Part shown: positions 1 to 64,000 of the stretch, piece after piece
Numbering within the stretch: position 1 is the first letter of the stretch
Layout of the letters: the number at the start of each line of letters is the position of its first letter
Origin: Phycisphaerae bacterium RAS2
GTDB lineage: Bacteria > Planctomycetota > Phycisphaerae > UBA1845 > UTPLA1
Reading direction: 5' to 3'
Length of the DNA stretch: 64,000 nucleotides
Assembly: GCA_007753915.1 (NCBI GenBank)
Contig: CP036352.1
Coordinates: 3,287,306-3,351,305 of the forward strand
The notes under the pieces: model-generated
What the model was told of the DNA's origin: nothing
The model's database searches: none
What the model saw: the letters and a program-made list of their open reading frames with translations, nothing else
Made by a program: the position numbers and the translations under genes

Positions 1-540
1 CGCGCAGCTCAACACGTGCGACCAGAAATTGTGACGGTAATCCGGCACTCCGCTGCGCGTGGCGATCGGCAGCGCCAGCACCAGCGTCGCAGCGACAATC
101 AGCACGCCCCAACCGGGCAGCACGTGCGCCAGCACACGCCGCGCGTCGCTCACGTCGCCCTCGATGCCCGCCAACACCCGCGACAGCCACCCCAGCACAG
201 CCGACCCCGCCAGAAACAACGTCGGCCCCAACAGGATGAACTCCACGCGCCGAGCGCGCAACGCCAAAACCGCTCCCAGCACGCTGACCATTGCGAACAG
301 CGCGCGATCCAAGCCGCTCGCAATCGCTCGATGCCGTCCGAACGCCGCGCGGCCCCAAACCAGACACACCGGTAATTGCAGCAGCGGCGCCAACCACGCA
401 ACCGGCCACGGCGAACCATCGGCCCGAAGCATGAAAGCCCCCGCCAGACCGACGACGAGGAACGCCGCAAACGGTCGGCCCAAGGGGGGGGTGACAATCT
501 CTGTCACTGACGAACCCGGTTTAGAACGCTCTCGCGGCAT
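1..540 (-). CDS. N-terminal part of a polytopic membrane protein, cut by the left window edge
   Basis: Reading the minus strand from an ATG at 540 gives about 180 residues without a stop up to the window edge. An in-frame TAG lies four codons upstream, which fixes the start region. The protein opens with a short polar leader and then shows several hydrophobic stretches (about residues 23-37, 46-58, 79-92, 100-114 and 143-157) separated by Arg-rich loops. The last visible part ends in a VPDYRHNFWSHVL segment. A potassium transporter of the TrkH type with extra N-terminal helices is one possibility, but no pore motif is visible, so this is a guess. It is divergent from the repressor gene at 740. 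Confidence 0.6.
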   Translation of the reverse strand, partial: MPRERSKPGSSVTEIVTPPLGRPFAAFLVVGLAGAFMLRADGSPWPVAWLAPLLQLPVCLVWGRAAFGRHRAIASGLDRALFAMVSVLGAVLALRARRVEFILLGPTLFLAGSAVLGWLSRVLAGIEGDVSDARRVLAHVLPGWGVLIVAATLVLALPIATRSGVPDYRHNFWSHVLSCA

Positions 541-607
541 TTGGGCAGACTATCGCCCTGCTCGGCGCTTGACAATGAGCAACGAGGCGATTGTATGAAG
601 CAACTGC

Positions 608-645
608 GAGCGGATTGTTTGGGGCAAATTGCTTCGAGCGGATTG
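608..645. promoter_or_regulatory. Repeated GAGCGGATTG motif in the divergent intergenic region
   Basis: The 10-base motif GAGCGGATTG occurs exactly twice, at 608-617 and 636-645. A looser relative lies near 670-690, in the spacer between the membrane protein start (540) and the phage-type repressor (740). Direct repeats upstream of a repressor gene could be operators. No experimental or comparative support is available, so this is only suggestive. Confidence 0.25.
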
Positions 646-739
646 CTTTCAACAGTCCGCCGCGGGCAGACCGCTTCGAACAGATCGCCCGGGGCGAACA
701 ACTTACTGGGGGCTTCCATCGTAACGGATGCGATGAGCC

Positions 740-1405
740 ATGGCTGGATTACACACTCGCATGGACGCGACCACACATCGAAACGGAGTCGGTGCGCGGA
801 TTCGTTCTCATCGCACGAAGCAGGGCATCTCCCAGTGCGGCCTCGCCGAGCGCGCCAACGTCAACCAGGGCTATCTCTCCTCCATTGAACGCGGCGACCG
901 CAACCCGCGGCCCGACACACTCCGCGCCATCGCCGTTGCGCTCGGCGTGCCCGAATCCGTCCTTCTCGGCGACGGCGACGGCCACGACGCACCGCAGCAA
1001 CTCGACACGCGCGGCCTGCCGCTCTTCGGCACGATTCCCAACGGCGCCCCGACCGACACGCAGGAGCAGCTTGAAATCTTCCCCGTCCTGCGACACCTCT
1101 GGCGGCCCGACCGCTACTGCCTCCGCTGCGAGTTCGACTCCATGGAGCCGACCCTCAAACGCGGCGACATCATCCTTGTGGACTACCGGCCGAGTGTCGA
1201 TCCCGAGTTCGTGCAGGGGCGCATCTGCGCCTGCCTCGTCGACGGCCGCTCCACCCTCAAGCGTGTCAGCGTCGAGATCCAGACGCGCCAGCGCGTCGTG
1301 ATTCTCCGGGGTGACAATCCGGCGACACCGCCGATGCTGATCGACGACTCGCGCGAGTTTTCCATCCAGGGCGTGGCGGTGTGCCTCGTCAGCCGGGAGT
1401 TGTAA
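740..1405 (+). CDS. XRE-family repressor with S24 (LexA/CI-like) autoprotease domain
   Basis: This 221-residue protein has an N-terminal helix-turn-helix of the XRE/Cro type (about residues 16-72, with typical ISQCGLAERANV and YLSSIERG segments). A C-terminal S24 peptidase domain follows. The linker PLFGTIPNGAP resembles the cleavage region of CI/LexA-type repressors. The catalytic Ser is about residue 134 (DSMEPTL) and the Lys about residue 174 (STLKRV). Such proteins hold phage or mobile-element genes silent until DNA damage stimulates self-cleavage. An alternative start is the ATG at 761; neither has a clear ribosome site. No lysis or integration genes sit beside it, so it may be an orphan phage-type regulator. 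Confidence 0.9.
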   Translation: MAGLHTRMDATTHRNGVGARIRSHRTKQGISQCGLAERANVNQGYLSSIERGDRNPRPDTLRAIAVALGVPESVLLGDGDGHDAPQQLDTRGLPLFGTIPNGAPTDTQEQLEIFPVLRHLWRPDRYCLRCEFDSMEPTLKRGDIILVDYRPSVDPEFVQGRICACLVDGRSTLKRVSVEIQTRQRVVILRGDNPATPPMLIDDSREFSIQGVAVCLVSREL

Positions 1406-1420
1406 AAGCGGTCCCAAGTT

Positions 1421-1720
1421 GTAGGGTGGGCACTGCCCACCACGATACATGTAGATACATGTAGCGTGGCTACCGCCCACCAACACACGCCGCGCGCCTG
1501 CAACACCTCTCCCCCTTGGGGGAGAGGCCGGGTGGGGGGGAACTCCCGTAGGGTGGGCACCGCCCGCCAACACACGCCGCGATTGGGACTCAATTGGTGG
1601 GCCATGCCCACCCTACCGAATACTCCTCTCCCCCTTGGGGGAGAGGCCGGGTGAGGGGGAACTCCCGTAGGGTGGGCACTGCCCACCACGATAGAGGCAA
1701 GGTGGGTCGGCCGTCTCGAC
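1421..1720. repeat. Cluster of short interspersed repeats (GTAGGGTGGGC and CTCTCCCCCTTGGGGGAGAG units)
   Basis: Between the repressor and the next gene (1406-2051) there is no convincing gene. GTAGGGTGGGCAC units begin at 1421, 1548 and 1668, each followed by GCCCACC or GCCCGCC and so able to form a small hairpin. An inverted copy (GCCCACCCTAC) lies near 1607-1617. Two copies of a palindromic unit CTCTCCCCCTTGGGGGAGAG followed by GCCGGGTG lie near 1508-1540 and 1625-1660. A related GGTGGGTCGGCC...GACCCGCCGG unit ends the cluster near 1702-1730. These resemble REP-like elements. I see nothing else in 1730-2051. Confidence 0.75.
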
Positions 1721-2051
1721 CCGCCGGCTCATTGTGTGGCACCGGCGACCCGTAGTTGCCAACCGTTTGGCGGTTTGCCATCCCCGCCGGGCATTCCTTA
1801 AACTCCGCCGCCATGGCACGAAGACGCGATGAAAAGAAAGCACTCGACTCCCCCATCGCGAGGCAGATGATGCTTTCCGATTAACACAACTCACGCAATG
1901 GACATAGACCAAAGCCCAAGGTCATCGCCGTCATCGTCGATCACGTAACCGACGAGATCAAGGAGAGCGCGGCCGACATCGGTATCTTCATAAGCAGGTG
2001 GGTAGCCGCCGCAGCTTGCTTTCCTGGATAACCACTGCTGGAGGAGCCGCC

Positions 2052-3335
2052 ATGGGCCAACACAGAACATCTCGCAGCGTCGCCGCCATTGAGGCAATCG
2101 AATCGTTCGGAAGCTCGCTGGGGTATCGCGTGATCCGTGAGTGGGACATCCCCGGCACGCAACCACATTCTGAACAGATTGATCTCGCCTTCTTTACCGA
2201 CGAGAAGACTGAGCTACCAGTTTTCGCAGTGGAGGTCGATTCTGCGGACGTGCCCGCTTCAATGAGCAACGCAATGAAGATCTTTGGGAAGCCGACCCGC
2301 GATTGGGTCAAGCCTACATTCGTGTTCCACGTGTTTCTCGACGTCACGGAAGATGATCGCCGACGAATGAACGCAGAGGGAGCTTTCAGTACACAGAACT
2401 ATCGCACCTACGACTTCGGGCATCAGAGGGAGGCCTTCCTTACGGATTTGATCGACCAAAGTCGGTCCATTAAGTCGGAAATCGATCTTATCGAACTTGC
2501 TCGGGCGTTGGACGACGAGACGTGGGATCCTGTCGACCGCTATTTTGTGCTCAACCATGCGGGAAGACTGGCGCACCCAACTTTGACAGCAATCGCCGCA
2601 ATCACCATCTCAACAAGCCATATGAGGGAAGCTCTGTCGCGCGCCGTCGTCTCAGATGGGTTGGAAGACATGCAAAACGGCCCGATTAGTTTTGCGGGAC
2701 GGATGTTCAGCTGGCCGCTTGTGCTCGGGCTGCGAGCGCATCATGCGCCAACAAGGGCCGCTGAAACATTCAAGCTATTCCGGAGATGGCAGGAAGACCC
2801 AAAGTGCATCATCTTCAACGCGGAGCACACGATGCTGGGGCTTTCTCAAGACTTCGATTTTGCGATTGTCGAACTGGCGCCGCCGGTCTTCTATTTCATG
2901 ACAATGTTATTCCGCCGGGAACGCGCGGCCGCTAAGACTCTCTGCGAGCAACTGCTCACTCGCGTGACGGACGGCTCTCTTTGCGGTGTGTGGGAGCGCT
3001 ATGGCTTGTTATGGTCTGCTGCAGCGAGTGTGGGAGCCAATGAGGACGACATCGCTCAACGCGCAATTGACCGCATCAACGTTTTGGGTGGGCTTCCACC
3101 TTCGGTGCTCTCGGTTGTTCCAAGTCCGATGAAATCAGAGGATGATGATGCTGATTGGGAATCTGTTCTCGAGGCATCGGCCCCAGCTTCTGTTTCGCTT
3201 CCGCTCGTGAAACAAGCGCAGGCATCGTTGCAAGCTGGTGATGAAACGCCTGACGAACTGATTTCGGAGCTGTTCGTAAATGACGACATTCTTCCCGAAC
3301 TGAATCTGAGGGTGCTGCATTTACGATGGCTATAA
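2052..3335 (+). CDS. Unknown protein with possible nuclease-like N-terminal domain
   Basis: This 427-residue soluble protein starts at the ATG at 2052, which has a good GGAGGA ribosome site 6-7 bases upstream. An in-frame upstream ATG at 1998 lacks such a site. The N-terminal 110 residues (EQIDLAFF ... FAVEVDSADV) look like the strand-turn-strand core of restriction-endonuclease-fold proteins, with an acidic residue in each strand. The usual ExK lysine is replaced by EVD, so nuclease activity is uncertain. The rest is alpha-helical and the C-terminus is acidic (SEDDDADWE). I do not recognise the family. It lies among interspersed repeats in an accessory region, where defence-type orphans are common. 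Confidence 0.7.
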   Translation: MGQHRTSRSVAAIEAIESFGSSLGYRVIREWDIPGTQPHSEQIDLAFFTDEKTELPVFAVEVDSADVPASMSNAMKIFGKPTRDWVKPTFVFHVFLDVTEDDRRRMNAEGAFSTQNYRTYDFGHQREAFLTDLIDQSRSIKSEIDLIELARALDDETWDPVDRYFVLNHAGRLAHPTLTAIAAITISTSHMREALSRAVVSDGLEDMQNGPISFAGRMFSWPLVLGLRAHHAPTRAAETFKLFRRWQEDPKCIIFNAEHTMLGLSQDFDFAIVELAPPVFYFMTMLFRRERAAAKTLCEQLLTRVTDGSLCGVWERYGLLWSAAASVGANEDDIAQRAIDRINVLGGLPPSVLSVVPSPMKSEDDDADWESVLEASAPASVSLPLVKQAQASLQAGDETPDELISELFVNDDILPELNLRVLHLRWL

Positions 3336-3369
3336 CGCGCTAGGGCACCAACGGGTGCGTTACTCGCGC

Positions 3370-3406
3370 AAGTCCCGTAGGGTGGGTCAGTCGTATCGAC
3401 CCACCG
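3370..3406. repeat. Interspersed repeat unit with hairpin (GTAGGGTGGGTC...GACCCACC)
   Basis: One unit of the same repeat family as at 3753-3870. It has a GGTGGGTC arm followed after about ten bases by its complement GACCCACC. It lies between the stop at 3335 and the small gene at 3492. Confidence 0.6.
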
Positions 3407-3491
3407 GTCTTTGTGAAAACGGTTCACGCAACAGCTGTCGCAACGCACAACGCGGCCCAAAGGGACTCGTGCTGCATGAAGGAGAACCGCG

Positions 3492-3722
3492 ATGGTTCGC
3501 TTTAACAAAACCCGCTACATTGCAGTCGTGGAGTGGCTTAGCGCGCTGCTGCTGGCCGCATTCGTCTGGTACTTCACGCGGGACGCCATCGAAAACGGCC
3601 TCGCGTTCGTCCATTGCCTGAAAGTTGTGTTCGTCGCCTTCCTGTTTTCCGTGCAGGTCTATTTCATCTTGCGAACGTGGTACGGCCTGAAGAGTGACGA
3701 CTCGGACGGGCTGGAAAGCTAA
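3492..3722 (+). CDS. Small two-helix membrane protein
   Basis: A 76-residue protein with a clear ribosome site (GAAGGAGA) ahead of the ATG at 3492. It starts with a short basic N-terminus, then has two hydrophobic segments at about residues 15-30 and 42-60. It ends in an acidic tail (SDDSDGLES). This pattern suggests two membrane passes with both ends on the same side. I do not recognise the family. It stands alone between two repeat clusters, and the good initiation region is the main reason to believe it is expressed. Confidence 0.65.
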   Translation: MVRFNKTRYIAVVEWLSALLLAAFVWYFTRDAIENGLAFVHCLKVVFVAFLFSVQVYFILRTWYGLKSDDSDGLES

Positions 3723-3752
3723 TTGTCGGTCTGTTGATCCGGCCTGAAATTT

Positions 3753-3870
3753 CTGGTGGGTCGGTGAGGCTGACCCACCCTACGCACTGCAATTATTGGT
3801 GGGTCGATGCGGCTGACCCACCCTACGCACTGTAATCTCTGGTGGGTCGATGCGGCTGACCCACCCTACG
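3753..3870. repeat. Three tandemly spaced hairpin repeats (GGTGGGTC ... GACCCACCCTACGCA)
   Basis: Three copies of an approximately 45-base unit start near 3753, 3799 and 3841. Each holds GGTGGGTCG, a short spacer and GCTGACCCACCCTACGCA, so each can fold into a hairpin. They are inverted relatives of the 3370 unit and of the 1421-1720 cluster. The rest of the gap (3871-4139) shows no gene. Confidence 0.75.
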
Positions 3871-4139
3871 CAATCTGACCCGTCCTCCGCGCGAAGCCGA
3901 CTTTCAAATGATCCCCTTCTTCCCCCGCCACCATTGCCCAAACCGCCAGGACACCCCGTTCCTAATTCCCCGCCGGGCATGAGATTGCAAGCGCGGTGAC
4001 AGCTCCTGTCACCCGATTATTGCAAATTATTGACTCCGCGCAATGACTTCGCTAGGCTCGGTTCGGTTTCTGTGGGAACTATGCACTTAACAAACCAGCC
4101 TCTTGGCCACGAATCACGATAATTATCGGACATTGCGCG

Positions 4140-4310
4140 CTATTGCTTGCGCGGCTTCTTGGTGTCGCCGGGGGGCCGACGTTTCGGCTTTTTGGGCTGC
4201 TGCGCGCCGGCCTGCATCGCGCCGCGCAACAGGTCATCAAGCGAAATATCGGCTGCCTTAAGCCGTAACTGCCGTTTAGGCTTTGGTATACGGGGCTTTC
4301 GCTTTTTCAT
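4140..4310 (-). CDS. Small very basic protein of unknown function
   Basis: A 56-residue protein starting at the ATG at 4310, which has an AAGGA ribosome site about nine bases upstream. The reading frame is open further upstream, but without initiation signals. The protein opens with MKKRKPRIPKPKRQ, has a short central helix (DISLDDLLRGAMQAG) and ends in another Lys/Pro/Arg-rich stretch. It looks like a nucleic-acid-associated or unstructured protein. The central acidic-hydrophobic helix between two basic arms is the only recognisable architecture. It is divergent from the gene at 4618. Confidence 0.6.
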   Translation of the reverse strand: MKKRKPRIPKPKRQLRLKAADISLDDLLRGAMQAGAQQPKKPKRRPPGDTKKPRKQ

Positions 4311-4617
4311 CGCCTTGTTCCTTTGTGTTCGCCTGCAAATCGTTGTGTCTACAAGCGTTCTGGAGCTGAATTCTCGAAAGTAACAAGAAGGCGTTCGGCT
4401 AATAATTATAGCCAATGGCATTGGATTAGCAAGCTTGGAGCCGGATGAAGCCTCGATATTACAGTTGCAAACGTCATCGCCGGGCTCGCCAAAGGTTTGC
4501 AAGACGTTTAGTTTTTGGGTCGCCCAAGACAAAAACGATATCGTCTACGGATTAGGGGGGTTGCAAGTCGCCGTGTTGTGCCCTATCGTCGACACATCAA
4601 CCAGAAGGAAGTGACCG
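4311..4617. other. Divergent intergenic region without gene
   Basis: This 307-base stretch separates the divergent small genes at 4310 and 4618. It is richer in A and T (for example TAATAATTATAGCC near 4400) than the surrounding DNA and probably holds both promoters. No convincing reading frame or RNA was found. Confidence 0.4.
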
Positions 4618-4995
4618 ATGGAGTCGAATCGAGACAAACTGATTGAATCGTTGCGGAAGGAAATCAACGCCGCGCACCAAGAGGCGATCGCGGCGCTCGA
4701 GAAAATCAGCACGTTCGTCTCTCGCGATGTGGGCTTGAGCGTTGAAGTGACTGCTCCGGCGGCCTCTCGCCGCACTCGAAAACCTGTGCCCGTGCTGTCG
4801 AATCGCGATACGGTCATGAAGGCAATCGCGCGAGAATTCAAATCGGTGACACAGATCGCGAACGAGACTGGCCTTGAAAAGGCACAGGTCCGTGCTGTCG
4901 TCTACGAGAAGAAGCTCGCCGACATGCTGGAGCGCCGTAACAAAGGGGGGGCATTGGAATTTCGGCGGCACAGCGGGCTGCTGATTGGCAGTTAG
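4618..4995 (+). CDS. Small protein with coiled-coil start and winged-helix-like domain
   Basis: This 125-residue protein starts at an ATG with a GAAGGAAG ribosome site. Residues 1-35 form a charged helix (probable coiled coil). A basic linker rich in Arg/Lys/Pro follows. Residues about 60-105 (VMKAIAREFKSVTQIANETGLEKAQVRAVVYEKK, split here as two helices) resemble a winged-helix or sigma-region-4-like DNA-binding fold. It may be a small transcription factor. It sits immediately before a strong hairpin whose U-tract belongs to the opposite strand. No family name can be given. Confidence 0.6.
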   Translation: MESNRDKLIESLRKEINAAHQEAIAALEKISTFVSRDVGLSVEVTAPAASRRTRKPVPVLSNRDTVMKAIAREFKSVTQIANETGLEKAQVRAVVYEKKLADMLERRNKGGALEFRRHSGLLIGS

Positions 4996-5039
4996 AAAAA
5001 AAAACGGCCGGACCCGCGTAGGGCGCGGGTATCCGACCG
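4996..5039 (-). terminator. Strong rho-independent terminator on the minus strand
   Basis: On the minus strand an 8-bp outer stem (CGGTCGGA with TCCGGCCG), a two-base bulge and a 6-bp inner stem (CCCGCG with CGCGGG) close a CCCTA loop. They are followed by nine T residues. On the plus strand the nine A's precede the hairpin, so it cannot serve the gene ending at 4995 as a classical terminator. It implies a minus-strand transcript arriving from the right, across 5040-5264 and possibly antisense to the tRNA-like gene. No minus-strand protein gene lies directly upstream. Confidence 0.75.
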
Positions 5040-5160
5040 TAGTTCAGCGGCTCGGCCGCTCGTCCGGCCTCGGGGGTCGATAGCGAGCGGTCGGGCCTTG
5101 CTTAGGTCCGGCTTGGCGGGGTCCGTCCTGTTGACGGGGTGCCCTGCCGGGCCGGGCTGC

Positions 5161-5264
5161 GCGGGTGTGGCGGAATTGGAAGACGCGCCGGACTTGGGGT
5201 CCGGTGGGATGCCCTATTTGCGTAGGGAGCGCATCCCGTGCGGGATCGTTTCCCGCCACCCGCA
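5161..5264 (+). tRNA. Leucine-type (class II) tRNA with UGG (Pro) anticodon and oversized variable arm
   Basis: The 7-bp acceptor stem is GCGGGTG (5161-5167) with CACCCGC (5257-5263), and the discriminator is A5264. The D-arm (TGGCGGAATTGGAAGACGC) is nearly identical to bacterial tRNA-Leu. The anticodon stem CCGGA/TCCGG closes the loop CTTGGGG, giving anticodon TGG (5195-5197), which reads proline CCA. The variable region is about 35 bases, with stem GGGATG/CATCCC (5206-5211, 5232-5237) and inner stem CCCTA/TAGGG; normal tRNA-Leu has about 12-15. The T-stem is GCGGG/CCCGC but the loop is ATCGTTT, with positions 54 and 58 swapped relative to the usual T54/A58. No CCA is encoded. It may be a mistranslating tRNA, a tRNA mimic or a decaying gene. 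The ClpP-like gene begins 45 bases downstream. Confidence 0.75.
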
Positions 5265-5309
5265 TTTAAGTTAATCACGTGGATACGAGAAAGTCAAGGA
5301 GCGACTCGC

Positions 5310-5951
5310 ATGACACAAAGCCAGCCTCCGGAAGCGGTTACAGCAAACCCCCAATCATTGCCGCAGGGGCATTCAGCTAGTCTACCCCAACGACTGGATG
5401 TCGTTTACGTTTCGTTCTGCGCCGAAGTAAACCCAACCACTACTGAAGCGCTTCTCAAAACCTGCAGCGACCTTGCAAACCGCGGTGTAAGACAAATATA
5501 TTTATTGTTAAGCACCCCAGGCGGGGGCGTAAGCAATGGAATTACACTATTCAATGTGCTTCGGGCATTGCCGTGTCAATTAGTCACACATAATGTCGGA
5601 TCAGTTAATTCCATAGGTAATGTATTATTCTTAGCTGGAGAAATGCGATATGCGTCTCCGGGGACCACGTTCATGTTTCACGGAGTTGGATTTGATATAG
5701 TAGATCGTGTTAGGTTTGAAGAAAGGAATCTTGTCGAGCGACTACAGAGCATCCGGGCCGATCAAAAGAAGATCGCCGACATAATCCGCAGCAGAACTTC
5801 GTTCCCCAAGGATGGAGAAATCAAAAGACTCTTCTTGCAAGCCGCGACCAAGGATACTGCTTTTGCCAAAGAGCGGGGAATCATTCACGAAATCAGAGAA
5901 GCAAAGGTGCCCGACGGCGCACCCGTAGTGCAACTTGTATTCAAGCGATAG
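5310..5951 (+). CDS. ClpP-fold serine protease
   Basis: This 213-residue protein starts at an ATG with an AAGGAG ribosome site. It has the crotonase/ClpP fold: LLLSTPGGGVSNGITLFN matches the ClpP sequence around the oxyanion region. GSVNSIG holds the nucleophile Ser (about residue 101), MFHG the His (about residue 124) and TKDTAF the third-residue Asp (about 182). The length matches ClpP (about 200). It lacks a Clp ATPase neighbour. Its codons are clearly richer in A/T than those of neighbours (for example the stretch at 5490-5640), which suggests recent transfer. It follows the odd tRNA by 45 bases. It could act with host ClpX/ClpA-type ATPases or as an independent phage/defence-type peptidase. 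Confidence 0.85.
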   Translation: MTQSQPPEAVTANPQSLPQGHSASLPQRLDVVYVSFCAEVNPTTTEALLKTCSDLANRGVRQIYLLLSTPGGGVSNGITLFNVLRALPCQLVTHNVGSVNSIGNVLFLAGEMRYASPGTTFMFHGVGFDIVDRVRFEERNLVERLQSIRADQKKIADIIRSRTSFPKDGEIKRLFLQAATKDTAFAKERGIIHEIREAKVPDGAPVVQLVFKR

Positions 5952-6051
5952 CGCGTCGTTTTCTGGCCAATCAATGTTTTGTGTGCCGTATGCCATCCGC
6001 ATGATTATAACATCGACAACCGTGCGGCTCAAGCGTTAGGACCGGCCAAAA

Positions 6052-6951
6052 TCACCGATAAACAAGCCTTTTCCCTGGCGCTTGCCGTAGGGCTGCTTCC
6101 GTCCGCTCCGCGTCAGACACTTTCCGGTAGTTCCAGCGATAGGCGAACTCGTCGGCGTAGCGGTGAAGGTGCTGCTTGCCGCAATGGTGGAACGTTCCGT
6201 GAATGCCGCGCTTCAACAGGGCGAAGAACGACTCGGCCGTGTTGACGTGGGCATTGCCGCGAACGTACTCGTCGGCCGAGTGGTTCACCGTCTCATGTCC
6301 CGCGTAATCGCCCGTGATGTTCTTGTACGCTTGATTCTCGTCCGTCATTAAGACGGCATCCTTCTTGACGGTCGAATCAATCGCCTGCCGGAGATTGTCT
6401 TTCGTCACCTTGCCATAGACTTGGGTGCGCATGTTCCCGCCGCGCTCAATCAAGGCGACTACGGGCGTCTTATTGTCCTGCCAGCGATTCGGGCCGTTTG
6501 GTTGGCGACGGCGGGGACCAACCCACGTTTCATCGACTTCCACGGTCCCGCCCAGCATCGTCGCCAATGGCTCTTGTCGCATCGCCCAGCGAATCCGGTG
6601 GGCCATGTGCCAAGCGGACTTGTACGACGCAAGGCCTAGCATCCGTTGAAGCTGGAGGGCCGAGATACCCTTCTTGGACGTGCAAACGAGGTAGAAGGCC
6701 GCAACCCACTTGGACAGCGGAATATGCGACCGCTCGAAGATCGTGCCAACCGTCACCGTAAACTGCTTCCGGCAGGCCGGACCCTTGCACTTGTAAACGC
6801 CGGGCCGGGTTGCCTTGCCCTTTAGCTTGACATACTCCAAGTCGCCACAATGGGGGCAGAATGGGCCGTCGGGCCAGCGGAGCGATTCAAGGTAATCGCG
6901 GGCCTGTTCTTCCGTCAGGGACATGAATTGCTTGTATTTCGCAGTTTTCAT
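6052..6951 (-). CDS. IS1595-family (ISXO2-like) transposase
   Basis: This 299-residue transposase has an N-terminal zinc ribbon (FCPHCG at about 31 and YKCKGPACRKQF at about 54). A DDE-type catalytic domain follows: VEVDETWVG (Asp about 140), VLMTDENQAYK (Asp about 204) and NAHVNTAESFFALLKRG (Glu about 240), with the family-typical HGTFHH segment after it. The frame is intact and full length. I could not find convincing terminal inverted repeats on both sides. An 8-base inverted pair TGCCCTAA/TTAGGGCA at 6951-6958 and 7007-7014 flanks only its promoter. It may be a functional IS or an immobilised copy. Confidence 0.93.
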   Translation of the reverse strand: MKTAKYKQFMSLTEEQARDYLESLRWPDGPFCPHCGDLEYVKLKGKATRPGVYKCKGPACRKQFTVTVGTIFERSHIPLSKWVAAFYLVCTSKKGISALQLQRMLGLASYKSAWHMAHRIRWAMRQEPLATMLGGTVEVDETWVGPRRRQPNGPNRWQDNKTPVVALIERGGNMRTQVYGKVTKDNLRQAIDSTVKKDAVLMTDENQAYKNITGDYAGHETVNHSADEYVRGNAHVNTAESFFALLKRGIHGTFHHCGKQHLHRYADEFAYRWNYRKVSDAERTEAALRQAPGKRLVYR

Positions 6952-7014
6952 GCCCTAAGTATAAGACATTTTGTTTGGTTTGTCAAGTGAATAATTCCCG
7001 TTTCTGTTAGGGCA
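6951..7014. promoter_or_regulatory. Divergent promoter region flanked by an 8-base inverted repeat
   Basis: TGCCCTAA (6951-6958) and TTAGGGCA (7007-7014) form an exact inverted pair around an AT-rich spacer between the transposase start and the gene at 7031. The spacer must hold the transposase promoter. The repeat could be an operator or part of an IS end. Confidence 0.35.
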
Positions 7015-7030
7015 CCTGGGAGGGCCTCGC

Positions 7031-8509
7031 ATGCACGAAAAAATCGACTCCGCCGCCGAACTGCACCTGCGCGTCATTCGCGAGCCGGCCGTCACGCCGA
7101 TGTCGCCGCGTAAGCGGGCCGTCTGCTGGGATTTCGGCATCCCGCCGCACGAACCGCCGCACCCCGTCGCCGACGATCTGCGAATTGCGTGCCGGCCCGG
7201 CACGATCACGGCGCTGGTCGGCCCGAGCGGATCGGGCAAGAGCAGCCTGCTGAACGCGCTCGCCGAGGAGCTGGGGCGGGTTGCCTGGGTCGGCCGTGAG
7301 AAACTCGACAAACGTAGCTCCATCATCGATCTCGTCGCTCCGCGGCGGCCGCTCGCGACGGCGATGCGCATCCTCACGGCCTGCGGCCTGGGCGAGCCGC
7401 GCCTGTGGGTGCGCTCGCCGGAAGACCTCTCCGACGGCGAACGCTTTCGCGCCGCGCTGGCCCGCGCCATCGGCCGCGCCGTCGGCTGCCCCGCGCCCGC
7501 GCCGATCCTCTGCGATGAGTTCACGGCGATCCTGCACCGCCGCCTCGCCCGGGCCCTGGCCTGCAACCTGCGCAAGCTGGTCAGCCGCACCGGCCTGACG
7601 CTCTTTGTCGCCACGACCCACGAGGACATCCTCGAAGACCTGCAGCCCAACCAACTTGTGCGGCTCGGCGCCGAGCCGCCGCGCGTCGAAACCCATCTTC
7701 CCCGCCTGCGACGGCTCTCGCTGCACCGGCGGCTGGTCGTCGAACCCGGCTCGGTGCGCGACTACAGTCTCTTTTCAGCCATGCACTATCGCCACCGCGA
7801 CGGCCTGGGCTTCGTCGATAAGGTCTTCCTCCTGCGCGAGCAGCCCGGGGGCGAGCCGCTGGGCATCCTCGTCTTCGCGCACGGGCCGATGGAATTGGCC
7901 CTGCGAAACCAATCCACCGGCGGGCGATTCGTGCGAAACCTGCGCCGGCTCAACCGCGAGCTGCGCGTCCTGCGGCGGCTGGTGATGCACCCCGACGTGC
8001 GCGGCTGCGGGCTGGGGCATGTGTTCGTGCGGCGCACGCTGCCGCTGGTCGGCGTGCGATTCATCGAGTGCCTCGCCGCCATGGGCACCGTCAACCCCGT
8101 CTTCGAGCGCGCCGGCATGCACCGGATCGGTCAGTGCGCCCTGCCGCGCGGGCGGCTGGCCATCCTCGAACGCCTGCGCCGACTGAAGCTGGACCCCTTC
8201 AGCGACGCCTTTACAAGTCAGATTGCGAAATATCCGCGCGTGCGGAGGCTCGTCGTCGAGACCATCCTCGGCTGGTCGCAGGTCACGCACAGCGCCAAGG
8301 GCTTCCGCCTGCGCGGCCGAAGCCCCGACGAACTGGGGCAGACGTTTCGCCAGGTGCTGGGCGAGCCGCCGGTCTATTACCTCTGGGATCGCGACGGCGA
8401 GTTCCCCCGCGAGGGTTCGCGCTCCGAACCGCAAGACCGTGAGCGGGCGACTTCACCACCCGCGCGCCGCGCGATCCTCGTTCGTCGCAAACACGATCCG
8501 AGAGATTGA
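7031..8509 (+). CDS. ABC-type ATPase fused to GNAT-like acetyltransferase domain (COG2401 type)
   Basis: This 492-residue protein starts at an ATG with a GGGAGGG ribosome site. Residues about 45-225 form a soluble ABC ATPase: Walker A GPSGSGKSS (Lys about 70), a signature-like LSDGERFRAAL (about 133-143), Walker B APILCDEF (about 157-164) and an H-loop His (ATTHED). No membrane segments are present. Residues about 230-400 resemble an N-acetyltransferase (YRHRDGLGFVDKVFLL, LVMHPDVRGCGLGHVFVRR). This fusion is known as COG2401, is common in phages and mobile elements, and is of unknown function. Its position next to a transposase fits a mobile origin. It is alone in its transcription unit; 8510-8641 holds nothing recognisable. 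Confidence 0.82.
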   Translation: MHEKIDSAAELHLRVIREPAVTPMSPRKRAVCWDFGIPPHEPPHPVADDLRIACRPGTITALVGPSGSGKSSLLNALAEELGRVAWVGREKLDKRSSIIDLVAPRRPLATAMRILTACGLGEPRLWVRSPEDLSDGERFRAALARAIGRAVGCPAPAPILCDEFTAILHRRLARALACNLRKLVSRTGLTLFVATTHEDILEDLQPNQLVRLGAEPPRVETHLPRLRRLSLHRRLVVEPGSVRDYSLFSAMHYRHRDGLGFVDKVFLLREQPGGEPLGILVFAHGPMELALRNQSTGGRFVRNLRRLNRELRVLRRLVMHPDVRGCGLGHVFVRRTLPLVGVRFIECLAAMGTVNPVFERAGMHRIGQCALPRGRLAILERLRRLKLDPFSDAFTSQIAKYPRVRRLVVETILGWSQVTHSAKGFRLRGRSPDELGQTFRQVLGEPPVYYLWDRDGEFPREGSRSEPQDRERATSPPARRAILVRRKHDPRD

Positions 8510-8641
8510 ACGTTGAAATCGAGGTGACTTGGTTGTTACGCGTTTTCCGTTGGGCGACCGCCCGGTGCCCGCTCGTCCGCGCTCGGGGCTGGGTTCGACG
8601 CTGCCGACGTGGATTTCAACATCGCAGAGTAGCTGCTGCGG

Positions 8642-9277
8642 CTATTCGCCAAGGATGCGATTGAGAATGCGTTCTTCCATCGCGCCGTCGCGATAGAGAA
8701 ACGTCCAGTCGCGCGCGGCCTGCTCGCCGCCGAGGTACGTGCCCTCGGTGGTCGGCAGCACCCCGCTGAACGATTGAATCGCCGACGACGCGGTCGTGAT
8801 CTGCGACTCCGGCACGTTCAGCCGATAGACATCGACCTGCACATCCACGCGCCACGCCCCCTCGCGCACGAAGCGTACTGTGACCTGCCGGCGAATCGTG
8901 TGCAGCGACGCCTGCGCCAGCTCGTAGCCGCCCTTCACGTCCTGCCGCCACGGCTCGTGCCATTGCTTGCTCGTCGTCGGCAGCGTCGTGATGACGCCCT
9001 GCGCGCGGTCCTGTCGATCGGGCTGGAAATCCATCTTCCGCAACACGCTCAAGGCCGCGTCCCAGAGGTATTCGCGGTCGGATTCGTTGATCTCGCTTGT
9101 CGTCGCCGTCTCGGGCGGGACCGGTCGCGAGCAGCCCGTCTGCCCCAGACTCGCCACCCAACCCGCGACAAACAGGGCCGGCATGAAGACTCGTATTACG
9201 ATGAGACGGATGGACCGAGAATGGATGACGGGGGCAGCAGCGATGCGACCGCGTGAAAGATGCATGGCGCGGGTCAC
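8642..9277 (-). CDS. Probable lipoprotein of unknown function
   Basis: The frame gives 211 residues from the ATG at 9277. A hydrophobic segment (IRVFMPALFVAGWVASLG) is followed by the lipobox-like QTGC, so the mature protein is probably lipid-anchored at that Cys (about residue 49). The true start could be later, since the n-region would be unusually long; an ATG at 9184 would leave a signal without positive charges. The mature part contains a globular domain with alternating strands (VTVRFVREGAWRVDVQVDVYRL). It ends with EERILNRILGE. I know no name for it. It is divergent from the transglutaminase gene at 9414. Confidence 0.7.
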   Translation of the reverse strand: MTRAMHLSRGRIAAAPVIHSRSIRLIVIRVFMPALFVAGWVASLGQTGCSRPVPPETATTSEINESDREYLWDAALSVLRKMDFQPDRQDRAQGVITTLPTTSKQWHEPWRQDVKGGYELAQASLHTIRRQVTVRFVREGAWRVDVQVDVYRLNVPESQITTASSAIQSFSGVLPTTEGTYLGGEQAARDWTFLYRDGAMEERILNRILGE

Positions 9278-9413
9278 TTTAGCGGGCCTCGGCGCGGCGT
9301 CAAGTCGCGCCGAGCCACGCGGGAACCCCGCCGACGCGGCTCGTTATACTCTCCAATCGGTTACTCAATTCAGGCCGAGCGTCGGCACGGTGGAAAGGCA
9401 TGGTTCGATTTGC

Positions 9414-10943
9414 ATGAGCATTCAACGGTTGTTCGCGGCATGGTTGTGTCTGGCGCCGGCGGCGCTGCTGGCCAGTCCAAAGTCGCAATCGAGCGCGCCG
9501 CCAAGAGCGGAGAGCGATTGGGCCATCGTCGAAATGCAGGGTCAGCGGTGCGGCCACATGCACTCGACGCAGAATCAGGTCGGCGACGAGATGCACACGC
9601 GAACGACCATGACGGTGGAGATCGAGCGCGGCCCGGCGAAGATCAAGATCACCATGGACCAGCGTTACCGGGAGACGATGGACGGCAAGCCGCTGGGTTT
9701 CGAGAGCGAAATGCTCATGGGCCAGATGCCGGTGAAGCAAAAGGGCACGGTGGCCGACGGCAAGATCACGCTCGTGACCGATCAGATGGGCGCGACGCAC
9801 ACGAATACGTACGACTTCGACCCCGAGTGCAAGTTCGCGTGGGGCCTGCTGCTGGAGCAGCGCGAGCGCGGGATCAAGCCCGGGATGAAGTTCACGGTGA
9901 AGACGTATGAGCCGTCGGTCCGCGCGGACGGCCCGGTCGAGGTGACGTTCAACGTGGAGAAGAAGGAGAAAGTGGACGTTCGCGGGACGCCGCGCGAGTT
10001 GTTCCGCGTGACCAGCACGCTCCAGATGCAGGTGCCGGTGCAGACGACGATGTGGGTGGACGAGGAAGCCAAGCCGTTCGTCACCGACATGAACCTCGGG
10101 ATCATGAAAGTGCGGATCGTTCTCGCGACGAAGGAGGAGGCCCTGAAGACGGACGGCGTGAAGGGGCCGGAGATGTTCTTCAGCACGTTTGTGGCGGCCG
10201 ACAAGAAGATCCCGGACAAGGCGAAATCGGTGGTGTTGAAACTGACCGTGCCCGAAGACGGCGACGCGCTGCCCGACATGCCGACCACGGGGATGCAGAC
10301 TTTCCGGCGCGTGAGCGATCACGAGGCGACGCTGACAATCCGCCGGCTGGACTGGAAAAAGCTTCGCGAGATCACCGCGCCGAAGGACGGCGCGAAGCCC
10401 GCGAACGAGAAGACGGCCGAGTACCTCAAGTCGTCCGCCATGGTGAACACGGGCGATGCGCGAATCAAGCGGCTCGCCAAGCGCGCGGTGAAGGACGCGA
10501 AGACCCCGGCCGAGCAGGCCGACGCGCTGCGGAAATACGTAACCACGTATGTGAAGAACAAGGGCCTCGATGTGGGGTTCGCCACGGCGAGCGAAGTGGC
10601 GAAGACGCGGGCGGGCGATTGCAGCGAGCATGCCGTGCTGCTGGCGGCGCTGGCGCGGGTGGCGGGCCTGCCGTCGCGCGGCGTGAGCGGGATCGTGCAG
10701 ATTCCGTGGAGCGAGATGCCCAACGGGGCCGAGAGCGCGTTCGGTTATCACATGTGGACGCAGGTCTATATCGACGGGCAATGGGTGGACATCGACGCCG
10801 CCATGCGCCAGACCGATTGCGACCCGACGCACATCGCCCTGTCGCTGATGCCGCTGAACGACGAGGCCCTGATGGAGTCGATGATGTCGCTGCTGCCGCT
10901 GATGGGCCGGCTTGAGATCGAAGTCGTCACCATCGAGGACTGA
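9414..10943 (+). CDS. Secreted transglutaminase-like protein
   Basis: A protein of 509 residues from the ATG at 9414. The N-terminal signal peptide (RLFAAWLCLAPAALLA) directs export. A long beta-rich region follows (about residues 35-290). The last third is a transglutaminase-like cysteine-protease fold: RAGDCSEHAVLLAALARVAG contains the catalytic Cys, GYHMWTQVYI the His and WVDIDAA the Asp. Bacterial members of this group usually act as peptidases or amidases, not as protein cross-linkers. The frame is open upstream of 9414 but that part is not protein-like. It ends five bases before the SDR gene at 10948, so the two are probably co-transcribed. Confidence 0.88.
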   Translation: MSIQRLFAAWLCLAPAALLASPKSQSSAPPRAESDWAIVEMQGQRCGHMHSTQNQVGDEMHTRTTMTVEIERGPAKIKITMDQRYRETMDGKPLGFESEMLMGQMPVKQKGTVADGKITLVTDQMGATHTNTYDFDPECKFAWGLLLEQRERGIKPGMKFTVKTYEPSVRADGPVEVTFNVEKKEKVDVRGTPRELFRVTSTLQMQVPVQTTMWVDEEAKPFVTDMNLGIMKVRIVLATKEEALKTDGVKGPEMFFSTFVAADKKIPDKAKSVVLKLTVPEDGDALPDMPTTGMQTFRRVSDHEATLTIRRLDWKKLREITAPKDGAKPANEKTAEYLKSSAMVNTGDARIKRLAKRAVKDAKTPAEQADALRKYVTTYVKNKGLDVGFATASEVAKTRAGDCSEHAVLLAALARVAGLPSRGVSGIVQIPWSEMPNGAESAFGYHMWTQVYIDGQWVDIDAAMRQTDCDPTHIALSLMPLNDEALMESMMSLLPLMGRLEIEVVTIED

Positions 10944-10947
10944 CGCG

Positions 10948-11874
10948 ATGCGCATCGCCGTCACCGGCGCGACAGGCTTTCTGGGCCGTTACATCGTTCA
11001 ACGCCTCGCCGCGTCGGGCCACGCGCTGCGCTGCTGGCGCCGGGCCGAGTCCGACGCATCCGGATTCGACAACGCACCCGGCGCGATCGAATGGGTTCAC
11101 GGCGGGCTGGGCGAACCCGACGGATTCACGGATTACTGCCGCGGCGTCGATGCCGTCGTCCATGGCGCGCTGGCGCGGGCCGCGGGGACAGGCTTTCGCG
11201 CGGCAGCCGACGCCGGTTTTGAGGACTTCATCCGCCTCAATCTGCACGGCTCGCTCACGCTGATGCGCGCGGCACGGGCCGCAGGCGTACCGCGATTTGT
11301 CTTTATCTCGACCTGCGCCGTGCACGAAGTCATCCTCCCCGATCGGTCGCTGGACGAGGCGCACCCGCTCTGGGCGACTTCGCACTACGGCGCGCACAAG
11401 GCAGCGATTGAAAAGTTCGTGCACAGCTTCGGACTGGGCGAGGCCTGGCCGATCTGCGCCGTGCGGCCGACCGGGATTTACGGCGTGGCCCATCCGCCGG
11501 CGCGCAGCAAATGGTACGAGCTGGTGCGGCGCGTCACGCGCGGCGAACCGATGACGTGCGAGCGCGGCGGCAAGGAGGTCCACGCGGCTGACGTGGCGAA
11601 GGCCGTGGAGATTCTCCTGACCGCGCCCGAGGAATCGATCCGCGGGCAGGCTTTCAATTGCTACGACCGGTACGTGGCGGATTACACCGTGGCGAGGTTG
11701 GCGGCGGAATTGAGCGGCAGCCGCGCGACGATCACCGGCAGCGCCGCATCACCGAAGAATCAAATCGCCGTCGATAAGATTATGAAGCTGGGAATGACCT
11801 TTGGCGGCGAGGCCCTGCTGCGCGAAACGGTAGACCAATTGGTGAATCACGCCCGCGCCGATTCGCACGCGTGA
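10948..11874 (+). CDS. NAD(P)-dependent epimerase/dehydratase (extended SDR)
   Basis: A 308-residue protein with the Rossmann signature VTGATGFLG at residues about 4-12. It also has a catalytic Ser region (FVFISTCAVHEV) and the YGAHK (YxxxK) active site near residue 149, followed by PTGIYG. This is the layout of extended short-chain dehydrogenases that act on nucleotide sugars or related substrates; the substrate cannot be told. It follows the transglutaminase gene by four bases. An ATG 36 bases upstream lies inside the preceding gene, and I prefer 10948 because the glycine motif then sits at the usual distance from the start. Confidence 0.9.
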   Translation: MRIAVTGATGFLGRYIVQRLAASGHALRCWRRAESDASGFDNAPGAIEWVHGGLGEPDGFTDYCRGVDAVVHGALARAAGTGFRAAADAGFEDFIRLNLHGSLTLMRAARAAGVPRFVFISTCAVHEVILPDRSLDEAHPLWATSHYGAHKAAIEKFVHSFGLGEAWPICAVRPTGIYGVAHPPARSKWYELVRRVTRGEPMTCERGGKEVHAADVAKAVEILLTAPEESIRGQAFNCYDRYVADYTVARLAAELSGSRATITGSAASPKNQIAVDKIMKLGMTFGGEALLRETVDQLVNHARADSHA

Positions 11875-11878
11875 CGCG

Positions 11879-12259
11879 CTACAACCGATCCGTAAGGTGA
11901 ATCGTCCCGCGAACGCGCACCGCGCGAAGAAACAACATCTGCGCCCCCGCCGACTCAACGTCTTCCGCCGTCCTCAATTCCGGCGACGAATTCAACTCGC
12001 GCGCGACGGTTTCGAGCGGCACGGCCCGCCACGGCCCCGCCGTCGATTCGCCGATCTCCACCCACCGCTCGCATTCAATGTCGTCGATGTCGCGCCCTTC
12101 GCAAAGCGCCGCCGCCGCGACCCGATCCATCAACGGCAGACACCGCGCCCGCGCCCGCCGCGCATCGAACGTTTCGATCGCCGCGTCGTCGGCCATATCG
12201 AACGCAACCGACTCGCCGAGCCGCTCGTATCGCTCGAATCCCGCCGCAGGATGGCCCAT
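11879..12259 (-). CDS. Hypothetical soluble protein
   Basis: A 126-residue acidic protein on the minus strand, converging on the SDR gene with only four bases between the stops. The composition is that of a real soluble protein, with blocks such as CEGRDIDDIECERWVEIGES and PLETVARELNSSPELRTAEDV, unlike the Arg/Pro-rich frames on the other strand. No motif, signal or membrane segment is visible, and I do not recognise a family. Its start at 12259 is 43 bases from the divergent gene at 12303. Confidence 0.6.
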   Translation of the reverse strand: MGHPAAGFERYERLGESVAFDMADDAAIETFDARRARARCLPLMDRVAAAALCEGRDIDDIECERWVEIGESTAGPWRAVPLETVARELNSSPELRTAEDVESAGAQMLFLRAVRVRGTIHLTDRL

Positions 12260-12302
12260 TCGAATTCACTCCGGCTGACTTTACTCCACCCGTCAAACCG
12301 CG

Positions 12303-14000
12303 ATGATGCCGCACATGATCGTCGCCGATTCACACGACCTTGTCACCGACGCCTCAACGCCGCGCGATCGCCGACTCGCCGCGATCCTGCTCGTATTGGG
12401 ATTCGGCCTGACGGTCGCATGCGGGCGCGTTCACCCCGACGGCCTTGTCCACTTCGACGACCTCACGCATTACCTCTTCGCGAAGTGGGCCTGGACCTGG
12501 CCGAGCTACCTGCTCAACGACTGGGGGCGACCGGGCTTCACTATTCCGTACTTTCTTCCCGCAGCGCTGGGCTGGCCGGCCTGCAAAGTGCTTTCGGCGA
12601 TCATGCATGCCGCGGCCGCATGGCTGGCGTATGGCATTGCCGGCCGCTTCGGGATTCGCCGCGCGTGGGCCGTCATTCCTCTCTGCTACGTGCAGCCGCT
12701 TTTCTTCAATCTCGCCCAGACAACGCTCACCGAATCACCCATGGCGCTGTACGTCACGGCGTCGGTGTACCTGGCGCTGCGCGCGCGATGGGGATGGTCC
12801 GCCGCTGTCATGTCATTGGCATTCATCACGCGGCACGAGGCGGTGATTCTCGCCTTCCCGTGGGCGTGGTGTGCCTGGCGCGCGGGCGTGCCGCTTCGCC
12901 GGGGGTGGCCGCTCATCTGGGCGCCGGTCGCCATCAACGTTGCGGCGATTCTGGCCGGCGTTCAGCCGGCGATTGAGTTGCTCTTCGCGCCGCGCGCGTC
13001 CACGCAATACGGCCGCGGCGGCTGGCTGACATTTCTGTGCCGTTCGCTGGAAGCGTCCGGCCCCGGCGTGATGGTGCTGGCCATCGCCGGTCTCGCACCG
13101 CTCTGGCGCAATCGTGCCGCGCGGTTGACCCTAGCCGTCGCGTTGACGTACTTCCTCGCGCACACCGCGATTCGAGCGCTGGGTTTGTACGCATCCGGCG
13201 GCTACGCGCGGTTCCTCGTGCCGATCGCCCCGCTCGTCGCCGTCGCAGCACTGGCCGGGTGGAATCGCCTGTTCGATTCCAAAGCAACCGAGGGCCGACG
13301 AGGCACCGTCGCCCTTGCCGCGGCCATGCTCATCCTGTGGGCCTCTCTGGAACGACAATTCGAGATCCACGACCGCATGCACGATATCCTCGCCGAGTTT
13401 CCCCAGGTCGCGCAAGCGCGCACCGCCGTGCGGCTGGCGACCGGCCTGCTCGTCGCTACGTGCGCGGCCGCGCTCATCGCCGACCGCCGCGGGATTCAAC
13501 GCGCCTCGCATGAGGCTTCGGACGCTCGGCGAGACCACTGGGCGATGGCCGCTCCGGCCTTCGTCGTGATGAGCCTGATCGCGCTGGCAGCCTGGAAACT
13601 CGCCGGACCGATTCAACCGCCGCCCGAAGCCGCAATCATCCGCGACACGCTGACATGGTTGCACGACAACGGCCACGGCGAGCACGAGATTATTTCCTCA
13701 AACGTCTGGATCGATTACGTCACCCGGCGAAACCTTCCGCCCGACCGCCCCACGGTGCGCGAAGCCCTCGCCGCCGCGCCGATCGGCGCCCTGTTCGCGT
13801 GGGAGAATCAATTCGCCGCCAGCGAGGATCATCGACTGCCGCTGTCTGATTTCGATGATGATCCATCGTGGCGCCTCATCCACCAATCCGCGCCGCGCCC
13901 CGGCGCGAAGTCGCCGTATCTGCTGATCTTTCAGAAAATAAGCGATTGGCCGCGACCCGCACCGGCCGCGTCGGTTGCCCCCGCGCTTCCCCGACCTTAA
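12303..14000 (+). CDS. Polytopic membrane protein, probable GT-C-type glycosyltransferase
   Basis: A 565-residue protein with 9-11 predicted hydrophobic helices. The first luminal loop carries HFDDLTHYLFAKW after helix 1, matching the acidic loop (DD/DE) of GT-C mannosyl/dolichyl-phosphate-type transferases. LTESPMALYV and ITRHEAVILAFPWAW are also typical of this group. The C-terminal part (about 440-540) is a soluble domain. The likely role is transfer of a sugar from a lipid carrier at the membrane; donor and acceptor cannot be told. The phosphodiesterase gene follows on the same strand within 92 bases, so the pair may work in surface glycan or lipid metabolism. An alternative start is the ATG at 12315. 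Confidence 0.75.
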   Translation: MMPHMIVADSHDLVTDASTPRDRRLAAILLVLGFGLTVACGRVHPDGLVHFDDLTHYLFAKWAWTWPSYLLNDWGRPGFTIPYFLPAALGWPACKVLSAIMHAAAAWLAYGIAGRFGIRRAWAVIPLCYVQPLFFNLAQTTLTESPMALYVTASVYLALRARWGWSAAVMSLAFITRHEAVILAFPWAWCAWRAGVPLRRGWPLIWAPVAINVAAILAGVQPAIELLFAPRASTQYGRGGWLTFLCRSLEASGPGVMVLAIAGLAPLWRNRAARLTLAVALTYFLAHTAIRALGLYASGGYARFLVPIAPLVAVAALAGWNRLFDSKATEGRRGTVALAAAMLILWASLERQFEIHDRMHDILAEFPQVAQARTAVRLATGLLVATCAAALIADRRGIQRASHEASDARRDHWAMAAPAFVVMSLIALAAWKLAGPIQPPPEAAIIRDTLTWLHDNGHGEHEIISSNVWIDYVTRRNLPPDRPTVREALAAAPIGALFAWENQFAASEDHRLPLSDFDDDPSWRLIHQSAPRPGAKSPYLLIFQKISDWPRPAPAASVAPALPRP

Positions 14001-14091
14001 GATTCCCCCTTATCGCGAGCATGCGTCAGAACGCGCCGACGAGGCGCGTCGGGCGGGGCGTGGGCCGCGATCGGAGCAACCATCGACTTTC

Positions 14092-15732
14092 ATGCCCGGT
14101 GCAAACGCGACAAACGGTGACAGCGCCTGTTTCGAACGGGTGCTTCTGATCGGGCTGGACGGCGCGACCTTTGACGTGCTCGGCCCGCTCATGGATCAGG
14201 GCGTCATGCCGCACCTCAAGGCGCTCACCGCCGGCGGCGTCTGGGGCGAGTTGGAATCGACCCGCCCGCCGATCACGCCCGCCGCCTGGACGACCTTCAT
14301 GACCGGCAAAGGCCCGGGCAAGCACGGGATTATCGACTTTCTTCGATATGACGTGGAGGCCAACCGGCTCGTTTTCAACAACAACCAGCGCATCAGCCAG
14401 AAGACCATCTGGAGCATCCTGAGCGACAAGGACTATCGCGTCGGCTCGATCAACGTGCCGATGACCTTCCCGCCCGAAGAAGTCAACGGCTTCATGATCT
14501 CCGGCTTCGACACGCCGACGGGGCAGGACTTCACCTATCCGAAAGAACTCCAGGCCGAGATTCTCGAACGCTATCCCGACTACACACACGAGAAGAAATG
14601 GGAGCGCAAGGCCCTCGGCGGCGACAAGGTCTTCGCGCAGAACCTCCGCTACATCTGCGACAGTTTCGAGCGCGGCTACGAACTGGCCCGCTTCTGCGGC
14701 GACAAGTACGGCTGGGACGTGCTCATGGTCCTGTTCAAACTCGTGGACAACCTCCAGCACAAGGCCTGGCGCTACCTCGACCCGCGCACGCGCCACCTCG
14801 ACCCGAAGCGGACGCAGCTTACGATCGACTGCTTCGCCGCTCTGGACCGCGTCCTCGGCAAGCTCCGCACGCTGGCCGATGAACACGGCGCGACCATCCT
14901 CATCATGTCGGACCACGGCCACGGCAGCCTCGACGGCAAGGTCCAGCCCAACCTGCTGCTTGCCAAGTGGGGCTACCTCGCCCTGCGCAACGGCGCTGCC
15001 AAGGCCCAGAGTCGCGCCGGCATCTGGTGGAAGCGGCTCGTCGGCTCGCGCAACGGCGCCGGCAACGGCAGCAACCTCGATCACGATCTCGCCTTCGACG
15101 CCTCGCGCACTCGCGCATGCGTCCTGCACGCCGGCATCTACGGCTTCCTGTACATCAATCTCAAGGGTCGCCAGCCCGACGGAATCGTCGAACCGCGCGA
15201 TTACGAAGCCCTGCGCCGCGAAATCCGGGAGAAACTCCTCGCCGAAACCTGCAAGGACCGCGACGGCAACACGATGAATATCTTTACCGATGTCTTCGTC
15301 ACCGAGCACCTCTACGGTTGCAACCGGCAGGATCATCCGTGGATGCCCGACCTGCTCCTCGCCCCGGCCGACGGCCTCGCCGTTATCAAAAAAATCCGCG
15401 GTTCGTCGCCCGTGCGATGGGTCGAGCTGGACCGGCTCGAGGGCACGCACCGGCTCGACGGCATCTTCGTCGCCAACGGCCCGGGCATCCGCGGCGGTCG
15501 AAAAATCCGGGCGCACATCGCCGACATCGCACCAACTCTCATCGCAGGACTCGGCGAGCGCGTCCCGAATGACATGGAAGGCCACGTCATTCAGGAACTG
15601 TTCGACAAGCCGGTCCATGTCCGCTACGAGCCGCCACGCGAACGCCGCATCGACGAGACCGCACCCGTCCTTAGCAAGTCGCAACTTGAGGAAGTCGCCA
15701 GCCGCCTTGGCGACCTCGGTTATCTCGACTGA
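14092..15732 (+). CDS. Alkaline-phosphatase-superfamily phosphodiesterase
   Basis: A 546-residue protein of the type I phosphodiesterase/nucleotide pyrophosphatase family. LLIGLDGATFDVL gives the first metal Asp. The segment PPITPAAWTTFMTGKGPGKHGIIDF carries the nucleophile Thr (TPAAWTTF) and the conserved GKHGI. IMSDHGHGS holds the DH metal pair, and a late THRLDGIF segment supplies the last ligand. There is no export signal. Bacterial proteins of this group hydrolyse phosphodiesters of nucleotides or lipids; the substrate is unknown. The frame is open further upstream to 13975, overlapping the membrane protein, but conservation-like sequence starts after the ATG at 14092. Confidence 0.88.
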   Translation: MPGANATNGDSACFERVLLIGLDGATFDVLGPLMDQGVMPHLKALTAGGVWGELESTRPPITPAAWTTFMTGKGPGKHGIIDFLRYDVEANRLVFNNNQRISQKTIWSILSDKDYRVGSINVPMTFPPEEVNGFMISGFDTPTGQDFTYPKELQAEILERYPDYTHEKKWERKALGGDKVFAQNLRYICDSFERGYELARFCGDKYGWDVLMVLFKLVDNLQHKAWRYLDPRTRHLDPKRTQLTIDCFAALDRVLGKLRTLADEHGATILIMSDHGHGSLDGKVQPNLLLAKWGYLALRNGAAKAQSRAGIWWKRLVGSRNGAGNGSNLDHDLAFDASRTRACVLHAGIYGFLYINLKGRQPDGIVEPRDYEALRREIREKLLAETCKDRDGNTMNIFTDVFVTEHLYGCNRQDHPWMPDLLLAPADGLAVIKKIRGSSPVRWVELDRLEGTHRLDGIFVANGPGIRGGRKIRAHIADIAPTLIAGLGERVPNDMEGHVIQELFDKPVHVRYEPPRERRIDETAPVLSKSQLEEVASRLGDLGYLD

Positions 15733-15982
15733 CCCGGCGCCTGGGGCGTATTGCCCAACCAGCCGATCCATGCGGGTACTTTTGCGACGGTTTGCACAAT
15801 TCAATCGTATCGTTCCTCCGGCTTGTCGCGTTCTCCGGACGCGTGCCCCCCATCAAACGCTTGCACGTTCAAGTCGCCCGACCGTATAATCCGATGACTC
15901 GCACGGACACATGGAGGCACCCATGCCGCGCCTTCGTCCGAGTCCCCGCCCGATGGCTCCTCGCGAAAGGAAACACTTCACT

Positions 15983-17989
15983 ATGTCACTCCCGCGTGAC
16001 CCCTGCGCCCGCCTCGCATCGCCCCATTGCTTTGCTCGATTTGCACTGCTCGCGCTCGCGTGCGCAGTGCTGTCGGCCGGTGCCGCCTGCGACGCCGTGC
16101 GCCTCACAGGCTCCGGCAACAATGCCCCGGGCCAGTTCGGTTTCGGGAACGACGCTGCCGCACCTGCATCGGCAGAGGCCGCCCAGACCGAATCCGTCGC
16201 CCGCGACATCGAAGAGGCCGACGTGGTCAAGGTCGTCGGAGACCGTGTCTATGTCCTGAATCGCTACAAAGGGCTTATTATCATCGACGTGTCCGATCCC
16301 GGCCAGCCGACCGTGCTTGGCACCTTCGATCTTCGCGGCCGCGGCGTGGAGATGTACGTCGTCGCCGACCGCGTCTTCGCCCTGCTTAGCGCCGATTTCT
16401 TCTTTTATGCCGACGTTCTGCCGGTCCTGGGCGGCGCCGAACCGGGTGTCGCCGCCAGCCCGCCGCTCGTGCCCCAGAGCCGTCAACCCGATTTTGAAGG
16501 CAGCCAGCTTGCCATCGTCGATGTCAGCGATCCGACGCAGCCGGAATCCGAGGGCAAGATCAACCTCGTCGGCTATGCCAGCCAGAGCCGACGAGTCGGC
16601 GACATCATCTACGTCGTCGGCACCAGCCTTGCCGCCGGGCAGCCCAACGGCGATACGCAATCGCCGGATACCGGTGCGTTTGTTGTCTCCACTAACGCGT
16701 TCGTCGCTTCGGTAAACGTCGCCGATCCGGCCAACCCCGTGCCCGTGCAACGCGAGACCTTCGAGGGCGACAACGCCGTCATCCATGTCTCGACCACGAC
16801 CATCTTCGCCGGCAGCAGTGAATACGACTTCGACACCGGCGACGTCTCCACGCGCGTCACCGCGATCGACATCTCCGATCCGGCCGGCGCGATCAACGTC
16901 CGCGGCGATGTGCTCGTCCCCGGCTCGATCCGCAATCGCTTCTACATGGACGAATTCGACGGAGCCCTGCGCGTCGTCACCCAGTCCACCGGCTTCGGCT
17001 TCCGCGAGGTCGCGCTTTACACCTACGACGTGACCGACCTCGACGACATCCTCCCGCTCAGCAGCGTCGACATCATCCAGAACGAATCGCTTGAAGCCGT
17101 GCGCTTCGACGGCCCGCGCGGCTACGCCGTCACCTTCTTCCGAGTCGACCCGCTCTTTGTCCTCGATCTCTCCGACCCGGCCAACCCCGCCGTCACAGGC
17201 GAACTCGAAGTGCCCGGCTGGTCCACGCACATCGAGCCGCGCGGCGACCGGCTCATCGCGGTCGGCATCGACGACACGGACGGTCAGCGGCCTGCCGTCG
17301 CCTATTACGACGTGTCCGACCCGAGCAGCCCGCAGCAGCTCTCGCGCGTCATCCTCGGCCCGCCCGGTTCCTACACCGAGTCGGAGGCCACCTACGACGA
17401 GAAGGCGTTCAAGGTCGTGGACGAGTTGAACCTCATTGCGATTCCCTTCCGCCACGTCGAGTACCCCGCCGGGCCGACACCGGTTCCGGGCGAGCCGACG
17501 CCGTTCGACGATTCGCCGCCGGGCGCGGGCGAAGGCTCCGATTCATCAAGCCCCGGTTCGGCAGCGGAGATCAACCAGCCCATCTGTCAGAACGCGGTGC
17601 AGTTGGTCGACTTCTCCGACACGGCGCTCGTCCAGCGCGGCATCTTCGAACATCGCGGCCGCGTCGAACGCGTCGGCGTCATTGACGGCCGTGTCTTCGC
17701 GCTGTCGCAGGCATCCTTCCAGATGGTGGACATCGCCGACCGCGATGCACCCGCATCCACGGGCGTGGCCGACTTCTTCACCGACGAAGAGATGCCGTAC
17801 TACGCCGATGACTGCGGCTATATTTACTTCGGCGGCATCGACGAAGGATTCGGCCAGGCCGGTACGCTCGCGCAGCTTCTCGCTTCGCTGCTGAACAATT
17901 GCGGCGCGACCGGCGCCTTGCCGATGGCGGGCATTGTTGCGGGGTTCGTCGGAATGGCCCGCGTGCGCCGACGACGCCCGCGGACTTGA
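15983..17989 (+). CDS. Secreted beta-propeller protein with LVIVD-type repeats
   Basis: A 668-residue protein with an AAAGGAAA ribosome site before the ATG at 15983. The signal region (FALLALACAVLSAGAAC) ends in a lipobox-like Cys, so it may be a lipoprotein. The body contains at least six blade-like repeats built on the pattern LIIIDVSDPGQPTVLG: VDVSDPTQPE, VNVADPANPV, IDISDPAGAI, LDLSDPANPA, YDVSDPSSPQ and MVDIADRDAP. This is a beta-propeller of the LVIVD/WD-like kind. It ends with a hydrophobic helix and an Arg cluster (GIVAGFVGMARVRRRRPRT), resembling a C-terminal anchoring or sorting signal. The function is probably binding or scaffolding at the cell surface. A terminator follows at 18167. 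Confidence 0.82.
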   Translation: MSLPRDPCARLASPHCFARFALLALACAVLSAGAACDAVRLTGSGNNAPGQFGFGNDAAAPASAEAAQTESVARDIEEADVVKVVGDRVYVLNRYKGLIIIDVSDPGQPTVLGTFDLRGRGVEMYVVADRVFALLSADFFFYADVLPVLGGAEPGVAASPPLVPQSRQPDFEGSQLAIVDVSDPTQPESEGKINLVGYASQSRRVGDIIYVVGTSLAAGQPNGDTQSPDTGAFVVSTNAFVASVNVADPANPVPVQRETFEGDNAVIHVSTTTIFAGSSEYDFDTGDVSTRVTAIDISDPAGAINVRGDVLVPGSIRNRFYMDEFDGALRVVTQSTGFGFREVALYTYDVTDLDDILPLSSVDIIQNESLEAVRFDGPRGYAVTFFRVDPLFVLDLSDPANPAVTGELEVPGWSTHIEPRGDRLIAVGIDDTDGQRPAVAYYDVSDPSSPQQLSRVILGPPGSYTESEATYDEKAFKVVDELNLIAIPFRHVEYPAGPTPVPGEPTPFDDSPPGAGEGSDSSSPGSAAEINQPICQNAVQLVDFSDTALVQRGIFEHRGRVERVGVIDGRVFALSQASFQMVDIADRDAPASTGVADFFTDEEMPYYADDCGYIYFGGIDEGFGQAGTLAQLLASLLNNCGATGALPMAGIVAGFVGMARVRRRRPRT

Positions 17990-18028
17990 GCAACTTCCGC
18001 GCGGCATCCATCCGGTGTGCGATACGTT

Positions 18029-18119
18029 GCGCCAATTCGTCGCGCCAATTCGTCGCGCCAATTCGTCGCGCCAATTCGTCGCGCCAATTCGTCGCGCCAA
18101 TTCGTCGCGCCAATTCGTT
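18029..18119. repeat. Seven perfect tandem copies of a 13-base unit (GCGCCAATTCGTC)
   Basis: Starting at 18029 the unit GCGCCAATTCGTC is repeated seven times without gaps, the last copy ending in T. A degenerate eighth copy follows. It lies between the stop of the propeller gene and its terminator. There are no spacers, so it is a simple tandem repeat and not a CRISPR. Confidence 0.95.
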
Positions 18120-18166
18120 GCGCCGATTCCGAATGACGCCGCGCGACGCGTTTTTCTTCTCCCCTC

Positions 18167-18202
18167 GAAGCCGACGGATTGCAATCCGTCGGCTTCTTTC
18201 TT
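18167..18202 (+). terminator. Rho-independent terminator of the beta-propeller gene
   Basis: A perfect 14-bp inverted repeat (GAAGCCGACGGATT with AATCCGTCGGCTTC, two-base centre GC; 18167-18196) is followed by TTTCTT. It lies 178 bases after the propeller stop, beyond the 13-base tandem repeat. Confidence 0.85.
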
Positions 18203-18351
18203 GCGCAAGACACACTACCGGCGACAAGCCGATCGGCGAAGCGCATTCCAGCGAAACGTCCCCCGGCGATGCGCCCCCTGGCTGCTCGCCTTTTCCGCGC
18301 ACGTCGGCGCGGTATCATTCGCACGTTGCCGATTTCTCGGAACCGCCGCGA

Positions 18352-19230
18352 ATGAACACGCCTCCCGCACCGTCGTACGCCTCGCTCCCCACCGCACAGG
18401 GGTTGAGCGACCTTCCACGTGACGAACTGCTTCGCTACGGCCGGCAATTGGGCCTCGAGCTGGACCCCGACCTGCCTACCGGCTCACTGGTGGCGTCCAT
18501 ACGCACGCGACAGGAATTGCTGATCGAACTCGAACACGATGCCCTGCTGGATATCGTCGTCTGGGCGCGCCGGCCGGTGCGGCGTTCCGCGAGCAAGGAG
18601 GAACTGGCCCGCGAGATCGCCCGTATCGAGCGAACCAACTATGACAGTTTGCCTCTTCGCGGCCTCGTGGCCCTCGCGCGCCTGCGCGGCCTGCCCGCCT
18701 CGCCACACGAGAACGCCCACGACCTCATCGACCGCCTCAAGAAAGCCGAAGGTCTCCTGAAACGCTTCGCCCGCAAGCGCCGCCAATGGGTCACCTCGGT
18801 CATGACAAAGATGATCACCGGCGCGGAAGCGCCCGACGAAGGCGAGTACCAGTTTCTTCCCGAAGAGGGCGGCGACCTGGCGCGCGGGTCGCTCAAACAG
18901 CAAATCGAGCAGCACGGACTGGTCGGCGGCATCGCCAGCCGCCTGCGCGGCGCGGCCGACGATTACATCAAGATCAAACTCGACGAAATCGAGCTGCGCA
19001 TCGACGCGAAGCTGATGGAGATCGACAAGCGCCTCGCCGAATGGCGCGACCGTGAAGTCGCCAACCGCCTCAAGATCCTGCGCATCACGCTGATGTTCTC
19101 CGCGCTTGTCGCCGCCATCTCGCTCGGCTATAAATGGTTCGCGGATCGCACGCTGCCCGGGCCGGTCAAGGATTCTCCGCCCGCAGCCGTCGCGCCGAAT
19201 AGCGCCGAGCCGATGCCGCTGAAGAATTAA
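18352..19230 (+). CDS. Membrane-anchored coiled-coil protein of unknown function
   Basis: A 292-residue protein. Residues about 15-125 are helical, with repeated SAP/LEM-like segments (LPRDELLRYGRQLGLEL, LPLRGLVALARLRGLPA). A basic region (RFARKRRQW) and a charged coiled coil around residues 195-240 follow (KIKLDEIELRIDAKLMEIDKRL). One C-terminal membrane helix is at about 248-268 (LMFSALVAAISLGYKWF), with a short Pro-rich tail outside. The open frame continues upstream through the tandem repeat, but that part is repeat-derived. The Clp N-domain gene starts 17 bases after its stop, so the two probably form an operon. I do not recognise a family. Confidence 0.75.
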   Translation: MNTPPAPSYASLPTAQGLSDLPRDELLRYGRQLGLELDPDLPTGSLVASIRTRQELLIELEHDALLDIVVWARRPVRRSASKEELAREIARIERTNYDSLPLRGLVALARLRGLPASPHENAHDLIDRLKKAEGLLKRFARKRRQWVTSVMTKMITGAEAPDEGEYQFLPEEGGDLARGSLKQQIEQHGLVGGIASRLRGAADDYIKIKLDEIELRIDAKLMEIDKRLAEWRDREVANRLKILRITLMFSALVAAISLGYKWFADRTLPGPVKDSPPAAVAPNSAEPMPLKN

Positions 19231-19247
19231 CACGACCCAGGGACACG

Positions 19248-19688
19248 ATGCACGAAAAACTCACGAGCCGAATGGAGGCCATCATCCGTTTGTCGCAGCG
19301 CATCGCGCGCGACTACGAGCAAGACTACGTCGGCACCGAGCACCTTCTGCTCGCCGTGCTCGAGGAAGGCACCGGCGTCGGCGCAGAGATTCTCAAAGAA
19401 CTCGGAATCGACCTGCCCAAAGCCAAAAACGCTGTCGATCGCCTCATCAAGGCCAGCCTTGAAGATACCTGGGTCTTCGGCCGTCTGCCCGGCACGCCGC
19501 ATTTTCGAAATGTGATGGCCGTGGCGATTGAAGAAGCGCGACACTTCTCCAGCAAGGTCGTCTGCAGCGAGCACCTGCTGCTCGCCCTCGCTCGGGAAGA
19601 CGGCAGCGTCGCCCAGGCAGCCCTTCATGACCTCGGCGTCCGGGTGGACACCCTTCGCGCCGCGGTCCAGAATCGCCTAAGTCAATGA
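19248..19688 (+). CDS. Stand-alone Clp N-domain (ClpC/ClpS-partner-like) protein
   Basis: A 146-residue protein made entirely of two Clp N repeats: YVGTEHLLLAVLEEGTGVGAE (split by GTEHLLLA, about residue 30) and VVCSEHLLLALAREDGSVAQ (about residue 107). These repeats normally form the first 150 residues of ClpC/ClpA, where they bind substrates and adaptors. Here no AAA+ modules follow, so the protein may compete for substrates or adaptors or act as an adaptor itself. There is a short AGGGA ribosome site. It follows the membrane coiled-coil gene and probably shares its mRNA. The full-length ClpC is not in the window. Confidence 0.88.
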   Translation: MHEKLTSRMEAIIRLSQRIARDYEQDYVGTEHLLLAVLEEGTGVGAEILKELGIDLPKAKNAVDRLIKASLEDTWVFGRLPGTPHFRNVMAVAIEEARHFSSKVVCSEHLLLALAREDGSVAQAALHDLGVRVDTLRAAVQNRLSQ

Positions 19689-19740
19689 AACGCGATGCCG
19701 ACGATCACGCGGCACCCCGACAAGAAGAAAGTCTCTGCGG

Positions 19741-20289
19741 CTAGCTCAACCCGATGACACCGGCCGATTGCGGACCGCGCTGCTCCCAGTTCTTGCGCAC
19801 CAGGCCCAGCCCGTACACGCAATACTCAAACTGTTCGCTTAGCGCCCGCAGCACGCCGGCCGGCGGCCGCGTGTCGCTCGTGCTCAACCGCGAGGCGATG
19901 TCGTACGACCGCTTGCCCTGCTCGAAATAGGAAATGAGATCGTCGCGCGTGCGCCGCCGGTGTAGCCGCCGCAGGTTCTCCGGATAGACACCCGTCCAGA
20001 AGAGCGTGTAGTCGCCGATCTGCCGGTGGATCAATCGTTGCCGCGCCTCGCCCGTCGGCGCGCCGTTCGGCAGCGCTGCCGCCAGCATCTCCGCGAGATC
20101 CGCCACGCGCTGGCCGCTGCCGTCCTCCAATGTCGTGATCCGCTCAACGTGGATGTACTGCGTCAGCAGATCGACGAGGTAGTCCAGCACACCCGGGTCA
20201 CACAGCCCCAGCTCCGTCTGGAAACACTCCTCCACCAGCCCGGCGAACCATCGCCGGATCGCGCTTTCGTGTGTTGGCTGTTCCATCAT
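19741..20289 (-). CDS. Conserved-looking hypothetical protein
   Basis: A 182-residue protein, started at the ATG at 20289 because a GAGGAG ribosome site lies nine bases upstream; an in-frame ATG at 20307 has none. It is mostly helical and contains QTELGLCDPGVLDYLVDLLTQYI (cut: LGLCDPGVLDYLVDLL), a central GDYTLFWTGVYPENL segment and QFEYCVYGLGLVRKNWEQ near the end. No signal or membrane helix is present. I recall similar unnamed proteins in planctomycetes but cannot verify this. It converges on the Clp N-domain gene. Confidence 0.7.
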   Translation of the reverse strand: MMEQPTHESAIRRWFAGLVEECFQTELGLCDPGVLDYLVDLLTQYIHVERITTLEDGSGQRVADLAEMLAAALPNGAPTGEARQRLIHRQIGDYTLFWTGVYPENLRRLHRRRTRDDLISYFEQGKRSYDIASRLSTSDTRPPAGVLRALSEQFEYCVYGLGLVRKNWEQRGPQSAGVIGLS

Positions 20290-20456
20290 CAGCGCTGCTC
20301 CTCGCATCCACGCCCGTCACGCTGCGGCAACCGCCCTTCACGGCCGCCCGCTGCGCGACGCTTATTTCATCGTAGGATTCGGACGCGCCGCGGTAAAGAA
20401 TTTGCCGACCGAATCCCTCCAATTATCATTATCGGCCGACGCTACGCGGTGCTCCG

Positions 20457-21569
20457 ATACGAACCGAACTGCTCCATTTCAACCTCCCGCCCGAACGAAT
20501 TGCCCAGGCGCCGTGCCACCCGCGCGACGCCGCGCGGCTCATGGTGCTCGATCGCGCGACCGGCGAAGTCCGGCACAGCGTGTTTCGGGACTTGCACCAC
20601 TTTCTGCGACCTGCTGACCTGCTGGTGCGCAACGTCTCTCGCGTTCTGCCCGCCCGATTCACCGCCCGCCGCGCAACCGGCGCTCACCTCGACGCGCTCT
20701 TTGTTCGCGCCGACGCGCCCGATCAATGGACCGTTCTTCTGACCGGCGCCGGTCGACTTCGCGCCGGCGAATCGCTCGAACTCGTCGGCTGCGACGCGCG
20801 CATCACGCTCCTGGATCGACTCGAACGCGGCCTCTGTCGCGTACAACTCTCCCAGCCGCAACCCGCCGAGCCGCTCCTGTCGCGCATTGGCCGCGCCCCG
20901 CTGCCGCCGTACATCCGCCGTGCCAAAGCCGCTGCGGACCCGCGGGACGCGTCAGACCGCGACGAGTATCAAACAGTCTATGCCGCCGAAGCCGGCTCCG
21001 TCGCCGCGCCCACCGCCGGCATGCACTTCACTTCCGAACAGCTGGACCAGCTCCGCCGCGCGGGCGTTAACACGGCCGATGTCATTCTCCACGTCGGCCT
21101 CGGTACGTTCGCGCCGGTTGAAGCCGACGATCTCGACCAGCACCCGATGCACACCGAGTCGTTCGACCTCCCGGACGCAACCGTGCGCGCCATCAACGCC
21201 GCCCGTCGCGCCGGCGGCCGCATCGTCGCCGTCGGAACCACAACCGTCCGCGTGCTGGAATCGGTCGCTGTGCAAGTTGCAGATTCTTCGAACGGCGGCA
21301 TCGCGGCGAACGAGCGTGAGCGCGACAGCGATCAGGCAGGCATCGCTCCACTTCGCGCAATGGCCGGATCGACAAACATCCTCATCCAGCCGCCGTGGCA
21401 GTTCCGCGCGGTCGACGCCCTGATCACAAACTTCCACCTTCCCGGCAGCACCCTTTTGGCCCTCGTCGCCGCCTTCGCCGGCCTGGAGCGCACTCTCGAC
21501 GCCTACCGAATCGCTATCGAAAACGATTACCGGTTCTTCAGCTACGGCGATGCGATGCTAATTGTCTAA
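20457..21569 (+). CDS. queA: S-adenosylmethionine:tRNA ribosyltransferase-isomerase, apparently without a normal start codon
   Basis: QueA transfers and rearranges the ribosyl part of SAM onto preQ1 at position 34 of tRNA, forming epoxyqueuosine. Family blocks are present: LPPERIAQ, RDAARLMVLDR, LLVRNVSRVLPAR, EYQTVYA, GSVAAPTAGMHFT, ILHVGLGTFAPV, HTESFDLP, GTTTVRVLE and NFHLPGSTLL, with DYRFFSYGDAMLI at the end. The conserved N-terminus extends upstream of the first in-frame ATG (20541). Alignment with the usual M-x5-F-x-LP start places the initiator at 20457, where the codon is ATA. No ATG/GTG/TTG was found in frame upstream. The total would be 370 residues, normal for QueA. A sequencing error (ATG to ATA) or a rare AUA start is possible. 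Confidence 0.9.
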   Translation: MRTELLHFNLPPERIAQAPCHPRDAARLMVLDRATGEVRHSVFRDLHHFLRPADLLVRNVSRVLPARFTARRATGAHLDALFVRADAPDQWTVLLTGAGRLRAGESLELVGCDARITLLDRLERGLCRVQLSQPQPAEPLLSRIGRAPLPPYIRRAKAAADPRDASDRDEYQTVYAAEAGSVAAPTAGMHFTSEQLDQLRRAGVNTADVILHVGLGTFAPVEADDLDQHPMHTESFDLPDATVRAINAARRAGGRIVAVGTTTVRVLESVAVQVADSSNGGIAANERERDSDQAGIAPLRAMAGSTNILIQPPWQFRAVDALITNFHLPGSTLLALVAAFAGLERTLDAYRIAIENDYRFFSYGDAMLIV

Positions 21570-21666
21570 CTCCAGCGCGCGGCTCGAAACTCGATTGTCC
21601 CTCGCCCTTGCACGCCACCTGCCCCTTGGTGAAAATGATGAATAGCGATTGAGGACATCTGAACAA

Positions 21667-21783
21667 CCGAGCCGCGACCGTCAGGGAGCGCCGAGCAACG
21701 CTTGCGAATTGAGCCAAACTTCATCTGGGGTGATTCACCCCAATTCAGACATCGCGCGGCGCTCCCTGACGGTCGCGGCTCGG
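21667..21783. repeat. 27-base perfect inverted repeat element (MITE- or REP-like)
   Basis: CCGAGCCGCGACCGTCAGGG... (27 bases, 21667-21693) is the exact reverse complement of 21757-21783. The 63-base centre contains a further palindrome TGGGGTGATTCACCCCA. It is non-coding, between queA and the pterin dehydratase gene, and its form suggests a miniature mobile or REP-type element. Confidence 0.85.
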
Positions 21784-21843
21784 AACGTCACCGATACGCA
21801 GAGTAATTCGAAGGCCCCTACTCGCAATTCAAAGGAACTGCTT

Positions 21844-22173
21844 ATGTCCGACCTCGCCAACCAGGAATGCGTCCCCTGCAAGGGCGGCGTGCCGCCGATG
21901 CAGCCCGATGCCATCCGAGCCATGCTCACCCAGCTCGACGGCTGGGCCGCGGAGAACAACCACCACCTCGTGCGGTCGTTTCCGTTTCCAAACTTCGTCA
22001 CCGCCCTCGCATTCGTCAACCGCGTCGGCGAGCTGGCCGAGCAACAGGGTCACCACCCGGACATCTACCTCGCATGGGGCATGGTCCGTATCACAATCTG
22101 GACACACAAGATCGACGGCCTCACCGAGAGCGATTTCATCCTCGCCGCCAAGATCGATAATCTGCCCCGATAA
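21844..22173 (+). CDS. phhB: Pterin-4a-carbinolamine dehydratase
   Basis: A 109-residue protein started at the ATG at 21844, which has an AAGGAA ribosome site; the frame upstream covers the inverted repeat. The family signature is clear: F-x-F-x2-F-x2-A-LAFVNRVGELAE, then QQGHHPDIYLAWG with the catalytic His pair, and TIWTHKIDGLTESDF with the third His. It dehydrates 4a-hydroxy-tetrahydropterin to recycle the pterin cofactor. No aromatic hydroxylase gene is adjacent. It has an N-terminal extension with two Cys (CVPCKG) as in many bacterial members. Confidence 0.93.
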   Translation: MSDLANQECVPCKGGVPPMQPDAIRAMLTQLDGWAAENNHHLVRSFPFPNFVTALAFVNRVGELAEQQGHHPDIYLAWGMVRITIWTHKIDGLTESDFILAAKIDNLPR

Positions 22174-22291
22174 CGACTCCAATGAACTGATTGCGCGAGC
22201 AGTCGTTGCCTTCAGTGCCGCCCGGTTCGACCCGATGCTATAGTGAATCAGGGGGCGATCGTTTTCGGTCGTTTCCGATGGGAGGCGTGGC

Positions 22292-22672
22292 GTGTTAAAA
22301 CTCAAGACTGCTAACCTGCGAGATCGCAACACCACCACCCGCGCCGCGCGAAGGGTCGTTTCCTTCGCTGCGCTTACATGGGTCATCGCTCTCTCCGGCT
22401 GCGGCACGCTCGAAGGTTTCGCGGGCTTCGGCTACTCCTCTCCCGCCGGCTCCATCAATTTCGCCCAGGCCCCGCGCGCTCCGGGCAGCGGAGACCCGTT
22501 CCTGAACGCAGGCGGGTCAGGCGACTCGCAGAATCCAATCTTCTTCCCCGGCACGGGCAATACCTTCAATAACCCTACCAACAACCCACCCACCAACGAA
22601 CCCACCGATTCCCCTCCCAGCAACCCCAGCACCAGCCCGGGCGGAACCTCCAACACGGGCGGCGGCGGCTGA
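22292..22672 (+). CDS. Small lipoprotein with low-complexity Asn/Pro/Thr tail
   Basis: A 126-residue protein with a GTG start at 22292 preceded by a GGGAGG site. The N-terminus is basic, then a hydrophobic stretch (VVSFAALTWVIAL) leads to the lipobox LSGC (Cys about 37), so the protein is probably lipid-anchored. The mature part is short and low in complexity: Gly/Ser, then NPTNNPPTNEPTDSPPSNPS and a Gly tail. It looks unstructured. No family is recognised. Confidence 0.7.
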   Translation: MLKLKTANLRDRNTTTRAARRVVSFAALTWVIALSGCGTLEGFAGFGYSSPAGSINFAQAPRAPGSGDPFLNAGGSGDSQNPIFFPGTGNTFNNPTNNPPTNEPTDSPPSNPSTSPGGTSNTGGGG

Positions 22673-22851
22673 TTCCTTTCCGCACTTCGCGCCCGCGCAC
22701 ATTGCCCCGTCATGCCCTACAATCCACGACCCGTCACGCAAAGCAGGCGTGACCGTCCGTCGACGATGCCGCGTGACGCTCAAGTTCGGCGTCCCTTGAT
22801 CGCGGCCATTGGCGGCAACGCGCCTCACAGGAACCCATCAACGATTCAACC

Positions 22852-23874
22852 ATGCCGCGCGAACGCATTCAAAAAATCCTTGCCGCAGCCGGATTCGGCT
22901 CCCGCCGAAGCTGTGAACAACTCGTCCTGGACGGCCGCGTCAGCGTCAATGGGCAGACGCTCCACGAATTGCCCGCTCTGGCCGACCTCGCAACGGACCG
23001 CATCGTCGTGGACGGCAAACCGGTCCAATCCGAGCAATCTGTCTATTATCTCCTGAACAAGCCGCCCGGCGTCCTCTGCACCAACAACGATCCTTCCGGT
23101 CGCACCCGCGCCTGCGACCTTCTGCACGGCGTGCGCGAGCGCATTTTCCCCGTCGGCCGGCTCGATGCTGACTCGATGGGCCTGCTCATCATGACCAACG
23201 ACGGCGCGCTGGCACAAAAACTCACCCATCCGCGCTACGGCGTCCCCAAGACCTACCGCGCCGAAATCGCCGGCGTCCCCACCGAGGCCGACATCCAGAA
23301 ACTTCGCACCGGTGTCTGGCTCTCCGAAGGCAAGACCGCTCCGGCACAGGTCCGCGTCGTGCATCGCCAGCGCGACCACGCCATCCTCGAAATCACGCTC
23401 CGCGAAGGCCGCAACCGCGAAATCCGGCGCATGCTCGCCAAGCTCGGCCATAACGTCCGCCGACTCGTGCGAATCTGTGTCGGAAAACTGTCGATTCACA
23501 AACTCGGCGTCGGCGCCTACCGCAAGCTCACGCCCGATGAGATCAAGTACCTCCGCGGCCTGGCGGACAAAGTCCCCGGCCACGCAGCACACGAACAAGC
23601 CGTCCCGCGCCGCAGACCATCACGCGGCCCGCGCACCGGCCCCTCGCGACGCTCAAACTCCGATTCAACACGCAGCCCGCGAACCGACACAGCGCGCACG
23701 GCGGAAGCCAAGTTCCCGCGCGGCCCGCGAAACGCGTTTGATAACTCGTCTGGTCGACCCAATTCTCGCCGCGGCGCCGGCAAGAATTCCGCCGCAAATC
23801 ACAACACGTCGCGCCGCGAGGGCCCGAAGCCTCGCCCCGCCCCGCGCAAACGCCGAATCATCGGCCCGGCTTGA
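22852..23874 (+). CDS. rluB: 23S rRNA pseudouridine synthase of the RluB/RsuA family
   Basis: A 340-residue protein. Residues 1-60 are an S4 RNA-binding domain (RIQKILAAAGFGSRRSCEQLV ... VNGQ). The catalytic domain has VYYLLNKPPGVLCT, FPVGRLDADSMGLLIMTNDG with the catalytic Asp in GRLDADS, the KTY motif (PKTYRAEI) and EGRNREIRRM. RluB makes pseudouridine 2605 (E. coli numbering) in 23S rRNA; RsuA-like relatives cannot be fully excluded. A long Arg/Ser/Pro-rich basic tail of about 90 residues follows the domain, as in many bacterial RluB proteins, and probably binds RNA. Confidence 0.92.
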   Translation: MPRERIQKILAAAGFGSRRSCEQLVLDGRVSVNGQTLHELPALADLATDRIVVDGKPVQSEQSVYYLLNKPPGVLCTNNDPSGRTRACDLLHGVRERIFPVGRLDADSMGLLIMTNDGALAQKLTHPRYGVPKTYRAEIAGVPTEADIQKLRTGVWLSEGKTAPAQVRVVHRQRDHAILEITLREGRNREIRRMLAKLGHNVRRLVRICVGKLSIHKLGVGAYRKLTPDEIKYLRGLADKVPGHAAHEQAVPRRRPSRGPRTGPSRRSNSDSTRSPRTDTARTAEAKFPRGPRNAFDNSSGRPNSRRGAGKNSAANHNTSRREGPKPRPAPRKRRIIGPA

Positions 23875-23917
23875 TCCCCAAGCCCGCCCTCCGCTCTCCG
23901 CGCCTTTGTTTCGACTT

Positions 23918-23944
23918 TTCGACGTTTCGACGTTTCGACGTTTC
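23918..23944. repeat. TTTCGACG repeat directly after the pyrD stop codon
   Basis: On the plus strand the sequence reads as near-tandem TTTCGAC/TTTTCGACG units (about four copies). It ends exactly at the stop codon of the minus-strand pyrD gene. The same unit follows two other minus-strand genes, at 27676-27721 and 34996-35024. Confidence 0.8.
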
Positions 23945-24892
23945 TCACCCCGCCGTCGCAACCGCGCCACCCTCTCCCGGCCGGATCAACCGTCCAGTCA
24001 ACTCACCCACGCTCGACAACCCGCGCCGCGCCAGGTACGCGCTCAACCCTTCCGCGATCTTCAACGGCGTCGTCGGATCGACATACAACGCCGTCCCGAC
24101 CGCCACAGCCGTCGCCCCTGCCAGCAGGAACTCCACCGCGTCCTCCCAACGGCTGATCCCTCCCAGTCCGATGATCGGCACGCCCCGCTCCCGCGCCACC
24201 TCCCGATACACCCGATGCACCAGGTGCACCGCCAGCGGCTTGATCGCCGGGCCCGACAACCCCCCTGACCCGTTCGCCAGATTCGGCCGCCACGAATCAA
24301 TGTCCACCGACATCCCGACAAACGTATTCACCAGCGACAACGCATCCGCCCCGCCATCCACCGCGGCCCGCGCCGTCGAGGCGATGTCCGTCACATTCGG
24401 CGACAGCTTCACGATCAACGCACCGCGCGTCACCACCGGCCGCACCGCGCTCACCAACTCGCGCAGCAACCCGGCATCCGTCCCGAACATCAACCCGTCC
24501 GACACATTCGGGCACGACACGTTCAGCTCAAAACCCGCCAGCGCCGCCTCACCATCCAGCCGCCGGCAGATCGTCACATACTCCTCAATGCTGTGACCGG
24601 CCACATTCACGAACACCGCCGTCCCCATCGTCGCGATGTACGGCAGCTTGTCGCGCGCGAACGCCTCCAGGCCTACGTTCGCCAGTCCGATCGCGTTCAG
24701 CATCCCCCCGTTCGTCTCCGTGATTCGCTGCGGCGCATTACCCTTGCGCGGCTTCACCGTAACGCTCTTGGTGATGAACCCTCCAAGACGCGACAGATCC
24801 AAATAGGGCGCGTACTCCTCGCCATAGCCGCACGTCCCCGACGCCGTAAGCACCGGGTTCTTCAACTCCACGGGGCCGATTCGAACCGACAT
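23945..24892 (-). CDS. pyrD: Dihydroorotate dehydrogenase, class 1B catalytic subunit
   Basis: A 315-residue protein that oxidises dihydroorotate to orotate in pyrimidine synthesis. Family features: LKNPVLTASGTCGYGEEY at the start, FITKSVTVKPRKGN, ETNGGMLNAIGL, FELNVSCPNV with the catalytic Cys typical of class 1, and IVKLSPNVTDI. GGLSGPAIKPLAVHLVH, IIGLGGISRWEDAVEFLLAGA and AVAVGTAL form the FMN phosphate site. The start at 24892 matches the usual N-terminus; an in-frame ATG at 24937 adds unrelated residues. Class 1B enzymes normally pair with an iron-sulfur PyrK subunit, which is not adjacent here. Confidence 0.95.
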   Translation of the reverse strand: MSVRIGPVELKNPVLTASGTCGYGEEYAPYLDLSRLGGFITKSVTVKPRKGNAPQRITETNGGMLNAIGLANVGLEAFARDKLPYIATMGTAVFVNVAGHSIEEYVTICRRLDGEAALAGFELNVSCPNVSDGLMFGTDAGLLRELVSAVRPVVTRGALIVKLSPNVTDIASTARAAVDGGADALSLVNTFVGMSVDIDSWRPNLANGSGGLSGPAIKPLAVHLVHRVYREVARERGVPIIGLGGISRWEDAVEFLLAGATAVAVGTALYVDPTTPLKIAEGLSAYLARRGLSSVGELTGRLIRPGEGGAVATAG

Positions 24893-25139
24893 GTCTGGAT
24901 TCTGCGTCACTCTTGCCGCCCTGCACTGACCACGCACTGCCCGGCGGAGACCAAGTCTCCGGCTCGCGTCGCCGTAGACTACGTCTCAAGCCACGGCTCC
25001 GCCATTGATCCATCCGAGAACCAGCCGTCCGCCGGCGATTTCCCCTTTGCGACGTTTCTTATCTGACCATGGCCCTTCAAGCTAAGCCTCGCCCTCCCGA
25101 CCGCCGATAAGCCCCACGAAACTCTCATCGACTCATGAG

Positions 25140-27140
25140 GTGCGGCGCACGGTGAACGTAACTCTCAACATTGACAAGCTCTTCCTCGCCGGCCGGGACA
25201 TTGCCGCGGACAAAGCCGTCGTCGACGCATTGCCGCACGTCTCCGAGGACCGGCAACGCAGCCTTCTCCGCATTCTGTTCACGCACGGCGCCGACGAAGG
25301 CCTCGAAGCCGTTCCACCGCTCTTCCACCAACTTGGAAGAGCAGCGCAATCCGATGTCATCGCCAACGCCGCGCACCTCTTCGGTGCTTTGCGCGTCACC
25401 TCGCGCCATCCGGAAACCCAGACGCGCCTGAACAGCGTTCAGATTGTGCAGCGCAGCCTCAACCCGCGCCTTGCATACCTCGCCGCCATCGCCCTGAACG
25501 ACGGCGCGGTCCAGGTCCGATCCGAAGCCGCCGCCACCATCCGAAACCTCACGACTCATCACTGGCGAACGCATCACGAAACGCGCCAGGTCCTCCAGGA
25601 CCTCTCTTCCGAAACCCCCGGCACCGATGCAGCCGCCGACCGCGACCTTGCTCATGCGATCGTCCAGACCCTCCAGATGATCCGCGACGAACGCGGCCAC
25701 CTGCTCGAAGCCCTGCGCGACGCCATCGGCAGCTTCGACACGCACCATCGGACCGAAGTCCTCCAGGCCGCCATGCTGCTCGCCGACGAGCTTGAGCCGA
25801 GCCTCTTTCACCCCAATACGCTCAAGCGCGGCAAGATCACCCAGGCCATGATGGAGTTGTTCAGCGATCAGGTCACCCCAGAATTAGCGCCGTTCGTCTA
25901 CATCGCGCTCTGCCACCCCGAACCGCGTCGCCGAGTCCTCAATGCCCTCGCCGCCACGCGCAATGATGAATTCTTCGTCGGCATGATCCGCTACCGCTGG
26001 CTCGCGCGCGAACCGCGAATCCGGCGCGGCCTCGCCCACGTGCGATCACTCGCCTGGCTCGCAGACCCCATGCACGCCGCGTTCTCGCTCCCGGCCGATG
26101 CCGCCACGCTCGCTCCGGGCTGGCTCATCCACCTCGGCATCCCAACCGATCAGAAAATCGCGATCCTGCGGCAGTTCACGCTCATCGATAACAGCGCCGC
26201 CAACAAGGCCGCCGTCTGGGCACTCGTTCAAATCAACGTGCCCGCATCAACCCTGGCGCTCCGCGAGATCCTCGATCACGAATGCCCGGCCCTGCGGAAA
26301 ATCGCCGAACTCGAACTGAAGCACCGCCGACGGATTGAAGATCGCGCCGTCCCTACCCGGCTCAACCGCCCCGAGGGCTGGGCGCGAATGCTGCACCGCG
26401 CCGCCATCGACGAAGTATTCGAGAGCCTCTGGAACCGCTTCGACCAGCTCGACCCGCGCGAAGCCGGCGCCGCAGGACCCTGCGCCCTTCGGTACATCTC
26501 CGGGTTCGCCACGCAGGTCCAGGTCCGCCTCGTCAGCAACCAGGCCGCCGACCGGCTGCGAGCGGTGCGACTCATCATCGCGCTCAACGTCGCGCCCGAG
26601 TTCGCCCGCACGCTCTTTAACATGGCCAACGACCCCGATGCCGAAGTTCGCGCTGCCACCCTCGAAGCCGTCGCGCGCGTGCACGATGAAACCGCGCGGC
26701 GAATCCTCGAACGCGCCCTCGCAGACGACAACCCACTCGTGCAGACTGCCGCCATCGACGCCCTCGACCAGATCAACGACCGCCGCCGAGCTGAACTCGT
26801 CGCGCCGCTTTGCGACAGCCTGCACGCACACGTCCGAGCGGCCGCCGTGCGCGTCTTCCTCCGGCTGCATAGGCCCGAAGGCGCCAACGAATTGTTGAGA
26901 ATGCTCAACGACCCTCGGCCCGATCACCGTTGCCATGCCCTCTGGATCATCGACCTGCTGAAACTCACGCCTCTCCGCGCAAGAGTGGCGGAAATGTGTC
27001 ACAACGACCCCGACTCCCGAATCGAGCGCATCGCGCACCACATCGCGCGCCGATTGCTCAAGGCCTCCGCCGCCCCAGACCCCGCTCCATCCGCCCAGAT
27101 CGCCGCACACGGCAAGGCGACCGAGGAGGCCAACCCATGA
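25140..27140 (+). CDS. Large HEAT-repeat protein
   Basis: A 666-residue protein with a GTG start at 25140 (or GTG 25152). It has no signal or membrane helix and is almost wholly helical. In the second half HEAT-like repeats are clear: NMANDPDAEVRAATLEAVAR, ERALADDNPLVQTAAIDALD, DSLHAHVRAAAVRVFLRL and RMLNDPRPDHRCHALWIIDLL. Such solenoids serve as protein-binding scaffolds. Its stop overlaps the next start by four bases (ATGA at 27137), so the two proteins are translationally coupled and probably act together, the downstream one at the membrane. Confidence 0.8.
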   Translation: MRRTVNVTLNIDKLFLAGRDIAADKAVVDALPHVSEDRQRSLLRILFTHGADEGLEAVPPLFHQLGRAAQSDVIANAAHLFGALRVTSRHPETQTRLNSVQIVQRSLNPRLAYLAAIALNDGAVQVRSEAAATIRNLTTHHWRTHHETRQVLQDLSSETPGTDAAADRDLAHAIVQTLQMIRDERGHLLEALRDAIGSFDTHHRTEVLQAAMLLADELEPSLFHPNTLKRGKITQAMMELFSDQVTPELAPFVYIALCHPEPRRRVLNALAATRNDEFFVGMIRYRWLAREPRIRRGLAHVRSLAWLADPMHAAFSLPADAATLAPGWLIHLGIPTDQKIAILRQFTLIDNSAANKAAVWALVQINVPASTLALREILDHECPALRKIAELELKHRRRIEDRAVPTRLNRPEGWARMLHRAAIDEVFESLWNRFDQLDPREAGAAGPCALRYISGFATQVQVRLVSNQAADRLRAVRLIIALNVAPEFARTLFNMANDPDAEVRAATLEAVARVHDETARRILERALADDNPLVQTAAIDALDQINDRRRAELVAPLCDSLHAHVRAAAVRVFLRLHRPEGANELLRMLNDPRPDHRCHALWIIDLLKLTPLRARVAEMCHNDPDSRIERIAHHIARRLLKASAAPDPAPSAQIAAHGKATEEANP

Positions 27141-27610
27141 ATCTCATGACGTTGCTGAATCTGCAAGCCTCTCTCCTCGCCCAGCGCGCCTACCCAGAAC
27201 GCACGCTCCGGCTTCAGGAGGCCTTTCGCGGTTACCGCGCTGCCCCGCAGGATTCCGTCTTCTCATCCGTCGGCAATCTGCTGCTCATCCTTGGGATTGT
27301 GCTTGCTGTCTTGATTGTCGTCGCCAAGATCGTCAGGCGAAACAGCCGGCCCGTCGCCGCGCGCAACCCTCGTCGGTTCTTCTCAACAACGCTGAAACGA
27401 CTCGGCGCGACTTACACCGACCGCCTCCTCATGCACCAAGCGGCCCACCAGGCTCAACTCGCACAGCCCGCCATGATGCTCCTGTCGCCGGAGTTGTTCC
27501 AGCGTTACGCACTCGACTGGGCCGATCAACTCCGCCTCGGATTCTTCCGGCGCCGAGTTCGCGCGCGATTCCAAGCCATCGCCGACCGCGCGTTCGCCGC
27601 TGCAGCGTAA
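27137..27610 (+). CDS. Single-pass membrane protein coupled to the HEAT-repeat protein
   Basis: A 157-residue protein starting at the ATG in the ATGA overlap. Residues about 1-35 are helical. One hydrophobic segment at about 44-65 (VGNLLLILGIVLAVLIVVAKIV) is followed by basic residues (RRNSRP), suggesting that the C-terminal half is cytoplasmic. The remainder is helical and ends in an Arg-rich stretch (GFFRRRVRARFQAIADRAFAAAA). No named family is recognised. Coupling with the HEAT protein suggests a membrane anchor or partner. Confidence 0.75.
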   Translation: MNLMTLLNLQASLLAQRAYPERTLRLQEAFRGYRAAPQDSVFSSVGNLLLILGIVLAVLIVVAKIVRRNSRPVAARNPRRFFSTTLKRLGATYTDRLLMHQAAHQAQLAQPAMMLLSPELFQRYALDWADQLRLGFFRRRVRARFQAIADRAFAAAA

Positions 27611-27675
27611 CCCCTCGCGATCCCCATCCCCCTCAACTTTGTTCCCTTTTCTCGCCACGCCTCCATATCGCCGTT

Positions 27676-27721
27676 TCGACTTTTCGACGTTTCGACGTTT
27701 CGACTTTTCGCCGTTTCTCCC
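27676..27721. repeat. TTTCGACG repeat directly after the PTPS-type gene stop codon
   Basis: The second locus of the TTTCGAC family: about five near-tandem units (GTTTCGACTTTTCGACG and variants) between 27676 and 27715, ending just before the stop of the minus-strand gene at 27722. Confidence 0.8.
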
Positions 27722-28534
27722 TCACTCCCCCGCATACTCGGCATACGTCTTAGCCGTCTCATACACCCGCACGCGAAGCAATCGCGCCGGCTTGAGCGGT
27801 GCCTCCAGAAACCCCCAGATCACCCGCGCGATGTTCTCCACCGACGGATTCACACTGGCGAACTCCGCCACATCGCTGTTCAAGTGCTTGTGGTCCAGTC
27901 GATCGATCACCTCGCGCTTCACCACCGACTCAAAGTGCGGTACTTCCACCACCGTCCCGCGATCAGCCGTCAGCTCCCCGCCCACCGTCACGCGCACTTC
28001 GTAGTTATGCCCGTGCCCGTTTGGATTGTTGCATTTGCCGAACACGCGACGATTCGCCTCGTCCGACAGCGACGCCACGTGCAGCCGATGCGACGCCGAA
28101 AACTCAAAACTCTGCGTCAGTTCCACCATTCCCGGTCGCCTCCCGTCGATCCGACTCGACAAATACGGCGTCGCCGCCAACGTCAGCGACTCCAACTGAC
28201 ATCCTTTTGGCACTCGCCCGGCCACCTCCGCAAAGATGTCCGCCAGCAACCGCTCAATCGTCAGCGATACCCCGCGCACCGCCAGCGCTCGCGCCGCCGC
28301 AGGAATCGCATACCGCCGCAGCAACTCGTCCAGCACCTGAATGTTGACAAGATACCCTGTCGTCGCGTCCGGCTCGCCACTCACCACGATCCGTAGCATC
28401 AGGTACGGCGCGACCCCAACCGCCGAAGGCCACCCGCCCCACGAATTCGTCACCGGCAGCGCGCCTTCGAACCCGCTCGCCCCGTGCGCGGCCCGCGCCC
28501 AGTCGCGATCGATCGAAAATCGAATCTCCCGCAT
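27722..28534 (-). CDS. Two-domain 6-pyruvoyl-tetrahydropterin synthase / QueD-family protein
   Basis: A 270-residue protein from the ATG at 28534. The C-terminal half (about 140-270) is a complete PTPS/QueD domain: FSASHRLHV supplies the first zinc His, FGKCNNPNGHGHNYEVRVTV the catalytic Cys and two more zinc His, and DHKHLN and PSVENIARVIW follow. The enzyme converts dihydroneopterin triphosphate to carboxy- or pyruvoyl-tetrahydropterin for queuosine or pterin synthesis. The N-terminal half (IRFSIDRDWARAAHG ... YLVNIQVLDELLRRYAIP) looks like a second, degenerate copy without the zinc ligands. The frame is open to 28651. It lies downstream of the NADAR gene on the same strand. Confidence 0.85.
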   Translation of the reverse strand: MREIRFSIDRDWARAAHGASGFEGALPVTNSWGGWPSAVGVAPYLMLRIVVSGEPDATTGYLVNIQVLDELLRRYAIPAAARALAVRGVSLTIERLLADIFAEVAGRVPKGCQLESLTLAATPYLSSRIDGRRPGMVELTQSFEFSASHRLHVASLSDEANRRVFGKCNNPNGHGHNYEVRVTVGGELTADRGTVVEVPHFESVVKREVIDRLDHKHLNSDVAEFASVNPSVENIARVIWGFLEAPLKPARLLRVRVYETAKTYAEYAGE

Positions 28535-28637
28535 CAGTTGAATCGTGCCCGAAGCACGGAACGGCGTGTGCGAACCTGGCGATGGCATCTCGGCGGATTG
28601 TATGAACCCCGTCCACCCAATGCCATCGACGCTCAAT

Positions 28638-29210
28638 TCAGGGGCCTGCATCCCTCTGGCGAAGCTCCGCTCGGACCTTCATGAGTATCTTCCCGAGATG
28701 ATTCGCGCCTCGGCCGTTGCACACGCCCCAGTACTCATCGCCCCAGTCGTTGCCCTCGATCAACTCGGCCTCCCCCGTCGCCAGCAACTGAGCGCCGAGG
28801 TCCGCGTTATTGAGAAACTTGTCGCGAACACACCGCTCCATCACATCGAGCTTCACGCGATCCCAATCGGCCCGGCAGATCAACGCGCGACCGGCGCGCT
28901 TCGCATCGGACGGCGTTGCCAGCGCCGCGATCCTCGCGCGCTCCGAAACATCCACCGTCTTCGCCGCCTGATACGCGTGTTCGGCCGATGGAAAGCGGAC
29001 GCCCTCAAACGTCACGTCCGCCGGCCAGAAGTTGGAGAGAAAGCGATGCTCACCGGAGAACGACGTGATCCGCCCGTGTCCGACCTGACTCGTCTGCTGG
29101 TTGGTTTGAGAATTGCCGGACCCGGACGGAATCGGCCGCGCCGCGCACCCGGTCAGAATCGAGCTGACCGGCAGGATGACCGCGCCGAAACAGGAAGTTA
29201 AGAGCCGCAT
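28638..29210 (-). CDS. NADAR-domain protein with lipoprotein signal
   Basis: A 190-residue protein from the ATG at 29210 (an in-frame ATG at 29240 is possible). Residues 1-25 are a signal peptide ending in a lipobox (ISSILTGC-like: SSILTGC). About 30 polar residues follow, then a NADAR domain: FLSNFWPADVTFEGVRFPS, EHAYQAAK, KFLNNADLGAQLLATG, EAELIEGNDWGDEYWGVC and GKILMKVR. NADAR proteins (YbiA-like) cleave N-glycosidic bonds of riboflavin intermediates or remove ADP-ribose from guanine; they are normally cytoplasmic. Export and lipidation predicted here are unusual. It lies next to the tail-less phage head module and the PTPS gene. Confidence 0.85.
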   Translation of the reverse strand: MRLLTSCFGAVILPVSSILTGCAARPIPSGSGNSQTNQQTSQVGHGRITSFSGEHRFLSNFWPADVTFEGVRFPSAEHAYQAAKTVDVSERARIAALATPSDAKRAGRALICRADWDRVKLDVMERCVRDKFLNNADLGAQLLATGEAELIEGNDWGDEYWGVCNGRGANHLGKILMKVRAELRQRDAGP

Positions 29211-29256
29211 GCTGCGATCAACCCGGCCAACTCGAAACATTTCCGCGGAGCCCGGC

Positions 29257-29427
29257 CTACTTCTTAGGATAATCCCGCGGGTCCATTCCCTGTCGAATCA
29301 TCTCCATTCGCTCGCGATGCTTGTGGCTCATGCTCACGACCTGCCGGATGATCCCGCCCACAAGGACAATCACCGCGATCCATGCATACCACGGCATGGC
29401 ACTTAGAATCTGCTGAATCCCATTCAT
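29257..29427 (-). CDS. Small single-pass membrane protein
   Basis: A 56-residue protein not obvious from length alone. It starts at the ATG at 29427 with an excellent AGAGGAG ribosome site and ends at 29257. One hydrophobic helix (WYAWIAVIVLVGGIIRQVV, about 13-31) is followed by a charged amphipathic tail (HKHRERMEMIRQGMDPRDY). This form resembles small regulatory or anchoring peptides. It lies between the NADAR gene and the phage head module, all on the minus strand. Confidence 0.75.
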   Translation of the reverse strand: MNGIQQILSAMPWYAWIAVIVLVGGIIRQVVSMSHKHRERMEMIRQGMDPRDYPKK

Positions 29428-29516
29428 GCTCGCACACTCCTCTCGCGGGTGAATTCCTCACCCGCCCGACGTATTGTGCGGCCCCTTGCTATTATTTCCA
29501 CCCCCCCCCCGGCCCA

Positions 29517-29984
29517 TCACTCTGGAATCGGAGCCGCTTCAAAAAACGGATACACCCGATACATCAATTCGTAAATCACGGCTCGCTCATCGGCGTATTC
29601 AAAGCTGACTGACAGACTGTTCAACTGACTCAACCCGTCGGGGATGAAATGGTCCAGCGCCTCCCGAACATGATCGATCAACGCCAACGCGCCCGGCGTC
29701 GAACCATCCCCCACCCGCGGATCAGACCCCACGCGCAACGTCCGCGCGGCAACGAGCACCGAATACACCGGCCCGATCCGCAGGATGTTCGTCTCCGGTG
29801 CCGTCGGCTCAAACGTGAAGCCCACGTACGCGCCGGGAAGCGCCTCGCGAAGCAGCGCCTCACGCAGCGTTGGCCGCGCGCCCCCGCTCACCCCGCGCAC
29901 CGTCTTAAACACCGGCACCCCGCTGATCTCCACCGCGACAAGTTGATCGACGATCGCCGTCTCCCAATCACCCAACCGCGACAT
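29517..29984 (-). CDS. Mu gp37-like protein (DUF1834 type)
   Basis: A 155-residue protein, last of the head module. It begins MSRLGDWETAIVDQL, contains a strand-rich middle (AYVGFTFEPTAP, YSVLVAARTLRVG) and ends with YELMYRVYPFFE. This agrees with the Mu-like gp37 family, thought to act near the head-tail junction or tail terminator. The order gp36 then gp37 after the major capsid gene is that of Mu-like phages. In complete phages the tail sheath gene follows; here the next genes are a small membrane protein and the NADAR protein. A run of eleven C's lies just after its stop. Confidence 0.75.
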   Translation of the reverse strand: MSRLGDWETAIVDQLVAVEISGVPVFKTVRGVSGGARPTLREALLREALPGAYVGFTFEPTAPETNILRIGPVYSVLVAARTLRVGSDPRVGDGSTPGALALIDHVREALDHFIPDGLSQLNSLSVSFEYADERAVIYELMYRVYPFFEAAPIPE

Positions 29985-30000
29985 GCTTCACCCCCACCGC

Positions 30001-30444
30001 TCACAGTCCGTTTAGCGTGTCGCGCGTCATCGCGCGATCCGGTCCCGCCGATTCGCCCGCGATTCCCAGCGCCGCATTCCCACGCAACGCCAGGCTCGAC
30101 GGCAACTGAACCAATCCCGACGCCACCCGCGCCAGCCACGTCACCGCCTCCTCGCGCCGCCGCACCACATCCCCCGGCACCGGCGGCTTGCGGCTGTGCA
30201 ACCGGTACGCCGCAAGATCGAGGACAAAACAGCGCAGCACCGACCCAACCTCCGGCTCGGATGTCAAATCAACCGGCACCGCGTATCGCGCTGCAAGATA
30301 GCTGTTTGCCTCGCCCTCTGCGCCCAGACGCGCTTCGTCCACCCGCGCCGCGTTCGCCGAGCCGCTCCCCGCGTCATCCGTCAGTTGCACGTAGGCCGCC
30401 GGCCCGACCCACGACTCAATATCGCTGTTTGTAATGTATGCCAT
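30001..30444 (-). CDS. Mu gp36-like protein (DUF1320 type)
   Basis: A 147-residue protein started at the ATG at 30444, giving the family-typical opening MAYITNSDIESWVGPAAYVQL. EARLGAEGEANSYLAARYAVPVD and VLRCFVLDLAAYRLHSRK also match the gp36/DUF1320 family, which is thought to form part of the phage head-completion or connector structure. The frame extends to 30600 without protein-like sequence. It ends 16 bases before the gp37-like start. Confidence 0.82.
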   Translation of the reverse strand: MAYITNSDIESWVGPAAYVQLTDDAGSGSANAARVDEARLGAEGEANSYLAARYAVPVDLTSEPEVGSVLRCFVLDLAAYRLHSRKPPVPGDVVRRREEAVTWLARVASGLVQLPSSLALRGNAALGIAGESAGPDRAMTRDTLNGL

Positions 30445-30618
30445 CGCTATTGCACTCCGCACACCCGGCCAAGGTGAACGGCCGGACGGTGCCCGATCGC
30501 TCCGACACCGTACCGGCCGCACGCTCGTCGCCGACACCCCCGCGGCGACGCCCCCTCCGCTCGTTTCCTCCAGCCGCCCGCCCCCCGACTCCCGGCTCAA
30601 GGCTTACGGCTTCCCAAT

Positions 30619-31533
30619 TCACACAAAGTCCGTCCGCACCGCGTACTGCCAGTAGCCGTACGTCATGCAATACCGCGCACGAACGCCGTACAGAAACTTC
30701 TCACGGCGAAATGCCTCTTCCGAATCCTCCGACAGCGCGCTGAACTCGATCGGCTCCCGATCCTGGAAAATGAACGGCCGCACGACGCCATCCGTCTTCA
30801 GCAGGTACCACTTCGACAGATCCGTCAGCCACGGCATCGAAACCACCTTGGCGATGCCCGCCAGCGCGTTGCTCGTGTTATCGACGACCGTCGAATTAAT
30901 CGCTTCCGTCGCCGTGAACAGCATCGTCGGCGGCACGACGCATACCATGCCCGTCGTGTCGATCAGCATCGGCTCGCCCTGATCGTCTTTGAAGGCCAGC
31001 ATCGCGCCGATCGCGGCCTTCAACGCCTCCTTGAACTCCGCGACCGTCGGCGAGTCCTCGCTCGAAGCCGATGCCGTCAGCAAATTGTCCTGGCTGCTCG
31101 ATTCCCCCGAGGCGTGCGTATCGTTGAAGAAGCTCACGCCGTCGTAGCTGTTGTTGCCGCTCGTTTCGCCGCCGATCAGCAACTGCGCGATCAGGTAATC
31201 CTTGTGCGTCGCCGCCCGCTGCGCCAACTCCGCCACGCGCAGACGAATCTGGCCCGTCTGATCGTCCGCGATCTCGTCACGATCCACCTCGATCGTCGCT
31301 TCGTATTTCAGATTCGACACCGAGTAACTCTCGCTCCGCAGGCCCTGCGTCAGTCGACCGCTGCCCCACTCGCGCAGCTTCGGAACCGTCCCCAGCCAAC
31401 GATATGTCTCGTGATCGCTGGTTGACACGATCCGCGTCGCCAACTCCCCGAAATGCGTCCGCGTCGCGCCGAATCGATTGAAAAACTCGCTCCGCAATCC
31501 CTTCGTCAACAACCCCGTATTAATCACCGCCAT
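30619..31533 (-). CDS. Mu-like major capsid protein (gpT family)
   Basis: A 304-residue protein of the Mu major head subunit family, length as in Mu T (about 305). Typical blocks: MAVINTGLLTKGLRSEFFNRF at the start, GTVPKLREWGSGR, YEATIEVDRDEIADDQTG, LLIGGETSGNNSYDGVSFF, VVPPTMLFTATEAINST and YWQYAVRTDFV at the end. It would form the icosahedral shell. It is intact, with no frameshift. Its neighbours are the decoration protein upstream and gp36 downstream. Confidence 0.9.
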   Translation of the reverse strand: MAVINTGLLTKGLRSEFFNRFGATRTHFGELATRIVSTSDHETYRWLGTVPKLREWGSGRLTQGLRSESYSVSNLKYEATIEVDRDEIADDQTGQIRLRVAELAQRAATHKDYLIAQLLIGGETSGNNSYDGVSFFNDTHASGESSSQDNLLTASASSEDSPTVAEFKEALKAAIGAMLAFKDDQGEPMLIDTTGMVCVVPPTMLFTATEAINSTVVDNTSNALAGIAKVVSMPWLTDLSKWYLLKTDGVVRPFIFQDREPIEFSALSEDSEEAFRREKFLYGVRARYCMTYGYWQYAVRTDFV

Positions 31534-31602
31534 GGTTCACACCCCGATTTGTAATGCTTCCCTGTTCTCTAGTCCCCGTTCCCTGTTCCCTCTTCTCCCC
31601 GC

Positions 31603-32358
31603 TCACGGCAGCTCGATGAACCGCAGCGTCAGCACGCCGCCCACGCCCGCTGTCGTCGTCGCCTGGCCCACCTTCGCCCAGATCCGCTGGTTCTTCGCCA
31701 CGTCGCGCGACTCCAGCGTCAACACCGTCGGCGTATTCGCGGACAACGTTGTCAGGTTGAACGCGTCGATCACTTCATCCGGATCGCTGTTATCCGTGCC
31801 CACGTCCAGCGCCCCCGCGCCGGGCACCGTGTTGAAACTCACCTGCGCCGTCAGAAGACGAACCGCACGCTGCGTGATCATCACCGGATTCACCGTCGCG
31901 CCGGAAAGCGAACTCGCCAGCGGAATGCTGATCAGTTGCTCCACGCGCGATCCGCCCAGCGGGTCGATCCGCACGATCCCCTTGCCCGACGAAACCATCG
32001 ACACCAGCGCTCCGCAGTAGCTTCCGCCCGCCAGCGGATTCACCGTCGTCGCTTCGTTGTCCTGCGCGTACACCGTCGCGCCGGCCAGCGCGGCCGCCAC
32101 CCCCGTCACCGGCAGCACAAAATCGCCCTGCGTATACACGCGAACCGTCCGCGCGCCGCCCGTGCCGCCGCTGTTGTCCACCTCTTCGTACGACACCCCC
32201 GCGAATGAATCCCCCGCCACGAGGTTGCGAACGTACCCCGTCGTTCGGTCGATTCCCAGCAACGCCCCCTTCCAAACATGCGCCGAGGCCGCCACCGCAT
32301 AACTCCGCAGCTCCTGATCCACGTACCGACTCAACTCCCGATTCGCCGTAATCGCCAT
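31603..32358 (-). CDS. Probable capsid decoration/cement protein
   Basis: A 251-residue protein started at the ATG at 32358 (MAITANRELSRYVDQELRSY). Residues about 1-110 resemble small capsid-stabilising proteins of the DUF2190 type: VWKGALLGID, VAGDSFAGVSYEEVDNSG, VRVYTQGDFVLPVTG and GATVYAQDN. A C-terminal beta-rich domain of about 110 residues (ISIPLASSLSGATVNPVMIT onward) is added. Its place between the protease and the major capsid gene matches Mu-like head modules, where such a protein covers capsid joints. Confidence 0.72.
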   Translation of the reverse strand: MAITANRELSRYVDQELRSYAVAASAHVWKGALLGIDRTTGYVRNLVAGDSFAGVSYEEVDNSGGTGGARTVRVYTQGDFVLPVTGVAAALAGATVYAQDNEATTVNPLAGGSYCGALVSMVSSGKGIVRIDPLGGSRVEQLISIPLASSLSGATVNPVMITQRAVRLLTAQVSFNTVPGAGALDVGTDNSDPDEVIDAFNLTTLSANTPTVLTLESRDVAKNQRIWAKVGQATTTAGVGGVLTLRFIELP

Positions 32359-32450
32359 CGTCGTCTCTCTCCCTTCTTGCACCCTGAACTTCGCGCCGTT
32401 TGCCCCTTGCGGCCATCCGCCGTCCAGCGGGGACGCCCTTTCGCTATTCG

Positions 32451-33437
32451 CTATTCGCCATTTGCACCTTGGATGCGGACACGGTCCGCCACATACGCCT
32501 CCTCGCTGCACAGCCGCTCCAGGAACGGCCGATTCGCCAGATATTCCGCACGCGCCGCCGCCTCAATCGCCGACGGCCGACCCACATCGGGCCCGGCGGA
32601 AACTCGAGCCGTCGCAAACCGCCCCATCGGCACCACCACCGGCGCCAAATCCGCCCACTTCTTGAACTCCTCCGGATCGCGCAAGGCCAACTCAAACGCC
32701 CACGACCGCTGCGCCGGCGCGAGCTTTCCCGACGACGATGCCTCGGCCACCAGCGTCGCCGCCATGCGCCGCGCCTCCACGTCCTCCAACTGCGCGATCC
32801 GATCCGCCGCCGCGATCAGCACCACGTCCTGCGTCGCCGACTCGTCCAGCACCAGCAATCGCCGCAACCGCTCCCCCGCATCGCCCGGCGCCGTCGCACC
32901 GCCTCCACCGTTCACCACCGGCTGCATGCCGATGATCGCCGGCTTGTTCGTCAGCGCCGCCGAGTGCAGGCCGACCAGCCGCCGATCGCTTCGTCGCACC
33001 AGGGCCACCGGAGACACATAGCGATATTGCCGACTCGCCAGCTTGGCCGCCGCTTCAGGAGTCCACTGCACTTCGGCCCACAGACCGGCCGCGCGCCCGT
33101 CGCTTGCTTCCTCCGGCCGCACCAGCTTTAACGCCTTGATCCACCCCGCCGCCGGCGCGAGACCGTCCGGCGAGCTGTACGCCCCGCCCAGTGTCTGATG
33201 CTCGTAATCAATGGGCACGTCCGTCCCGTGCGCCGAGAATGCCTCCATCGTGGCACGCGCCGATTCCTCGTCCAGCACAAAATCCCCCGCCGTACTCCGA
33301 ACCCGGCCCCACGGCGCGACCAGCACTTCCGCCGGCGGCTCGCCCTGACCGATCCCGGCCGACTCCATCACCACTTCGCTCAACCCGCCCCGGTCCTCCG
33401 TCGCCACGCATTCCAGAACATCGACATCCGTCGCCAT
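32451..33437 (-). CDS. Mu-like prophage I protein: capsid maturation protease/scaffold
   Basis: A 328-residue protein of the Mu I (gp32) family. The protease half has LVAPWGRVRS, FVLDEESARATMEAF, VPIDYEHQTLGG, AAGWIKALKL and YRYVSPVALV. LHSAALTNKPAI is typical, with the conserved His and Ser/Thr expected for the assemblin-like fold. The C-terminal 120 residues are helical and charged, suitable as the scaffold. The protein guides head assembly and is then cleaved. It lies between portal and decoration genes. Confidence 0.85.
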   Translation of the reverse strand: MATDVDVLECVATEDRGGLSEVVMESAGIGQGEPPAEVLVAPWGRVRSTAGDFVLDEESARATMEAFSAHGTDVPIDYEHQTLGGAYSSPDGLAPAAGWIKALKLVRPEEASDGRAAGLWAEVQWTPEAAAKLASRQYRYVSPVALVRRSDRRLVGLHSAALTNKPAIIGMQPVVNGGGGATAPGDAGERLRRLLVLDESATQDVVLIAAADRIAQLEDVEARRMAATLVAEASSSGKLAPAQRSWAFELALRDPEEFKKWADLAPVVVPMGRFATARVSAGPDVGRPSAIEAAARAEYLANRPFLERLCSEEAYVADRVRIQGANGE

Positions 33438-33494
33438 CGCCCCTGTCCTCCTTACAATCTTTCTGTTCGCAGATTCGCAGACCGCCCCGCCATT

Positions 33495-34838
33495 TCACTG
33501 GCGACGGTCTCCTACACTCTTGCCCGACGTTCCACCCACGTCGCCTGCGAGCACCGCCTCGCTCACCGCCGCGACAGGAACCCCCAGCGCCCGATGCGCC
33601 CACGCCGCGGGAACCCGCGCTCCCAGCCGGTTCACCGCAATGTTCAGGACCTCCGCCAGCCGCCGCGGATCGCGCCGCTCCTCCACCTGACGCTCGAAGC
33701 ACGGAACCGCCGCGCCAGGCCCGAACTGCATCCGCACCAGCGGCCCCAGCAGGTCGCGGCGCAGCGTCTGGGATTCCCGACGGATGTCGTCATCGCGCAG
33801 ATCACGCCGCACGTTGTCGTGCACCTTCGCCGCACCCGCGCTCGCCAGCATGCGCGCCGTGTCCGTCGTCAGCGTCTGACCCAGCCACGCCTTGCTGATC
33901 TCGCGATCGAAATACAGGCACAGATTCTCGAACAGATTCACCTCGCCCGGCACCCGTGATTGAACAATCTCGAGTTGGATGGCTTTTGAGAACACACCCG
34001 TCGCGTCCGCGCCGAGTTGCTTCAGCATCGTCAGCATCTCGCGCTTCTCGTCCGCCGTCGCGCCCGGCTCGTACCGCGCGATCCGCACCGGCATCCCGAA
34101 CGCCTCCGCGAAAATCAGCCAGTCCTTGATCGCGAACCGCTTCGCCAGGTACGCAAGCCCCGTCACCCGCGCCAGCCCGCCACGCAACGGATGGCCGCTC
34201 GCAGCCTGCGGCAAATGCACCACGAACTTGTTCGGCGGCAACGCCTCGCCGCGATGCTTCTCCGCTTCCGTCAGCACCCGAAGCTCGCCCGACTCGCCCA
34301 GCGTCAACCGATCAAACGCCACCGGCACGATCTCCACCGGCCGCACGCCGCTCCCGTCGGCCTGCCACACGATCTCCGCGACCGCCAACCCGCGACCCGT
34401 CGCGAGCGACAAGTGCGCCAACGTCTCTTCAAACCCGGGCAGATCACGAAGCACGGCCTCACAGTACGCCGCGGTTTCCTCCGCCGTCGCGCCGCCCCTT
34501 GCCGATCCCGAAGCCACCCGACCCGCCTCCTGCGCCAGGTCCACACCCGGAGGCGTTGCCGTCACCCGCCACGGCAACCCCGTCACCGCCAGCCGCCGCG
34601 TGCTGGCGACGCTAAACAGATGCGCGTCTTTTTCTTCCATTTGTTCCGAGAGCGCCAACTGCGCACCCAGGTCCCCCGCGTCCGCCTCGCGAAAAATCGC
34701 CAGCAGTCGCTGCGGCGTCAGACCATCCGCCGGATACATTCGATTTCCCCAGTCCCCGCCGCGACTCACCATCACGCCGCCCGTCGGCCGCATCGCCGCG
34801 CCCCGCACCGCGTTGACGATTCGATCCAATATCCGCAT
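33495..34838 (-). CDS. Mu gp29-like portal protein (DUF935 type)
   Basis: A 447-residue protein started at the ATG at 34838 because a GGAGGAG ribosome site precedes it; the frame runs further upstream. Family blocks: RILDRIVNAVRGAAMRP, LTPQRLLAIFREADAGDLG, SEQMEEKDAHLFSVASTRR, VTGLPWRVTA, AEIVWQADGS, LPPNKFVVHLPQ, FAIKDWLIFAEAFGMPVRIA and LTTDTARMLASAGAAKVH. The portal forms the DNA entry channel at one capsid vertex. The gp30 (MuF) minor head gene that normally follows is absent; the protease gene comes next. Confidence 0.9.
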   Translation of the reverse strand: MRILDRIVNAVRGAAMRPTGGVMVSRGGDWGNRMYPADGLTPQRLLAIFREADAGDLGAQLALSEQMEEKDAHLFSVASTRRLAVTGLPWRVTATPPGVDLAQEAGRVASGSARGGATAEETAAYCEAVLRDLPGFEETLAHLSLATGRGLAVAEIVWQADGSGVRPVEIVPVAFDRLTLGESGELRVLTEAEKHRGEALPPNKFVVHLPQAASGHPLRGGLARVTGLAYLAKRFAIKDWLIFAEAFGMPVRIARYEPGATADEKREMLTMLKQLGADATGVFSKAIQLEIVQSRVPGEVNLFENLCLYFDREISKAWLGQTLTTDTARMLASAGAAKVHDNVRRDLRDDDIRRESQTLRRDLLGPLVRMQFGPGAAVPCFERQVEERRDPRRLAEVLNIAVNRLGARVPAAWAHRALGVPVAAVSEAVLAGDVGGTSGKSVGDRRQ

Positions 34839-34995
34839 GTCTTGCTCCTCCATCCATTGCAAAGCCCGCAATTGCCGCATGGCATCCGTCAGTCGATAGC
34901 CGTCAGCTGTTAGCCATGAGCCGACATCCAATCCCTTTCCGCGCTCCTATTCCACTGTTCCCGGCTCCCTCTCTTCTCCGTGCCTGGTGCCTCCG

Positions 34996-35024
34996 TTTCG
35001 ACTTTTTGAGGTTTCGATGTTTCC
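34996..35024. repeat. TTTCGAC repeat directly after the terminase stop codon
   Basis: The third locus of the TTTCGAC family (GTTTCGACTTTTTGAGG, then TTTCGATG), more degenerate than the first two. It ends immediately before the stop codon of the minus-strand terminase gene. Confidence 0.65.
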
Positions 35025-36389
35025 TCACCAGACTCCTTGCCGGGCGAATCGCGACGCGCCGCCTGTCAGGAACTCCCCGTCGCCGACCCCGACGTGCCGC
35101 GCCGCCGCATGCGCCGCCAGCGACGCCGCCCAGAAGCGGTCGGCATGACCGCCCGCTGACCGATCCGCTTCGAATCGAACGTGCCCGCTTCGTGTCACTG
35201 CCCGCGTCAGCGAGTGCCAGTCCCGCTCGATCGAATCATCCACTGGAATCCGAATTCGGCCCGTTTCCGCCAGCATTCGCAGCCGCCCCGCCAGTTCCGC
35301 CTTCATTCCCGCCGTGAAAGTCATCCCCTCGACGCGATAGCTACCGAACTGCCGCCCCAGTCGCTCCGCCAGTTGCATGCCCATGCCCGTCGCATCGATG
35401 CAACATCGCCGGACGCTTCGATGACCCAGCACCTCGCAGATGACCCGCTCCTGTTCTTCGAACAGCGCGCCTTCCATCACCAGCACCCCGCGTGTCTCCA
35501 GCAATTCGCCCCCACGTTCCACGATCCACACCGCCGTGACATCGCGCACGCGCCCGACATCCACACCGACGTACACATCCGCCCCCGCACGCTGCAACGC
35601 CGACCAATCGACCGCCGTCGACAGCCGCACATCCTGACACCGGCGAATCAGTTCATACGGCATGAAGCTCGTCGCCTCGTCCGCGAACTCGCAGCACATC
35701 TCCTGCCGCCAGATCATTTCATCCCCAATCGCTTCGCGCAGCTCCGTCGCATCCGCATCCAGCCCCTCCGCGATCGCCTGCTCGAGCGTCACGGTTGTTC
35801 GCTCGAACTTCGTGTTGTCGCGCAGCCGCGCGAACATGTTCTTCACCCCGCGCGGCGTCGAACACACATCCAGTTCGCCGCGCCCGCGCAGCACCGACGG
35901 ATACAGCGCCGCCCACACGGCCTCGTCCTCCTGATGCATCGCGAACTCATCCAGAAAAACGTCGCCCGAGAAGCCCCGCGCCGTCATCGGATTGGCCGGC
36001 AGCCCAATGATCCGCACGCCCCCGGGAAGGCGGATCTCAAGCTGGCGATACGAGGTGTTGTGAAAGTAGCCGTCGCCGCGAAACTCGGCCGCGATCTTCA
36101 GCGCCTGGCAGTGCTGGTACGCCTTCTCCATCACCTCGCGACTCTGCCGCTCGCCGGCCGACAAAAAAATCTGCGTTCGTCTTCGAAGCAAGCCTCGCAC
36201 CAAACGCCGCAGGCTGAAGGTGAAACTCTTGCCCGTCTGCCGCGCCCAGCAATTCCAGGTGAACCGCGCCGAGCTTTCCACCATTCGCCGCTGATACGCC
36301 GGCAACGGGAGTGCCGCTGTGATGGCATTCGCGGGCTCACCATCCAGCGCGGCACTGACCCGCCGATCGGACTCCGATGACGTGCCCAT
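35025..36389 (-). CDS. Mu gp28-like large terminase subunit
   Basis: A 454-residue packaging motor. The ATPase half has the Walker A-like CWARQTGKSFT (about residue 52), an arginine-rich helix and Walker B VFLDEFAMHQEDEA (about 148), with STPRG as the coupling motif. The nuclease half has the RuvC-like first strand VYVGVDVGRVRDVTAVW and a later Asp in CCIDATGMGM, plus HADRFWAASLA near the end. The protein cuts and packages DNA into the head. The small subunit and the gp27-type gene are not recognisable upstream. The 36390-36662 gap shows nothing I can support. Confidence 0.9.
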   Translation of the reverse strand: MGTSSESDRRVSAALDGEPANAITAALPLPAYQRRMVESSARFTWNCWARQTGKSFTFSLRRLVRGLLRRRTQIFLSAGERQSREVMEKAYQHCQALKIAAEFRGDGYFHNTSYRQLEIRLPGGVRIIGLPANPMTARGFSGDVFLDEFAMHQEDEAVWAALYPSVLRGRGELDVCSTPRGVKNMFARLRDNTKFERTTVTLEQAIAEGLDADATELREAIGDEMIWRQEMCCEFADEATSFMPYELIRRCQDVRLSTAVDWSALQRAGADVYVGVDVGRVRDVTAVWIVERGGELLETRGVLVMEGALFEEQERVICEVLGHRSVRRCCIDATGMGMQLAERLGRQFGSYRVEGMTFTAGMKAELAGRLRMLAETGRIRIPVDDSIERDWHSLTRAVTRSGHVRFEADRSAGGHADRFWAASLAAHAAARHVGVGDGEFLTGGASRFARQGVW

Positions 36390-36662
36390 CCGATTTGCTC
36401 CAACGTGACACGACCGGCCGTCGGACCGACGCGGTCGGCCGATGCGATCAGTTCTTCACTCTTGCTCGGTGATCCGGTTGGTTGGAGCTTCGCCCGAACG
36501 CCGCCGCGGCCATCCCGGCCGGAAACCAGTCGAGCGGCGGGTGAGGCAGGAATCCGTTAGCCCTGTAGGCCTCCCGGCGGGACCGGCACGAGTGGCCGGC
36601 GAGCGTGGTTCCACCGATTGACGAAAAGCGTTCGGCAGAATTGAGCAAGACGGAGGGGTTGT

Positions 36663-36941
36663 TCAGCGGTTGGAATCAAACGCGACGACCTGCCCGCGGA
36701 ACTCGAACGGCCTACCGCTTTGCCGCGAACGGAGTTGGACTTTTGCAATGCCGCCGGGGAGCGCGTCGCACTCAAACACCTTGGCATCGACATCGCTGCC
36801 ATACTCGGGGAAAGTCCCGGTCGCCCTGGTCGCGCGGCCGCGACAGGTGTAGGTCTTGCCCATGATCGCGATCGACTCGGTCGGCAGATCGGACGTTTTC
36901 GCCGCGGAACTCGTCAGCGGGTGCTCGCCGGGATCGATCAT
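36663..36941 (-). CDS. Small protein of unknown function upstream of the head module
   Basis: A 92-residue protein started at the ATG at 36941, which has AAAGGA ten bases upstream; the frame upstream of that is not protein-like. The C-terminal 65 residues look like a small beta-barrel domain: KTYTCRGRATRATGTFPEYG, DAKVFECDALPGG and FEFRGQVVAFDSNR. It could be a small regulatory or anti-defence protein, but no family is recognised. It is on the same strand as the phage module, 274 bases before the terminase. Confidence 0.55.
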   Translation of the reverse strand: MIDPGEHPLTSSAAKTSDLPTESIAIMGKTYTCRGRATRATGTFPEYGSDVDAKVFECDALPGGIAKVQLRSRQSGRPFEFRGQVVAFDSNR

Positions 36942-37134
36942 GGCGAGATGTCCTTTCGGGGCCGGCCCCCAAAAAAGGCCAGCCCTCAAAAAGGCCGACC
37001 CCCCAATGGCCCTTCGCGGCCCCCGGACCGACTCCCGCCAGCCCAGAAAGACCTCCCGGAGGTCGCTGAAGCAGTGCCCGATGGGCAGAATCGACTCCGG
37101 CCAACGTCGGGATGGGTGAGGAAGGCTCGGCCAT

Positions 37135-37479
37135 CTACATCTTCTGGACGTGGTGCTCGTCGAGGATTTCCTGCACGGTGATGAGCTTGATGATGCGACC
37201 CGACTTCTTGTGAAAGGCGGCGCACTCACGTTCGGCATCCGACGAAAAACCGAACGCAACGAAGAAGCCGCGCTGGCGGTCCTCGCGGTGCATGACCGCC
37301 TCGAAGGCGTCGATGTCGGGCCTTTCCGCTTTGTCCATCTGCTTGACCTGAATGGGGAACCAGTCCTCGGCGAACATGTGATCGGTCTGGCCCTTCTTGC
37401 CCTTGGCGGCGGCTTCGGCGGGCTTGCTGCCGACGGGGAAGATGCGGCCATCGATGCCCATGTCGCCGACCTGCACCAT
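37135..37479 (-). CDS. Mrr-like restriction-endonuclease-domain fragment
   Basis: A 114-residue protein. GDMGIDGRIFPVG, then WFPIQVKQMDKAERPDIDAF and GFFVAFGFSSDAERECAAF, match a PD-(D/E)XK nuclease domain of the Mrr type: D in GIDG and QVK as the QxK variant of ExK. I recall this domain at the C-terminus of DNA-methyltransferase fusions. Homology seems to continue into the four codons before the ATG (FGTR), where an in-frame TAA cuts it, so this is probably a remnant of a longer protein or a truncated nuclease. It overlaps no gene and lies 12 bases after the preceding stop at 37492. Confidence 0.65.
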   Translation of the reverse strand: MVQVGDMGIDGRIFPVGSKPAEAAAKGKKGQTDHMFAEDWFPIQVKQMDKAERPDIDAFEAVMHREDRQRGFFVAFGFSSDAERECAAFHKKSGRIIKLITVQEILDEHHVQKM

Positions 37480-37491
37480 CCTCGTCCCGAA

Positions 37492-38091
37492 TTACTTCAG
37501 TGTTACCACATACGGCGCACTGAGTTCGAGAACCGCACGAACCGGGCGAAGCGGCGCGCCGCTGGTCGATTGCCTAATCAGTAATTCTGGTCTTGGAGGA
37601 TATCCCTCTTTGCCTGGCGGAAACTCGCTATTCCATCTTCCGGTTTTCGTTGAATACCACTCAACCCGAATGTCCGGCAAAAGGCCCTCAGTTTGAAATT
37701 CGCGGATTTGTTTCACCCGGAACGCAGCCGCGCACGATTTCTCACCGATGGGGTGGGGAACCCTGATCGCAGCGGGAATAACTTGCCAGTCGTCCTTCGG
37801 GCTAAGCTGAAATTCCTTAAGCTCCCTGACATTTCCCTTCGGCGGCTTGGGATTCTTGCTGGCTGAGCACAGCGCAAAAACGCGTCGTGGACAAGCCTTC
37901 TCAATCTCGGCAATCATCTGCGCCAGCTTGCTGTGATGCTGGAAGGACCACAGGGTCCAACCCTTATTCTTATCAATCTCGGATGCCTTGCGCAGCAGAA
38001 TGTCATCTCCCTCCTCGGTCGTGCCATCCGGGTGAGACCCATGCGCTCCAAATGGGTGCCAGAATCCGATAGTGAAGTCGTCCCAGTCCAT
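37492..38091 (-). CDS. Unknown protein upstream of the nuclease-like remnant
   Basis: A 199-residue protein beginning MDWDDFTIGFWHPFGAHG. It has well-formed segments such as LLRKASEIDKNKGWTLWSFQ, ACPRRVFALCSASKNPKPP and QLSPKDDWQVIPAAIRVPHP, and a C-terminal strand-rich part (AVLELSAPYVVTLK). There is no signal or membrane helix. The composition is clearly protein-like but I recognise no family. It is followed after 12 bases by the Mrr-like gene and is probably co-transcribed with it, so a link with DNA restriction or another defence role is possible. Confidence 0.65.
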   Translation of the reverse strand: MDWDDFTIGFWHPFGAHGSHPDGTTEEGDDILLRKASEIDKNKGWTLWSFQHHSKLAQMIAEIEKACPRRVFALCSASKNPKPPKGNVRELKEFQLSPKDDWQVIPAAIRVPHPIGEKSCAAAFRVKQIREFQTEGLLPDIRVEWYSTKTGRWNSEFPPGKEGYPPRPELLIRQSTSGAPLRPVRAVLELSAPYVVTLK

Positions 38092-38224
38092 CCGAGCGTT
38101 CTTCCTTTCTTAGGAGCTCAGCACGCGGGCCAGCTCCACGCAGCGCGGCCGCCTGTCCGCCGCGCTGACGCCGGGCTGTGCCCGCGACGGTTCCGTGAAG
38201 ACAGGACGAACAAATCAGTCTCGG

Positions 38225-39127
38225 CTAGTTGCCCTCGCGCTTGAACTCAAAGCGCTGTGGGCGGCCGCCCCGGGTGAATCCGACCGAGGCGGTCAAGCGA
38301 CCCTTGCCCGAAAGCTCGTACACGATGCGCTGCGGGGAGTCGTGGCGCGGGTTTTCGAACACGGCGCGCGTGCTGCTTAGCTCGGTGAGCACGAACTCGG
38401 TCGGCGGTCTTCCGCCGGGCTGCGCGATGTACACCAGCCCGCCGTCGCGCTCAACGATGCGCAAGAACTCGAACGCGACCATCTTGTCGCGCGAGACCGT
38501 GCGCGACATGGCGAGCATCGCGCCGCCCAGCGGCGGACTCCATCGCTCCTCAATCGACGTCTTGCCGCTCGTTCCCCGCTTGCCGACCCACGCGCCGGTC
38601 AGCCACGCCACGTCGCCCACTGCCGCCTTGGCCGGTTCGGGCAGCGCGATGTCCTTCGGATGACGGTAGAGCGCCACCGATTTCATCCCATCGGGCGGAT
38701 CGACCGCGACGCGCGAGAGCAGCCCCTCGTCCGTGGGTCGCAGTTCCGTCCGGATCAGCGCGACCCGCGCATCGTCCGACACGCGCACGATTTCGATCTC
38801 GTATGTGAACGCTCCGTCCTTCCATTCCCCGTGGTAGCGCGAGACCGTGCTTCTGCCGGTGCCCCCGCCGACCTCGGTGACCGTGCCGTCGAGCGCCATG
38901 CGCACCTCGCCGTCGCGGCGCACGAGGACCAGCGCATCGTCCTCGACGCGCAGCGTGAACTTCGTACTCATGCTGGGCTGATGCTGCTCAATCGCTCGGC
39001 CTTCGGTCCGGTCTTCGACATAGAGCCATTCACCGTCCAACGCCTGCAAACCATCGGCCTGCGTCGATTGCACTCCGCGGGGCGTCAGGAACGTGAGCGA
39101 CATTGCGAACAACACGTGAGAAAGCAC
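38225..39127 (-). CDS. Secreted protein with DUF6265-type domain
   Basis: A 300-residue protein with a GTG start at 39127 preceded by AGGAGA. The first 22 residues are a signal peptide (SHVLFAMSLTFLTPRGVQSTQA). Residues about 25-160 form a lipocalin-like beta region with LDGEWLYVEDRTEG. Residues about 170-300 match the DUF6265 pattern: VAWLTGAWVGKRG, IEERWSPPLGGAMLAMSRTV, FEFLRIVERDGGLVYIAQPG, ENPRHDSPQRIVYEL. Its role is unknown; such domains resemble fatty-acid-binding-type barrels. The tRNA fragment starts 137 bases upstream. Confidence 0.8.
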   Translation of the reverse strand: MLSHVLFAMSLTFLTPRGVQSTQADGLQALDGEWLYVEDRTEGRAIEQHQPSMSTKFTLRVEDDALVLVRRDGEVRMALDGTVTEVGGGTGRSTVSRYHGEWKDGAFTYEIEIVRVSDDARVALIRTELRPTDEGLLSRVAVDPPDGMKSVALYRHPKDIALPEPAKAAVGDVAWLTGAWVGKRGTSGKTSIEERWSPPLGGAMLAMSRTVSRDKMVAFEFLRIVERDGGLVYIAQPGGRPPTEFVLTELSSTRAVFENPRHDSPQRIVYELSGKGRLTASVGFTRGGRPQRFEFKREGN

Positions 39128-39263
39128 AGAAAGGTCTCCTATCGAATCACGAGGCGTGCAAGCGGCGAGCCACCGCCCGGCCGGACTCCATCCGCATGGG
39201 CCGCGCCCGCAGGACCGATGCAAACGCTCATCGCGGGCTTGGAATTGCTATGCCCTATGCCAA

Positions 39264-39309
39264 CGCGCCCGAGAGGATTCGAACCTCCGACCTGCGGTTT
39301 AGGAAACCG
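39264..39309 (-). tRNA. 3' fragment of a tRNA-Arg(CCT) gene; probable attachment-site half
   Basis: On the minus strand the sequence from CGGTTTCCTAAACCG (anticodon loop, CCT) through the T-arm GGAGGTTCGAATCCTCT to the acceptor 3' strand CGGGCGC plus G is a normal tRNA-Arg 3' half. The matching 5' acceptor strand (GCGCCCG) and D-arm are absent on the other side, so the gene is truncated just 5' of the anticodon loop. This is the form left at the distal end of an element integrated into the 3' end of a tRNA gene. The element would extend to the right. Confidence 0.85.
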
Positions 39310-39391
39310 GAGGGAGTCCTTATCGACACGCGACTTACGCGAGCGCTTACCCTCTTTCTTACCGGATTCACCGGAAGCTGACAAACATGGG

Positions 39392-39610
39392 ATGGATGCA
39401 GCCTCTGCGCTGCCGGAAACCGATGCCCCTCGACGGGTTGACGACGGCCTTGCGATGATCTGCCGTGCGTGGACCTCGCTGCCAGAGGCGGTCCGGGCCG
39501 GGATCGTCGGCATGGTCCGGGCGTTCACAGGGGCGGAGAGTGAGAACACCGCGAACAGGCAGCGAGACGGCGGCGAAGACAGTTCGGAAGCGGCCCGGGA
39601 GCAGGCATAA
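39392..39610 (+). pseudogene. Possible C-terminal remnant of a site-specific integrase-associated protein
   Basis: About 72 residues (from MDAASALPETDAPRRVDDG) followed by LAMICRAWTSLPEAVRAGIV and a polar tail. The AWTSLPEAVRAGIVGMV segment resembles the tail I recall from planctomycete tyrosine recombinases. The frame upstream runs through the tRNA fragment and has no catalytic motifs (no R-H-R-Y set). If the resemblance holds, it marks a deleted integrase next to its attachment site. It could also be a genuine small gene. Confidence 0.35.
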
Positions 39611-39762
39611 TGGCGGGCGGGGACCTTTTTCCCTGCGCGGAGCCGGGCTGCGGCGTGGCTTCGCCAGAGCGGTACTGCGAGTGTGGGGCGTGCAAAACAG
39701 TGCACTATACCGGCCCCATGAGGCAGTACGGCCATTGGTGCAAGCCAGACAGCGGTCAATGA
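39610..39762 (+). CDS. Possible small Cys-rich protein
   Basis: A 50-residue frame whose ATG overlaps the preceding stop (TAATG at 39608). It carries Cys at CAEPGC, YCECGAC and WCKP, a spacing suitable for a zinc ribbon (MAGGDLFPCAEPGC, then YCECGACKTVHY). The overlap argues for coupled translation with the frame before it. There is no other evidence, and it could be a chance frame. Confidence 0.4.
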   Translation: MAGGDLFPCAEPGCGVASPERYCECGACKTVHYTGPMRQYGHWCKPDSGQ

Positions 39763-40372
39763 GTGATGAACGATCGGCGTGGCGGAACAAATCAACTTCC
39801 ATGAATTGTTAGCGTATGGAAGCAATGACCGCCGGACTGGCGACTAGGTCGGCGAGATCGCGCCTTGATTGATCAGCGCGCGGGTCCGTCAGATCGTGTC
39901 CAGAATATCTTGACGCTTTGTTATCTACTTCGGAGAGAGATTCTGATCAATAAGTTTGCGGGTAGGGTCGGGCAGTCGGTAACAAGATGAAGGCGCGAAT
40001 GAAAAGCAGGACTTCCGCGGAAAAATGCTGCGACCTGCTTTCTTGCCCCGCACAATAAAGCCGCGCTTTGTTTTCTTGCCTAAGTCCTTGTCATCTTGCC
40101 CACCGCGCTCCGCCCGCCCACGGCGTATACCCTGAGCACTTCTGGATAGACATTACAGATGGACCACCTTGTTGGGGGAAGGTCAGATGTTTCAAGCAAT
40201 AAACGACGCCGCTTCTCTTTTTATCACCGCAATGCAGCCTTGAAATAGGTTCCGAATGAACTTCCGTCTCGCGGTCCTCCTTCGTGCTGCTTCGGTTTTT
40301 TCGACGCGCACTTTGCTCGGGAATGTACCCCGCCAAGTTGACACAGGTATTGTCCGAGCTAATAATCCCGTC
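39763..40372. other. Intergenic region inside the putative island
   Basis: About 600 bases without a convincing gene. Short decayed runs such as CTTTCTTGCC, TTTTCTTGCC and ATCTTGCC recur near 40037-40100. A GGGGGAAGGTCA segment at 40173-40184 matches the IS-end sequence found at 50636-50706 and 62992-63059. The end of this stretch should hold the promoter of the metal-efflux operon. Confidence 0.4.
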
Positions 40373-40759
40373 ATGCGCTACGCAGGACTGGTGCTTGCTC
40401 TCTTAGTGGGTCAGTTGGCCGGGGCAATGCCGCCGCCGGTCGAAGCCGCTGGCGATAAGGTACTGGACTGCTGCTGCTGCGGTAACGGCCAACCATGCAC
40501 CTGCCCGTGTTCGCGCTCGGGATCGCCATCCGATCCGGCATCACAACGAGAGGCGTTGCTTTGCACCTGCGACGTGTCGGCCCCAGCGCTTCCGGCAGCT
40601 CCCGTTGCGGGCGCGGACAAGCCGCAAGTTTCGAATGTCCAGGTCTACGTTGCCGCCCACGACGTTTCTAATCAGACAAGATTCCGACTTGTCCATCTTC
40701 GGAATCATGATCCGCCCGGCGGCCCAGACCCCGGTTGCCTTTCCATACTCCTTATCTGA
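40373..40759 (+). CDS. Secreted Cys-rich protein heading the metal-efflux operon
   Basis: A 128-residue protein started at the ATG at 40373, which gives a good signal peptide (MRYAGLVLALLVGQLAGAM). Just after it comes a dense Cys cluster (LDCCCCGNGQPCTCPC) and a second one (LLCTCDV), a pattern well suited to binding Cu(I) or other soft metals in the periplasm. The C-terminal part has a few His residues. The frame upstream to 40256 is less convincing. It lies 164 bases before the CusC-like gene on the same strand, supporting a role in metal capture or sensing. No family name is known to me. Confidence 0.6.
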   Translation: MRYAGLVLALLVGQLAGAMPPPVEAAGDKVLDCCCCGNGQPCTCPCSRSGSPSDPASQREALLCTCDVSAPALPAAPVAGADKPQVSNVQVYVAAHDVSNQTRFRLVHLRNHDPPGGPDPGCLSILLI

Positions 40760-40923
40760 TACATACTAAATCGCCGCGCTGTTTCCGCGCGCCAGCGCGG
40801 CGGTCTGCGCGCGCCCCTGATTCAGGTCGTCCCGCCTCCGGGCGGCGATGCAGGACGGCCAATTAGATCAAGTCGAACGACCGGCCTTGTTCTTTCCGCG
40901 TTACCTGAATATGCGAGCTTGCC

Positions 40924-42540
40924 ATGAAAAGGCGCAACGGGTCTGAAATGTTCTTAAGAGGCGTGTTGATGCCGGCTACTTTGCTGGTCGCGGCACTGCT
41001 TACAGGCTGCGCTTCGCTCGATCCGAAGACGTGGGTCACGGACGCGGCCACGCTGGCGAAGCAACAGACGGGCCATGAACCGGAGTGGAACGCGCCCTGG
41101 GATGACGCCCCACCCGCGTGGAGCGACGAATCGGTGCTCAAGCTGGAGCAGGCGCTGGTCATGGCCTTGCGAAACAACCGGGAGCTTCGCGGGGATTTGT
41201 CCCAGATCGGCCAAGCCAACGCCGACTTGGTACAGGCGGGGTTGTTGAGCAATCCGGTCATCAATTTCATGGTGATGTTCCCGTCGGGCGGCGGTCGCTC
41301 GATGCTGCGGTCCAATGCACTTCCGATGCAGCAATTGCAGGACCTGTGGCTGATTCCGGCGAAAAAGGAAGTGGCCCGGGCGGAATTGCAGAAGGCCGTC
41401 GTGCGGGCGGCGCAGCGCGCCGTGGAGCTGGCCGCGGCCGTCAAGCGCGTCTATGCGGAAATCCAGTATGCCGAACGATCGCACGACCTGGTTCGAGCCA
41501 ACCTGGAGCTAGTTTCCCAGTCGATGGACATCATTCGCGCGCGCCAGAGCGCCGGCAAAGCCAGTCAGGCCGAATTTAATTTGGCGCGCATTCGCCACCA
41601 GCGCCTGCGGTCAGAACTTTTGAGCGTTGAGGTCGGACTGATTACGTCCAAGCAAGAACTGGTTCAGCTGATGGGCGTCGCGTCGGGGTCGGTCGCGTGG
41701 AAGCCGCAGGCGCTCGATGAGTCGGCCGGCCTCGAATGGGACCCGCCGGCCGAGCCGGTGGCCCTGGAGTTGGCCGCCGACCAGCGCCTGGACCTGAAGG
41801 CGGCCGAGTGGAGCGTCGAGGCGGCGGAGCGGCGTGTGGGGCTGGCTCACCGAGAAGGCTGGCCGGAGATGTCGGCTGGCTTTTCCTTTGAGCGGGCAGC
41901 AGCGGGCAAGTCGCCGGGCGTGCGTCGGCGGTTCTTGGCAGCGGAAGGGGCGGCTCGGGCGGCGGACATCGCCGGCGACAAGGTCAGTGCCTCCGACGAA
42001 GCGCGCGGGGCGCTGGGCCGTCTTGCGACGCAAGGCCCGCGCCGCGAAGTCAAGTGGGTGTTGGGGCCGATGTTCGAAATGGAACTGCCGATCTTCGACT
42101 GGAACCAGGCACAGTCGGCTCGCGCCGCGCACGAACTGGATCAGCGCATCGCAGAATACGAGGCCTTGCTTCAAACGGCTATTCGCGAAGTTCGTCGGGC
42201 CCTGGCACGATGTAGCGAGTCGCGCCGGCAGGCGCAGCTGTTCCGCAATTCAATCCTTCCGGAAGTGCTTCAGAACTTGGAGCTGGCACGGCAAGCCTAC
42301 ATCGGCGGCCAGACCGACCTGACGATCTACCTCCAGGCACAGGAGGACGCGATCAGTACGCGTTCGCGTCTGCTCGAATACGTTCGCGATCTTTCCGTGT
42401 ACACCGCGGACTTGGAGCGGGCCGTGGGTGGCAGCCTGATGCGTGACATAACGACGAGCCAACCAGTGACAGCGCCGAAACACGCCGAGGCCAGCGAGCC
42501 AACCGGCGAAACACTTAATCCGCAGGAATCCCTACCATGA
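40924..42540 (+). CDS. Outer-membrane efflux lipoprotein, CusC/TolC family
   Basis: A 538-residue protein with a signal and lipobox (LLVAALLTGC, Cys about 29). The outer-membrane-factor fold is shown by two long helical repeats, each with conserved positions: LEQALVMALRNNRELRGD and, in the second half, PIFDWNQAQSARAAHELDQR and LARQAYIGGQTDLTIYLQAQ. It would form the trimeric channel through which the CusA-like pump exports metal ions. The start could be later (ATG at 40948) with the same lipobox. Its stop overlaps the adaptor gene by four bases (ATGA). Confidence 0.88.
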   Translation: MKRRNGSEMFLRGVLMPATLLVAALLTGCASLDPKTWVTDAATLAKQQTGHEPEWNAPWDDAPPAWSDESVLKLEQALVMALRNNRELRGDLSQIGQANADLVQAGLLSNPVINFMVMFPSGGGRSMLRSNALPMQQLQDLWLIPAKKEVARAELQKAVVRAAQRAVELAAAVKRVYAEIQYAERSHDLVRANLELVSQSMDIIRARQSAGKASQAEFNLARIRHQRLRSELLSVEVGLITSKQELVQLMGVASGSVAWKPQALDESAGLEWDPPAEPVALELAADQRLDLKAAEWSVEAAERRVGLAHREGWPEMSAGFSFERAAAGKSPGVRRRFLAAEGAARAADIAGDKVSASDEARGALGRLATQGPRREVKWVLGPMFEMELPIFDWNQAQSARAAHELDQRIAEYEALLQTAIREVRRALARCSESRRQAQLFRNSILPEVLQNLELARQAYIGGQTDLTIYLQAQEDAISTRSRLLEYVRDLSVYTADLERAVGGSLMRDITTSQPVTAPKHAEASEPTGETLNPQESLP

Positions 42541-44567
42541 CAACTTCTTCACCCATGCCCGGCGGCGAGCCTCCGAGAAGCTGGCCGGCCCAAATGGTCT
42601 ACAGCGCGCGACGAATGCGAATCGTTCGCGTTCTTGTCCTTACGGCACTGTGGCTGCTGACAATTTGGGTCGCGCGATGCAGCGTGACGCCGGGTGGCGC
42701 GTCGGGCCAAGGGCCGGGTGGAGCACATGCGGCCGCGGCCTATTGGACCTGCTCGATGCACCCGCACATCAAACTGCCCGAGGCCGGTCAGTGCCCTATC
42801 TGCTTTATGGATTTGATTCCGGTGCGCTCGGATGATTCGGCGTCGCAAGACCTGCCGATCGTGAGCCTGTCGCCACGAGCGCGCCGACTGGCGAAGGTCG
42901 AAACAGCCAAGGCGCAGCGTCGGGCGCTGGCCCACGACATTCACATGGTCGGAAAGATTGCCCCGGACGAAACTCGCATTACGTTCATCAGCAGTTACAT
43001 CCCGGGACGGCTCGACCGCCTCTATGTGGACTACACGGGCATTCCCGTGCGGAAGGGAGACCACCTTGCCGAAATCTACAGCCCCGACCTGCTGGTGGCC
43101 CAGCGCGAGTTCCTTCTGGCGCTGGAGGCGCTGGATCGGTCGCGGCCGGAGGCGAGCGAAGCGGCATTGCCGCGTGAGGCGGCCCAGTCCGTGTTCGACG
43201 CAGCCCGGCGGAAGCTCGAGCTGTGGGGCATTCCCGCAGATGAAATCGCGCGCCTCCAGCGGGACCGCCAGCCATCGGATCACATGCGAATCGACTCGCC
43301 GGTCGAGGGCTGGGTGAGCGAACGCCAGAGCTATCGCGGCATGTACGTCGAAACAGGAACGCGGCTTTTTACCGTCGTCGATCTGAAGCGCGTCTGGGTG
43401 ATGCTGGACGCCTACGAAATGGATGTGCCGTTTATACGGCACGGCCAGTCGGTGCAATTCGAGACCGAATCGGTGCCGGGCCGTGCCTTCGAGGGACGCG
43501 TTGCCTATGTCGATCCGGTCCTCAACGAGACCACGCGCACCGTTCGGGTGCGCCTGAACATTGATAACGACGACCTGTTGCTGCGGCCCGGCATGTTTGT
43601 CCGCGCCCGGTTGATGGTGAGACTCGCGGATGATGGCCGCGTAGCCAGCAACGATCTCGCGGGTCACTGGGTGTGCCCGATGCACCCGGAAGTGGTACGC
43701 AACGGACCAGCCATGTGCGATCAATGCGGCATGGCCTTGGTGCCGGCTGAATCGGCCGGTTATGCGAGCACGACCGCACCGTCGGGAGAGGCATTGGCCG
43801 TGCCGAGCACGGCGGTGCTGCTGACGGGGCATCGCGCGGTGGTCTATGTACAACACCAGCGCGGGGAGCAGTATGAGTACGAGGGTCGAGTTGTCGAGCT
43901 GGGCCTGCGGGCGGGAGACTGGTACATCATCCAATCCGGATTGAAAGAGGGAGAAGAGGTCGTTACGCGCGGGGCGTTGCAGATCGACTCGGCCGTGCAG
44001 ATTCAGGCCCGGCCCAGCATGATGCAGCCGGCCGAGCCGGCGTCCACCGGCGGCAGCGGCGAGCCCGCGGCGCCGCCAATCGCGTCGCGCGCCATCAGCG
44101 GCGCGGCCTATCACAAGGCGGCCCGCGGGGTGATTGAGGCTTATCTGGACTTGGCGGCAGGGCTGGCCGCCGATGATCTGGCCCGGTCGCGGCTAGCGAC
44201 CACGACACTACATCGTGCCGCTAATGAGGCACGCGCTACGGGGCTGGCCGAGGCCGACGCCGCGGAGTTCGACCGGCTGATGAAAGACATCGCGGGCGCG
44301 GCACACGGGCTGGGTGGTGCCTCGATCGAGGAGTTACGCGACCATCTGGCCGCGCTCTCGGGCGCGGTTGAGACCTACCTGCGGACGTTCGGCCATGATC
44401 GGCCGGAGCCGCTGTTCCGCACGTACTGTCCGATGGCGTTCGAGAATAAGGGGGCGTACTGGCTGCAGGCCCGGCAGCAGATCGACAATCCGTATTTCGG
44501 AGCCGCCATGCTGCGCTGCGGCGAGGTCAGGGCGGCCCTCAGCGCCGACGGCAAGGAGACGAAATGA
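42537..44567 (+). CDS. CusB-like RND adaptor with two heavy-metal-binding domains
   Basis: A 676-residue periplasmic adaptor. After one N-terminal membrane helix (about 27-45) comes a heavy-metal-binding domain (YWTCSMHPHIKLPEAGQCPI, CFMDLIP). The membrane-fusion core follows (lipoyl and barrel segments: GRLDRLYVDYTGIPVRKGDHL, DSPVEGWVSERQSYRGMYVE, VWVMLDAYEMDVPFIRHGQ). A second metal domain is inserted near residue 375 (HWVCPMHPEVVRNGPAMCDQ). The C-terminus carries CPMAFENKGAYWLQA and NPYFGAAMLRCGEV, a metal-chaperone-like domain found in copper systems. Substrate is probably Cu(I)/Ag(I). Both neighbours overlap by four bases, indicating a tight operon. Confidence 0.9.
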   Translation: MTTSSPMPGGEPPRSWPAQMVYSARRMRIVRVLVLTALWLLTIWVARCSVTPGGASGQGPGGAHAAAAYWTCSMHPHIKLPEAGQCPICFMDLIPVRSDDSASQDLPIVSLSPRARRLAKVETAKAQRRALAHDIHMVGKIAPDETRITFISSYIPGRLDRLYVDYTGIPVRKGDHLAEIYSPDLLVAQREFLLALEALDRSRPEASEAALPREAAQSVFDAARRKLELWGIPADEIARLQRDRQPSDHMRIDSPVEGWVSERQSYRGMYVETGTRLFTVVDLKRVWVMLDAYEMDVPFIRHGQSVQFETESVPGRAFEGRVAYVDPVLNETTRTVRVRLNIDNDDLLLRPGMFVRARLMVRLADDGRVASNDLAGHWVCPMHPEVVRNGPAMCDQCGMALVPAESAGYASTTAPSGEALAVPSTAVLLTGHRAVVYVQHQRGEQYEYEGRVVELGLRAGDWYIIQSGLKEGEEVVTRGALQIDSAVQIQARPSMMQPAEPASTGGSGEPAAPPIASRAISGAAYHKAARGVIEAYLDLAAGLAADDLARSRLATTTLHRAANEARATGLAEADAAEFDRLMKDIAGAAHGLGGASIEELRDHLAALSGAVETYLRTFGHDRPEPLFRTYCPMAFENKGAYWLQARQQIDNPYFGAAMLRCGEVRAALSADGKETK

Positions 44568-47500
44568 TGGCAGACCCGGTCCACCCCGGCAACCCGGCAG
44601 CTTCCGGCGGCTTCATCGGGCGAATTGTTGACTACTGTCTTCATAACAAGCTGGTGGTCGCGCTGATCCTCGGGTTCGTGCTCCTCTGGGGCTATCGCGT
44701 CATGCCGTTCCGCACAGCCGGCGACGCCGTCCCGCGCGACCCCATCCCCGTGGACGCCATTCCCGACATCGGCGAGAACCAGCAGGTTGTCTTTACCGAG
44801 TGGCCAGGGCGGTCGCCGCAGGATGTCGAGGACCAGATCACCTATCCCCTGACGACGACGCTTCAGGGCACGCCGGGTTTCAAGACAATCCGCGCCTATT
44901 CGATGTTCGGCTTTTCGGTCGTCTACGTGATCTTCGACGATCAGCACGATTTCTACTGGTGTCGCGGTCGGCTCTTGGAGAAACTGAACATCGCCCAGCA
45001 GCGGCTGCCGCCCGGCGTCGTGCCGTCGCTGGGACCGGACGCCACCGGGCTGGGCCAGGTCTTCTGGTACACCCTGGAAGGGTCGGCCGGGGGGTACGAC
45101 CTGATGGAACTTCGCAGTATCCAGGACTGGTATGTGCGGTACGCGCTCCAGGGGATACCGGGGGTGAGCGAGGTGGCCAGCGTGGGGGGATATGTGCGCG
45201 AATATCAGATCGATGTCGATCCGGACGCGATGCGGGCGCACGACGTCAAGCTTCAGGACGTGTTCATGGCTGTGCAGCGCGCCAACATCGACGTCGGCGC
45301 CGAGACGATCGAGTGGAACGGCGTTGAGTACATCGTCCGCGGCAAGGGGTTCGTCAAATCGGTCGCCGATGTGGAAAACGTCGTGGTGAGGGTAACAGCA
45401 AACGTCCCAATCTACGTCAAGAATGTGGCCCGCGTGCAGATCGGCCCGGCCCTGCGACGCGGCATGTTGGACAAGGACGGCGCCGAGGCTGTCGGCGGCG
45501 TCGTGCTGGTTCGCTACGGCGCCAACCCGCTGGAGGTCATCGAGCGCGTCAAGGCCAAGGTGCGGGAGCTTGGCCCGGGGCTGCCGAGCCGGACGCTGCC
45601 GGACGGAACGGTCTCGCAAGTGCGCATCGTGCCGTTCTATGACCGCACCGTGCTCATCCATGAGACGCTGGATACGCTTAGCGCGGCGCTGTACGAGCAA
45701 ATCCTTATCACTACGTTTGTCGTGCTGATGTTTCTACGGCATCTCCGAAGTTGCGTGGTCATCAGCCTGACGATGCCGCTGGCGGTGATGGTGTGTTTTA
45801 TCCTGATGAGCGTCACCGGGGTTGACTCGAACCTTATGAGCCTGGGCGGCATCGCCATCGCGATCGGAACGCTCGTGGACATGGGCATCATCCTCACCGA
45901 GAACATCGTCCGGCACATCGACGAATCCGGCGGCAAGCGCCCGTTGATCGACTGTATCTCCGACGCCTCGCGCGAGATCGGTTCAGCCGTAACAACGGCC
46001 ATCCTCATGACCGTCATTGCGTTCCTGCCGATCTTCGCGCTCGAAGGGCCGGAAGGAAAACTGTTCCGCCCGCTGGCCTACACCAAGTCGTTCGCGCTGC
46101 TTGGCTCGCTGCTGGTTGCCATTCTCATCTTGCCGTCCCTTGCGCATATCGTGTTTGCGCCGCTGACGGTCGGCCGCGGCCTGCGTCGGTGGGCGCCGCC
46201 TTTGGCGGTCATCGCCTTTGGCATCGGCTTGCTGATGTTGGGCTGGTATTGGGCATCTCTGGCGGCCCTGCTTTACGCGGCATACTCCCTCGTTGAGCCG
46301 TGGCTTTCGCCGCGCGCCCTGCGCTGGTCGGCTTTGTCGGGCAGCTTCCTTGCCATGGCCATCGTACTTTATATGTTGACCGAGCATTGGATGCCGCTGG
46401 GTCCCGGCGCCGGTCTCCTGCGCAACCTCATCATCGTTCTGGGAATCAACCTGGCTTGGGCCAGCATTCGAATCGTATTCGTGGACTTCTATCCGTATTT
46501 CCTTCGCCTTTTCCTGGACCACAAGGCGGCGTTTCTCGCGGTGCCGGCAGCCATCGTTCTATTCGGTCTAGTCGTGTGGCAGGGCTTCGGCCGCACGTTC
46601 ACCTGGCTGCCCGCGCCGCGCCCCGCGGTGGCTGGCCAAGAGGGGACACTGTATTCAAGCTTTTGGACGGCTGGCGTGCACGCCTTTCCCGGTTTGGGCC
46701 GGGAATTCATGCCGCCGCTGGACGAAGGGTCGTTCTTGTACATGCCGACCCTCATGCCGCATTCGGGAATCAGCGCGGCGTTGGACGCCGTTTCCGCACA
46801 GGATCGGGCGATCCGCGCCATTCCGGAGGTGGAGAACGTCGTCGGAAAGATCGGGCGGGCGGAGACGGCGATTGACCCGGCGCCGGTGTCGATGATCGAA
46901 ACGGTAATTACTTACAAGACGGAGTATCGCCGGGACCCCGAAACAGGCGCGTTGGTGCTCGACGCCGAGGGGCGGCCGATCCGACAGTGGCGGGATCACA
47001 TCCGAAGCAGCGCCGACATCTGGAACGAGGTACAGAAGGCGGCGGAGTTCCCCGGCGTGACGGGCGCGCCGTTGCTTCAGCCCATCGCGGCGCGCCTAGT
47101 CATGCTTCAGTCGGGCATGCGCGCGCCGATGGGCGTTAAAGTGTTCGGTAATTCGCTGGAACAGATTGAAAAGGCGGGGTTCCAGATCGCCGAGGTACTC
47201 CAACAGATTCCGGGCGTCGAGCCGGCGACCGTGATTCCGGATCGCGTTGTGGGGAAGCCGTACCTGGAAATCGTGATCGACCGTGCCCGCATGGCGCGAT
47301 ATGGCGTGAACATCCGGGACGTTCAAGATGTGATCGAGATCGCCATCGGAGGCATTCGCGCAACGACGACGGTCGAAGGACGCGAGCGCTATCCGATTCG
47401 CATTCGCTACGCGCGCGACCTGCGCGACAGCGTGGAGGTCATTGGGCGCATCATGGTGCCGGGTTCGTCTGGTGAACAAGTGCCCCTTAGCCAACTCGCC

Positions 47501-48301
47501 CGGATCGAATATCAGAAAGGCCCGCAGGAGATCAAGAGTGAGGACAATTTCCTCGTTTCGTATGTCCTGTTCGACAAGCGGCCTGGCTACGCAGAGGTCG
47601 ATGTCGTCGAGGAAGCCCAGCGCGTACTTCAACACAAGCTCGATCAGGGCGAGCTGACCTTGCCCGTGGGCGTACACTACAAATTTGCCGGCGCCTACGA
47701 AAACCAGGTGCGCTTCCAGAAACGGCTCAACATCATCCTGCCGGTCAGCCTGTTCCTGCTGTTTCTACTCCTCTATTTCGAATTTCGCTCAGTGCCTATT
47801 TCCCTCATCGTCTTCACTGCCATTCCCGTCGCATGGGCCGGGGGATTCATCGGCCTGTGGTTGATCGCCCAGCCCTGGTTTCTGGATGTCTCCGTCTTCG
47901 GGCAGAACCTCCGCGAACTGCTGCACTTCCAGGCCTACAACCTCAGCGCCGCGGTCTGGGTCGGCTTCATCGCCCTTTTCAGCGTCACTGCCGACGACGG
48001 CGTCGTCCTAGCAACCTATCTCAATCAGGAATTCGAGCGGATTCCGGCCCGCACGCCGGCCGAAGTGCGAGCCAACGTCATCGCCGCAGGCGTCCGCCGC
48101 GTGCGCCCCTGCCTGATGACCTCCGCCACGACCGTCCTGTCGCTCATGCCCATCTTGACCAGCGACGGTCGCGGGGCGGACCTGATGATCCCCATTGCCC
48201 TGCCGGCCGTCGGCGGCCTGTCCATTGAGCTGCTATCGCTGTTCGTGCTGCCGGTGTGTTATGCAATGTATCGTGAGTGGAAGCTCCGGGTGCCAAAATG
48301 A
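44564..48301 (+). CDS. Heavy-metal RND efflux pump, CusA/CzcA family
   Basis: A 1245-residue inner-membrane pump, about 200 residues longer than E. coli CusA because of an inserted hydrophobic region around 530-690. Family motifs: PVDAIPDIGENQQVVFTEWP at the start, MEIRSIQDW-like MELRSIQDWYVRYAL, the proton-relay segment IAIAIGTLVDMGIILTENIV, GREFMPPLDEGSFLYMPT, and a Met-rich segment near MLQSGMRAPMGVKVFG that resembles the CusA metal-binding area. The carboxy-terminal half repeats the membrane domain. Together with the CusB- and CusC-like proteins it would export copper or silver from the periplasm. Confidence 0.94.
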   Translation: MMADPVHPGNPAASGGFIGRIVDYCLHNKLVVALILGFVLLWGYRVMPFRTAGDAVPRDPIPVDAIPDIGENQQVVFTEWPGRSPQDVEDQITYPLTTTLQGTPGFKTIRAYSMFGFSVVYVIFDDQHDFYWCRGRLLEKLNIAQQRLPPGVVPSLGPDATGLGQVFWYTLEGSAGGYDLMELRSIQDWYVRYALQGIPGVSEVASVGGYVREYQIDVDPDAMRAHDVKLQDVFMAVQRANIDVGAETIEWNGVEYIVRGKGFVKSVADVENVVVRVTANVPIYVKNVARVQIGPALRRGMLDKDGAEAVGGVVLVRYGANPLEVIERVKAKVRELGPGLPSRTLPDGTVSQVRIVPFYDRTVLIHETLDTLSAALYEQILITTFVVLMFLRHLRSCVVISLTMPLAVMVCFILMSVTGVDSNLMSLGGIAIAIGTLVDMGIILTENIVRHIDESGGKRPLIDCISDASREIGSAVTTAILMTVIAFLPIFALEGPEGKLFRPLAYTKSFALLGSLLVAILILPSLAHIVFAPLTVGRGLRRWAPPLAVIAFGIGLLMLGWYWASLAALLYAAYSLVEPWLSPRALRWSALSGSFLAMAIVLYMLTEHWMPLGPGAGLLRNLIIVLGINLAWASIRIVFVDFYPYFLRLFLDHKAAFLAVPAAIVLFGLVVWQGFGRTFTWLPAPRPAVAGQEGTLYSSFWTAGVHAFPGLGREFMPPLDEGSFLYMPTLMPHSGISAALDAVSAQDRAIRAIPEVENVVGKIGRAETAIDPAPVSMIETVITYKTEYRRDPETGALVLDAEGRPIRQWRDHIRSSADIWNEVQKAAEFPGVTGAPLLQPIAARLVMLQSGMRAPMGVKVFGNSLEQIEKAGFQIAEVLQQIPGVEPATVIPDRVVGKPYLEIVIDRARMARYGVNIRDVQDVIEIAIGGIRATTTVEGRERYPIRIRYARDLRDSVEVIGRIMVPGSSGEQVPLSQLARIEYQKGPQEIKSEDNFLVSYVLFDKRPGYAEVDVVEEAQRVLQHKLDQGELTLPVGVHYKFAGAYENQVRFQKRLNIILPVSLFLLFLLLYFEFRSVPISLIVFTAIPVAWAGGFIGLWLIAQPWFLDVSVFGQNLRELLHFQAYNLSAAVWVGFIALFSVTADDGVVLATYLNQEFERIPARTPAEVRANVIAAGVRRVRPCLMTSATTVLSLMPILTSDGRGADLMIPIALPAVGGLSIELLSLFVLPVCYAMYREWKLRVPK

Positions 48302-49139
48302 TGACGCTACGTGTAAGACAGCGAGAGAACATCGCAACGATGTTCGCTCTGCGGTCGCGCGCGACTCCGCCGCGCCGAGATTTCCTCCCCGAGACAGTCG
48401 CTGCCGTTCACGTGGCTTCGGGCAGGCGTCGGCTGCGCGGCCGACGCCAAAAATCGTCACGAGTCTCTATCGCCTCCCAGGCGCGGAGCTGGCAGAATCC
48501 ACCTCGAGCGAGGATCGTGCCGGCGAGCCGGTTGCACGTGTCGACCGATGCACGGCCGCCGGCCCAGAGTGCGGAATCCCCCCTTGGCCGTGCGAAATTC
48601 CACCCAGAGTGGCCCGAGTGTTATCAAACGAGCGCGTCGAGGGACTCTGTTTCGCCAGGACCTCTCAGACAGTCAATCAGCCCTGTCTTGCTGGGTCTGG
48701 ACGTGAGCGGGATTCTGATAATCGATCCACTGCGGGGGCAAGATCACGGGCGGGCGGGGAAGCGGCAGCTTCGCTGTCACCGATTCTCCGCTTCGTACGC
48801 GGTCGAGAGGCGCGCAAGAGATCGGTCGTTCAGGCATGTCACTTGCAAAACCGATTCTGGTCATAGGCCCGAGCGGCCCAGAGAAAAGGTTGCAAGATCC
48901 CGAGGAAGTGAGGCTTGTTTTGGGTGTACGGACGTAGGATACAGTTCCTCCATGCGGGTTGAGGCGCGATGGCGTAATCCGTGGGGACGGTGCGCCGGCA
49001 TCCGGAAAAGCTCAATCAACCCAAGAATGCCGTTGCGATGTGCGAGTGGGGGCTGCGATAGGTCTGATACTCCCGCCAATCAGGAAGAGCGTTACATCTA
49101 GTGCATCTGCTACGAAACGCAATAGCCGAGGGAATAGCG
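48302..49139. other. Long gap with no supportable gene
   Basis: Open frames here are Arg/Ser/Pro-rich and not protein-like. Around 48565-48620 the words CAGAGTG and GAATCCCCCC...AAATTCCACCCAGAGTGG form an imperfect inverted arrangement. The minus strand near 48680-48750 encodes a plausible peptide end (PRPPVILPPQWIDYQNPAHV). Both could be debris of a transposon. I cannot name one. Confidence 0.35.
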
Positions 49140-49970
49140 ATGAGACGCCTGTGGAATCGACGCCCGTTTCTTCTCCGACCCTGCTCGGTGAGAATATTGG
49201 TTTCCAGCACGCTTGTGGTTGCCGTTTCGTGCGGGAACTTCAACCTGTTTCAGGTAGCATCGACTCCTGTCGTAATTCGAGCTTCTCGCACGGGGTGTTC
49301 CGAGACGAACATTTCTCGCATAGTCGCGTTTACCGCCGAGAGCGAGAACAATGACCAGACTTACCACTGGTATTTCACGGACGGTGTGGTCCTTCATGGA
49401 CAGCGCGTCGTTCATGTGTTTCCCGGGAGTGGCGAATTCAATTTCACGCTCTCGGTCGGTAACGAGCTGATACCGGGCAGCGTTTCCGTCCCGGTGCGCG
49501 GCCCGGTCGACGGCTTTTCAGACCCCTTCGGAGATCGCTGCGTTCTTAATGAGGGCAGGACCCACGTACCAACCGGGACGCAAGTTACATATCGCACCAA
49601 CCCGCCTGCATCAGGCGGCCATTACAATTCCCCCGGCCTGTCGCCGGCCGAACCCGGCGTTTATGACACCGACGCGGTGCAGCCCGAAGTATGGGTACAT
49701 AATCTCGAACACGGCCACGTGGTCATCCTCTTTGATTGCGACGGAAGTTGCCCAAGCGAATTCCTGGCACAGCTTGAGGATGTCCTGGCGGCTGCCCCAC
49801 CCAGCAAGTTCGGAAATAAGAAGCTCGTTATCACGCGGTACGCTGGACTGCCTGTGAGAGTCATGGCCGTCGCCTGGGACTATCAACGAGACTTTGACGG
49901 TGTAGACCAAGCCGGCCTATTGGCATTTTACGCTCGACACGTGGATCAAGGGCCGGAAGACGAGCCATGA
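49140..49970 (+). CDS. Lipoprotein with PKD-like and DUF3105 domains
   Basis: A 276-residue protein with a GAGGGAA ribosome site before the ATG at 49140. The signal peptide ends in a lipobox-like VAVSC. Residues about 40-125 resemble a PKD fold (VAFTAESENNDQTYHWYFTDG, VVHVFPGSGEFNFTLSV). Residues about 150-270 match DUF3105: YRTNPPASGGHYNSPG, EPGVYD, VWVHNLEHGHVVILFDC with the His pair, and VAWDYQRDFDGVDQAGLLAF. The function of DUF3105 is unknown. Its place after the metal-efflux operon may be incidental. It ends about 490 bases before the tRNA-Phe fragment. Confidence 0.82.
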   Translation: MRRLWNRRPFLLRPCSVRILVSSTLVVAVSCGNFNLFQVASTPVVIRASRTGCSETNISRIVAFTAESENNDQTYHWYFTDGVVLHGQRVVHVFPGSGEFNFTLSVGNELIPGSVSVPVRGPVDGFSDPFGDRCVLNEGRTHVPTGTQVTYRTNPPASGGHYNSPGLSPAEPGVYDTDAVQPEVWVHNLEHGHVVILFDCDGSCPSEFLAQLEDVLAAAPPSKFGNKKLVITRYAGLPVRVMAVAWDYQRDFDGVDQAGLLAFYARHVDQGPEDEP

Positions 49971-50457
49971 TTTCGGTTCCCTTTGCACCTGACCGGAAGA
50001 TCGAACCGGCGGTCCGCGGAGCTCGGCAGCGGGTATTCGGATGATCTGATGCAATCAAAGCACATTGTTGCAGGGGTCCACAAGCCGTCTTGACCTTCCC
50101 CCACGGGTTAGACAAACTGTTGGATCAGTCCAGTTCCGTGCAGGGGCACGATGCGGACAGGCGCTTCGAAGTGAGATCCGGCTTGCAGTATGAATCGTAA
50201 TGACCGGCATAGCCCCTAACACACGGACAGGCAATCCGTAGATCTAGTTGCCTAAGCCGGCTCGGCGACTACAGTTCGGAATGGCAAGAAATCTGCCACG
50301 CGAGTCGTTTGGCGAATTGCTGCACCCGGCAGTGCAAAGCAGATCAACGCCGTGCACAGAACCGGCCGAATTGAGACAACCATTGAGATCACGTTAAGGC
50401 CGTTGCGAGCAAGGCATTACCGCGCATCGAAGTGAATCAAGACGATCAGAAATGAAC
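49971..50457. other. Intergenic region without gene
   Basis: No coding frame or structured RNA could be supported between the DUF3105 gene and the tRNA-Phe fragment. Confidence 0.4.
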
Positions 50458-50504
50458 TGGGTAGGGCCGGAATTGAACCGGCGACACACGGATTTTCAGT
50501 CCGT
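50458..50504 (-). tRNA. 3' fragment of a tRNA-Phe(GAA) gene; probable second attachment-site half
   Basis: On the minus strand ACGGACTGAAAATCCGT is a complete tRNA-Phe anticodon arm (GAA). It is followed by GTGTCGCCGGTTCAATTCCGGC (variable region and T-arm; shown here in parts) and the acceptor 3' strand CCTACCC plus A. The 5' acceptor strand GGGTAGG and a proper D-arm are not found upstream; only a weak GTTGTTAGACCA similarity remains. This is a truncated tRNA gene of the kind left by integration into a tRNA 3' end. Confidence 0.8.
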
Positions 50505-50633
50505 TGATCCGGCTGGTCTAACAACTTCGGCGACGGTGATTTCGCACCATCAAGAATAAGCTTGGCGATTCGCTTGGCGAATGATCGCACCGGCCTCGCA
50601 TCCGCCTGACGAAAAGGCCGTGCGAAAGAACTG

Positions 50634-50706
50634 CCCTTTCCCCCAGAAACCGGTCTGGGCTCTAAGTTTGGATTGGGGCCCGGATCAGTATCTGGGGGGA
50701 AGGTCA
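50634..50706. repeat. IS-end sequence present in direct and inverted copies
   Basis: CCCTTTCCCCCAGAAACC (from 50634) and the following 50 bases match the segment before the IS3-type fragment at 62992-63059. At 50686-50706 GGATCAGTATCTGGGGGGAA is an inverted copy of the same end. The result is a roughly 70-base element with inverted ends, likely a relic of an IS insertion. Confidence 0.65.
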
Positions 50707-50805
50707 AATACTCCGAGTTGCATCGACAGGTCCGTTCGCCGAGCGTGATCTTAGCGATCTTGTGCATTCTGTCACGCCATCGCTTGAACACAAGTGAATT
50801 GCAAA

Positions 50806-53800
50806 CTAAGGGAGCATTCGCAATGTGTCTACCTCGGCATCAATTTCAGCCCACAACAAGTGGCACTCTCGGAGTTCGTTCTCGTTCAATCGCTCCAACG
50901 GCTCCGACTCACGCAATCCGGCCAGGTCCGGATCCCGTTTCCAGTTCACGATCCGCTTCAGTGCAAGTTCGCGAACTTGTGGCGAATTAGCAGAGGCGCG
51001 CTTCCAACTGGCTAGCTCTTCTCTAAGCCACTGCCGCGCCTTAGCGCGCCACATGGCTCGTTCTTCGTCATTAAGACGGACAGCGTTATTTCTTGCGCCG
51101 GTCGCAGCCATCATGGCATAGCACGCGGCGTTGTACCGGTAGTCGTTTTGCCGATTCTCGGCGAGGGCGGAGTCAACATCGAAAGCATCAGAGTAGAGTT
51201 TCGCCGTGAGATGATGTAGATTTCTGAATTCACAGGCGCCGATCAGGGATAATCGCTCATCGTTGTCCTGCGGCTGATGAGTACCAGCAAGGAACGCATC
51301 CCAATTGGGGATGATGGCTTCTTCCGCTTCGCGGCGAACAATGTGCCACGTCCACCCGGAAGGTCCGGTCGCGCTTTGCGGCTGCCAATTCACGCCGGGG
51401 ATTGCGCTGGCCAGCATTTTGCGCGCTGTTCGATCATCACCTCGATGGTGGGCAATGAGCGCGAGCATGAGTGACGGCATTGGTCCGACGTCGGCGACCG
51501 GTGCACTCTGCCGCGCGCGCTCCAGCAAAGGAAGTGCAGCGTCCAAACGATTTCTACGATATTCGAGCAGCCCCCGAAGAAGTAGAGCCTCGGGTCGCGC
51601 CTTCTCGACGATCACCGCAATGGCCGCCGCGTCCGTTTCAGAAAGAGGCGCCATTAGACCTGCCATCGCGATTTGTTCGGCCGTTGCTGCATCTGCGCTT
51701 GAACCGAATCGGTTGATCAGGATTGTACATTCGCTGCGATAGTCGTCGGGGCGATCAAGAAACAAGCACAACTCTGCATAGCCGGCTCGTCCGTTGTACT
51801 TGGACGGGCTTGCCGTAATCGCCCTCTTCCACACCGTACAAATTTCTGGTCCGCGACCTGCCTCCATCAGCATCGTCCGCAGAAACTGATTAGATTCGCT
51901 GGTTGTCAGATCGATCGTTAGGGTTCGCTCGTAGCACTCAACTGCCTCGTCAACCTGTCCAAGTTGTGCCAGGGCAACGCCGCGATCAGCGTGATATTCC
52001 GCGGAATCGGGCTTGAGTCGAACCGCGGTGGTGAATGCGTCGAGCGCCTCGGTCATACGATGCAATCTAAACAGTGTCCGTCCGAGGGCTGAATAGACGT
52101 TTGGGTCATCCGGGACAAGCTCAATTGTTTGTCGGTACGCATCGATAGCTTCAACCGTATGCCCGGCCTGCGCCAGCGCCATCCCGAGATTAACGCGCGC
52201 TCCCGGTGCTTTCGGATCGATCTGTATGGCCGCTCGAAACTCCGCGATCGCCTCGTCGAGTCGTCCAATATTCTGAAGCGCGACACCGAGGTTGGCCCGA
52301 ATTGCGGACGAGCCGGGGGCAATGCGAACTGCCTCGCGGTGCTGTTCCAGTGCTTCCGCGAATTTGCCTTGTAAATTGAGAGAGTTCCCCAAAAGCGAAT
52401 ATGAGTATCCAGATTCAGGACTAATGCGAATCGCCTCTCGAAGATGACTCACCGCTTCCTCAACGCGGCCGTCTTGCACGAGCGCAATGGCGAGATTGTT
52501 GCAAGCGGTTGCATCCTTGGGACGCAGCGACAGCGCGGATTGGTAATAGCGAGTCGCCTCCGCAAATCGGCTCGCTCGCGACAGCGCGTAGCCGAGCGCG
52601 GCATTGGACCAGTAATCGCTGGGATGAGCCGCCTGCACTCCTCTTAGGAACGAAACCACGTCGCAGCCCGCCGCTTCCGCGCGTTCGGCGAGCGCGGTAA
52701 GGAGTTGCACCGACTCGGTAGCAACTGGCGCCGTGTGCATTAGGCGCTCTAAGGCCGATATGTCCGTCCAGGCCGCCGGTGTGCGGGCTTCAGACCGCCA
52801 AGTCGTTGCCTCGGGGTCGGCCGATCTGGCAACGTTTAGAATCCACACGAGCTGACTTTTGTCGACGGTGCATGCGGCCCAATCGTCTAGCGCGGCAATC
52901 AGCGCATTTGCAATGGCTGACGCTTGAATCTGTGTTGCGACCCGCTCCGGCGGAGTGCTGGAGTCGCCGAGGCCCCTAGCGCGGAGTGCCTTCGCGTAGG
53001 CAGCGTCTGCTTGAGGATTGTTCGCGCGGCGGTGGAAGCCGAAGCCGATGACAGCGGCACGATTCAGCCGAATGTCCTCGAGTTGCTGAACCAGCTCCAG
53101 GTCTCGCCCTGCCCGTTCAATACGTTCGCGCAACGCTGCCGAGGCAAAATCTCTCGCACGAGCCCTTTCCAAGACCGTGCGGGCAGCGGCCCAGTTTGAG
53201 TCTCGCCCAAGCTGCTCCAGTTCCTCCAAGTCTTGCTGGATGGTGAACGCTCCGGCGGCCTGACGATTGGTCCACCAGGTTGTCGCGAGCAGCGTCGCCA
53301 TGGCCACCAGCGAGATCGCGGCGACGAGCGTCGCCTGTGTTGGCCGTCGCCGGCACCACTTCACGAGGCGTCCGAGCGCGCTCACTCGGCGCGCCGATAT
53401 AGGTTCGTTTCTGCCGAAGCGATTGAGATCTTCGGCCAGTTTCAGTGCCGTTGCGTATCGGCGTTTGGGGTCTTTCTCGAGGCATTTCAAACAAATCGTT
53501 TCGAGATCGCGCGGGACCTTCGGATTGAGTCGGGAGGGCGCCGTGGGTTCCTGCTCAATTACCTGCCTTTGCGTTTCAACTGCGGTTGCAGCTCGAAACG
53601 GCGGGCGGCCGGTCAGCATTTCATACAGCATCGCCCCGAGAGAATAGATGTCGACGCCCGGACCGAGTGCATCCGGTAATCCGCGTGCCTGCTCCGGCGC
53701 CATGTAACTTGGCGTCCCAACTTGCAGTCCCGTAAATGTCAGCGCGAATTCGCCGTCGAAGTGTCGTGCGAGCCCGAAATCGGTGATCTTGGGCGTACCG

Positions 53801-54432
53801 AGCGGAGTGACTAATACATTGGCAGGCTTGAGATCACGGTGAACTATCCCCAACTGATGTGCGAAGTGCACGGCTTCTGCCAGAGTCGCTATAAGGGCGG
53901 CAGCGTCCCGCGCCAACTGGGGCGTCCCAGCTAGCCGCTGGGCAAGGTTGGCACCCTCCACGAATTCCATCGTGAAGAAAGGTCGGTCGTCACACTCGCC
54001 GACATCGTGAACCGTCACAATATTCGGGTGAACGAGCGCCGCAACGGCCTGGGCTTCGCGGCGCAGTCGTTGGCGTTCAGCTTCACTGGCATACGCACCT
54101 GCGCGAACCATCTTCAGCGCAATCGGTCGATTCAGTGCGAGGTGTTGCGCCTTGTAGACTACGCCCATGCCACCGTGACCGAGAACCTCGAGAACTTCGT
54201 ACCCAGGGATCTGCGGAAGCTTGGGTTCGATCGCGATCGATCCCGTATTCTGTGGCGTCGCACCTGATGAGGGGAAAAGGACATCGAGCTGCTGTTCCAC
54301 AACTCGAACTTCCTGCCACCGCGCCCGCAATTCTTCCAATAGCTCCGGGTGATCGCGGCACACTTCCTCCAATGAGCGACCGGAGATAATCATCTCCTGA
54401 AGAAGTTGCCTGATGAGATTCTCTTCGGGCAT
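50806..54432 (-). CDS. Ser/Thr protein kinase with TPR repeats
   Basis: A 1208-residue protein. Residues about 78-345 are a Hanks-type kinase: glycine loop LGHGGMGVVYKA, Lys about 107 (PIALKMV), catalytic HRDLKPANVLV (Asp about 200), DFG at 218-220 and the activation-segment VGTPSYMAPEQARG. One membrane helix lies near 375-395 (ATLVAAISLVAMATLLATTWW), so the kinase is cytoplasmic and the rest probably faces outward. About ten TPR units follow (for example ALRPKDATACNNLAIAL and AEFRAAIQIDPKAPGARVNL). It is the canonical planctomycete partner of the ECF sigma gene just upstream (stop-to-start 51 bases). The pair probably senses and relays an envelope signal. Confidence 0.95.
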   Translation of the reverse strand: MPEENLIRQLLQEMIISGRSLEEVCRDHPELLEELRARWQEVRVVEQQLDVLFPSSGATPQNTGSIAIEPKLPQIPGYEVLEVLGHGGMGVVYKAQHLALNRPIALKMVRAGAYASEAERQRLRREAQAVAALVHPNIVTVHDVGECDDRPFFTMEFVEGANLAQRLAGTPQLARDAAALIATLAEAVHFAHQLGIVHRDLKPANVLVTPLGTPKITDFGLARHFDGEFALTFTGLQVGTPSYMAPEQARGLPDALGPGVDIYSLGAMLYEMLTGRPPFRAATAVETQRQVIEQEPTAPSRLNPKVPRDLETICLKCLEKDPKRRYATALKLAEDLNRFGRNEPISARRVSALGRLVKWCRRRPTQATLVAAISLVAMATLLATTWWTNRQAAGAFTIQQDLEELEQLGRDSNWAAARTVLERARARDFASAALRERIERAGRDLELVQQLEDIRLNRAAVIGFGFHRRANNPQADAAYAKALRARGLGDSSTPPERVATQIQASAIANALIAALDDWAACTVDKSQLVWILNVARSADPEATTWRSEARTPAAWTDISALERLMHTAPVATESVQLLTALAERAEAAGCDVVSFLRGVQAAHPSDYWSNAALGYALSRASRFAEATRYYQSALSLRPKDATACNNLAIALVQDGRVEEAVSHLREAIRISPESGYSYSLLGNSLNLQGKFAEALEQHREAVRIAPGSSAIRANLGVALQNIGRLDEAIAEFRAAIQIDPKAPGARVNLGMALAQAGHTVEAIDAYRQTIELVPDDPNVYSALGRTLFRLHRMTEALDAFTTAVRLKPDSAEYHADRGVALAQLGQVDEAVECYERTLTIDLTTSESNQFLRTMLMEAGRGPEICTVWKRAITASPSKYNGRAGYAELCLFLDRPDDYRSECTILINRFGSSADAATAEQIAMAGLMAPLSETDAAAIAVIVEKARPEALLLRGLLEYRRNRLDAALPLLERARQSAPVADVGPMPSLMLALIAHHRGDDRTARKMLASAIPGVNWQPQSATGPSGWTWHIVRREAEEAIIPNWDAFLAGTHQPQDNDERLSLIGACEFRNLHHLTAKLYSDAFDVDSALAENRQNDYRYNAACYAMMAATGARNNAVRLNDEERAMWRAKARQWLREELASWKRASANSPQVRELALKRIVNWKRDPDLAGLRESEPLERLNENELRECHLLWAEIDAEVDTLRMLP

Positions 54433-54483
54433 TAGTCAAGTCTCGTCGCCCGTTCGCCAGCCGATCGGCGGGCAAACCGTGCT

Positions 54484-55128
54484 TCACTCCGTTTCAGTGG
54501 GAGCAATTCCACCCGGTTTGATCTCGGGAGGACAAAGATCGGCCAGTTTTTCCGTCAGAAGGAGTAGGCTACTGCTCAACCGCCGCTGCACTGTCCTGAC
54601 AGTCACGCCCAGCAGCTCGGCGGTCTCAGTTTGCGTTAGGCCCTGGACGCGCAGTAAGTCAAACACGTTGCGCTCGTCCTCGGGAAGACCATCGATCGCC
54701 TGCAGCATTTTGAGGGCGCTCGGACCGAGCGGCGAGCCCGTGCTTTCCGCCTGCGCTGTGAGATCGTTTCCCAGTTGCACGGCACGTACTCGCTGATCTA
54801 AGCGTCGGGCCACGTCATTGAGTTCCCAGCGCATGTGCTGGCTGGCGATGGCGAAGAACTGGCGAACCGTCCCGGGACGCGCCTCGCGCATGGCCTTGAG
54901 CAAGCGTTCGACCACCGCGCCAAGCAGCTCTGTCGAGTCCAGATTCGCCGGCGGCCGAGCCAGGCGGGGGTAGCTGCGGTGCAGCAATGTTGTGCATAAG
55001 AAATGCAACCGCTGGGCTGCCCGGCCCAACAAATCGCGCACGACCGGTTCAGCCGCCGATGGTCCTGCAACGCCGGCCAGTTCATCCAGATAGCATTGGA
55101 TGGCGACAGTAGTCCTCTGTGCGTCCAT
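54484..55128 (-). CDS. ECF-type sigma factor (planctomycete kinase-associated group)
   Basis: A 214-residue sigma-70 family protein started at the ATG at 55128 (MDAQRTTVAIQCYLDEL). A decayed paralogue at 59.76 kb starts at the same place; a further ATG lies three codons upstream. Region 2 resembles LDSTELLGAVVERLLKAM and FFAIASQHMRWELNDVARRL. Region 4 is a clear helix-turn-helix (LPEDERNVFDLLRVQGLTQT, ETAELLGVTVRTVQRRL). It directs RNA polymerase to its own promoters. It is immediately upstream of the Ser/Thr kinase gene, its usual neighbour, and divergent from the RND operon at 55291, which is a plausible target. Confidence 0.93.
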   Translation of the reverse strand: MDAQRTTVAIQCYLDELAGVAGPSAAEPVVRDLLGRAAQRLHFLCTTLLHRSYPRLARPPANLDSTELLGAVVERLLKAMREARPGTVRQFFAIASQHMRWELNDVARRLDQRVRAVQLGNDLTAQAESTGSPLGPSALKMLQAIDGLPEDERNVFDLLRVQGLTQTETAELLGVTVRTVQRRLSSSLLLLTEKLADLCPPEIKPGGIAPTETE

Positions 55129-55290
55129 GGGCATCATTGTACCACGCCTCCACTATTGTCGTGTATCGCCGCTTAGAAATGACGAAGCTGGGACGCCAGG
55201 TCCCAGGGATCGCCAGACCGCGGCCTGTTCGACCGACACGAGGCCTCGGAGTCTGAACGGACATGTTCCCCGAAAATCCGAGGGACAACA

Positions 55291-56508
55291 ATGAAATTGC
55301 TTACAGGCTTGGCCGCCATTGCAACCGCTTTGTCGTGGGTGTGCGGCTGTGACAATACCGTGACATCCCGCAACGAGAGTTTCCCCGAGGTTGATATCGC
55401 CCTTCCAGTCATTCGCCAGGGCGCGGAATGGGACGAATTCACTGGGCGGCTTGGCGCTGTGGAATCCGTTGAGGTTCGGTCCCGCGTGGACGGCTTTCTG
55501 GATCGGATCCACTTCAAGCCCGGTCAGATCGTCGCGAAGGGGGACTTGCTGTTCACCATTGATCCTCGGCCATTCGAGGCGGCGCTCGACCGGGCGAAGG
55601 CGGACGTGGCGAGAGCCCGCGCCGAGCTTGCAAACGCAGAATACAACCTCAAGCGTGTGGATGATCTCAAAAAAGACGACGTGGCGCCGGAGAAAGAATA
55701 TCGCGACGTACTCTATGGCGAGCAAAGAGCGAGATCAGACCTCGATCGAGCGCTCGCTCAGCAGCGAATCGCCGAGCTGAATCTGGAATGGAGCGGCGTG
55801 ATCGCGCCGGTCACTGGCCGGATCAGTCGCGAACTGGTCACCGTCGGGAATTTGATACATGATGGCGCGGCGGACGCCACCGTGCTGACGACGATCGTCT
55901 CCCTCGACCCGATTTATTGCTACTTCGACGTAGACGAACAGGTCTACCTGAAATACGCGCGAATGTCGCAGTCCGGTGAGCGCCCCAGTTCCCGCGAGAA
56001 CGCCAATCCCGTGCAAGTCTCGCTCTTCGACGATGCGGGATACGTATACGAGGGCCAAATGGCTTTCGTGGACAATGCCTTTGATCAACAGACAGGGACA
56101 CTCCGAGTACGGGCAATACTGCCAAACCCGGTTGGGACTTTGGTGCCCGGCCTATTCGTTCGCGTCCGACTCATCGGAAGTGGCGTTCAGTCCATGATTT
56201 TCGTTCCTGACGAAGCCATTGTCGCCGACCAGACGGCTCGCATGGTCTTCGTGGTGGACAAGCAAAATGTCGTTCACCCACAGCGCGTCGTTCTCGGCCA
56301 GCTTCAGAACGGGCTGCGACGGATAATCTCCGGACTGAAAGGCGATGAGACAGTCGTCGTCGCGGGAGTTCAACGCGTCCGTGCAAACACAAGAGTGCAG
56401 CCGAGACGAGTCACTGTTCAGGGAGCCGGTACGCTCGCAAGTGATACGGCTACCTCACGGCCAGTTGAAAGCGCGGATGCCCGGCTAACTGACGGAGACA
56501 CACGATGA
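55291..56508 (+). CDS. RND efflux periplasmic adaptor (AcrA/MexE family)
   Basis: A 405-residue protein with a GAGGGA ribosome site and a lipoprotein-like signal (ALSWVCGC). The membrane-fusion architecture is clear: GRLGAVESVEVRSRVDGFLD, FKPGQIVAKGDLLFTIDPRPF (lipoyl half, quoted in part), a coiled coil at about 95-150, and then GVIAPVTGRISRELVTVGNL. The beta-barrel YCYFDVDEQVYLKYA follows, with PGLFVRVRL and IFVPDEAIVADQ later. It links the inner-membrane pump to an outer-membrane channel. It overlaps the pump gene by four bases. No outer-membrane factor follows, so a channel is borrowed from elsewhere. Confidence 0.93.
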   Translation: MKLLTGLAAIATALSWVCGCDNTVTSRNESFPEVDIALPVIRQGAEWDEFTGRLGAVESVEVRSRVDGFLDRIHFKPGQIVAKGDLLFTIDPRPFEAALDRAKADVARARAELANAEYNLKRVDDLKKDDVAPEKEYRDVLYGEQRARSDLDRALAQQRIAELNLEWSGVIAPVTGRISRELVTVGNLIHDGAADATVLTTIVSLDPIYCYFDVDEQVYLKYARMSQSGERPSSRENANPVQVSLFDDAGYVYEGQMAFVDNAFDQQTGTLRVRAILPNPVGTLVPGLFVRVRLIGSGVQSMIFVPDEAIVADQTARMVFVVDKQNVVHPQRVVLGQLQNGLRRIISGLKGDETVVVAGVQRVRANTRVQPRRVTVQGAGTLASDTATSRPVESADARLTDGDTR

Positions 56509-59500
56509 AATTTGCGCACTTCTTCATCGACCGTCCGATCTTCGCCGCCGTCTTGTCCATTGCCATTGTCATAATTGGTGGGATCGCATACTACACGCTT
56601 CCGGTCGCGCAGTTTCCCGACGTGAATCCCCCTACCGTCGTTGTTCGGGCAACCTATCCTGGCGCGACTGCACAGACAGTCGCAGATACGGTGGCGACGC
56701 CGCTCGAGCAGGAGATCAACGGCGTCGAAGACATGCTCTACATGTCATCGATGTCGACGAATGACGGCCAGATCAAGATAACCGTGACTTTCAAGCTCGG
56801 CACCGACCTGGATAAGGCACAGGTTCTCGTGCAAAACCGCGTCGATATCGCCGTGCCCCGGCTGCCGGAGGAAGTGCGCCGACTCGGCGTCACGACTGAC
56901 AAGGAATCACCGGACCTGCTAATGGTCTGCTACCTTTTTTCGCCGGGCGGCATCTACGACCAGCTTTACATCAGCAACTACGCGACACTGCAGATGAAGG
57001 ATGTGCTCGCGCGCCTGGATGGTGTCGCGAGAATCAACATCTACGGGGCTCGCGAGTACAGTATGCGAGTTTGGCTCGACCCGGAACGGATGACGAGCTT
57101 CGGGCTGGACGCAGGCGAAATCGTCAGCACGCTCCAGACACAGAACGTTCAGGTGGCTTCGGGTTCGCTGTCGCAGCCTCCCGCGCCCCAGGGCAGGGCG
57201 TTTCAGACCGTCGTGAACACGCAGGGACGGTTTGTCGATCCGGATCAATTTGCCAACGTGATCGTCAAGTCGAGCAAAGACGGCCGAGTCGTTCGCATCA
57301 GGGACGTGGGTCGCGTTGAGTTGGGCGCCCGCGACTACGTCACGAACGGCTTTTACAATGGCGAACCCGCCGTCGCATTGCTGATTAGTCAGCGACCTGG
57401 GTCGAATGCTCTGGCAACGGCGGAGGCCCTCAAGAAGACCATAGTCGACTTGGGGTCCAGATTCCCTCCCGGTCTCCAATACAACATCGGTTACGACCCC
57501 ACTGCCTTCATCGCCGATTCGATCGAGGCAGTGGAGCACACAGTCCTTGAGGCGGTGCTGCTCGTAATACTCGTAATCATCGTGTTCCTTCAGAACTGGC
57601 GGGCGGCCCTCATTCCGCTGGCGGCAATTCCAGTTTCCCTCATCGGCACGTTTGGCGTCATGGCAGCGTTTGGATACTCACTGAACAACTTGACGCTCTT
57701 CGGGCTCGTGCTGGCGATTGGGATCGTCGTCGATGACGCGATTGTGGTCGTCGAGAACGTCGAACGATGGATAGACCGCGGGCTTGCGCCTCGAGAAGCG
57801 ACCTACAAGTCAATGGAAGAGGTCACAGTCGCGGTCATCGCGATTGCTTTCGGCCTTTCTGCCGTGTTCATTCCGACGGCGTTCATCTCCGGAATTAGCG
57901 GCCAATTCTACCGACAGTTCGCATTGGCGATTGCCACGGCCACCTTGATCTCGGCGTTTAACTCGCTGACGCTTAGCCCGGCGCTGGCGGCGCTCCTGCT
58001 AAAGGGACGAGCGGGCCGAAAGGACTTTTTCGACCGATTCTGGGATTTCACGCTGGGGTGGTTCTTCCGTCTCTTCAACCGATCGTTCGAATTCACACAG
58101 AACGCATACGTCAGCGCGCTTCGCCGGACGCTGCGATTCGGGTCCATCGCACTGCTGCTCTATGTCGGGTTGCTTGTCGTGACGGCCAGCGCCTTTGCGG
58201 CGGTTCCGACCGGTTTCATACCCCAGATGGATCAGGGGTACATCATCGTTTCTCTCCAGCTTCCTGACGGAGCGTCCCTGGAACGAACCGATCGCGCGAT
58301 CCAACGGGCGAGCGCGATCCTCCGTGAAATCCCTGGCATCGCCTGGGCGACAGGACTTTCTGGATTCTCTGGCGCGACACAGACAAACGCGACCAACGCC
58401 GGCACACTTTACTGCGTCCTCACGGACCATGAGACGAGGTACTCGGCGGGTCATTCGCTGGAATGGTTGCTCGCCGAAGCCGAAAGGCGGTTGTCCGAGA
58501 TCAAGGACGCGAACATTGTCGTGCTGCCGCCGCCGTCGGTTCGCGGCATCGGTACGCTCGGCGGATTCACCTTTGAAGTTCAGGACCGTGGAGGCATCGG
58601 CGGCGCCAAGCTCCAGGAGGCGACCGACGCGCTGGTCGCCGCGGCCAATCAGGACCCTCATTTGTCCAGCGTCTTTACGCTGTTCCGCGCGTCGTCGCCC
58701 CAGGTTTATGCGGACATCGATCGAACAAAAGGTGAGATGCTTGGTGTTGCGACGGAAGATGTGCTCCGTGCACTAAACGTTTACATGGGCTCACAATACG
58801 TCAATGACTTTAATCTGTTCGGGCGGACGTTTCGCGTGACGGCGCAGGCCGATTCTCCGTTTCGCCTGGAGACCAAGGATATCGCCAAGCTTCGAGCTCG
58901 GAGCCGGGACGGGGCAATGGTGCCACTCGGCTCACTAACCACTTTTCGAGAAGTTGTTGGGCCCGAGTTCGTGGCCAGATACAACCTCTATCCGGCGGCT
59001 GAGATTAATGGCAATGCCGCGCCGGGGGCGTCCACTGGGCAGGCGATTGCGGCGATGGAGCGGCTTGCGGAAACGACCCTTCCGCGTGGCTTCGGATTCG
59101 AATGGACGGGGCTGTACTACCAGCAGCTCTTGGCCGGCAGTACTGCGTTCTTCATCTTTCCCCTTTGCGTACTCTTCGTCTTTCTGACTCACTCGGCGGA
59201 GTACGAGAGCTGGTCGCTGCCACTCATCATCATCCTGATCGTGCCGATGTGCCTGCTCTGCGGCATCGCCGGCATCTGGGTGCAAGGGATGGACAACAAC
59301 ATCGTTACGCAGATCGGATTCGTCGTACTGGTCGGGCTGGCCTGCAAGAACGCGGTGCTGATCGTCGAATTCGCCAAACAGCAGGTGGAGCAGGGACATG
59401 ATCGTATCACCGCCGCACTTGAGGCGAGCAGACTGAGGCTCCGGCCGATCCTGATGACGTCATTCGCCTTCATTCTGGGCGTCGTTCCGCTTGTCACCGC

Positions 59501-59714
59501 GCAGGGTTCCGGCTTCGAAATGCGCGAAGCACTCGGTACAACCGTATTGTCAGGCATGTTGGGCGTCACGATCTTCGGACTGTTCCTGACACCGGTGTTC
59601 TTCACGACGGTCCGTGCAATCGCACAGCGATGGGAGACAGCAACGGCCGACCAGCCCGGCAGGCCACTTACGTCCGGCACGGCAAACGACGCACCCGCGA
59701 CCCCGGTCAGTTGA
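56505..59714 (+). CDS. RND multidrug efflux pump, HAE1 family (AcrB/MexF-like)
   Basis: A 1069-residue inner-membrane pump of normal family length. Motifs: FFIDRPIFAAVLSIAIVIIG at the start, PVAQFPDVNPPTVVVRATYP, TPLEQEINGVEDMLYMSS, and the proton-relay segment LVLAIGIVVDDAIVVVENVE with the Asp pair. Also present are FIPQMDQGYIIVSLQLPDGA, NVYMGSQYVNDFNLFGRTFR and VGLACKNAVLIVEFAKQ. It would export hydrophobic compounds using proton flux. The 3' end (59697-59714) overlaps the tail of a decayed minus-strand sigma-factor fragment. Confidence 0.95.
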   Translation: MKFAHFFIDRPIFAAVLSIAIVIIGGIAYYTLPVAQFPDVNPPTVVVRATYPGATAQTVADTVATPLEQEINGVEDMLYMSSMSTNDGQIKITVTFKLGTDLDKAQVLVQNRVDIAVPRLPEEVRRLGVTTDKESPDLLMVCYLFSPGGIYDQLYISNYATLQMKDVLARLDGVARINIYGAREYSMRVWLDPERMTSFGLDAGEIVSTLQTQNVQVASGSLSQPPAPQGRAFQTVVNTQGRFVDPDQFANVIVKSSKDGRVVRIRDVGRVELGARDYVTNGFYNGEPAVALLISQRPGSNALATAEALKKTIVDLGSRFPPGLQYNIGYDPTAFIADSIEAVEHTVLEAVLLVILVIIVFLQNWRAALIPLAAIPVSLIGTFGVMAAFGYSLNNLTLFGLVLAIGIVVDDAIVVVENVERWIDRGLAPREATYKSMEEVTVAVIAIAFGLSAVFIPTAFISGISGQFYRQFALAIATATLISAFNSLTLSPALAALLLKGRAGRKDFFDRFWDFTLGWFFRLFNRSFEFTQNAYVSALRRTLRFGSIALLLYVGLLVVTASAFAAVPTGFIPQMDQGYIIVSLQLPDGASLERTDRAIQRASAILREIPGIAWATGLSGFSGATQTNATNAGTLYCVLTDHETRYSAGHSLEWLLAEAERRLSEIKDANIVVLPPPSVRGIGTLGGFTFEVQDRGGIGGAKLQEATDALVAAANQDPHLSSVFTLFRASSPQVYADIDRTKGEMLGVATEDVLRALNVYMGSQYVNDFNLFGRTFRVTAQADSPFRLETKDIAKLRARSRDGAMVPLGSLTTFREVVGPEFVARYNLYPAAEINGNAAPGASTGQAIAAMERLAETTLPRGFGFEWTGLYYQQLLAGSTAFFIFPLCVLFVFLTHSAEYESWSLPLIIILIVPMCLLCGIAGIWVQGMDNNIVTQIGFVVLVGLACKNAVLIVEFAKQQVEQGHDRITAALEASRLRLRPILMTSFAFILGVVPLVTAQGSGFEMREALGTTVLSGMLGVTIFGLFLTPVFFTTVRAIAQRWETATADQPGRPLTSGTANDAPATPVS

Positions 59715-59759
59715 TCCAGATAGCCCCTGGATGGCGAAGGTGGCCCGCTGCGCATCCAT
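59697..59759 (-). pseudogene. Decayed 5' end of a second ECF sigma gene
   Basis: On the minus strand ATGGATGCGCAGCGGGCCAC and the next 40 bases correspond to the start of the intact sigma gene at 55128 (MDAQRTTVAIQ versus MDAQRATFAIQ). A one-base insertion then shifts the frame; in the shifted frame YLDQLTGVAGA matches YLDELAGVAGP. Upstream similarity (CCACGC, TGTCGTGT, CGCCGCT/CCCGCT) continues for about 60 bases, so the promoter region was copied too. The match ends inside the 3' end of the RND pump gene. Confidence 0.75.
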
Positions 59760-59983
59760 GGACCGCCACGCTCGGCAGAAGCTGTCGTGTCGCCCCGCTC
59801 AGTAAGGATGAGCGGGCAAATGCGTCCCTGATCTAGACGACGGGAAGAGTCGAGACGAAATAGACGACTTGGTAGTCGAAATCTCGGCTTAGTAATTGAC
59901 ATCGGGTCCTTATCGTGGCAACTGCCCAGGTATCGCCCAATCGTTTGGGCGGCACAACTCGGCTTTAGAATGGAGCAATTCTC

Positions 59984-60616
59984 ATGCAAGCAAAGAATTT
60001 CATCGTGTTGGTGGGTGGCGCTTTTGTGCTGGCCGCCGCAACCCTTCTGTTAGGTGACGCTCTGGCGTCGAAGGAGACAATGGCCGCGCAACGGCCGGGC
60101 CCATCCGGCACGCCAAACAGCGAGAAGCCCAGCTACACCCACGACGGCAAACTGATCGCGCCATCCGCCAACGTTTACCGCGAGTGGGTCTTCATCGGTT
60201 CACCCGTCACACCGAATGACATGAACGACGGCGAGGCCAGCTTCCCAGAGTTTCACAACGTCTACATCAATCCGACGGCGTGGAAGGAGTGGAAGAAGTC
60301 CGGAGTGTTCCCGGAAGGCACATACATGGTCAAGGAGCTTTCCAGCGTCGGAACAAAGAAGGCGACCAGCGGCAACGGTTACTTCCAGGGTGAGTTCACC
60401 GGCTTGGAGGCCTCGATCAAAGATACAAAACGGTATCCAGCCGAGGCCAAGGGTTGGGGGTACTACAGCTTTGGCCATGCGTACCCGCTCGCCAGAGAAG
60501 CCGCGGTGCAGGATTTTGCGAAATGCGCACGGTGCCACGTGGGGAACGCGGCCGAGGATATGGTCTTCGCACAATACTACCCCCCCATCCGAGCCGCAAA
60601 GGGGAAGGGCAATTGA
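59984..60616 (+). CDS. Secreted cytochrome P460-family protein
   Basis: A 210-residue protein with a signal peptide (VLVGGAFVLAAATLLLGDALA). The P460 fold is indicated by YREWVFIGSPVTPNDMNDG, FHNVYINPTAWKEWKKSG, FPEGTYMVKE, ASIKDTKRYPAEAKGWGYYS and the single haem site CARCHVGNAAEDMVFAQYYP near residues 181-185. P460 proteins carry a haem cross-linked to a Lys or Tyr and oxidise hydroxylamine or act as related haem enzymes; the true reaction here is unknown. It heads a three-gene cluster with a lactonase-like protein and a second P460. Confidence 0.9.
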   Translation: MQAKNFIVLVGGAFVLAAATLLLGDALASKETMAAQRPGPSGTPNSEKPSYTHDGKLIAPSANVYREWVFIGSPVTPNDMNDGEASFPEFHNVYINPTAWKEWKKSGVFPEGTYMVKELSSVGTKKATSGNGYFQGEFTGLEASIKDTKRYPAEAKGWGYYSFGHAYPLAREAAVQDFAKCARCHVGNAAEDMVFAQYYPPIRAAKGKGN

Positions 60617-60856
60617 TCTAGATGTTGTTACAAGACTCCCTCTCCCTCCCCAGGAGCGGATTGGGGCGAAGGTAGACCATGTTGCTTGAAACACTTTTCC
60701 CCCTCACCCGATCGAGGAGTCGCCATGGCATCCCTTTCCCCCTAGGTGAGCGGAGTCTTGAAACCCGGTTCTGAGACAAGTGGAACTTCAGTGACCCGCA
60801 AGCATCCAGACGCGTGCGGGGTTGATCGAGGCGACCATATTGTGGAGGCCTGCGTC

Positions 60857-62122
60857 ATGCGAGACTTCGTCCTGTTTCTGATCATCGATATCGTGCTTGG
60901 GGCCGCCGCTGCACGCGGCGCCGATACGAGCAAGTTTGTCGGCGGTCTGTACATTCAGTCCAACGCTGCACAAGCGAACGAGGTATTCCATTACGGGCGT
61001 CGCAAGGACGGCACGCTTTCACTTATCGGCACGCACTTGACTGGTGGCAAGGGTTCGGGCACCTATAAGCCGCTCACCGGCCAAGACCCCGCGCCAAACG
61101 CCTTCGAGGGCGCGGGGTCTGTCATTCTTTCGCCAGATCGGAAGTTGGTTTTCACGACGAACGGTGGAGACAATTCAGTCTCCAGCTTTCGCGTCGATTC
61201 CAACGGCCACCTGTTGCTGATCGAATGCAAACCCACGGGGGAAGTTGTGGAGGGTGGGTCCGGAACTGCTAAGTCGTTGGCTTATTCCGACAAGCACCGC
61301 ACGCTTTACGTCTTGCACGCCTTTGGCCCAAACCACTTGCGCATCTATGACGTCGAGGACGGAAAGCTCACGCTGCGGCCGCAGCGCCGGAGCGTAGACA
61401 CGCCGACGAAAGCCGGGCGCGTCTCGACACAGGCCGTTCTCACTCCGGACCAGCGGTTCCTTGTCGTCAATGTCTTGTTTGACGCGCAGCCCGCCATGAA
61501 TCCCGATGGCACGCCGAAGCTTGTGGTGACGAACGCAACCGATAAGGATGGGCTTGTGGTTTTTCCTGTTGAAGGCGATGGAGCCTTGGGCGAGCCGATG
61601 TTCGAGGATGCCGGCGGCGCTGGGCCGTTTTACATTCAGTTTATTCACGGCAGCCGTGACACTTTTCTCAACGGACACGCGGTGTCCGACGGGGTGTCGA
61701 TTGGTCGCATCGATTCCAGGGGGCGCGTTGCGCACGACCCCGTCGTAAGAATCGACGCCAGTGCCGGCGCGCCGTCGGAGTTATGCTGGCTCGCGCTTAG
61801 TTCCGACAATCGCATGGTCTTCGCCACAAACTTCGGATTCAGCAACGTGTCGAGTTACTTCCTACGGGGCGGCAAGCTTTTTCTGGCAAAGGACCCGGCC
61901 TGCCCCGCCGTGCCCGGAGATGGGAAATTCCGCGCGGTCAACAATCTCGTCAGCAGCGGGCCGAGCGACAGTTGGCTGTCCCCCGATGACAAGACGTTCT
62001 ACCAGCTTTACCCAAACGCGTCTGCCTTGGTCGCTTACCGAGTGAATGCCGATGCGAGCCTTGATGAGATCCAGCGGACTACGATCCCATACACCTCCCC
62101 GCAGGGAATGACGGGATACTGA
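60857..62122 (+). CDS. Secreted seven-bladed beta-propeller protein, lactonase family
   Basis: A 421-residue protein started at the ATG at 60857 with a TGGAGG ribosome site. The signal peptide is FLIIDIVLGAAAARGA. The body resembles 6-phosphogluconolactonase-like propellers: VGGLYIQSNAAQANEVFHY, SVILSPDRKLVFTTNGGDNS, SSFRVDSNGHLLLIE, LTPDQRFLVVNVL, ALSSDNRMVFATNFGFSNVS and SWLSPDDKTFYQL. Many secreted members have no proven lactonase activity. It is flanked by two P460 cytochromes on the same strand; its stop overlaps the possible ATG of the next gene. Confidence 0.87.
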   Translation: MRDFVLFLIIDIVLGAAAARGADTSKFVGGLYIQSNAAQANEVFHYGRRKDGTLSLIGTHLTGGKGSGTYKPLTGQDPAPNAFEGAGSVILSPDRKLVFTTNGGDNSVSSFRVDSNGHLLLIECKPTGEVVEGGSGTAKSLAYSDKHRTLYVLHAFGPNHLRIYDVEDGKLTLRPQRRSVDTPTKAGRVSTQAVLTPDQRFLVVNVLFDAQPAMNPDGTPKLVVTNATDKDGLVVFPVEGDGALGEPMFEDAGGAGPFYIQFIHGSRDTFLNGHAVSDGVSIGRIDSRGRVAHDPVVRIDASAGAPSELCWLALSSDNRMVFATNFGFSNVSSYFLRGGKLFLAKDPACPAVPGDGKFRAVNNLVSSGPSDSWLSPDDKTFYQLYPNASALVAYRVNADASLDEIQRTTIPYTSPQGMTGY

Positions 62123-62154
62123 TGCGCCGATTCTGGCGTAAGGAGGCCCATTCC

Positions 62155-62874
62155 GTGAAAAGCGCGATTCTTTTCTTGTCCGGCTCGTTTGTGCTCGGGT
62201 CAATCTTTGCCCTACAGGTCCCTGGAAACGCGGCTGGACAATCCGCCGGACCAGCGCCGGTGCCCGCGGTATCTCCACCAGCGGTAGTCCCGCCCGGCAA
62301 GTTCGCCGCTGTTGACGGTTCCATTCGACTTCCGAAGGACTACCGGTCGTGGACTCACCTCGGTACATGGTATGTCGCCGAAGGAAAAAATGGCGAGATC
62401 AACTCACACCAGGTCTACGCCGAGCCGGAGGCCGTCGCCGAGTTTCGCGAAACGCAAAGGTTTCCTCATGGAGCCACGATAGTCAAGGAGGTACGCTCAA
62501 CGAAGTCGGGTAAACTGACCACCGGGCCGGGCACCTGGGACGGGCCCGTACAGCTATGGTTCGTGATGGTGAAGGACACCAAGCGCACCTTCCCAGGAAA
62601 CCCGATTTGGGGTCGGGGTTGGGGGTGGGGACTCTACCTAGCTGACGACCCCCAAAAAAACACATGTACCGATTACAAGATCGATTGCCTGGGCTGCCAC
62701 ATCCCCGCGGAAAAGACAGACTGGGTATTCCAGTACGGCTATCCGGCGCTCGTCGAAACCGAGGGGCAGCACAAGCAATACATGGGGTCGATTTACACAA
62801 ACGACGAGGCGATCGACACACCTGCGCCGGAACCCAAGAAACTCGAAAAGTCAATGGTTCCGAAGAAGCCCTGA
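62155..62874 (+). CDS. Second secreted cytochrome P460-family protein
   Basis: I place the start at the GTG at 62155, which has a strong TAAGGAGG site eight bases upstream and gives a clean signal peptide (KSAILFLSGSFVLGSIFAL). An ATG at 62122 overlapping the preceding stop would add 11 residues. The P460 pattern is present: WTHLGTWYVAEGKNGEINSH, FPHGATIVKEV, WFVMVKDTKRTFPGNPIWGR, GWGWGLYLA and the haem site CLGCHIPAEKTDWVFQYGYP. The shared KDTKR segment and GWG block link it to the protein at 59984. The two probably arose by duplication and act on related substrates in the periplasm. Confidence 0.9.
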   Translation: MKSAILFLSGSFVLGSIFALQVPGNAAGQSAGPAPVPAVSPPAVVPPGKFAAVDGSIRLPKDYRSWTHLGTWYVAEGKNGEINSHQVYAEPEAVAEFRETQRFPHGATIVKEVRSTKSGKLTTGPGTWDGPVQLWFVMVKDTKRTFPGNPIWGRGWGWGLYLADDPQKNTCTDYKIDCLGCHIPAEKTDWVFQYGYPALVETEGQHKQYMGSIYTNDEAIDTPAPEPKKLEKSMVPKKP

Positions 62875-62991
62875 TAAGGGAGACGGTTCCCAACGAGCCA
62901 TCGCCAAATCGGCGCAAGCCCCGCATCAAGCCAGCGGTCGTTCCAATCACCTAATCCGTTCATACCACCGCGATTCTTGAATGTCCGACTG

Positions 62992-63178
62992 ACCTTCCCC
63001 CCAGAAACTGATCCAGGTCCTGAGTTAGGATTGGGGCTTGGATCAAGGAGGAAGGGTCATGAGCAGGAAGCGATTCAAGGCGGAGGAGATCGTCAACAAG
63101 CTTCGTGAGGCGGATGTGGTGATTGCCCAAGGACGGATCGTCGTTCATGCGTGCAAACAGATCGGGGTTACGGAGTAA
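62992..63178 (+). mobile_element. IS3-type insertion sequence remnant: left end and truncated orfA
   Basis: The segment 62992-63058 matches the IS-end relic at 50634 and is followed by a frame at 63059-63178 encoding 39 residues (MSRKRFKAEEIVNKLREADV...HACKQIGVTE). This is the start of an IS3-type OrfA as found widely in planctomycetes, where GVTE normally continues QTYYRW. A stop codon follows directly after VTE, and nothing of the remaining OrfA or OrfB is visible. Confidence 0.82.
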
Positions 63179-63231
63179 GCCTGCTTGCATCGGCTGTTAG
63201 AGCATGGCAGCGGCAGCCTTCGGACCGGCGG

Positions 63232-64000
63232 TCAATTCAGCGAGGTCGCGGCTTGGTCGATCAACGCTTGCGTTGTTTCGCCGGAGTCGATCCAAATGTA
63301 GCCGCCGTCTTCAACGAGAACGTGGTCGGGATGGGGCTGATTCTTGAAAAGTTCGTTGGCCCTCTGGAAGTCAGACCGGGCCTCTTGAAGCCGTCCGAGT
63401 CTTGCAAGGGCGGTGCTTCGGACGGCGTACACGATCGGGGATTGGTCGCCCAATTCAATCGCTGCGCTGGCGGCTTTTTCCGCGTCGGTCCATTGTTCAT
63501 TGGCCAGGCGACACTGGGCCAGAACGCGCTGCACGCGAGCCTTGTAAATGCCGGGGTCGTTGCGGCTGGCAGCAAACTTCGCGTCATCCAGCGCGCGTTC
63601 GACATTTCGGAGTTTCGGAACTTCGAGATACATTCGGGCACGAAGCAGCAGCTTGAACACGCCTTTCTTCGTGTCGTCCTTGACATGGGTCAGTGTGTCA
63701 TCAGTTTCGACCTTCTGTAGGTGAACTTGAATTGAAGCGAGATTAAGGTAGGGTTGTTCATTATTCTTTCCGCAAGACTGCTTTCCATCCTTTCCGGCAA
63801 AACAAAGCTCTAATGCCTTCATGGTGTTGAGTTCAGCCTTGTCAAAGCATCTTTCGAGGGCATCAATCGTCGCCAAGTTGACATATAAGGGCCAATTATA
63901 TGTGTCATTGTTTACAGCGATCCCTGCGCTGAATGCATCTCGCGATTCTCTAATCCTGTTCATGTTGCGAAGGGAGATTCCGAGGATATTCCAAGTTCCC
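63232..64000 (-). CDS. TPR-containing protein, probably the C-terminal end of a second Ser/Thr kinase-TPR protein; cut by the right edge
   Basis: The frame runs from the edge of the window to the stop at 63232 (about 256 residues visible) and is open at the edge, continuing with WNILGISLRNMNRIRE before the first internal ATG. TPR-like units are visible: ESRDAFSAGIAVNNDTYNWP, ARVQRVLAQCRLANEQWTDA, SAAIELGDQSPIVYAVRSTA and ARLGRLQEARSDFQRANELF. The C-terminus VLVEDGGYIWIDSGETTQAL is typical of long planctomycete kinase-TPR proteins. The kinase domain would lie outside the window, so this part of the call is inference. Confidence 0.75.
   Translation of the reverse strand, partial: GTWNILGISLRNMNRIRESRDAFSAGIAVNNDTYNWPLYVNLATIDALERCFDKAELNTMKALELCFAGKDGKQSCGKNNEQPYLNLASIQVHLQKVETDDTLTHVKDDTKKGVFKLLLRARMYLEVPKLRNVERALDDAKFAASRNDPGIYKARVQRVLAQCRLANEQWTDAEKAASAAIELGDQSPIVYAVRSTALARLGRLQEARSDFQRANELFKNQPHPDHVLVEDGGYIWIDSGETTQALIDQAATSLN

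Follow-up and report, generated by a model that had tools for sequence, protein, structure and literature searches.

Among bacterial tRNAs whose body and anticodon disagree is the tRNA-ProX family, reportedly described in Streptomyces and Kitasatospora by Vargas-Rodriguez in 2021 and Schuntermann in 2023. In one account, these tRNAs combine a proline body with an alanine, asparagine or threonine anticodon, have a dedicated synthetase, ProRSx, and cause mistranslation (PMC10365949). On that evidence, tRNA-ProX is the nearest known system in kind to the gene reported here: each is a bacterial tRNA with a mismatch between body and anticodon and with a conserved neighbour gene, although tRNA-ProX mistranslates whereas mistranslation is here proposed. 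The present gene differs in its leucine body and proline anticodon and in its IS1595-family carrier, and no synthetase gene is seen among the open reading frames (ORFs) of the element that holds it. CreT RNAs of CreTA modules, as accounts portray them, offer another likeness, being RNAs that target translation and are able to support an addiction module; CreT, however, works by sequestering a tRNA, and a CRISPR effector represses it, whereas the RNA considered here is itself a tRNA fold.

The carrier resembles IS1595-family transposons with cargo in its transposase domains, short inverted repeats, 8-bp duplications and protein cargo. The open-licence literature, as far as it was searched and in the excerpts it provides, holds no report of tRNA cargo in IS1595 or other transposons; an earlier mention elsewhere is possible. 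The cargo RNA itself resembles bacterial class II tRNA-Leu in identity-relevant positions, in variable-arm orientation and in A73, but has a non-leucine anticodon, a variable arm of 27-34 nt in 11 of the 31 family members collected below and, in some, two stems with a 3' bulge. The tRNA-bearing IS1595 family is real and conserved, and the searches made turned up no earlier report of it.

A tRNA-like gene inside an IS1595-family transposon

The window, by which we mean the whole 64,000-nt stretch of DNA analysed, comes from Phycisphaerae bacterium RAS2 (GCA_007753915.1, CP036352.1, positions 3,287,306-3,351,305, forward strand). Features of the element, in window coordinates, are as follows.

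4066-4073, no strand: 8-bp target-site duplication GTTTCTGT, left copy, identical to 7000-7007
4074-4096, plus strand: left terminal inverted repeat, 17 of 20 bases equal to the right repeat
4140-4310, minus strand: small basic ORF, 56 aa, SLDDLLRGAMQ...KKPKRR, recurring at the element end opposite the transposase
4618-4995, plus strand: ORF upstream of the tRNA, for a 125-aa protein with a helical N-terminal part and a helix-turn-helix-like part
5161-5264, plus strand: tRNA-like gene, leucine-type class II body, 104 nt, anticodon UGG at 5195-5197, A73 at 5264
5206-5237, plus strand: two-stem variable arm with 3' bulge AGCG, predicted fold (arms of at least 27 nt in 11 of 31 members)
5310-5951, plus strand: ClpP-like serine protease gene, 45 nt downstream of the tRNA (PF00574, 52.5 bits, cut-off 20.2)
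6052-6951, minus strand: IS1595-family transposase, 299 aa, frame intact (PF12762, 140.4 bits, cut-off 27; PF12760, 51.5 bits, cut-off 25.4)
6977-6999, minus strand: right terminal inverted repeat, pairing with the left repeat
7000-7007, no strand: 8-bp target-site duplication GTTTCTGT, right copy, 8 of 8 bases matching the left copy

The gene at 5161-5264 is thus enclosed by a complete IS1595-family transposon of 2,926 bp (4074-6999), with transposase domains, inverted repeats and an 8-bp duplication all present. In the congener G001 the target sequence occurs as a single copy at the aligned site, where it reads GTTTATGT. The joined window flanks are identical to G001 at 741 of 826 bases, with one repeat copy and no gap at the junction, and the G001 locus is therefore an empty site. 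ORFs like the small basic one were seen by eye in L170, L191, L419, L420 and L430; a longer frame, 4143-4532, has no Pfam match, and the 125-aa protein matches no Pfam family past cut-off. The ClpP-like protein has 14 relatives on viral contigs in IMG/VR, at 35-56% identity. Between the winged helix-turn-helix (wHTH)-like gene and the tRNA, nine A residues followed by a GC-rich hairpin (4996-5039) look like a terminator for the minus strand.

The initial annotation, made from sequence alone, described a leucine-type tRNA body with a proline (UGG) anticodon, and both parts of that description hold. The acceptor stem (GCGGGTG/CACCCGC) and the A discriminator are as in bacterial tRNA-Leu, the D-arm (GCGGAATTGGAAGACGC) and anticodon stem (CCGGA/TCCGG) are of the same type, and the loop C32 U33 U34 G35 G36 G37 G38 (CTTGGGG) gives the anticodon UGG. 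The variable arm, put earlier at about 35 bases with two stacked stems, measures 33 nt if counted from position 44 through the closing stem, or 35 with the two bases before the T stem included; its predicted fold stacks an inner stem CCCTA/TAGGG on an outer stem GGGATG/CATCCC, with the AGCG bulge on the 3' side. The T-loop reads AUCGUUU, that is, A54/U58, which bears out the swap reported at these positions. The picture of a mismatched body and anticodon therefore stands, while the transposon context, in which the gene is IS1595-family cargo, had been missed. Among tRNA-Leu features, A73, A15:U48, U8:A14 and G18G19 are all present, whereas the U54:A58 tertiary pair and a leucine anticodon (NAG, UAA or CAA) are absent. 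Among tRNA-Pro features, G35, G36 and A73 are present, whereas G72 and G15:C48 are replaced by C72 and A15:U48.

A whole-genome search matched the gene to RF00005 over its full length at 46.8 bits (gathering threshold 29), and both ARAGORN and a filtered cmscan of the window missed it. The folding energy is -57.7 kcal/mol (z -3.96; none of 200 shuffles equally stable), and the fold is far beyond chance because it recurs in 30 other sequences with two-sided changes in 22 of 23 pairs. The host genome, a single contig of 4.32 Mb, has normal tRNA-Pro genes with the anticodons CGG, GGG and UGG alongside five normal tRNA-Leu genes, and the gene in the transposon is therefore an extra one. An intron-bearing tRNA-Leu(UAA) of the group I type was considered and rejected, as the anticodon stem closes directly and there is no distant 3' half.

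Collection of the family

Plain DNA similarity returned only 5' parts of tRNA-Leu-like genes in relatives, among the matches listed, and a scan of 392 genomes of the phylum with a pattern joining the leucine body to UGG, up to two mismatches being allowed, brought up no further example. The pattern had been set too tightly, since five members from genomes of the same sample surfaced later through their transposases. Exact pattern scans gave 23 stretches in 84,980 genomes and 5 in IMG/VR. Many stretches matching the CTT/GGG pattern resemble, by eye, tRNA-Leu(UAA) genes with a group I intron, and these were excluded from counts. ARAGORN called tRNA-Pro(UGG) in L136, L140, L143, L147, L148, L149, L151 and L152, and L154 shows an uninterrupted cloverleaf with a long variable arm. 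In a cross-check, an IS1595 transposase was found in L136, L140, L143, L151, L154 and L163, and none in L147, L148, L149 or L152. Another Leu-type UGG tRNA, L153 774-882, has an anticodon arm forming a long hairpin and lies upstream of a gene that by eye resembles a tyrosine integrase.

The ClpP search of IMG/VR found a tRNA at one of the 14 close relatives, several of whose loci end early upstream, so that ClpP is not a constant partner of the tRNA. At that one locus, L163, an IS1595 transposase and ClpP both lie downstream of a leucine-type tRNA whose anticodon is AGG and whose variable arm has two stems. When relatives, plasmids and phages were searched by way of ClpP, distant ClpP alone came up.

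The family as collected has 31 members including the window copy, most of them beside an IS1595 transposase. L295, L296 and L149 were kept with no transposase in the examined stretch (L149 has one inverted-repeat end). Left out of counts were L144, L147, L148, L152 and L153 (Leu-type UGG, examined stretch lacking an IS1595 transposase), L223 and one match in L445 (class I tRNA genes in elements, GGA and ACU), and also L130, L141, L155, L276, L280, L282, L286 and L234. Duplicates were removed (L154=L182, L269=L196, L275=L163, L289=L174, L294=L292, L251=L418, L257=L420, L263=L419). Model R1 was built from 13 sequences including L152, 12 of them NGG; its anticodon columns slightly favour NGG, and its training members match by construction. 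Twenty members, found through transposase or ClpP searches, are referred to as reached without using the anticodon. Six of these are in the R1 training set (L163, L174, L179, L182, L191 and L196), and L163, L174, L182 and L196 were also picked up by anticodon patterns, L182 (as L154) first in that way.

Conservation of the fold and of the anticodon

The initial annotation had named decayed homologues lacking covariation as one outcome that would tell against it, and what was found is the reverse. In the alignment of all 31 members (A5), which was fitted to the model and hence leans towards structure, 98.9% of cells are paired and 22 of 23 base pairs show two-sided changes; covariation is 0.836 versus 0.213 when shuffled, none of 500 shuffles reaching as high. 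A73, A15:U48 and U8:A14 occur in all 31 and G18G19 in 29. Position 72 is C in 28 members, G in two and U in one, and C48 occurs in none of the 31. U54:A58 is present in 30, the A54/U58 swap being private to the window copy among the 31. In a phage tRNA array, L205 74-1140 (minus strand), some members have A54 T-loops (ATCGA, ATCGT), and the window's loop is therefore not unique. Two stems and a 3' bulge appear in the variable-arm folds of the window, L163, L423 and L430; L420 and L449 have no long variable arm, and the D-loops of L418 and L419 are altered.

Anticodons in the 31 are UGG (25), AGG (2), GGG, GGA, UGC and UUA (one each). Among the 20 reached without using the anticodon the counts are UGG (15), AGG (2), GGA, UGC and UUA (one each), that is, NGG in 17 and a leucine anticodon in none. 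G35-G36 is kept in 28 of the 31, and A37 is found in 23. U33 is retained in 13 of the 20; the other seven (C in five, A in one, G in one) all keep G35-G36. Over the whole family U33 stands in 24 of 31, a count affected by the anticodon patterns, which fixed U33 or a pyrimidine there (7 of 31 are non-U33).

It is thus near certain that an IS1595-family transposon carries the gene as cargo and that the gene is one of a family with a leucine-type body and a mostly NGG anticodon. The persistence of this mismatch in related elements from several groups of bacteria suggests a selected function rather than decay.

Association with IS1595 elements and other cargo

In transposase-led searches, R1 places a tRNA next to the transposase at 6 IMG/VR loci out of the best 80 of 581 (some being repeats), at 3 of 14 loci of the order, at 5 of 12 of the phylum, and at 5 of 17 loci from the class search, where L435 and L441 repeat earlier loci. 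The tRNA is therefore a minority cargo of IS1595 elements. The reverse test in IMG/VR, among the matches listed, gave a transposase match at 9 of 12 contiguous NGG Leu-type genes versus 0 of 80 loci with ordinary leucine anticodons (Fisher p=2.5e-10), where the 12 score at least 75 bits where the pattern matches, L292 and L294 are one element, some of the nine matches are fragments (L277, L284, L292, L294), and the control pattern was stricter in the D-loop than the NGG pattern. Counting three lower-scoring matches that lack a transposase (L276, L282, L286) makes it 9 of 15.

Complete elements, with inverted repeats and 8-bp duplications, contain 13 of the 31 members (window, L143, L151, L182, L170, L191, L418, L424, L430, L431, L440, L442 and L439), while L174, L179, L196 and L453 lie between repeats with no matching duplication. 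The L430 element, of 1,709 bp, looks minimal, only a transposase, the small ORF and the tRNA being seen in it. A midpoint-rooted tree of 96 transposases predates the last ten members and omits five tRNA-bearing rows on account of their shortness; each of the 13 tRNA-bearing rows in it falls outside a well-supported clade of 62 rows (100/99).

In 11 of 31 loci (window, L163, L143, L174, L420, L419, L277, L284, L295, L170 and L423) an ORF for a helical and wHTH-like protein was seen by eye no more than 500 nt from the tRNA; eight such proteins were scanned, and none matched a Pfam family past cut-off. Other cargo beside the tRNA includes ClpP (window, L163), SLFN_AlbA_2 (L151), NYN (L420), DUF3800 (L419) and DUF4760 (L174), and by eye cargo is also present in IS1595 elements lacking the tRNA. 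PADLOC gave matches, suggestive only, for the cargo of L151, L419 and L420, and none for the window ClpP.

Other tRNA-like sequences accompany these elements. Class I tRNA genes lie within complete IS1595 elements at L223 5119-5192 (GGA) and L445 2473-2546 (ACU). Short tRNA-like folds of 67-71 nt, with a reduced D-arm, a T-arm and A73, occur in or near IS1595 elements at L197 3183-3249, L232 2514-2582, L241 5659-5727, L185 4977-5044, L243 1224-1291 (outside its element) and L433 2666-2736. The first five of these have a common GGCTTYCNAYC loop and transposases of the derived clade.

Possible function of the RNA

One source places U8:A14, A15:U48, A73 and G18G19 among the tRNA-Leu determinants of E. 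coli and A. aeolicus, lists U54:A58 as important for leucine identity in E. coli, and gives the bacterial tRNA-Pro identity set as A73, G72, G15:C48 and G35-G37 (PMC9976931). Leucine charging would be expected because the leucine set is present, save for U54:A58 in the window copy. Judged from sequence, proline identity is lacking (G72 in 2 of 31, C48 in none), and the host ProRS is of the bacterial type, with host tRNA-Pro having C1:G72. The mechanism that we tentatively favour, short of calling it probable, is that of a cargo tRNA which accepts leucine and reads proline codons, with mistranslation benefiting the element. The RNA would be transcribed and processed, charged with leucine by host LeuRS, for which the anticodon should not be needed, and would then compete with tRNA-Pro at CCA and other CCN codons; low-level Pro-to-Leu mistranslation could result, with a stress- or addiction-like benefit to the element. 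In some elements the neighbouring wHTH-like protein may regulate the effect, and ClpP would be associated cargo in the window copy. The invariant A73, A15:U48 and U8:A14 and the lack of leucine anticodons in relatives are consistent with leucine charging and proline misreading, and the GGA, UGC and UUA exceptions are likewise non-leucine, as expected if the tRNAs were selected for reading other codons with leucine. The fuller proposition, that a leucine-identity tRNA with its anticodon moved mostly to proline codons is an encoded mistranslator spread by transposition as an RNA effector (a module for addiction, stress or defence), sometimes accompanied by a wHTH regulator and by varying protein effectors (ClpP, Schlafen-like, NYN, DUF3800), is speculative and, in our estimate, rather unlikely.

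Several observations count against a mistranslator. U33, needed for the normal anticodon turn, is absent in seven of 20; the long variable arm is missing from L420 and L449, and the D-loops of L418 and L419 and the T-loop of the window depart from the norm. A37 next to G36 is unusual for a reader of proline codons. Transposases of tRNA-bearing elements do not avoid CCA but use more of it, the CCA share of proline codons being 0.186 versus 0.086 in other transposases (16 versus 94 genes; p=0.001 with kinship ignored, confounded by host phylogeny, and with L431 and L433 counted as negatives). The same figure, with the same confounding, would suit an auxiliary proline tRNA, prolylated by way of G35, G36 and A73 and supplying CCA decoding for the element, as would A73 in every member and G35-G36 in 28. 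This proline-accepting alternative is nevertheless weaker than a mistranslator or a mimic and appears improbable: 28 members have C72 and one U72 in place of G72, all 31 have A15:U48 instead of G15:C48, and the host already has three tRNA-Pro genes along with its bacterial-type ProRS.

Nearly as likely as the leucine-accepting mistranslator, though still doubtful, is a non-decoding tRNA mimic, a decoy, sensor or regulator whose cloverleaf and G35-G36 would be recognised by a protein, possibly ProRS, LeuRS, an enzyme that processes RNA or cuts anticodons, or the wHTH protein of the element. Retention of GG while U33 varies is what a protein-recognised mimic would show, and the D- and T-loop departures (L418, L419, window) and the frequent wHTH-like partner point the same way. 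Against a mimic speak GGA, UGC and UUA in three of 20 members, the avoidance of leucine anticodons in all 20, and the invariance of A15:U48 and A73; furthermore, no wHTH is seen in the complete element L430, so that this partner is not obligatory. The position of the tRNA between genes, often convergent with the transposase, and the shorter tRNA-like folds in the derived transposase clade would fit an RNA-processing or transcript-boundary element, at which cleavage by RNase P and Z would cut cargo transcripts apart or keep the transposase insulated, but the conserved NGG anticodon and invariant A15:U48 would go unexplained, and we consider this quite improbable. A decaying copy of tRNA-Leu(UAG) captured by chance, one change away from UGG, is very unlikely: the unusual T-loop of the window and the miss by ARAGORN would agree with it, yet the family-wide covariation and an anticodon class common to distant elements contradict it for the family, and T-loops of the ATCGT type also occur in the L205 phage array.

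If the mistranslation mechanism is true, a source of mistranslation is encoded on mobile elements of several groups of bacteria, and an annotation pipeline that meets a mismatched tRNA should look for a transposon around it before dismissing it as a pseudogene. If the RNA is a mimic, it would be a new conserved tRNA-like RNA with a protein target. Either way, as far as searched, short RNA genes have been overlooked in a well-known insertion sequence family.

Other observations in the window

At 50466-50520 (minus strand) lies the 3' part of a tRNA-Phe gene (RF00005, 30 bits), equal to the 3' half of the host tRNA-Phe; it resembles a remnant of the attachment site of an integrative element. At 39264-39333 (minus strand) ARAGORN calls a tRNA-Arg(CCU) whose 3' half is common with the host tRNA-Arg(CCU) gene and which has no normal 5' half, probably another such remnant. 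Short tandem arrays, with units of 13 bp, 8 bp and 43 bp, occur at 18009-18151, 23879-23944, 27628-27725 and 3744-3872.
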